The notes under the pieces are model-generated. The model had not been told where the DNA came from, searched no databases, and saw nothing but the letters and a program-made list of their open reading frames with translations. From positions 1 to 22,128 of IMG/VR virus record IMGVR_UViG_3300035698_015702: a DNA stretch of 22,128 bases; one strand, 5' to 3'. Positions within the stretch are counted from its first letter, which is position 1, and every line of letters begins with the position of its first letter. The stretch comes from a virus. A program made the translations under genes and the position numbers. Below, one piece after another: positions 1-22,128 of the stretch.

Positions 1-822
1 CAGCCAGTCCGCGAACTGCGCGCCGATCTGGTTGCGCAACGCTTGCTGTTCCTGCTGCAGCTTGTTGATTTCGTCGCCCGCCGCGCGGGTCTTTTCGATC
101 AGGTCACCATCAACCACGATGCCGGCGTCACGCGCGGCCTGCGCATAATCGTCCATGCCCTGTTTGCCGTGGCGCAGCAGGTTGACCAGCGCCGCGCCCT
201 CGCTGTCGAAGGCCTTGAAGGCGATGCGCAACTGTTCCTGTTCCGATTCCGCGCCCTTGATGGACTCGGCCAGGTCGCCCATGACGTCGCTGGCGCTGCG
301 CGTCGTGCCGTCGGCGTTACGCACGGCAATGTTGTATTGCTCCAGAATGCCTTTCAGTTCACCGCTACCTTGCGCGGCCTCCCCCAGTCGCCGGGTGAAC
401 CGCTGGAATGCAATGTCCAGCGTGCCGGATGCCACGCCCACCTGTTCGGCAGCGAAGCGCAGTTCCTGCAATCGCTCGACGCCGATGCCCAGCTTGTCGG
501 CGGTGTTGGCCAGGTTGGAGAATTCGTCGACCGCCACCCGCGCCGCATCCAGCGCCGCGTTCGCGGCAAGCGTCGCGGCACCCAGCGCGGCGCCGACCCC
601 CACGGCAATCGGACCCAGCCCGCCTAGCGCCCCGCCGAAACGACCCGTCACCGTCGCAAGGCTTTTCATCTCCGAATCGAACTGGCGCGTGAACTTCTGC
701 AGCGGCTTCTGCATCTTGTCCGTGCCTTGCCGCACCTTCGCATTGGCACGATCCAGGCCACGGGACAGGCCGCGCACGTCGGCTTCCAGCTTGACGACAA
801 GGGTTTCCAGGGTATCGGCCAT
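1..822 (-). CDS. Phage tail tape measure protein (N-terminal part, runs off window)
   Basis: The visible 274 residues form the start of a tape measure protein, which sets tail length and passes through the tail tube. The N-terminus (MADTLETLVVKLEADVRGL...) is a charged helical region with coiled-coil character. Residues about 65-95 are a Gly/Ala-rich hydrophobic stretch. A segment resembling the TP901 tape-measure core follows (residues about 95-200, with FSNLANTADKLGIGVERLQ), and the visible part ends in a Gln/Glu-rich helix. The start at 822 is chosen because GAAGGA lies about 6 bases upstream. The frame has no stop down to base 1, so the C-terminus lies outside. Its position directly after the tail assembly chaperones is the standard siphovirus order, interrupted here by an opposite-strand gene. 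Confidence 0.9.
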   Translation of the reverse strand, partial: MADTLETLVVKLEADVRGLSRGLDRANAKVRQGTDKMQKPLQKFTRQFDSEMKSLATVTGRFGGALGGLGPIAVGVGAALGAATLAANAALDAARVAVDEFSNLANTADKLGIGVERLQELRFAAEQVGVASGTLDIAFQRFTRRLGEAAQGSGELKGILEQYNIAVRNADGTTRSASDVMGDLAESIKGAESEQEQLRIAFKAFDSEGAALVNLLRHGKQGMDDYAQAARDAGIVVDGDLIEKTRAAGDEINKLQQEQQALRNQIGAQFADWL

Positions 823-876
823 GGAGATTCCTTCGGTGGTTCAGTGATGTGGTGGACGGGCAGGGCCGTGTTCCGG

Positions 877-905
877 GTGACGGAACGGACAGGCGGGTCT
901 AAACT
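877..905 (+). promoter_or_regulatory. Possible sigma70-like promoter for the opposite-strand membrane gene
   Basis: GTGACG (877-882) and TAAACT (900-905) are separated by 17 bases, about 30 bases upstream of the ribosome binding site of the gene at 936. The match to the -35/-10 consensus is only moderate. The main support is that this gene faces against the tail operon and therefore needs its own promoter. Confidence 0.35.
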
Positions 906-935
906 TCCTCGCATTCAATGGTTGCGGAGGGAAAA

Positions 936-1331
936 ATGCTTTACGTGCTGTGTGCGACGACGTCGATTTGCGGCTTCGTAGGTGTGGCGGGCGTCGGTGT
1001 CGCGCTGGCCATCCTGCCTTGGGACATTATCCTTGACGGGGCCATCCGGAACCCGCTGAGCTTCTTCACGCTCGCGGCGGGGGGCGCGGTCCTGTTCGCG
1101 TTGTTGCCGATCAGCCTGACCGCCATGGTCGTCGGAACGCTCGGTCTGCGTATTGCGTGGCGGGACGAGGATCAGAACCGGCGGGCACCCCGACATGAAA
1201 CGGGAATGCCGAAGCCGACCACGCTGGATGACATAGTGGTCAATCCTGAAATGGAAGACCGCCGGAAAGCGAAAGGCCCGGCCAACACGAAGCCAGCCGA
1301 GCCCCATCTGAACCCCCGAAACGAGGGCTGA
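936..1331 (+). CDS. Small two-helix membrane protein, moron-like
   Basis: This 131-aa protein is read against all neighbouring tail genes. I chose the ATG at 936 over the in-frame ATG at 918 because GGAGG sits 6 bases before it. Two hydrophobic segments are visible: residues about 5-32 (LCATTSICGFVGVAGVGVAL onward) and about 43-70 (FFTLAAGGAVLFALLPISLT onward). A hydrophilic, charged tail of about 60 residues follows. The topology suggests an inner-membrane protein, but I recognise no family. Its placement between chaperone and tape measure genes, with its own ribosome binding site and a possible promoter, fits a moron: a cargo gene expressed from the prophage. Such genes sometimes act in superinfection exclusion or host fitness; that role is inference. 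Confidence 0.65.
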   Translation: MLYVLCATTSICGFVGVAGVGVALAILPWDIILDGAIRNPLSFFTLAAGGAVLFALLPISLTAMVVGTLGLRIAWRDEDQNRRAPRHETGMPKPTTLDDIVVNPEMEDRRKAKGPANTKPAEPHLNPRNEG

Positions 1332-1373
1332 TCAGCCTGACGAACCAATGAAATTCACATGGACGACTGACCG

Positions 1374-1640
1374 TCACGCATCGCGCTTGACCGACGGCCC
1401 GTCCGGGTATCTGGCCTGCATTTCCTTCGTCCATTTGAACAGGTCGCGCTTTTCCTGCTTCGTCATCTTGCTGTGACCTGAACCGACAGGGGCGGAGGCT
1501 GCCAGCATGTCGGCGCGGCCCTTCATCGCGGCATGGAATTCGCGATAGGTGGCTGACCAGAAGGTGTCGGGCGTCCAGTTCAGGACACCCAGCGCCAGCT
1601 GCAGCCATTGCCCCCAGGGGGTCAGGCGGGCGGAGGGTTT
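1374..1640 (-). CDS. Tail assembly chaperone, second frame (GT-like extension, DUF2376/TIGR02216 type)
   Basis: The frame ends at 1374 and encodes a short protein with the W-x-x-W...AL..L..TPDTFW..T..E pattern of the small tail chaperones found beside gene-transfer-agent-type tail genes (DUF2376). It has no ATG, GTG or TTG between its upstream stop (1665-1667) and the conserved Trp residues. It lies in the -1 frame relative to the preceding chaperone ORF, and the slippery heptamer at 1634-1640 joins the two. If shifted there, the fused product is about 205 aa: 119 codons of the first ORF plus 86 of this one. This mirrors lambda G/GT, where the fusion protein chaperones the tape measure and recruits tail tube subunits. 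A rare start codon (for example CTG at 1625) is the alternative. Confidence 0.75.
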   Translation of the reverse strand, partial: KPSARLTPWGQWLQLALGVLNWTPDTFWSATYREFHAAMKGRADMLAASAPVGSGHSKMTKQEKRDLFKWTKEMQARYPDGPSVKRDA

Positions 1641-1990
1641 TCCGGGTCTTCGCTTTCCTGCTGTTCATCTTCGTGGGCGTCTTCGGCTTCGTCGGCGCCG
1701 GTGAACGACAGCACGATGCACTTGCGCACGGCGACGAAACAGCCATCGATATCGACCATGAGGCAGGTGCCCAGGAACTCCCGGTCCAGCGTGCCGGCGG
1801 AAAGCGCCTCCAGCGCCATGACGATGTGCGTCGTGCGCGGACGATCCAGCACGCGCGCCAGGTCGCTGATGCCGATCGCCATCATGTCCTCCATGACGGC
1901 CAGGCGTGACAGGGTCGCCACCAGGACGGCCTCACGGCCGCCCACGGTGACTTTAACCGCACCCCGTTGCGGATTTGCCTCCCCGCCCAC
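1622..1990 (-). CDS. Tail assembly chaperone, first frame (GTA gp10-like, TAC_11 type)
   Basis: This 122-aa protein matches the pattern of the gene-transfer-agent gp10 family: an N-terminal ANPQRG, short beta strands (AVKVTVGGREAVLV), then a helical LSRLAVMEDMMAIGISDLARVL motif. The C-terminus is acidic and proline-rich (EDEQQESEDPENPPPA). The start is a GTG at 1990, two bases after the stop of the major tail protein gene; no strong ribosome binding site is evident, so translation is probably coupled. As the G-like partner of the frameshifted fusion, it is expected to keep the tape measure protein soluble and guide tail tube assembly. The acidic low-complexity tail contains the slippery heptamer. 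Confidence 0.8.
   Translation of the reverse strand: MGGEANPQRGAVKVTVGGREAVLVATLSRLAVMEDMMAIGISDLARVLDRPRTTHIVMALEALSAGTLDREFLGTCLMVDIDGCFVAVRKCIVLSFTGADEAEDAHEDEQQESEDPENPPPA
1634..1640 (-). promoter_or_regulatory. Candidate -1 ribosomal frameshift site (A AAC CCT)
   Basis: In the mRNA the codons of the first chaperone ORF read ...GAA AAC CCT CCG CCC GCC TGA. The last base of GAA plus AAC CCT gives A AAC CCT, a perfect X XXY YYZ heptamer in the correct frame. Slipping back one base gives AAA CCC and enters the open downstream frame three codons before the zero-frame stop. A CCCCC/GGGGG-containing segment lies just downstream and could form secondary structure. Confidence 0.7.
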
Positions 1991-1992
1991 GA

Positions 1993-2418
1993 TCAGGACG
2001 CGGCCGTGAAGGTGATGGCGCCGCCCGACTGCAGGCTGACGGAAAACTCGACAGCGCCGTCGTGCTCGCCGGTGTATTCCAGCGACGTGACGTGGAACGC
2101 GCCGGCGAAGGTGCCGAAATCGGGAATGAGCAATTCAAAATTGATCATGGCAGCGGCATCGACGGCAGCACTCTTCAAAGCCGTGTCGCCGGCGCCGTCG
2201 TCGGTGAAGACACCGGACCCGCTGACATCCATCGACTGGGTCGCGACCGCGCCCAGCAGCTCGCGCCAGCGGCTGGTCGACTGCTGATCGGTGATGTCGA
2301 TCGGCGCCTTGTTGTGGGTGATTGTCGGGCTGCGCATGCCGCCGATCGTCGCGAACGTTTCCGGGCTGTCGCTGTTGGAAATCTTCAACAGCAGCCCTGC
2401 ACCTGCCTGTGCGGTCAT
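1993..2418 (-). CDS. Phage major tail (tube) protein, TP901-1/GTA gp9 family
   Basis: This 141-aa protein builds the tail tube. It has the features of the TP901-1-type major tail protein family: an N-terminal GLLLKIS and ETFATIGGMRSPTI, a TDQQST segment followed by WRELL, the central GVFTDDGAGDTALK, and a beta-rich C-terminal end (GTFAGAFHVTSLEYTGEHDG). The ATG at 2418 is supported by AGGAGA 6 bases upstream. A strong stem-loop (2465-2493) separates it from the upstream DUF3168 gene, which is notable because tail tube protein is needed in many copies. It is followed directly by the chaperone pair, the usual order. Confidence 0.9.
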   Translation of the reverse strand: MTAQAGAGLLLKISNSDSPETFATIGGMRSPTITHNKAPIDITDQQSTSRWRELLGAVATQSMDVSGSGVFTDDGAGDTALKSAAVDAAAMINFELLIPDFGTFAGAFHVTSLEYTGEHDGAVEFSVSLQSGGAITFTAAS

Positions 2419-2464
2419 GGTCGTCTCCTATGGTTTTCTGTGGGGGATGGGAGGGACAGAAAGC

Positions 2465-2493
2465 GAATACCCTCAGCATCACTGAGGGTATTC
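2465..2493 (-). terminator. Perfect 12-bp stem-loop upstream of the major tail protein gene
   Basis: GAATACCCTCAG and its exact complement CTGAGGGTATTC are separated by a 5-base loop. The element lies in the 85-base gap between the DUF3168 gene and the major tail gene. On the leftward transcript it is followed by GCTTTCTG, too weak a U-run for a confident intrinsic terminator. It may be an attenuator, an RNA-stabilising 5' hairpin or an RNase processing site. Confidence 0.6.
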
Positions 2494-2503
2494 CCCGCGG
2501 CCG

Positions 2504-2914
2504 TCAGGCGGCCTGGGTGGTGATCTCGAACCGGGTCAGGCCGTGCCAGGTCTCGCCGTCGGGGTCGGCCAGCACGGTCTGGAACCGGTGAATGGTCTGC
2601 ACGTGGCTGTGACCGGTGATGGTCAGCGCCTGCCGATGCAGGGTGGCGTAGATGGCGGCCAGCACCTGCTGGGTCTGCTTGCGGCCACCGGTGCGCGACC
2701 AAACATGCAGCGTCAGATCCTCGGTCTGGCCGCGCATCACGGTCGCGTCGAACGGCTGCGCGGTCGGGTCGCCGAACTCGATGAACGGAAACGTCGTCAG
2801 CCCCTCCGGCACCTGGTCATGGATCCGGGTGCTGACCAGGTCGGTGACTGCACTGGCGCCGGTCAGCGCGGTATAGACCGCGGCCTGAACGGCATTCATG
2901 GCTTGGCCGCTCAT
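2504..2914 (-). CDS. DUF3168 tail completion/terminator protein
   Basis: This 136-aa protein belongs by pattern to DUF3168: an N-terminal AVQAAVYTALTGAS, VTDLVSTRIHDQVPEG, FPFIEFGDPTAQPFD, a central LTLHVWSR, helix QQVLAAIYATLH, and a C-terminal GLTRFEITTQ. DUF3168 members (GTA gp8 position, relatives of lambda gpU-type completion proteins) cap the head-proximal end of the tail. The start at 2914 overlaps the stop of the previous gene (ATGA, 2911-2914), implying translational coupling; an internal ATG at residue 6 is the alternative. Confidence 0.85.
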   Translation of the reverse strand: MSGQAMNAVQAAVYTALTGASAVTDLVSTRIHDQVPEGLTTFPFIEFGDPTAQPFDATVMRGQTEDLTLHVWSRTGGRKQTQQVLAAIYATLHRQALTITGHSHVQTIHRFQTVLADPDGETWHGLTRFEITTQAA

Positions 2915-3333
2915 GGTGCGGCCCCGGCGTTGTCTTTGGCCGCTTCCTTCGCGGCAGCCTTCACCGCCCGGCGGATGCGCCCGACGATGCGCTTTTTCAG
3001 TATCCGGTAGGCCGGGAACAGAAACGGTCGCGCGGTGGTGCCGGGATGGTCTGGCCGGTTCTTGCCGCCGCCCTTGGTCCCGAACTCGACGAAGCGGGCA
3101 TATAACAGGTCGCTGCCGACATTCGCCGACAGGCCGTCGGGCGCGATCTCGGCACGGATGGAGGTTTTCAGGTCGCCGCTGGCGGACGGGGCCAGCGCCC
3201 GCGCCGCATCGGCCAGTTCCCGCGCGCCCTTGGCGATGGCCTTGCGCACCTTGTCGGCGCCGTTGTGCGGCAGCGCCTTCAGTTTCAGCTCCAGCCGTTT
3301 GCGGTTCAGAATGCTTGCCTGTGACCGCGCCAT
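2911..3333 (-). CDS. HK97 gp10 family tail component
   Basis: This 140-aa basic protein has the HK97 gp10 signature: an N-terminal Lys/Arg-rich helix, DAARALAPSASGDLKTSI, then LLYARFVEFGTKGGGKNRPDHPGTTARPFLFPAY near the middle to end, split here only by description. The family acts at the head-tail interface or tail terminator and is always found between head closure and DUF3168 genes. The start ATG at 3333 shares one base with the upstream stop (TGATG). The C-terminal 30 residues are Lys/Ala-rich and probably helical. Confidence 0.88.
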   Translation of the reverse strand: MARSQASILNRKRLELKLKALPHNGADKVRKAIAKGARELADAARALAPSASGDLKTSIRAEIAPDGLSANVGSDLLYARFVEFGTKGGGKNRPDHPGTTARPFLFPAYRILKKRIVGRIRRAVKAAAKEAAKDNAGAAP

Positions 3334-3680
3334 CAGGTGGCCACTCCGCTTTCGGCGATGATCATCATGAACTGGGGCCGGGGCCCGCCGTCGTGGATCT
3401 CCCGGATGTTCAGCGCCTTGTTGCCGTTGCTGGTCCAGACCAGGCGGGCCGATGCATCGAAATCCAGGCGCGTCCGGATGGTGACGCGATAGCGCAGGGC
3501 GAACTCGACCCGCCCGGCCTCGACGCCTTCGCTGCCGGTGATCGGTTCCACCGCCCCCCATACGGTCGCGACGGTCGCCCAGGCCTTCGTGAACCCGCCC
3601 TGGCCGTCGGCAGCATTGTTCTGGCTTTCGATGCGCACCCGCTGATCCAGCAGGCCGGGCTGTGCCTTCGGGCCGCGCAT
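3333..3680 (-). CDS. Phage head closure / head-tail adaptor protein
   Basis: This 115-aa protein resembles the head-tail joining family of SPP1 gp16/HK97 gp7 type: LDQRVRIESQN near the N-terminus, DGQGGFTKAWATVATVWGAVEP, then EVEF-like RVEFALRYRVTIRTR, and a C-terminal NIREIHDGGPRPQFMMIIAES. Such proteins form the ring that closes the portal channel after packaging. The ATG at 3680 overlaps the upstream stop by one base (TGATG), the same junction as at its downstream end. It sits exactly where expected in the connector gene series. Confidence 0.85.
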   Translation of the reverse strand: MRGPKAQPGLLDQRVRIESQNNAADGQGGFTKAWATVATVWGAVEPITGSEGVEAGRVEFALRYRVTIRTRLDFDASARLVWTSNGNKALNIREIHDGGPRPQFMMIIAESGVAT

Positions 3681-4300
3681 CAGGTGTGAACCCTGTAAGG
3701 CGCGATCAGACGTTCGACGCCGTGCGGCAGGACGCTGATGACCTGTCCCGTCACCACGGACGGCCGCTTGTCGTACCAGGTCGCCACCAGCTGCTGCGCC
3801 GCCAGCCGGATGTTGCGGGGCAGGTTGGCCGCCGTGGCACCGTACCCGGCGACAAAGGTGACGGTGATCGCGTTGCGGACATCCTGCACGGCGGGCCACG
3901 ACTGGCCGGATTTCAGGCTGATGATGCCCGGCTCCGACGCGGTGTCGACGGCATAGACGGACGTCGCCAGCGTCTGGCTGTCGCCCTGGCCGTCCAGATA
4001 CGTGATCGACGTCACCGACTGCAACGGCGGCAACGGCACGCGGATCCCGGCATAAGGGTCGTTCCACCGCTCGCAGGGGAAATCATCCAGCGCCAGCGTC
4101 CAGGTCTGGTCCAGCAGGGCACGGCCCAGCACGCCGTTGCGGCCATCCAGGTGGTCCGCCGCCGCCGCGATCAGCCCGTCGATCATGTCGTCGTCGTCGG
4201 AAATGTCGACCCGCAGATAATTCTTCATGTCGGCGGTGCTGATCAGCGCAGCCGGATCCACGGTGCGGGTCAGGCGGCTGGGGGAAAACGGGTCATACAT
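3680..4300 (-). CDS. Head-tail connector protein, phiE125 gp8 / gp6-like family
   Basis: This 206-aa protein fits the phiE125 gp8/HK97 gp6-like connector pattern. Residues about 18-60 (ALISTADMKNYLRVD...DDDMIDGLIAAAADHLDGRNG) form the typical N-terminal helical pair. They are followed by LDQTWTLALDDFP, then a proline-rich PLPPLQSVTSITYLDG. The C-terminal part contains ITVTFVAGYG and a helix preceding LVATWYDKRPSVV. It would form the ring directly under the portal. The start at 4300 overlaps the end of the upstream gene by 8 bases. Confidence 0.87.
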   Translation of the reverse strand: MYDPFSPSRLTRTVDPAALISTADMKNYLRVDISDDDDMIDGLIAAAADHLDGRNGVLGRALLDQTWTLALDDFPCERWNDPYAGIRVPLPPLQSVTSITYLDGQGDSQTLATSVYAVDTASEPGIISLKSGQSWPAVQDVRNAITVTFVAGYGATAANLPRNIRLAAQQLVATWYDKRPSVVTGQVISVLPHGVERLIAPYRVHT

Positions 4301-5147
4301 CGGCGGAATCCAGGGCAGAGGCAGCGGGCGGCGTCAGGCTGTCCAGCAGCGGGCGATGCCACGGCCAGAAGTCACCGCCGGCGATTTCGTCGGGCGACCA
4401 CTGCGCCATCGTCAGATGCGCGAACCACCATTCACGGTCAGGGGTCACGGGAGTGCTTTCACCGTGGTAGCGCACCGGCCAAGCCATGCTGCCCCGATCC
4501 ATCACGTTGACCGGCACCCCGGCCAGAGTGGCATCGACGGCACTGTTGCTGTTCCAGGTCACGACATGGCGCGCCATGGCCAGCGCCTCCGACAGGCTGC
4601 CGTGCAGCCGCTCGGCATGCGTCGGCGTCGGCATCGACAGGTCATCCGGGTGCGGGCGGAACTTCACCGGCCCCAGCTGCGCCAGCTCGCGCGCCGTTTC
4701 ATCCAGCCAGCCCATGTAGTCCGGACAGGTATCCAGCGCCGCGTCGCCGCGCACCTGGCCCATGATGACTGCCGGACCGCCGGACCGGGCACGCCACGGC
4801 TTAAGGTGGTGGCGCATCAGATCGCGGCGCCGTATCGCCGCCGGTGACGGCGTCCACTGCGGAAACAGCGCATGCCCGTTCAGCCCGTTCCAGCCGATCG
4901 ACGTCCACGACAGCCGGTCGCCGATGTAGCCGCGCTCCATGACCATGGTCGGCAGGATATCGACCAGCGCGCGGCCGATGCGCCAGCCCCAGCAGATCGC
5001 GAAATCCGCATCGTTCAGGTCATTGGCGAAATCGGTTTCCGGACAGGTCACGACATCGATGCCGTGCCGGGCCAGCCCGGCAGTGACACCGGCAGCGGTC
5101 AGCGCGTGATGCGGCAGGCCCCGGCGCATGACGAATACTGCTTTCAT
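4293..5147 (-). CDS. Glycosyltransferase-like protein (capsule-synthesis type C-terminal motif)
   Basis: This 284-aa protein is not a classical virion gene. Residues 164-167 are RPHP, and residues 199-213 are NSNSAVDATLAGVPV. This pair (R-x-H-P then S..G.DA.LAG.PV) is the nucleotide-sugar-binding layout of KpsC/KpsS and CDP-glycerol-type GT-B enzymes. The N-terminal half has a Rossmann-like MKAVFVMRRG start and ERGYIGDRLSWTSIGWNGLNG (residues 71-91, a conserved-looking block). I infer a transferase acting on a surface or virion glycan; the substrate cannot be read from sequence. The start at 5147 is one base after the methyltransferase stop; longer in-frame starts run into that gene. It follows a methyltransferase and a DUF115-like gene, forming a non-structural cassette inside the head module. 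Confidence 0.6.
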   Translation of the reverse strand: MKAVFVMRRGLPHHALTAAGVTAGLARHGIDVVTCPETDFANDLNDADFAICWGWRIGRALVDILPTMVMERGYIGDRLSWTSIGWNGLNGHALFPQWTPSPAAIRRRDLMRHHLKPWRARSGGPAVIMGQVRGDAALDTCPDYMGWLDETARELAQLGPVKFRPHPDDLSMPTPTHAERLHGSLSEALAMARHVVTWNSNSAVDATLAGVPVNVMDRGSMAWPVRYHGESTPVTPDREWWFAHLTMAQWSPDEIAGGDFWPWHRPLLDSLTPPAASALDSADV

Positions 5148-5148
5148 G

Positions 5149-5769
5149 TCAGTTGCACCGGAACAGGAACACGACGTCTGGATCGTTCCAGCGTTGCCGC
5201 ACATAGGGCAGCCGCTCGACGTGCGCGAACACGGTCTGCAGACGCGCCTGCCACCATTCCGGCGGCCGTTGTGTCAGGTGCAGGTCGGCGCCCATGTGCT
5301 GTGACACATGATTCGCGATCAGGAACACTGCCGTGTCGGTGACCGCGTCGATCACCTGCAGCGCCGCGTCAATGGCGGTCTCCGGCAGGTGCTCCATGAC
5401 GTCAATGCACATGCCCAGTTCGAACCGTCGGCCCAGTTCCCGCAGATCCTGAATTGCCGTCGCCGTGAAGTGTGCGCCGTACCGCGCACGAATTTCCGGG
5501 TCCATGCCGTCGACCAGGTCGATGGCCTTGGCGTTGATGCCATTGTCGCGCAGGTGCGCGAACAGCCGCCCAGTGCCACAGCCAATGTCCAGGACCGAAG
5601 ACGGATTCGGCGGAAACATGTCGCGATGGTTTCGCCACAGGTCCAGCCCGTGGCGCCCGTGGCATGCCTTGCGGTAGGCCAGTGACTTCCAGACCTCGGC
5701 ATATTTCGCCCGCTCGGTTTCAATGCTGGGTTCGGCTTTTGCCGGGCCGGTCTGGACTGTGTCATCCAT
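5149..5769 (-). CDS. Class I SAM-dependent methyltransferase
   Basis: This 206-aa protein carries motif I, VLDIGCGTGRLF, at residues 59-70, then an acidic strand end (AKAIDLVDGMD), and the post-motif MCIDVMEHLPE typical of small-molecule or glycan methyltransferases of the UbiE/Methyltransf_11 type. No target-recognition region or DPPY/NPPY motif for DNA is seen, so a sugar, lipid or protein substrate is likelier than DNA. GGAG lies 7 bases before the ATG at 5769. It sits between the DUF115-like gene and the glycosyltransferase-like gene with gaps of 13 and 1 bases, implying joint expression and possibly a shared glycan-modifying task (inference). Confidence 0.8.
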   Translation of the reverse strand: MDDTVQTGPAKAEPSIETERAKYAEVWKSLAYRKACHGRHGLDLWRNHRDMFPPNPSSVLDIGCGTGRLFAHLRDNGINAKAIDLVDGMDPEIRARYGAHFTATAIQDLRELGRRFELGMCIDVMEHLPETAIDAALQVIDAVTDTAVFLIANHVSQHMGADLHLTQRPPEWWQARLQTVFAHVERLPYVRQRWNDPDVVFLFRCN

Positions 5770-5782
5770 GGCGTTCTCCGGT

Positions 5783-6382
5783 TCAGAACAGGGTTTCAAG
5801 GGGGGCGAAGGGAAAGGCGGTGACCGCCGAACCCGGTGTCGCGTTGATGATCTCGACCCCGGCCGGCAGGGTCGGGGGGATGCTGTCGAAGGCGCGGACC
5901 CAGCGGGCCAGCGCGTCCGGCGGGGCATTGTTCAGGCCCGGCGGATGATCGCCGTGCCAGTGCGCCTGGCCATCATCGCCACGGCGCATGTCGTACCCGA
6001 CCAGCACGATCCGGGCGGCGCCGGTGTGCAGGGCCAGGTTCACCGCCTGGTAACCGCTGTTCCCGCCGCTGTGGATCAGGGCCGGGTCCAGGCTCAGACC
6101 GGGCTCATGCAGCAGCGCGATGCGGTGAATGCCGGGCCAGCGGGTGCAGGCCCGTGCATCCTGACTGACCCGCAGGCCGGTGAAGTCCGGCAGGCCGTCA
6201 TGCAATGCCCACCACGTCAGGTCGCAGGCATACAGGATATCCAGCGGCAGGCGCCGCCAGGCTTCGTTGACGCCGATCAGCCGGGCTTTGCCGGTGGCTT
6301 GCGCTTCGCGGCAGGTTTCCGCCGCGGCTTGCGTGAAGCCGGGGCCGGAGGCGATGCAGATGACGGTGCCGCCGGGCCAGAG
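5783..6382 (-). CDS. DUF115-like conserved phage protein ('norphogenetic'-type, GYDM motif); start unresolved
   Basis: The frame encodes TVICIASGPGFT near its N-terminus, then LIGVNEAWR, LYACDLTWW, LSLDPALIHSGGNSGYQAVN, IVLVGYDM, HWHGDHPPGLNN and a C-terminal INATPGSAVTAFP. This is the pattern of a protein family common in siphophage head modules, related to DUF115/MptE-like Rossmann proteins. The function is not established; the fold and SGP/GGNSGYQ motifs suggest nucleotide or sugar-nucleotide binding. No ATG, GTG or TTG exists in this frame upstream of the conserved region, back beyond 6597. It is in the -1 frame of the overlapping 106-aa ORF. The boundary 6382 marks the first Trp-Pro-Gly block (LWPGGT), not a proven start. 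Confidence 0.7.
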   Translation of the reverse strand, partial: LWPGGTVICIASGPGFTQAAAETCREAQATGKARLIGVNEAWRRLPLDILYACDLTWWALHDGLPDFTGLRVSQDARACTRWPGIHRIALLHEPGLSLDPALIHSGGNSGYQAVNLALHTGAARIVLVGYDMRRGDDGQAHWHGDHPPGLNNAPPDALARWVRAFDSIPPTLPAGVEIINATPGSAVTAFPFAPLETLF

Positions 6383-6597
6383 TCCGGCGACGGCGCGACC
6401 GGGTCGGTCTGGCCATTCCCCGCTGTGCCCGCCCCTTCGTCGTCCGGGGCAGGGGCCAAAGGGTCGGCAACGCCCTCCCGGATCAGGGTCGCAGCATCCG
6501 TCGGATGCACGTCCTGTTCGCCGGGTTCGAAGATGACACCATGGATCTGGCCATTCGGCACATGATTGAACGGACGCTTCACATTGATGCGGGTCAT
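6277..6597 (-). CDS. Small hypothetical phage protein with Pro/Lys-rich tail
   Basis: This 106-aa ORF begins with MTRINVKRPFNHVPNGQIHG, followed by VIFEPGEQDVHPTDAATLIREGVADPL. That layout recalls small phage proteins encoded near the capsid genes whose role is unknown. The rest is low-complexity: Asp/Pro/Ala-rich, then a basic SRKPRRKPAAKRKPPAKPG end. The last 100 bases overlap the DUF115-like frame, where codon use clearly favours the other frame. The tail may therefore be a by-product, or the ORF may normally be read through a -1 shift. GAGGAA lies 8 bases upstream of the ATG at 6597. Confidence 0.6.
   Translation of the reverse strand: MTRINVKRPFNHVPNGQIHGVIFEPGEQDVHPTDAATLIREGVADPLAPAPDDEGAGTAGNGQTDPVAPSPDSGPAAPSSASPPAPASRKPRRKPAAKRKPPAKPG
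6457..6463 (-). promoter_or_regulatory. Candidate slippery heptamer (C CCT TTG) in the 106-aa ORF
   Basis: In the frame of the 106-aa ORF the codons are GAC CCT TTG GCC. The last C of GAC plus CCT TTG forms C CCT TTG, an X XXY YYZ heptamer in phase. A -1 slip gives CCC TTT and enters the open frame of the DUF115-like gene, which would yield a fusion of about 271 aa. A heptamer like this can arise by chance over this many codons, so this is only a candidate. Confidence 0.35.
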
Positions 6598-6650
6598 GGG
6601 CGCGGTTCCTCTTGATCAGCAGTGCAGGGGCGGTTCCTGGACGCGGATGC

Positions 6651-6691
6651 GGTCCCGGACGGGGGAAGGACTGAAAACCCCGTCCGGGACC
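6651..6691 (-). terminator. Perfect 14-bp GC-rich stem-loop after the decoration-protein gene
   Basis: GGTCCCGGACGGGG (6651-6664) and its exact complement CCCCGTCCGGGACC (6678-6691) flank a 13-base loop. The element lies in the 145-base gap between the putative decoration gene and the 106-aa ORF. There is no U-run on either strand, so factor-independent termination is uncertain. It would protect an upstream 3' end or attenuate downstream expression. Confidence 0.6.
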
Positions 6692-6742
6692 ACGACGCGG
6701 CGACAGGGGCAGGGGGAACCGGCCCCGCCCCGTCGCGCGCGA

Positions 6743-7207
6743 TCAGGCGTCGGCGGCCGGGCGCAGCAGCGGCTGGCCCAGGATCGTCGCGACGATCTCG
6801 GTGCTGCCCGGCGTGTTCGCCGCCGTGGCGACGACCCGCAGATACCGCTTCGAACCCAGGTAGCCGACGCGATAGATCTTGTCGTCTTTGGCCGCAGCAT
6901 CGACGGTCAGGAACACGCCGGTGGATGCGTTCGGCGCCGCAACGGGGGAAAGCGATCCCTCGATGTCGACGTCGTCGGCATTGGTCACCGCCGTGAACCC
7001 CGAATTATCGCTGTCGGATTCCTCGAAGTGGAACGTCCAGCTGGGCTGCGGGCTGCTGGCGATGTTGGCCACCGCGCCGACGTAGATCAGCGCATCGACG
7101 CCGCCGGCGAAGTCGCGCAGGTCGACGCCGCCCGCCGGGGTGACGGTTGCAGTTTTCGCGCCGCTGATGTGAGCGACACGCTCGATATTCTGATGCAGGG
7201 AACGCAT
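6743..7207 (-). CDS. Putative capsid decoration / head protein
   Basis: This 154-aa protein lies directly downstream of the major capsid gene and is rich in Ala, Thr, Val and Asp, with predicted beta strands and few charged clusters. This composition suits a virion surface protein. Segments include NIERVAHISGAKTATVTPAGG, ALIYVGAVANIA, SWTFHFEESDSDNSGFTAV and KRYLRVVATAANTPGSTE. The position and composition suggest a head decoration or stabilising protein, but I recognise no named family. The start at 7207 (MRSLHQ) is chosen over longer in-frame starts because AGGAGA lies 7 bases upstream. Hairpins flank the gene on both sides, as expected for a separately dosed abundant product. Confidence 0.6.
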   Translation of the reverse strand: MRSLHQNIERVAHISGAKTATVTPAGGVDLRDFAGGVDALIYVGAVANIASSPQPSWTFHFEESDSDNSGFTAVTNADDVDIEGSLSPVAAPNASTGVFLTVDAAAKDDKIYRVGYLGSKRYLRVVATAANTPGSTEIVATILGQPLLRPAADA

Positions 7208-7227
7208 TTCAGAGTCTCCTAAATGCA

Positions 7228-7288
7228 AGGTGCCGCCAGCCCGTTGCCAGGCGGCGGCACCTGTCGTCATGACAGGCCCGTCAGGGCC
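7228..7288 (-). terminator. Cluster of three stem-loops between capsid and decoration genes
   Basis: Three inverted repeats are packed into the 103-base gap. The first is AGGTGCCGCC/GGCGGCACCT (7228-7237 with 7253-7262). The second is CCTGTC/GACAGG (7260-7265 with 7271-7276). The third is GGCCC/GGGCC (7275-7279 with 7284-7288). None is followed by a clear U-run in the leftward direction. They could attenuate readthrough or stabilise the capsid mRNA 3' end. Confidence 0.5.
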
Positions 7289-7310
7289 GTGGTGGGTTCA
7301 GATCAGGGTC

Positions 7311-8693
7311 TCAGCTCGAAGCGAACTTCGCCAGCTTGATGGCGTCGAAGTTCTGCACGTCTCCGCCCGTGCGCTTGGTCATGTAGAACTTGACCTGGCC
7401 CTTCGTGGTGAAGGGGTCGATCAGGGTCCGCAGGCCCAGCCGGTCGACGATCATGTAACCTTGGCCGAAATTGCCGAACGCGATGGAATAGGAATCCGAC
7501 GCGATGGCCGGCATGTCATCCAGCTGCGCGATCGGATACCCGTGCAGGCTGAACACCGTGCCCCCGTTCAGGCCGCTGCCGTCGAAATCCACCAGGTATC
7601 GGCCATCTGCATCCCGCAGCTTCCGCACCGTGGCCGCCGTCAGGCGGGACATCGCCCAGGTCGCACCGGCGTGATAGCCTTGGTGCAGTGCCGCGATCAT
7701 GTCGATCAGCACGCTGCCGTCGTCCGACCCGCTGCTCAGCGTCGGGAAGGCACCGGCGGCACCGATCGCGCTGTACTGCAGCACACCCCAGGCACGACTG
7801 GCGTCCGCCGTGGTCACCGATGCCGACCCGTAGTCAACGAAGCCGCGCGGCTTCTTCGACCCGTTGCCGGAAACGAAGGCGGTGTTTTCCGTACGGATCA
7901 TCTTGTCGCCGGTCAGGCCCATGATCCAGTTTCCGACGTCCAGCACCGCGTCATCCAGGATGCGCTGCGATGCCTTCGGCATGGCGAACTGTTCATGCAC
8001 TTCGATCGTCTGGTTGCCGACCTGCGGCGTTGCCGATTCGCTGCGGGTATCCATTTCTCCGACCCAGCCGCCGGACGTTGCGTCGTCGGACTTGTAGGGG
8101 AATTCCAGCTTGTCGGAACCGATCTCGCGAACCTCGGCGATCTGGCGCATCGGGCTGGTATCGAACAGCCGTTCGCGCACGACCATTTCCATTTCCGTCG
8201 GCACCAGATAGCCGCCGTCGGTGTCGGAACCGACGCGCAGGTTGTTCTGGATGTCCGCCGTCAGGGCGTTGACGTTGCCGTTCACGCGGATCAGGTCCAG
8301 CCAGGCCGAAGCATACTTCGCATAGGCATCGACGTGATCCTGACCGAAGGCACCACCGATCGGGTCGGTCGGGCGGTGCTTCTCCGACGGCGCGTTGTGG
8401 CGGGCGAAAAACTGCCGCGCCGCGGCTGCCTTCTTTTCCGCAGCCGCGCCGCGACCACCGGCACCGATGGCCATCTGGTCGATCTGGGCGAACAGCTTGT
8501 CGGTGCTGGCGCGCAGTTCGGCCATGGTCTTCTCGCTGTCGCTGATCGCGGCATTGATCCGGTCGATCTTGTCGTCGGTTTCCTGCCGCGCTGTGCCGAA
8601 CGCCTTGATGTCGGCGTCACGTTCAGCGATGGCGGCTTTCAGTTCGGCGAAATTCTCGCCGATCTGCTGCTTGATATCCTGCATCTCGGACAT
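7311..8693 (-). CDS. Major capsid protein, HK97 fold
   Basis: This 460-aa protein is a typical HK97-family capsid precursor. Residues 1 to about 80 are a charged coiled coil (MSEMQDIKQQIGENFAELKA...), matching the scaffold-like delta domain. A linker rich in Ala/Lys follows. The folded domain begins near residue 145, with GGYLVPTEM, then LEFPYKSDDATSGGWVGE, QFAMPKASQRILDDA (E-loop and spine region), GNGSKKPRGF and C-terminal YMIVDRLGLRTLIDPF...FYMTKRTGGDV. The delta domain is presumably removed by the ClpP-like protease encoded next door; the cleavage site cannot be fixed from sequence. AGGGA precedes the ATG at 8693. Confidence 0.95.
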   Translation of the reverse strand: MSEMQDIKQQIGENFAELKAAIAERDADIKAFGTARQETDDKIDRINAAISDSEKTMAELRASTDKLFAQIDQMAIGAGGRGAAAEKKAAAARQFFARHNAPSEKHRPTDPIGGAFGQDHVDAYAKYASAWLDLIRVNGNVNALTADIQNNLRVGSDTDGGYLVPTEMEMVVRERLFDTSPMRQIAEVREIGSDKLEFPYKSDDATSGGWVGEMDTRSESATPQVGNQTIEVHEQFAMPKASQRILDDAVLDVGNWIMGLTGDKMIRTENTAFVSGNGSKKPRGFVDYGSASVTTADASRAWGVLQYSAIGAAGAFPTLSSGSDDGSVLIDMIAALHQGYHAGATWAMSRLTAATVRKLRDADGRYLVDFDGSGLNGGTVFSLHGYPIAQLDDMPAIASDSYSIAFGNFGQGYMIVDRLGLRTLIDPFTTKGQVKFYMTKRTGGDVQNFDAIKLAKFASS

Positions 8694-8704
8694 GTCTTGT
8701 TTCC

Positions 8705-9649
8705 CTATTTCGGGGTGATGATCTTGCTGGCCTCGGCTTTCACGAAAGCCAGCAGTTCCTGGACGGCCGCGGCGTCAGCGTCCCGCTGATCACGATCATC
8801 CGGCTGGGGTGTGCGGGCTGCGGCCAGGGCCTTGGCCTTGCTGCGCGAAATCCCTGCATCCCGCAGGGCGCGCTCGATATCCCGACAGGTCGGGTCACCG
8901 GCAAGGGGGCCGTTCTGGTGCAGCTCGCGTGGAGTCTTGGCGAAGATCGACAGATCGAAGGTGGCGCGCGCGTCCGGCTCTGCTTCGTCTTCGACAATGC
9001 GGTCTGCGAAACCCCGGTCGACGGCCTGTTCGGCGTCCATCCAGGTCTCGGCATCCATCAGCGCCGCGATGATCCCGGTATCGTCATCGGCGCGCCGGGC
9101 ATAGGTACGGGCCAGGGCGGCGTCGATGCCGGCCAGAACGGCGGACATCGCGTCGTGGTCGCCACGGTCGCCAATGGTCACGGCCCAGGCATTGTGAATC
9201 ATCAGGAACGCATTCGCATGCATGGCGATATCGTCGCCTGCCATGGCGATGATCGATGCCGCGGAGGCCGCAACGCCGGTGACGACGACCTCGATCCGGG
9301 CGTCGTGCTGCACCAGGTCATTGAACATGGCGATGCCGTCGAAGACGTCGCCGCCCGGGCTGTTGATTTCCAGCCGGATGCGCGGCGTCGTGATCCGCGC
9401 CAGGGCGCCGCGCAGCATCGCCGCGCTGATGCCACATTCGCCGATCTCATCATAGATCACCAGCGTGGTGCAGTCTTCGCCAGCCGCCTTGACGTCGAAC
9501 CGTCGGCCCATGGCGCGGGCGAAGACGCCGCGCCGGGCATGACCGGGAATGGTCTCCGGCAGGTCGATCGGGCGCACGGCGCCGGCCATGATGGCCCCGC
9601 GAAACCGCGCCGACATGTGACCGGGCAGGGTGATCGCTGCATCGTTCAT
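8705..9649 (-). CDS. ClpP-like head maturation protease
   Basis: This 314-aa protein is the prohead protease of the ClpP-related type. Motifs in order: NSPGG at residues 96-100, GVAASAAS with the nucleophile Ser129, MIHNAW with His152, and ETWMDAEQAVDRGFAD (residues 201-216), where the third catalytic position would be acidic (Glu201). An additional C-terminal region of about 90 residues (acidic, with a helical AVQELLAFVKAEA end) extends beyond the protease domain and could serve as a scaffold-binding tail. It cleaves the capsid delta domain during maturation in related phages. The start at 9649 overlaps the portal stop by 4 bases (ATGA). Confidence 0.92.
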   Translation of the reverse strand: MNDAAITLPGHMSARFRGAIMAGAVRPIDLPETIPGHARRGVFARAMGRRFDVKAAGEDCTTLVIYDEIGECGISAAMLRGALARITTPRIRLEINSPGGDVFDGIAMFNDLVQHDARIEVVVTGVAASAASIIAMAGDDIAMHANAFLMIHNAWAVTIGDRGDHDAMSAVLAGIDAALARTYARRADDDTGIIAALMDAETWMDAEQAVDRGFADRIVEDEAEPDARATFDLSIFAKTPRELHQNGPLAGDPTCRDIERALRDAGISRSKAKALAAARTPQPDDRDQRDADAAAVQELLAFVKAEASKIITPK

Positions 9650-10890
9650 GGCTGGGACTCTCCCGTTTCGTCGTTCATCAGCGGACCCGTGTCCGACTGC
9701 ATGTTACTTTCGATGATGTAGCGATCGCCGCCGGGGTCGGTGCGACGGTCCATGTCGTTCAGCTGCCGCCATTCATTGGCGCTGATCACCCCGGCACGGC
9801 GCTGGATGTTCAGCGATTCCGCCCGGGCCTTCGGGTCACCGCGCAGCAGGGCATCGACGTTGTGTTTCACCTGCACCCGGTCGCGGTCCCGTTCGGAAAC
9901 CAGCGAAAACAGAACCGCCTGTTCCCAGCGGATCAGCCAGGGCGCGATGCTGTATTTCAGGACTTCCAGCGACTGTTCGGTGATGTTGCTGAACGTCGCC
10001 CGCTCCAGGTCATAGACCAGGTGCGGCGGCACGCCGTAGATCCGGCAGATGTCCAGCAGGCTGAACTTGCGGCCATCGATGAACTGGGCATCGCGGTGAT
10101 TCAGGCTGACCGGTTCAAAGGTCATGCCTTGGGGCAGAATGGCGGTGCTGTAGGCGCGCGGGCCCGAATACAGTTCCTGCATGTCTTCGCGAAGATCGGC
10201 GCGGCTTTCCTTGCCGATGTCGATGCCGGCCGGCGTTGAAATCACCGCCGACGGCTTCGCGCCATTGGCCCAGAACCGCCCGGCGTGGTCCTGCATCGCC
10301 TGGCTTTCGCCGAAGGTGTTGAGAAACACGGACACCGGCGACAGCCCCTGGATGCCGTCATTTGACGGGCCGCGCAGGTGGAATATCCTGTCCTGCTGAT
10401 AGACTGTTTCGGCACCGCCACGCGGGTCGCGCCAGACCCATTCCGGCAGGCCCCGGTCGCTCATCTCGATGCGGTAATGCGCCGGGTGCAGCCGGATCAT
10501 CTGCACAGCCCGATCGCCGTTGCGAGTGATCAGGGCGCAACCGTTGCCGGTCTTCAATGCGTCGTCGGTCAGCAGCTCGCGAAACTCGTAGGGCCTTTGC
10601 CACGGGTTCGGGGCCGACAGCACCCGCGCCGCCTGCATCTCCGGGGCAGGGGTGCGACTGCCGCTGGCCACCGTCATGACCCGGATCGGCAGCTGCGACA
10701 CGGTTTCGGAAAGGAACCGGATGCATCGATGCGCCGCCGGGATCCCCGACACGCTGGCCGACGTCACCGACACGCCGGCGATGGCGCGGTTCGTGTAGCG
10801 GTCCAGCGCCTTCTCCAGATCCACCGGTGACGTGATTTCGGCACGCACGCCCAGCCAGCCACCCAGCGCCCGGCCCAGCCTATGCAGCAT
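9646..10890 (-). CDS. HK97-family portal protein
   Basis: This 414-aa protein is the dodecameric portal at the packaging vertex. It shows the HK97-family portal pattern: IPAAHRCIRFLSETVSQLPI near the N-terminus, NPWQRPYEFRELLTDDALKTGNG, RLHPAHYRIE, DRIFHLRG, then NTFGESQAMQDHAGRFWANG, DICRIYGVPPHLV and SNITEQSLEVLKYSIAPWL. The C-terminus is short and hydrophilic. I chose the ATG at 10890, whose codon overlaps the terminase end by 11 bases; a GTG five codons upstream (10902-10905 region) is possible. Its downstream ATGA overlap couples it to the protease. Confidence 0.93.
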   Translation of the reverse strand: MLHRLGRALGGWLGVRAEITSPVDLEKALDRYTNRAIAGVSVTSASVSGIPAAHRCIRFLSETVSQLPIRVMTVASGSRTPAPEMQAARVLSAPNPWQRPYEFRELLTDDALKTGNGCALITRNGDRAVQMIRLHPAHYRIEMSDRGLPEWVWRDPRGGAETVYQQDRIFHLRGPSNDGIQGLSPVSVFLNTFGESQAMQDHAGRFWANGAKPSAVISTPAGIDIGKESRADLREDMQELYSGPRAYSTAILPQGMTFEPVSLNHRDAQFIDGRKFSLLDICRIYGVPPHLVYDLERATFSNITEQSLEVLKYSIAPWLIRWEQAVLFSLVSERDRDRVQVKHNVDALLRGDPKARAESLNIQRRAGVISANEWRQLNDMDRRTDPGGDRYIIESNMQSDTGPLMNDETGESQP

Positions 10891-12622
10891 CGAAGATCCC
10901 GCCACGCTCGTACTCGATGACCTGCGGTGCGGAATCCTTTGCCAGCGGCATCTGCGACATGGCCATCAGGCCCGCCGCGATCCCGTCGATCTTCTGCTTG
11001 CTCATGGCTGATTCCTTCTTTGGCAGGATGCTGCCGTCGACCCGCCGCTCGACCACGCAATTACTGGCCTGCCAGGTCAGACAGGGGTTGCCGGGATGCG
11101 CGAAACGGCCCTGCGACCTCACCCGCGCCTCCAGGTCCAGCGCCGGCGCGCCGATGTTCGCGGCCGTGTAGCCCAGGATGCCGGCGGGCAGTCCGTCGGC
11201 GGCCAGCCGGGTGACGATGTCGGGACCGGTGCCCCAGCGATCGAACACCACCGACCGGACGTTGAACCGGTCGCAGGCTTCCCGGATATGGCTTTCGATG
11301 CCTTCGGTATCGATCCAGTCGCCGTCGGTGGCGGTGACGATGCCCGCGTCGGTCCAGACCTTGTAGAAGTCCATCGACATTTCACGGACGCGCCGCTGGA
11401 TGACTTCGCGCGGCAGCCAGAACTGCGGAAACCAGACCAGCTCGCCATCGCGGCGGAACACGAGCACGACCGCCGTCATGTCGTCGCGCTCCGACATGTC
11501 GGCGCCGATCCAGCAGTCCTCGCCTTCGAAATCATCCAGACACAGGGCAGGGTCGGCGCATGCGTTCCATTCATCCAGCTTCAGCCAGTTCGTGGCCGAT
11601 TGCAGCCAGCGGTTCAGATCCTTCGTGACGAACTCGGCATCGCTTTCGTTGCTGTTCGCCGCTTCCAGCGCCCGGTCTTGCATGTATCGCAGCTGCTTCG
11701 ACTTGCCGAGGTTCGGGTTCGCCTTGATCCAGACCGCCGGGTCCTGCGTGTCGTCGCCTTCGTCCAGTGTATAGATCAGCCCGAAATAGTGATCGGCGGC
11801 GAACACGGCCTCCAGCACCTTCACCACCAGCTGGCGCTGTTCGTAACATGGACCTTCGATGTTGCGCCCCGCCGTGGTGATGATCAGGGCCATCGGGTTC
11901 AGGCGCGCGCCCTGGGCGGTGCGCAGCACGTCCCACAGGCCGCGATCCTTGTGGGCGTGGAATTCGTCCATGCACAATGCATGCGGGTTCAGTCCGTCCT
12001 GCGTCGATGACTTCGCGTTGATCGGCTTGATGTCGCCCATGTTGCTGGCGACCGTGATGCTGTTCGCCCAGGTCTCGATGCCGAAGGCTTCGCGCAGGGC
12101 GGGGGTCGCTTCGGCCATCTTCCGCATGACGCCCCAGACGATGCGCGCCTGGTCGCCGGTGGTCGCCGCCGTCTTGACCTGCGGGCCGATCTCGCCTTCA
12201 CAGACCGCGCAATACCATAGGATCGCCGCGGCGAAAGCCGACTTGCCGTTCTTCCGTGCGCACTCGATATAGGCGGTGCTGAACCGGCGGCCCAGGTCAT
12301 GGCCGTCGGCGTCCACCCGTCGGAACCCGAACAGGTTCACGACGATGAACACCTGCCACGGCTCCAGCTTCAGGCACGGCGTTTCCCAGCGGCCCTCGAC
12401 ATGGGGCATCCGCTCGATGAATGCACAGGCGTCGCTGGCATGGGCGCGGCTGAAGATGAACGGCGGTCGCTTCCTTCGTGCCCGGTTCAGGTCATCCAGA
12501 AACCGCTGCGCCGCATGCCGCAGCAGCTTGCAATGCTTTCGGCCCTTGGCATCCCGGACCGCCGCCTGCGCATAGCGCCGGGCGATGGCAACGAAGTCGC
12601 GGCTATGCCGGGCGGACGCCAT
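10880..12622 (-). CDS. terL: Terminase large subunit (packaging ATPase/nuclease)
   Basis: This 580-aa protein has the two-domain layout of HK97-type large terminases. The ATPase half has an adenine-binding LEPWQVFIV (residues 87-95), Walker A ARKNGKSA (122-129) and Walker B ALCMDE (215-220), followed by FHAHKDRGLWDVL and the coupling-motif-like IITTAG (248-252). The nuclease half has acidic residues in IGADMSERDD (about 372-381) and RSVVFDRWG. It motors DNA into proheads and cuts at packaging ends. The start at 12622 overlaps the small subunit stop by 20 bases. Small subunit and HNH genes immediately upstream point to HK97-like cos packaging. Confidence 0.95.
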   Translation of the reverse strand: MASARHSRDFVAIARRYAQAAVRDAKGRKHCKLLRHAAQRFLDDLNRARRKRPPFIFSRAHASDACAFIERMPHVEGRWETPCLKLEPWQVFIVVNLFGFRRVDADGHDLGRRFSTAYIECARKNGKSAFAAAILWYCAVCEGEIGPQVKTAATTGDQARIVWGVMRKMAEATPALREAFGIETWANSITVASNMGDIKPINAKSSTQDGLNPHALCMDEFHAHKDRGLWDVLRTAQGARLNPMALIITTAGRNIEGPCYEQRQLVVKVLEAVFAADHYFGLIYTLDEGDDTQDPAVWIKANPNLGKSKQLRYMQDRALEAANSNESDAEFVTKDLNRWLQSATNWLKLDEWNACADPALCLDDFEGEDCWIGADMSERDDMTAVVLVFRRDGELVWFPQFWLPREVIQRRVREMSMDFYKVWTDAGIVTATDGDWIDTEGIESHIREACDRFNVRSVVFDRWGTGPDIVTRLAADGLPAGILGYTAANIGAPALDLEARVRSQGRFAHPGNPCLTWQASNCVVERRVDGSILPKKESAMSKQKIDGIAAGLMAMSQMPLAKDSAPQVIEYERGGIFDAA

Positions 12623-13022
12623 GTCGCGCGAACGGGTTGACCTTCGACGCCCCGGGCGCCTGGCCGACCCGCGATTTCACGCCGCCCAGGCCGAACACTT
12701 CCAGCTGCTTGCGCAGTTCGGCGATAGCCGCCACCGATGGCGATTCTCCCTTTCCCTCGAAATACAGCCGGAACTGCGCGGTCACATGCGCCTGAAGCTG
12801 ACACATGTTCGCGAACGCCTGGCTGTCCTTCTCGGTCGCCAGCTTGTTCGCGTCGACCAGCACGACCAGATCGTTCCAGACCTCCTGCGCCGGGGCAGGG
12901 AACCCAGACGGCACGCGCGGCAAGTCGATTTCCACTTCGTCACGCGGATGCGTCGCGGCAGATGGCGCCGTACCGCGCCGCGCCTTCGTCGATGCCGGAA
13001 CCGGCTTCGTTCCTCGTTTCAT
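12603..13022 (-). CDS. terS: Terminase small subunit, P27 family
   Basis: This 139-aa protein starts MKRGTKPVPASTKARRGT, the standard opening of the P27-type small terminases. A proline-rich linker leads to a helical core (PAQEVWNDLVVLVDANKLATEKDSQAFANMCQLQA, residues about 45-80 described here in pieces). The C-terminal part ends FGLGGVKSRVGQAPG. It recognises the packaging site and recruits the large subunit. The start at 13022 is decided by an excellent ribosome binding site, GGAGGTGAT, 8 bases from GGAGG to ATG; an upstream in-frame ATG at 13124 lacks one and extends into the noncoding spacer. Confidence 0.92.
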   Translation of the reverse strand: MKRGTKPVPASTKARRGTAPSAATHPRDEVEIDLPRVPSGFPAPAQEVWNDLVVLVDANKLATEKDSQAFANMCQLQAHVTAQFRLYFEGKGESPSVAAIAELRKQLEVFGLGGVKSRVGQAPGASKVNPFARHGVRPA

Positions 13023-13245
13023 CTCGATCACCTCCGACTGTCGCAAGCCCGTGAACAGCGAATCAATGACGGCCGGCTCCTGTACCGCAAACCCTTTACC
13101 GAACGCGGCATGCACCCGCTGCACGGCTCAGGCAAACACACCGCCTTTACCAAAAATCACTCAATAAAAACATTAACTTACACAGAACATTAACCCCCAC
13201 ACCCCTTTTTTTGACTTGGGCACGGATAGGTCAATAGGTAACTTT
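13023..13245. promoter_or_regulatory. AT-richer spacer upstream of terS: candidate late promoter / cos region with short repeats
   Basis: No gene is seen in these 223 bases, which are much richer in A/T than their surroundings from 13140 on. AACATTAAC occurs twice, at 13169-13177 and 13186-13194, spaced 17 bases. CCTTTACC occurs at 13093-13100 and 13144-13151. On the leftward strand TTGACC (from the 13230s) could be a -35 element. A run of seven T bases lies near 13204-13210 on the plus strand. The position between HNH and small terminase genes is where cos and terminase-binding repeats lie in HK97-like phages; this assignment is inference. Confidence 0.45.
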
Positions 13246-13587
13246 TCAGGTATTTGACCCACCCCCACCTCCTGCCTCTCGAACCGTCTTCCGGGTGTGG
13301 CACCCGTGGCAAAGCGCCTGCAGGTTCGCCCGGTCCAGCATCGACCCGCCATCCCGGATCGGGCGGACGTGATCGACGTCGGTGGCGATGCTCTCGCATC
13401 CTGGCGTGACGCATACCGGATCTTGTGCCAGCACGTTCCGCCGCGCCGCCCGCCATCGCCTGGAATCATAGAAGGCTTTCACGTCGGCTGGCCGGCGCAT
13501 GTTGTAGGCTTTCCCGGCCGCGCGCTTGCCACCTGCAGGCCCGAGCATCGCTGCCCCGGATTTCAGGAATCGCGGGCGGCGCGCCAT
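13246..13587 (-). CDS. HNH endonuclease
   Basis: This 113-aa protein has the small phage HNH pattern: FYDSRRWRAARRNVLAQDPVCVTPGC (residues about 40-65), then TDVDHVRPIRDGGSMLD with the central His, NLQALCHGCHTRKT with the final His and zinc-binding Cys pairs, and a Gly-rich end. Such HNH proteins beside terminase genes are required for cos cleavage and packaging in HK97-like phages. The ATG at 13587 immediately follows the upstream stop (TAGATG). Internal ATGs exist at residues 14 and 29, the latter just before the conserved region, so the true N-terminus could be shorter. Confidence 0.9.
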   Translation of the reverse strand: MARRPRFLKSGAAMLGPAGGKRAAGKAYNMRRPADVKAFYDSRRWRAARRNVLAQDPVCVTPGCESIATDVDHVRPIRDGGSMLDRANLQALCHGCHTRKTVREAGGGGGSNT

Positions 13588-14319
13588 CTACCGGCCCGCC
13601 GTTCTGATCTGCGCTTGTGGGATGTGCGAAGCATCGTCGTGGTCTGTTTCAGGCCCACTTATCGACACTCCATTTCTGACATTACCGCCGCGCGCAGGTT
13701 CTGTCAAGCGCCGCGCATTCCGTCCCGTAACCACCTGAATCGGTTGCGCTTCCGCCGTGACCAACGCCGCGACCCCGTTGCGGAATAAATGACATCGCTT
13801 GCCATCCGCACTGCAAATCGCGTCTTCCCCGCCCCAGCCATCACGCGCCAGCAGCCAGGCCGGCCAGCATTCCTCGACCGCGATGGCGAACACCGCCGCC
13901 CGCTCGCGGGCCGACATGACCTCGCTGAGATACTTCCATTCCCGCTGCATCTCCGGCGTGACATCGGCGACGCTTCCGGCCTTTTCCCGGCTGGCCGGTG
14001 CTGGCGCGCCACAGATCCGGCGGTGCAGCTCCCGCCAGCGCATCATCACCCGGTGCGCGGCATCGTCCACCAGCCCGGCAGCGTGCAGCCAGTCCAGCGG
14101 ACAGTTCGCCATGTCCAGCCCCCCCCGCGCCTTGCCGTCCGCACCGGGCATCCCGCCCGCGAGCATACCGGCCGCGATCCGCCGCATCGTCTGTTCCGGG
14201 GTTGCCCCCACCGCGCGGCCGCCGTCATCGCCACCACCGCGCCGCAGTCGCCCGTTCGGTTCCCGCGCGCCGTCCAGCCGGGGCCGCCCCCGCTTCCTGC
14301 TGTTCCTGGTCTTCGCCAT
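13588..14319 (-). CDS. Conserved-type phage protein of unknown function (basic N-terminus)
   Basis: This 243-aa protein opens with MAKTRNSRKRGRPRLDG, an AT-hook-like basic stretch (KRGRPRL), followed by a Gly/Arg-rich linker. A helical middle then begins at about residue 80 (LDWLHAAGLVDDAAHRVMMRWRELHRRICG, given here as a region), and a second helical block SARERAAVFAIAVEECWPAWLLA follows. I do not recognise the family. Its place just before the HNH/terminase genes is where late regulators often sit in lambdoid-type maps, so DNA binding or antitermination is a guess. AAGGA lies 9 bases before the ATG at 14319. An in-frame ATG at 14382, one base after the upstream stop, would add 21 residues. 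Confidence 0.6.
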   Translation of the reverse strand: MAKTRNSRKRGRPRLDGAREPNGRLRRGGGDDGGRAVGATPEQTMRRIAAGMLAGGMPGADGKARGGLDMANCPLDWLHAAGLVDDAAHRVMMRWRELHRRICGAPAPASREKAGSVADVTPEMQREWKYLSEVMSARERAAVFAIAVEECWPAWLLARDGWGGEDAICSADGKRCHLFRNGVAALVTAEAQPIQVVTGRNARRLTEPARGGNVRNGVSISGPETDHDDASHIPQAQIRTAGR

Positions 14320-14383
14320 GTCTCGCCATCCTTCGCCCGGTTCGCCGCCCGCCGCCACAGCTGGCCGCCACGTTTTCCACATC

Positions 14384-15007
14384 TCACCCGCCGACGCGGG
14401 CCTGCCCCTCCGTTTCCAGCCAGCGCCACAGCGCCCCCGATATGCCGGACAGCACCGCCGCCCGCTCGCCGATCGCGCCGCGCAGGTCGGGCCATGCCGG
14501 CCAGAAGTCATGCGCATCCGGCCATGACCGGATCGCGTCCTCGCAGGCCATCGCCGGAAACCCGGCCATCGCACCGGCATAGGCCAGCAGCACCGGTTCC
14601 GGGTTGGCCTCCACCCGCCGGGGCACCCGCAGCAACAGGCTGGTCTCACCCATGGCCAGCAACATTCGGTCCCGCCCGTCGGGCAGGTCCAGGCAGGGCC
14701 GCACCATCGCCCGCGCCAGCTGTTCCGCCACGGCCGCATCCGGCGCCGCGCCGCGCTCGGCCATCACCTGCCAGCCCACCGACCAGCACATCGTGAAGTC
14801 CTGCCGGTCCATCGGCGACAGGTCCGCCGTCTGCACGTTCAGCACGGACAAGCCGCAGGCTTGCGCGATGCATACCCTCGCCCAGGTCTCCGCCCCGCTC
14901 CTGGCGGCCACCGCCCGGGCGTCCGCCTCGCGCCTGCGCGCCGTGGCCAGCGCCGTCGCCGGCACCCCCGTCCGCGCCCTGCGCCCGCCGTCGGCCGTCC
15001 GGGTCAT
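14384..15007 (-). CDS. Hypothetical phage protein (helical, unknown), start uncertain
   Basis: From about residue 30 onward the protein looks genuinely coding: AETWARVCIAQACGLSVLNV, SPMDRQDFTMCWSVGWQVMA, LLLAMGETSLLLRVPRRVEA-like helices, DAIRSWPDAHDFWPAWPDL and an end LSGISGALWRWLETEGQ. No family recognised. The frame overlaps the last 290-360 bases of the replication-protein ORF in another frame, which is an unusually long same-strand overlap. Possible starts are ATG 15037, ATG 15007 and GTG 14965; none has a well-spaced ribosome binding site. The GTG at 14965 lies in a 26-base repeat shared with 15979-16004. Confidence 0.6.
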   Translation of the reverse strand: MTRTADGGRRARTGVPATALATARRREADARAVAARSGAETWARVCIAQACGLSVLNVQTADLSPMDRQDFTMCWSVGWQVMAERGAAPDAAVAEQLARAMVRPCLDLPDGRDRMLLAMGETSLLLRVPRRVEANPEPVLLAYAGAMAGFPAMACEDAIRSWPDAHDFWPAWPDLRGAIGERAAVLSGISGALWRWLETEGQARVGG

Positions 15008-15935
15008 GCTCCCTGACCCATTGCCGCCATTCGGCATCCCAGTCCGCACTGCGCCGGTTGCGGGCGATGGCCCTGTCCCGGAAAGCCGTGAACCCGTTCG
15101 CGCTGTCATCGCCACTCCACCCGTTCAAGTCCCTTGCTGCATCGACCCACAGCGCTGGCACCGCCTCGATGTGCCCCGGCCATCGTCGCCGCACCGCACC
15201 GCCTTCCACCCGCCCCCCTGTCTCCGAAATGGAAAGGGGGCTGGGGGAATGGATATGATTCTCAGAAATATCACAGGAGTCAGAACACATACTCAGAGTC
15301 TCTTTCTTCCCTTCTTCTATCTCTCTCTTACTTCTGTATTGCTTAAGCTGATTTTCGGATCGCCCATTGATTTCATTGGGATTTCCATTGCTGGCGGCGC
15401 AATCATTTGCCAATTGATTGGCCATTGATTGGCCATTGATTGGCAATTGATTGGCAATTGATTGGCCATTGATTGGCAAATCAATGGCCATTGATTGGCC
15501 GTTCGGCACCGCGTCGCCCGATCCACGTCCGGACCCGCCGCGCGCACCGCCGGACGACCCGCCTGCTGCGCCTGTGGACCGACCACCCCGGGCACCCTTG
15601 TCGGACGCCTCCGCACGCACCCTTTCCCGGTCAGCGATCACCTGGTCGGCCAGCGGACAGCGCATCTGCCCCTTGCCGTCGACGTACAGCAGCCCGTGGC
15701 TGATCAGCGATTCCCTGATCCGGTTCCACTTCCTGACCCCGATCATCAGCTGCCCCGCCACGAACTGCGGGTTCGACGGTATGCAGCCGCCATGCTGATG
15801 CACCAGGTCCAGCACCAGCGAAAACGCCGCGCGGACCTCGAAATCCGCGACGCCCGCGACCGCATGCGCCACCATCGCCGGATCCCGCTTGTACCAGCTG
15901 TCTGTCCTGGACCCCGAAACCCCCGCTGCACTCAT
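14646..15935 (-). CDS. DUF1376-type phage replication protein with internal origin-like repeats
   Basis: The ORF is 429 aa. Residues about 12-100 (DSWYKRDPAMVAHAV..., LVLDLVHQHGGCIPSNPQF, RKWNRIRESLISHGLLYVDG) match the winged-helix-like DUF1376/YdaU replication initiator domain. A Gly/Ser linker follows, then the repeat peptide (about 147-176), a Lys/Glu/Ser-rich linker (SKREIEEGKKETLS), and a C-terminal FTAFRDRAIARNRRSADWDAEWRQWVREHDP typical of these proteins' ends (region about 285-315). Beyond about residue 320 the frame is Gly/Ala/Arg-rich and overlaps the next gene, so the natural end is doubtful. GGGAGG precedes the ATG at 15935, which overlaps the upstream stop (ATGA). Confidence 0.75.
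   Translation of the reverse strand: MSAAGVSGSRTDSWYKRDPAMVAHAVAGVADFEVRAAFSLVLDLVHQHGGCIPSNPQFVAGQLMIGVRKWNRIRESLISHGLLYVDGKGQMRCPLADQVIADRERVRAEASDKGARGGRSTGAAGGSSGGARGGSGRGSGDAVPNGQSMAIDLPINGQSIANQLPINGQSMANQLANDCAASNGNPNEINGRSENQLKQYRSKREIEEGKKETLSMCSDSCDISENHIHSPSPLSISETGGRVEGGAVRRRWPGHIEAVPALWVDAARDLNGWSGDDSANGFTAFRDRAIARNRRSADWDAEWRQWVREHDPDGRRRAQGADGGAGDGAGHGAQARGGRPGGGRQERGGDLGEGMHRASLRLVRAERADGGPVADGPAGLHDVLVGGLAGDGRARRGAGCGRGGTAGAGDGAALPGPARRAGPNVAGHG
14948..14973 (-). repeat. 26-bp direct repeat, copy 1
   Basis: Identical over 26 bases to 15979-16004, about 1.03 kb away in the same orientation. In the replication-protein frame both copies encode the peptide DGGAGDGA; in the other frame both give TGVPATAL. 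It lies in the region where the replication ORF overlaps the following gene. Confidence 0.8.
15255..15409. other. AT-rich and purine/pyrimidine-biased tract next to the iterons (candidate unwinding region)
   Basis: This segment is strikingly poorer in G/C than the rest of the window. Bases 15299-15335 are pyrimidine in 35 of 37 positions on the plus strand, interrupted only at 15319 and 15330. It encodes the low-complexity Lys/Glu/Ser linker of the replication protein. Next to iteron-like repeats, an AT-rich tract would serve as the duplex-unwinding element. Confidence 0.5.
15410..15497. repeat. Eight tandem 11-bp repeats (iteron-like) inside the replication gene
   Basis: Consecutive 11-base units are variants of GCCATTGATTG / GCAATTGATTG from 15410 to 15497; the seventh unit (15476-15486) is inverted in part, giving an 18-bp perfect palindrome at 15479-15496 (AATCAATGG CCATTGATT). 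Three units make 33 bp, so the encoded peptide also repeats every 11 residues (QSMANQLPING). Short, turn-length direct repeats inside an initiator gene are the arrangement of the lambda O origin. Confidence 0.85.
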
Positions 15936-16315
15936 GCCCCGTCACCTCCCGACTCCACGTCCTGTTGATCACCCCCAGCAGCGCCGTCGCCGGCACCCCC
16001 GTCCAGCGCCTGCCGCCCGGCATCGGTCAGGGCATCCCCCACCGGTCGCCAGCCGGTCTGCCAGGCCCGCGCCCGCGCCGCATCATCGGCAAACCGCGCC
16101 ATGAACGCCGCCGCCGTCATCCGCCACGCGCCGCAGCCCCATATGGTCTCGATCCATCGCGCCTGCGTGCAGGCCGTCCTGACCCGCCGCTCGGCCATTG
16201 ATTCCCGCCGCCCCGACACCCGGTGGTCCGGCCGCATCCGCACCCCGACCGCCGCGTCGCGAATCCCGACCAGCAACCGCCGCCGCTCCGCCGTCACCAC
16301 CTTGGCCGCCACCAC
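15932..16315 (-). CDS. Hypothetical phage protein, start uncertain
   Basis: The frame encodes about 127 aa from a GTG at 16315, with further starts at 16312 and an ATG at 16198 (MAERRVRTACTQ). The middle part, ARWIETIWGCGAWRMTAAAFMARFADDAARARAWQTGW, looks like a helical pair (residues about 60-100, described as a region) and is plausibly DNA-binding. The end is Gly/Asp/Gln-rich low complexity and holds the 26-bp repeat. No family recognised. An AGGAAG lies immediately upstream of 16315, too close for that start and better placed for a GTG slightly downstream. The stop overlaps the replication gene start (ATGA). Confidence 0.5.
   Translation of the reverse strand: MVAAKVVTAERRRLLVGIRDAAVGVRMRPDHRVSGRRESMAERRVRTACTQARWIETIWGCGAWRMTAAAFMARFADDAARARAWQTGWRPVGDALTDAGRQALDGGAGDGAAGGDQQDVESGGDGA
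15979..16004 (-). repeat. 26-bp direct repeat, copy 2
   Basis: Second copy, at the 3' end of the gene preceding the replication gene. Encodes DGGAGDGA near that protein's C-terminus. Confidence 0.8.
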
Positions 16316-16332
16316 CTTCCTGTGCCCAGACC

Positions 16333-16392
16333 TCACCCGCCGCCTCCGTTGCCGTCGAAGATGCCCAGCCCGTCCATGTCCGCGCCCGTCAT
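16333..16392 (-). CDS. Possible 19-aa peptide gene
   Basis: An ATG at 16392 overlaps the stop of the DNA methyltransferase (ATGA) and opens a 19-codon frame (MTGADMDGLGIFDGNGGGG) ending at 16333. It neatly fills the gap before the next gene. The junction is the same as at neighbouring genes, but the ORF is too short to judge by composition. It may instead simply allow ribosomes to reach the next start. Confidence 0.3.
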   Translation of the reverse strand: MTGADMDGLGIFDGNGGGG

Positions 16393-17096
16393 GCCCCGAC
16401 CTCCGCAACCGGAACGCCGGTCGCCCGTTGGTCATTCGGGTAGTCGCCGGGCCGTTCAAGCGCCTTGCGGCAGGGCGGAATCCAGACGCAGCGGGCGGAA
16501 CGGTCGACGCGGACGAAGTCATGCCCCGGCCAGACCAGCCAGGAATAGCTGGTCGCGCTGCTGCCCGTGCCGGACAGCCGCCCCCTGAACATCGGCACCC
16601 GCTCCACGAACGGCGCCACGATCAGCGGCGGCCGGTCGCGGAACAGCCCGCGATAGCGCCCGACCCCCTCCAGGAAACTGGTGCGCACCAGCATCGCCAC
16701 GGCCTGGCTGGCCACGTCGCAGGCCCGCGCGATAAACTGTTCGGCCAGCCGGAACGGCGGGTTCGTGATGATGAAATGCGGCCCCGGCAGGGCCTCGACC
16801 TCCGCCGGCAGGAACGGCAGCAGGAAATCATGCACCCGACCATGGCCATGGTCGTGCACGTCGGTGCCGATCACCGAGCCGAAATACTCCGACAGTGGCC
16901 GGCGCATGTGATCGCTGCCGCAGGCCGGTTCCCATGCCACCGCCCGGCGCAGCTGATCGCGCCGCCAGCCCTGGCCGATCAGCACATGTTCGCACAGTGC
17001 CCGCGTCGCCCAGGGTGGCGTCGGGAAATAGTCCAGGCTGTCGTGCGGTTCCGACCGCTGCGCCATTACAGCCGATGACCGGTTGCCGCCGCTCAT
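16389..17096 (-). CDS. Adenine-type DNA methyltransferase
   Basis: This 235-aa protein has SLDYFPTPPWATRAL (residues about 20-34), motif I-like AWEPACGSDHM (53-63), and motif IV FIITNPPFRLAEQFI (about 107-121), the order of phage amino-methyltransferases that modify N6 of adenine. The C-terminal part (FVRVDRSARCVW, IPPCRKALERPGDYP) is small; no clear target-recognition domain is visible. It would methylate phage or host DNA to avoid restriction or alter regulation. Placed immediately after a GcrA-like gene (ATGA overlap at 17093-17096), which is suggestive because host GcrA senses adenine-methylated promoters. The recognition sequence cannot be read. Confidence 0.85.
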   Translation of the reverse strand: MSGGNRSSAVMAQRSEPHDSLDYFPTPPWATRALCEHVLIGQGWRRDQLRRAVAWEPACGSDHMRRPLSEYFGSVIGTDVHDHGHGRVHDFLLPFLPAEVEALPGPHFIITNPPFRLAEQFIARACDVASQAVAMLVRTSFLEGVGRYRGLFRDRPPLIVAPFVERVPMFRGRLSGTGSSATSYSWLVWPGHDFVRVDRSARCVWIPPCRKALERPGDYPNDQRATGVPVAEVGA

Positions 17097-17659
17097 GCCC
17101 CGTCATCCCCGGCCCACGCCGTCGGGCGGGCGGCGCGCCTGGCATGGGCGACGCAATAGGTCCGCACCAGCCAGGCAGTGAAGCCGCCCGCCGGGGCCGA
17201 AACGCCCTTGATTCGCGCCGCCACCCGCCGCCCGCAGAACCCGAAGTCCGCGTCGCCGACAAGCCCGATCGGCCATTGGCATTCCCGCCCGTGCGGGGGC
17301 GCTTCCGCGCCCGGCCAATGCACCTTGTCATCCGGCCACGGGTCGCCAGCCTGGTGCCCGGCGGGCGGTGGCGCCATCACCTTGGTCGCCGCCGAGCGCG
17401 GCCGCGCCTTCGCCGGTGCTGAAGCCAGCCGCTGCGCCGCCGCGCGCCGTTCCGCCGCCCGCGCCGCTGTCGGGGTTGCCCGTGGCGGCCCGATGCTGAT
17501 ACCCCGGCGGTGCGCTTGGCCCAGCACCGCCGCCCGGCTGAAGTCCCGCCCGAACTGGTCCGTCAACAGCGTGGCGATGCCCGATGCCGACAGCTGCTCG
17601 TCAGCCGCCAGTTCACCCAGCCGGGCCTGTTCGGCCCGTGACCATTCCGCGCCCTTCAC
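17093..17659 (-). CDS. GcrA-like cell-cycle regulator
   Basis: This 188-aa protein begins MKGAEWSRAEQARLGELAAD and continues with an HTH pattern (SASGIATLLTDQFGRDFSRAAVLGQAHRRG, region about 22-52). It ends with CQWPIGLVGDADFGFCGRRVA and AWLVRTYCVAHARRA. The N-terminal W-S...L..L...G.S...IA..L...F..R.AV..K.HR.G and the C-terminal CxWPIG...FxFCG...YC..H are the GcrA hallmarks. Host GcrA works with sigma70 RNA polymerase at methylated promoters. The GTG at 17659 is chosen because it overlaps the upstream stop (GTGA) and has GGGGG 7 bases before it; GTG 17665 is possible. The middle linker is Ala/Arg/Pro-rich. Confidence 0.85.
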   Translation of the reverse strand: MKGAEWSRAEQARLGELAADEQLSASGIATLLTDQFGRDFSRAAVLGQAHRRGISIGPPRATPTAARAAERRAAAQRLASAPAKARPRSAATKVMAPPPAGHQAGDPWPDDKVHWPGAEAPPHGRECQWPIGLVGDADFGFCGRRVAARIKGVSAPAGGFTAWLVRTYCVAHARRAARPTAWAGDDGA

Positions 17660-18195
17660 AGCCACGCCCCCAGGTCCAGCCCGGCAAGCTGCACCACGCC
17701 TTCGGCGGCGATACCGCCGCTGCTGCCGGTACGGCAGCCGTCGCACATGCGATGGTGTGGCCCCTCCGACACGAAGCCGGCGCCGCAGGTCAGGCAGTGC
17801 CGCATCCTGGCCATGAACCGCCACGGCCCGACGACAATGCCCTCGCCCTGGCGGATGCGTTCCAGTTCCTTGCGCGTCGCGCCCACCAGCCGCCCGATCT
17901 CCGCCGCCGCCTGCTCGACCGTCCGGCCCTGCTCGTCAACCAGCTGCAACAGCCGACCCCGCTCCGGCGGCGTCCACGGCGCGTGGCCCAGCACCGCCAC
18001 CGGCGGCACCTCGTCGCGGCGCGCGGTGCCGCGCAGCTTCACCAGCTTGCGGCTGGCAACGCCCCGGCTGACCGCCACCCCGTGCCGCTCCGTCAGCAGC
18101 CGCGCACAGGCCGCCAGATCCTCGCCCTGGTTCAGCCAGGCGATGAAGTCATCCACCATGGCCGCCGTCCACCGCACCGGGCCCGGCATCGTCAC
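17656..18195 (-). CDS. Two-HTH regulator with C-terminal zinc ribbon
   Basis: This 179-aa protein has two similar N-terminal HTH-like units: RWTAAMVDDFIAWLNQGEDL...SRGVASRKLVKL (residues about 8-54) and PWTPPERGRLLQLVDEQGRT...LVGATRKELERI (about 73-114). Both open with an R/P-W-T motif as in GcrA/Myb-like domains. A zinc ribbon follows, with Cys134, Cys137, Cys151 and Cys154 (CLTCG...CDGC). I infer a DNA-binding transcription factor; the exact family is not recognised. The GTG at 18195 overlaps the DUF2303 stop (GTGA); ATG 18189 is the alternative. Its start region is duplicated, inverted, at 20131-20166. Confidence 0.65.
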   Translation of the reverse strand: MTMPGPVRWTAAMVDDFIAWLNQGEDLAACARLLTERHGVAVSRGVASRKLVKLRGTARRDEVPPVAVLGHAPWTPPERGRLLQLVDEQGRTVEQAAAEIGRLVGATRKELERIRQGEGIVVGPWRFMARMRHCLTCGAGFVSEGPHHRMCDGCRTGSSGGIAAEGVVQLAGLDLGAWL

Positions 18196-18204
18196 GCGGG
18201 CGCG
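18169..18204 (-). repeat. 36-bp inverted duplicate, copy in the zinc-ribbon regulator start region
   Basis: Read on the minus strand, these 36 bases are identical to 20131-20166 on the plus strand. They cover the DUF2303 stop, the GTG/ATG start codons and the first codons (MPGPVRW) of the regulator gene. Flanking bases are only partly similar. Confidence 0.9.
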
Positions 18205-19139
18205 CCGTAGAAAAGCAGCAGCCCGGTTTCCTTTGCCACCGCCGCCGCCGCATCCCGCACTGCCGTGTCCAACACCTTGCAGGCGTCATGCATCAGAAAC
18301 GACCAGGCGATCTTGCCGCCGGACTGCGTGCGATATCGCAGCCGCACGAAGATCGGCACCGGCACCCCCTGCTCGAACACCGGTATGTTGATCCGCAGCA
18401 GATTGGGGATCTTAACCGGCGCACCCTTGCCGTCGTGGTGATCTTCCCGCGCGACCAGCGTCGCCTCGCCACTGGAAAGGTCCAGTTTCGTCTGGGTCTC
18501 GGTATTGCTGAAGATCGCCACGCCGCGACTCAGCGCCATCACCGTGTCGGCCCCGGCCAGCTTGCCGCCCAGCGCCTGCACGATCGGCTCCGCCGCAGCC
18601 GTCGGGTCGAACGGCATCACGTCGAGTATGTTGTCCTCCAGAAACCCGGCGAACGTCGGCGCGTCCAGCTGCGCGCCGTTCACCGTCGACCAGATTTTCC
18701 ATTCCTGCGACAGCGGCATGGACCACAGGGCGCGATGATCGCCCCAGTTGGCCGCGGCGGTGTCCGGCTGGCTCGCGTCGGCCAGCCGCACGGCATCGTC
18801 ATAATTGTAGACGCAGATGATGTTGGGGGCCTCCACCCCACCCGCGTTGCAGAACAGCACCGACTGCGGGTTTCGGAACCTGTTGGCGTGGTCGACCAGC
18901 GAGGCGGCGGTATCCAGCCGCGTCGTGCCCACCATCCGCTCCGGCCTGACCCGCCATTCATCGGCGAACGCCCGCAAGGATTCCGCGATGATGCCATCGG
19001 GCCCGGGGCGCAGCATCAAGGGGAAATTGCGCGGCAGCCCGACCTTCACACCGGGAATGTCGATGACCGCAGCCCCGTGCAGTTTCCGCATCTCGGCGAT
19101 GATCTCGCCCGCTTCTGTCCCGTGAATGTCCTTGTCCAT
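18192..19139 (-). CDS. DUF2303 family phage protein
   Basis: This 315-aa protein matches the DUF2303 (YfdQ-type) family: an N-terminal GVKVGLPRNFPLMLRPG, MVGTTRLDTAASLVDHANRFRN, the central VYNYDD and NWGDHRALWSMPLSQEWKIW, FAGFLEDNILDV, and a C-terminal NLLRINIPVFEQGVP...RLRYRTQSGGKIAWSF. The family is common in early regions of phages of Gram-negative bacteria, often beside recombination genes; its biochemical role is not known. The start ATG at 19139 follows immediately after the upstream TAG. It overlaps the next gene by 4 bases (GTGA). Confidence 0.88.
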   Translation of the reverse strand: MDKDIHGTEAGEIIAEMRKLHGAAVIDIPGVKVGLPRNFPLMLRPGPDGIIAESLRAFADEWRVRPERMVGTTRLDTAASLVDHANRFRNPQSVLFCNAGGVEAPNIICVYNYDDAVRLADASQPDTAAANWGDHRALWSMPLSQEWKIWSTVNGAQLDAPTFAGFLEDNILDVMPFDPTAAAEPIVQALGGKLAGADTVMALSRGVAIFSNTETQTKLDLSSGEATLVAREDHHDGKGAPVKIPNLLRINIPVFEQGVPVPIFVRLRYRTQSGGKIAWSFLMHDACKVLDTAVRDAAAAVAKETGLLLFYGAPA

Positions 19140-19562
19140 CTATGCGTCCCCTCTCTCGCTGGGCGCCTGTGACGCCGGGTGAACCGGGCGCGGCCCGGAA
19201 AACATCTGCATCTGCTTCGGGTTGACCGGGGTCAGCAGGTTCTCGGCGGTCGACCACAGGTAGGCCGTGCCGCGCGGCACCGCAGGAACCACCTTGGTGA
19301 TCGACGGCTTGATCTCGAACGTGCCGCCCTCCAGCTTGATATCCAGCGTCAGGGTCAGCTTCGCCTTGGGCTTCCCGCCGTTGTTCAGCACGTAGGTGGA
19401 CAGCGTCTCGACAATCTCGTGTAGCGCCACCGAAAGGTCGGCATTAAGGTCGCCGTCCTCCAGATGCGCCACGACCTGGTCGAAATATCTGTGCACCGGC
19501 AGCCTGCCGCCGTCGGCAGCAGTGTCGCCGTCCGGCACCGCGGGGTTTCTGTCGTCAGTCAT
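19140..19562 (-). CDS. Small conserved early phage protein (DUF2303 partner)
   Basis: This 140-aa protein has an acidic N-terminus (MTDDRNPAVPDGDTAADGG), then a helix (HRYFDQVVAHLEDGDLNADL), LHEIVETLSTYVLNNGGKPKA, followed by alternating strands KLTLTLDIKLEGGTFEIKPS and a C-terminal PRGTAYLWSTAENLLTPVNPKQMQMF. Proteins of this layout occur directly upstream of DUF2303 genes in related prophages as far as I recall; the function is unknown. GGAGG lies 5 bases before ATG 19562. A second in-frame ATG at 19574 also has GAGGA upstream. The overlap with a 69-aa ORF (ATGA at 19559-19562) favours 19562. Confidence 0.7.
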   Translation of the reverse strand: MTDDRNPAVPDGDTAADGGRLPVHRYFDQVVAHLEDGDLNADLSVALHEIVETLSTYVLNNGGKPKAKLTLTLDIKLEGGTFEIKPSITKVVPAVPRGTAYLWSTAENLLTPVNPKQMQMFSGPRPVHPASQAPSERGDA

Positions 19563-19768
19563 GTGAGCCTCCATCGCTCTGTCCTCCGGTTCAGGGTCGA
19601 AAGGGTGCCGGGGTGCGGCGCGGGCGGTCTGGGGAGGAGAGTCGTCCCGTGCCCGTGGATCATCCCGGGCGGCTGCTGCTCCGGCCTGGGCGAGGGAACC
19701 ACAGGGCACGTCCGGAACGCCGCGCCGGGGCGGGCAGGGGGGTGGCTTAACTGTGCCAGGCCCATCAT
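19559..19768 (-). CDS. Possible 69-aa gene bridging Cro-like and partner genes
   Basis: The frame starts ATGATGGG at 19768, overlapping the Cro-like stop (ATGA), and stops at 19559, overlapping the next start (ATGA). Two perfect tetranucleotide junctions argue that it is real and translationally coupled. The sequence itself (MMGLAQLSHPPARPGAAFRT..., Pro/Arg/His-rich, no clear secondary structure) is not convincing and matches no family I know. It could be a short regulatory protein or a ribosome-passing frame. Confidence 0.4.
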   Translation of the reverse strand: MMGLAQLSHPPARPGAAFRTCPVVPSPRPEQQPPGMIHGHGTTLLPRPPAPHPGTLSTLNRRTERWRLT

Positions 19769-19977
19769 GACGCGTCGCCTTCCGCCGGGCCGATGCCGAA
19801 GAAATCATTCGGCTGCACCGCCCCGTCGGTCAGGTCGTTGATGCGCGTCATCCGCGCCGCCGAGGGCCGCTGCCTGCCGGTACGATACTGGCTCAGGGTC
19901 GTCGGGCTGACGCCCAGCTGTGCCGCCACCCAGGTGCCCTTCAGGCCCCGCTCGTCCATCCATTCCGCCAGTGTCAT
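19765..19977 (-). CDS. Cro/CI-type helix-turn-helix protein
   Basis: This 70-aa protein has a single HTH: LAEWMDERGLKGTWVAAQLGVSPTTLSQYRTGRQRPSAARMTRI, spanning residues about 3-46 (given here as a region), with the recognition helix SPTTLSQYRTG. It lacks a C-terminal dimerisation/autocleavage domain and ends in a short acidic tail, so it is Cro-like rather than a LexA-type repressor. It is the first gene of the leftward operon and faces the divergent promoter region, the expected place for a lysis-lysogeny switch protein. It has no ribosome binding site; the -10-like sequence at 19993-20000 implies a very short leader. Confidence 0.85.
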   Translation of the reverse strand: MTLAEWMDERGLKGTWVAAQLGVSPTTLSQYRTGRQRPSAARMTRINDLTDGAVQPNDFFGIGPAEGDAS

Positions 19978-19985
19978 GACCGTAA

Positions 19986-20030
19986 TTCACATCTTATATA
20001 ATTTTTCCTATACAAAATGAACAACAAAAC
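19986..20030. promoter_or_regulatory. Overlapping divergent promoter-like sequences
   Basis: Rightward: TTCACA (19986-19991), 17 bases, TATACA (20009-20014). Leftward: TATAAG/TATATA at 19993-20000 as a -10, with TTGTTC about 18 bases upstream on the minus strand. The two overlap, so RNA polymerase binding would be mutually exclusive. This block is by far the most A/T-rich stretch near the operon switch point. Confidence 0.55.
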
Positions 20031-20130
20031 CATGGCGAATGCAACAGGTGACTGCAAATTTCCGCGAATGGAATGGTCCCCCCCCACAGGAACCGCGTCG
20101 GACGGCAACCGTATCCGGCATCACCGCCGC

Positions 20131-20166
20131 CGCGCCCGCGTGACGATGCCGGGCCCGGTGCGGTGG
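20131..20166 (+). repeat. 36-bp inverted duplicate, copy in front of the rightward operon
   Basis: Identical to the minus strand of 18169-18204. Here it is followed by codons that keep the copied start (MPGPVRW) open for a few residues and then stop (TGA at about 20183), giving a possible remnant leader peptide of about 13 residues without a ribosome binding site. Confidence 0.9.
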
Positions 20167-20183
20167 CCGTCGCGCAAAATCTG

Positions 20184-20212
20184 TTGACGCTGACTTTCAT
20201 TTGTATTTACAT
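20184..20212 (+). promoter_or_regulatory. Possible promoter for the HD phosphohydrolase operon
   Basis: TTGACG (20184-20189) and TTACAT (20207-20212) are spaced by 17 bases, about 30 bases upstream of the gene at 20242. The -35 matches the consensus in five of six positions; the -10 is weak. The surrounding 20190-20235 stretch is A/T-richer than its flanks. Confidence 0.45.
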
Positions 20213-20241
20213 GATAGTGAATTTTCATGAAAGGCGATGCA

Positions 20242-21063
20242 ATGACGAGCGCCCAGCCGACCCGAACCAGCCCTGCACCCGTGCCAGACCGGGGCACCAT
20301 GACCCGCCCTGCCATGACCCTGGCCGCGGACAACCCGCCGTATCACCCGCATCAGCCGGCGCCGCCGGCCACGGGCTGGCCGGGCATGTCGGACGAATGG
20401 GCTTGCAACGGCACCTTCGTCGCCACCTCGTCCGGCCGCATCTGGCCGCTGCTGTCGGCCACGGCGACAGATGTCCACTGGCCTGACATCGCCCGGCAGC
20501 TGGCGCGCATCCCGCGCTTCGGCGCCTGCACCGACGCCGGCATCTATTCCGTCGCCCAGCATTCCGTCGCCGTCATGCGGCTGGTCAGCCCGGCGGCCCG
20601 GGCCCACGCCCTGCTGCACGACGCGCACGAAGCCTACATCGGCGACATGATCACCCCGGTGAAGCGGGCCTTGCGCATCGCCGCCATGTATACCGCGCAA
20701 ACCCTGAACTTCCACGCCCACCACGGCGAAACCATTCTCGATGCGGCGCTGGAACGCATCCGCCAGACCGCCGACGCCGCCATCCACACCCGCGCCGGCA
20801 TCGCCATGCCGTGGCAGGCGCCGCTGGCCGTGCAGCAGGCGGTCCACGCCGCCGACCGGACGCAACTGGCGCGAGAGGCGCAATGGCTGCTGCCCGCCGG
20901 CCCGGCGCTGGACGCATGGGCCGTCACCGACCCCGCCCTGTTCCGCACCGATCGCGGGCCGCAGATCGAGGTGCTGCACGCCGACCTGGCCGAACAGCAG
21001 TTCCTGCACGCCCTGGCCGAAACCATTCCCGCCGCCGCGCTGGACATGGAATCGGGCGGATGA
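20242..21063 (+). CDS. HD-domain phosphohydrolase (phage nucleotidase-like)
   Basis: This 273-aa protein contains GRIWPLLSATATDVHWPDIARQL (from about residue 65), IYSVAQHSVAVM with His107, LLHDAHEAYIGD with His126-Asp127, Glu130 and Asp135, then PVKRAL. This is the H...HD...D metal-binding pattern of YfbR-like 5'-nucleotidases and phage HD hydrolases that act on deoxynucleoside monophosphates. Other phages use such enzymes to adjust nucleotide pools, so that role is likely here. I chose ATG 20242 because AAAGG lies 7 bases upstream; the ATG at 20227 lacks one, and ATG 20299 is also possible. It overlaps the next gene by 4 bases (ATGA). Confidence 0.85.
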   Translation: MTSAQPTRTSPAPVPDRGTMTRPAMTLAADNPPYHPHQPAPPATGWPGMSDEWACNGTFVATSSGRIWPLLSATATDVHWPDIARQLARIPRFGACTDAGIYSVAQHSVAVMRLVSPAARAHALLHDAHEAYIGDMITPVKRALRIAAMYTAQTLNFHAHHGETILDAALERIRQTADAAIHTRAGIAMPWQAPLAVQQAVHAADRTQLAREAQWLLPAGPALDAWAVTDPALFRTDRGPQIEVLHADLAEQQFLHALAETIPAAALDMESGG

Positions 21064-21908
21064 TGCAGCCCGCGAAGATCCCTGCCCTCGCCGCCGCCCT
21101 GGCCTCGCCCCGGTGGACGCCTGCCGCCACGCCGGGCGACCGGCCGCGCGTCGAATGGCACCCGACCGACACGCTGATTGTCGATTCCCGCTTCCAGCGT
21201 GACCTCGCCAACAGTTCCCGGCTGCTGATCCGGCGCATCGTCGAGAACTTTCAATGGCGGCTGTTCGGCATCGTCATCTGCACCGACAACGGCGATGGCA
21301 GCTTCACGGTGATCGACGGCCAGCACCGCGCCATTGCCGCGGCCATACACCCGGCATGCCACATGGTGCCGGTGTTCCTGACCGATGCCGAAACGCTGCA
21401 GGAACAGGCCGCTGCCTTCCTCGACATCAACCGCAACCGGGTCGCGATGAACGCCTTGCAGATGCACAAGGCCCGGCGCCTGGCGGGCGATGATGCCGCC
21501 GCCGCCATCGCCCGAGCCTGCGACGCCACCGGCATCATCGTGCCCGGCAACGTCGTCAGCTTTGCCAACCTGAAACCACGCCAGATCCTCTGCATCACCA
21601 GCCTTTACCGCGTCCGGGCCATTTACGGCGATGAAACCCTGCGCCAGACGCTGGCGACCTGCACCACCGCCTGGCCGGACTCCGCCGGTGACATCATGGC
21701 CGTCGTCGTGAAGGCCGTCGCCATGCTGATCGGCCGCGACGCTATCCCCACCGTCGCCCTGGTCGCCATCCTGCGCACCCGAACCGGCGACGAATGGCAG
21801 GAGGCCGCCCGCGCCCAGGCCCGCAACGTCGGCTGCGACCAGGCCAGCGCCCTGGTCCAGATCATCACCGACCACCACGCCAGACAGCCGAAGGGAACCA
21901 GCCAATGA
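21060..21908 (+). CDS. ParB/Srx-like domain protein
   Basis: This 282-aa protein has [19 protein letters not shown] (residues about 31-49), [22 protein letters not shown] (DGQHR at 86-90), AIAAAI, then [26 protein letters not shown]. This is the ParB N-terminal/sulfiredoxin-like fold with the DGQHR motif. The rest is helical ([40 protein letters not shown]). In phages such proteins are thought to bind or nick DNA or use nucleotides (ParB-type CTPase activity in some), but the role here is open. The start at 21060 (ATGATG) overlaps the HD gene stop; 21063 is the alternative. Confidence 0.8.
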
Positions 21909-22087
21909 CCAAGATCGAATGGACGGACGATACCTGGAACCCGTTTGTCGGATGCAGCATCATCTCGAAGGGCTGCACCAACTGCTACGCGATGCGCATG
22001 GCGCACCGGCTGGGCGCGATCTCGGCAGGGAAACTTGAAGATTTCGTCGATTTTGTCCTTGCGGGACGAAAAAACGCCCCCATATAG
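21905..22087 (+). pseudogene. Gp37/Gp68-family (DUF5131) protein, truncated
   Basis: The first 39 residues are a clear DUF5131 N-terminus: [18 protein letters not shown], then [16 protein letters not shown]. Cys17, Cys24 and Cys27 are in the family's conserved cluster, which could hold an iron-sulfur cluster (inference). Family members are usually several times longer. After about 22021 the frame changes character ([21 protein letters not shown]) and stops at 22087, giving only 60 aa. Composition also shifts to more A/T. I read this as a gene broken by insertion or recombination. The start overlaps the ParB-like stop (ATGA), so it was the third gene of the operon. Confidence 0.8.
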
Positions 22088-22128
22088 ATTGAAGCAGACG
22101 GGATGGCCGTCAGCAGAATCGGGAGAGC
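22022..22128. mobile_element. Foreign sequence after the DUF5131 break (possible insertion element end)
   Basis: From about 22022 to the edge the sequence departs from the DUF5131 pattern and from local composition. It includes an inverted repeat TTTTGTCC / GGACGAAA (about 22053-22073) with a 5-base loop, which on the minus strand is preceded by a T-run. No transposase is visible in these 107 bases and I cannot assign an IS family. The call rests on the abrupt interruption. Confidence 0.35.

Follow-up and report, generated by a model that had tools for sequence, protein, structure and literature searches.

The window analysed here, a virus record of 22,128 bp, contains on its minus strand an ORF of 429 aa (14646-15935), a putative replication-initiator gene that holds within its coding sequence both an entire array of short DNA repeats and the AT-rich tract beside it. 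The question raised by this locus is what such repeats are doing inside a gene. An initial annotation had proposed a lambda-like replication origin. The array itself occupies 15410-15497 and consists of eight contiguous 11-bp units, the number and place that had been given for it, but the units are not all direct: seven are, sharing the pattern (G/C)C(A/C)ATTGATTG, while one, at about 15475-15486 on the minus strand, is inverted (GCAAATCAATG / GGCAAATCAAT). As a result of the inversion, this unit and the last direct unit form the annotated 18-bp palindrome, AATCAATGGCCATTGATT, which is perfect and lies at 15479-15496. Since a second 18-bp palindrome occurs in the window at 16837-16854, a palindrome of this length is not unusual by itself. 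The array units also bear short dyads of the ATTG-C-CAAT type (coding strand), about one per helical turn, and a lone partial unit, CCATTGATTT, lies at 15364-15373 on the AT-rich side, ~47 bp off the array. DnaA boxes were sought near the array and none was found. The period-11 self-similarity score of the array was 48, compared to a maximum of 11 in the rest of the window and of 14 among 500 dinucleotide shuffles, none of which reached 48.

An array within a coding sequence might conceivably be a repeat of the protein or a product of slippage, i.e., a disordered linker with no role at the DNA level. Disorder is predicted for most of the segment that the array encodes, and in the full-length model this segment is mostly of low confidence (<50 at aa 127-169). 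In addition, some relatives carry repeats with periods of 24 or 12, which are multiples of 3 (e.g., L022), and some of the simple AGGGAC/CCTTCA tracts belong to this multiple-of-3 type as well. However, since 11 is not a multiple of 3, successive units of the array are read in all three frames, and synonymous-codon shuffles that kept the protein (n = 500) gave a maximum score of 33, with none reaching that of the array. Repeats of relatives likewise cross reading frames within the gene (15/15, 11/15, and 24/27 genes), with inverted copies in excess and helical spacings preferred. We regard a protein-level or slippage repeat as very improbable.

The DNA adjoining the array has a GC content of 0.38-0.45, as opposed to ~0.70 in its surroundings, and includes the duplex-stability minimum of all 22 kb, whether measured in 100-bp (15247-15346) or 200-bp windows (15252-15451). 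For 150-bp stretches the minimum falls at 15243-15392, a candidate unwinding element, and the least stable 100-200 bp are located on the lower-coordinate side of the array. A tract at 15299-15346 is strand-biased, with pyrimidines prevailing on the plus strand and purines on the coding strand; among all 40-bp stretches of the window, pyrimidine bias is greatest (90%) in the one starting at 15301, and among 60-bp stretches, bias is greatest in the one starting at 15299. The AT-rich, strongly strand-biased tract described in the initial annotation is thus both the stability minimum and the strand-bias maximum of the whole window. GC skew across the window showed no sharp switch at the site of the array.

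The gene had been described as DUF1376-type. Judged by sequence matching, this assignment is sub-threshold: PF07120 (DUF1376) matched aa 14-87 (15675-15896, minus strand) with E = 0.002 and 18.8 bits, below the Pfam cut-off of 30.1, and the match of the 429-aa ORF to phrog_34432 was weak (E = 3.7e-5). The predicted structure nevertheless supports it. AlphaFold2, given an alignment of 64 relatives, modelled the N-terminal domain as winged-helix-like (pLDDT 90, pTM 0.80), and the top viral matches of this model in Foldseek were DUF1376 proteins (TM 0.7-0.8), with the N-terminal domain of the Streptococcus phage Abc2 replisome organiser ranked lower (TM 0.61, E = 0.01). A fold search of solved structures returned only generic winged helices (ArsR, MarR, and DnaD N-terminal; E 0.01-0.07), and a search of the PDB by sequence with the protein gave nothing credible. 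As modelled, the protein has the DUF1376 fold, and it can be aligned with clear members of the family, its identity to 64 subfamily relatives being mostly 25-34%. Its C-terminal part (14970-15107, minus strand) is helical, with helices at aa 278-321 predicted at moderate confidence, and bears a DWxxxWxxW motif, which is common to this ORF, its phage relative L005, and many DUF1376 genes. The array-bearing gene probably encodes a DNA-replication initiator.

Lying ~440 bp into the ORF and not at its promoter, the array sits between the predicted winged-helix domain and the helical C-terminus. In lambda and in the Stx phages P27 and 933W, iterons plus an AT-rich tract occur in gene O, and the number of iterons varies (PMC7466680). 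The likeness extends to their placement, since in lambda, too, iterons and AT-rich tract lie mid-gene, between the N-terminal DNA-binding part and the C-terminal, helicase-recruiting part; both elements of the lambda O plan put forward for this locus, repeats between N- and C-terminal parts and an easily melted tract, are present. The initiators differ, however, as that of lambda is O, and the window ORF has no family match to it, by Pfam or PHROGs. The units differ as well: in the J02459 annotation, the lambda origin comprises four iterons of 18 bp, with start-to-start distances of 20, 24, and 23 bp, whereas the window has eight contiguous 11-bp units. The distinct 11-bp design that had been noted does set the array apart from lambda's 18-mers, but it proved to be common in the DUF1376 family and is not peculiar to this phage. 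Two other known systems invite comparison. Iteron plasmids such as R6K, F, and P1 combine helically phased direct repeats with a winged-helix initiator and an adjacent AT-rich region; their iterons are 17-22 bp long, belong to other Rep families, and lie outside the rep gene, whereas those of the window are inside the gene, and the ORF has no plasmid Rep match in Pfam or PHROGs. Among Gram-positive phages with replisome-organiser genes (e.g., TP901-1, SPP1 gp38), the initiator gene contains or adjoins the origin, and the predicted domain of the window protein resembles the N-terminal domain of Abc2 and, weakly, DnaD N-terminal domains. These proteins nonetheless belong to another sequence family, and a moderate structural match of this kind is no proof of common descent.

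No close homologue of the initiator ORF was found in viral contigs, either by protein search or by iteron-pattern search, or in genome contigs, and phage and plasmid collections yielded one distant match each. Relatives were instead reached by way of subfamily alignments and, in the case of L005, through the neighbouring terminase. L005, the closest phage relative, is a prophage in a Minwuia MAG whose terminase is 86% identical to that of the window. At its rep locus, the gene encodes an HTH_36 domain (E = 4.5e-10) and contains four copies of GGTGAACCCAGT(T/G)CACC, spaced 23, 22, and 23 bp apart; an AT-rich stretch is also present, and the encoded C-terminus bears the same DWxxxWxxW motif. Considering that L005 has another HTH domain and other repeats with a similar C-terminus, the DNA-binding domain and the repeats were exchanged together while the rest was kept. 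Joint exchange of this kind also occurs between lambdoid phages.

To survey the family, we assembled 239 distinct genes, including that of the window, from viral contigs (three subfamilies), alphaproteobacterial genomes, and E. coli ydaU. We scored the positions of repeat pairs after masking low-complexity sequence, using synonymous-codon shuffles as the control; the mixed alignment A1 was too divergent for scanning. A tandem-repeat test (111/148 genes positive) was set aside. Since it was inflated by the simple AGGGAC/CCTTCA tracts, our conclusions rest on the masked tests. Lambda O barely passed the same tests (tandem 12 vs. 12 for the null; cluster 4 vs. 3), indicating that they are conservative. 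Among the 238 other DUF1376 genes, each of the three subfamilies showed a peak of repeat pairs in the linker that follows the domain: at 30-45 aa in subfamily B (10.3 observed vs. 2.7 expected), at 45-60 aa in subfamily C (10.7 vs. 1.9; inverted pairs 8.1 vs. 1.1), and at 0-15 aa in subfamily A (3.1 vs. 1.4; inverted pairs 2.3 vs. 0.6), which is nearest to the window, yet has the weakest signal of the three. At least five repeat copies were present in 31/239 DUF1376 genes but in none of 260 other ORFs from these contigs. The units vary among the family (TGTCCCnGGGACA, TTCCGnCGGAA, AAGCAATGCT, and others), and their spacing follows helical turns, with peaks at 11 bp (92 genes vs. 21 expected), 22 bp (80 vs. 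16), and 23 bp (64 vs. 16), and further peaks at 33-35 and 45-46 bp. AT content rises around or after the repeats, as does coding-strand purine bias in subfamilies A and C. The check suggested in the initial annotation, namely whether iterons of another sequence occupy the corresponding place in relatives, was thereby passed, both by L005 and by DUF1376 genes. The new element here is this family-wide pattern of in-gene repeats after the DUF1376 domain. Judged by title and abstract, no paper returned by a limited literature search describes a replication origin for DUF1376, in agreement with what had been stated for the family, although an earlier description may exist; one of these papers refers to DUF1376 solely as a predicted domain.

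In subfamily C, changes of iteron type numbered 9 on a tree of the N-terminal domain, 16 on a C-terminal tree, and ~22 when shuffled. The smaller number of changes on the N-domain tree implies that iterons follow the DNA-binding domain (both were fast trees), and for this subfamily the tracking is suggestive only. When covariation between specific residues and iterons was sought, five independent contrasts were available, too few for significance. As a separate observation, most genes of subfamily C (L035-L114) have, just behind their iterons, a purine tract of simple sequence, AGGGACAGGGA(G/C)AG, which keeps to a single reading frame in 51/66 genes.

These comparisons bear on whether the repeats are instead an autoregulatory operator, bound by the encoded protein or by another phage regulator, with replication starting elsewhere. 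The dyad units do look like operator sites, arrays can do both jobs, and GcrA and Cro-like HTH regulators are encoded elsewhere in the window. An operator would, however, be oddly placed so far inside the gene and away from the promoter, beside the window's stability minimum and at an in-gene position that is constant in three subfamilies, and it would leave aside the joint change of DNA-binding domain and repeats while the C-terminus stays. We consider an operator without origin function unlikely.

Genes adjacent to DUF1376 genes point toward replication as well. Downstream neighbours (n = 70) included 13 with a DnaB C-terminal domain, three lambda P-like, and three IstB/DnaC-like genes, and upstream neighbours (n = 43) included 11 DnaB genes. 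PHROGs labels the matching families as primosomal or replication-initiation proteins, and a few relatives match its "replication initiation O-like" groups. This context also weighs on the idea that the array serves another process, such as partition (as a centromere-like site), packaging, or recombination. Partition sites can be iteron arrays, and the window encodes a ParB-like protein at 20811-21908 (phrog_1033, E = 7e-13), on the strand opposite to the replication genes. That ORF, however, is 5 kb distant, DUF1376 genes have replication genes, not partition genes, as neighbours, and the repeats accompany the DUF1376 domain whatever the phage, making a site for one of these other processes highly improbable.

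We therefore return to the replication origin. That the array and the tract together form an origin located inside the very gene that encodes its initiator is, in our judgment, quite likely, and this interpretation is well supported by comparison with relatives. From the position of the array, the co-exchange, and the fold, we infer that the N-terminal winged-helix domain would bind the eight 11-bp units, and with one unit per helical turn, the bound subunits would line up compactly along almost the same face of the DNA. Such a protein array would strain and melt the AT-rich, strand-biased tract at ~15243-15400, as its low stability suggests, and the C-terminal part might then recruit a helicase or loader, as judged from the neighbours of DUF1376 genes and by analogy to lambda O. 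Our best reading, by this analogy, is that the window origin would work like ori-lambda, with one-turn units and an initiator from outside the lambda O family.

A DUF1376 gene with repeats also occurs in E. coli K-12. Within the Rac prophage (L275:6120-7730), ydaU (DUF1376) is followed by ydaV, a putative ATP-binding protein/ATPase. Repeats resembling GTGTTCAAACA, some direct and some inverted, follow the DUF1376-coding part of ydaU, with spacings that include 33 and 45 bp. The YdaU-YdaV pair resembles the window in having a DUF1376 protein with repeats after the domain, but unlike those of the window, its repeats are few and degenerate (four copies, equalled by none of 20 dinucleotide shuffles and by one of 20 synonymous shuffles). 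An active origin of Rac, oriJ, is known (PMC3945230). A literature search for a link between oriJ and ydaU found none; on the strength of its repeats, ydaU is a candidate for oriJ. More broadly, we lean slightly towards the view that DUF1376 proteins are initiators of a lambda-O-like kind, making up a large family that has gone unrecognised. In this view, the gene would hold a single swappable cassette in which the DNA-binding domain is paired with helically phased iterons cognate to it; ydaU would be such a gene, possibly oriJ of Rac, and one-turn, overlapping dyads like those of the window would give an initiator filament denser than the lambda O-some.

The textbook in-gene origin plan of lambda would thus recur in an unrelated initiator family of many phages, one that Pfam still labels as of "unknown function" and whose repeats change along with the DNA-binding domain. 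If this is true, origins could be read straight from hundreds of phage genomes, the DUF1376 family would gain a function, and ydaU would make a K-12 gene directly testable. The spacing rule of 11, 22-23, 33-35, and 45-46 bp hints at how initiators of this kind pack on the DNA.

In the window, the ORF next to the initiator gene (14384-15115, minus strand, 243 aa) is in the position of lambda P; it has no family match but shows 55% identity to L005 over 251 aa. No recognisable helicase loader was found by Pfam or PHROGs beside the initiator ORF in this fragment, and a loader role for the 243-aa protein is positional guesswork. The 3' tail of the initiator ORF overlaps this ORF by up to 470 bp (14646-15115), and the overlap is kept in L005. 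Compared to L005, substitutions at 14646-14800 are spread evenly over codon positions (15, 13, and 13), whereas past this segment they favour the third codon position (17, 19, and 34); by this pattern, both frames of the overlap may be coding. Elsewhere, the phage encodes a GcrA-like cell-cycle regulator at 17093-17824 (Pfam E = 1e-11), adjoined by a DNA methyltransferase ORF at 16389-17096 (phrog_799). Finally, two related contigs from different samples (L006 and L007), one of them only ~80% identical, both start exactly at window position 13215, which adjoins the small terminase and HNH genes and lies within an AT-rich stretch (13146-13245); this position may be a physical genome end (cos site).
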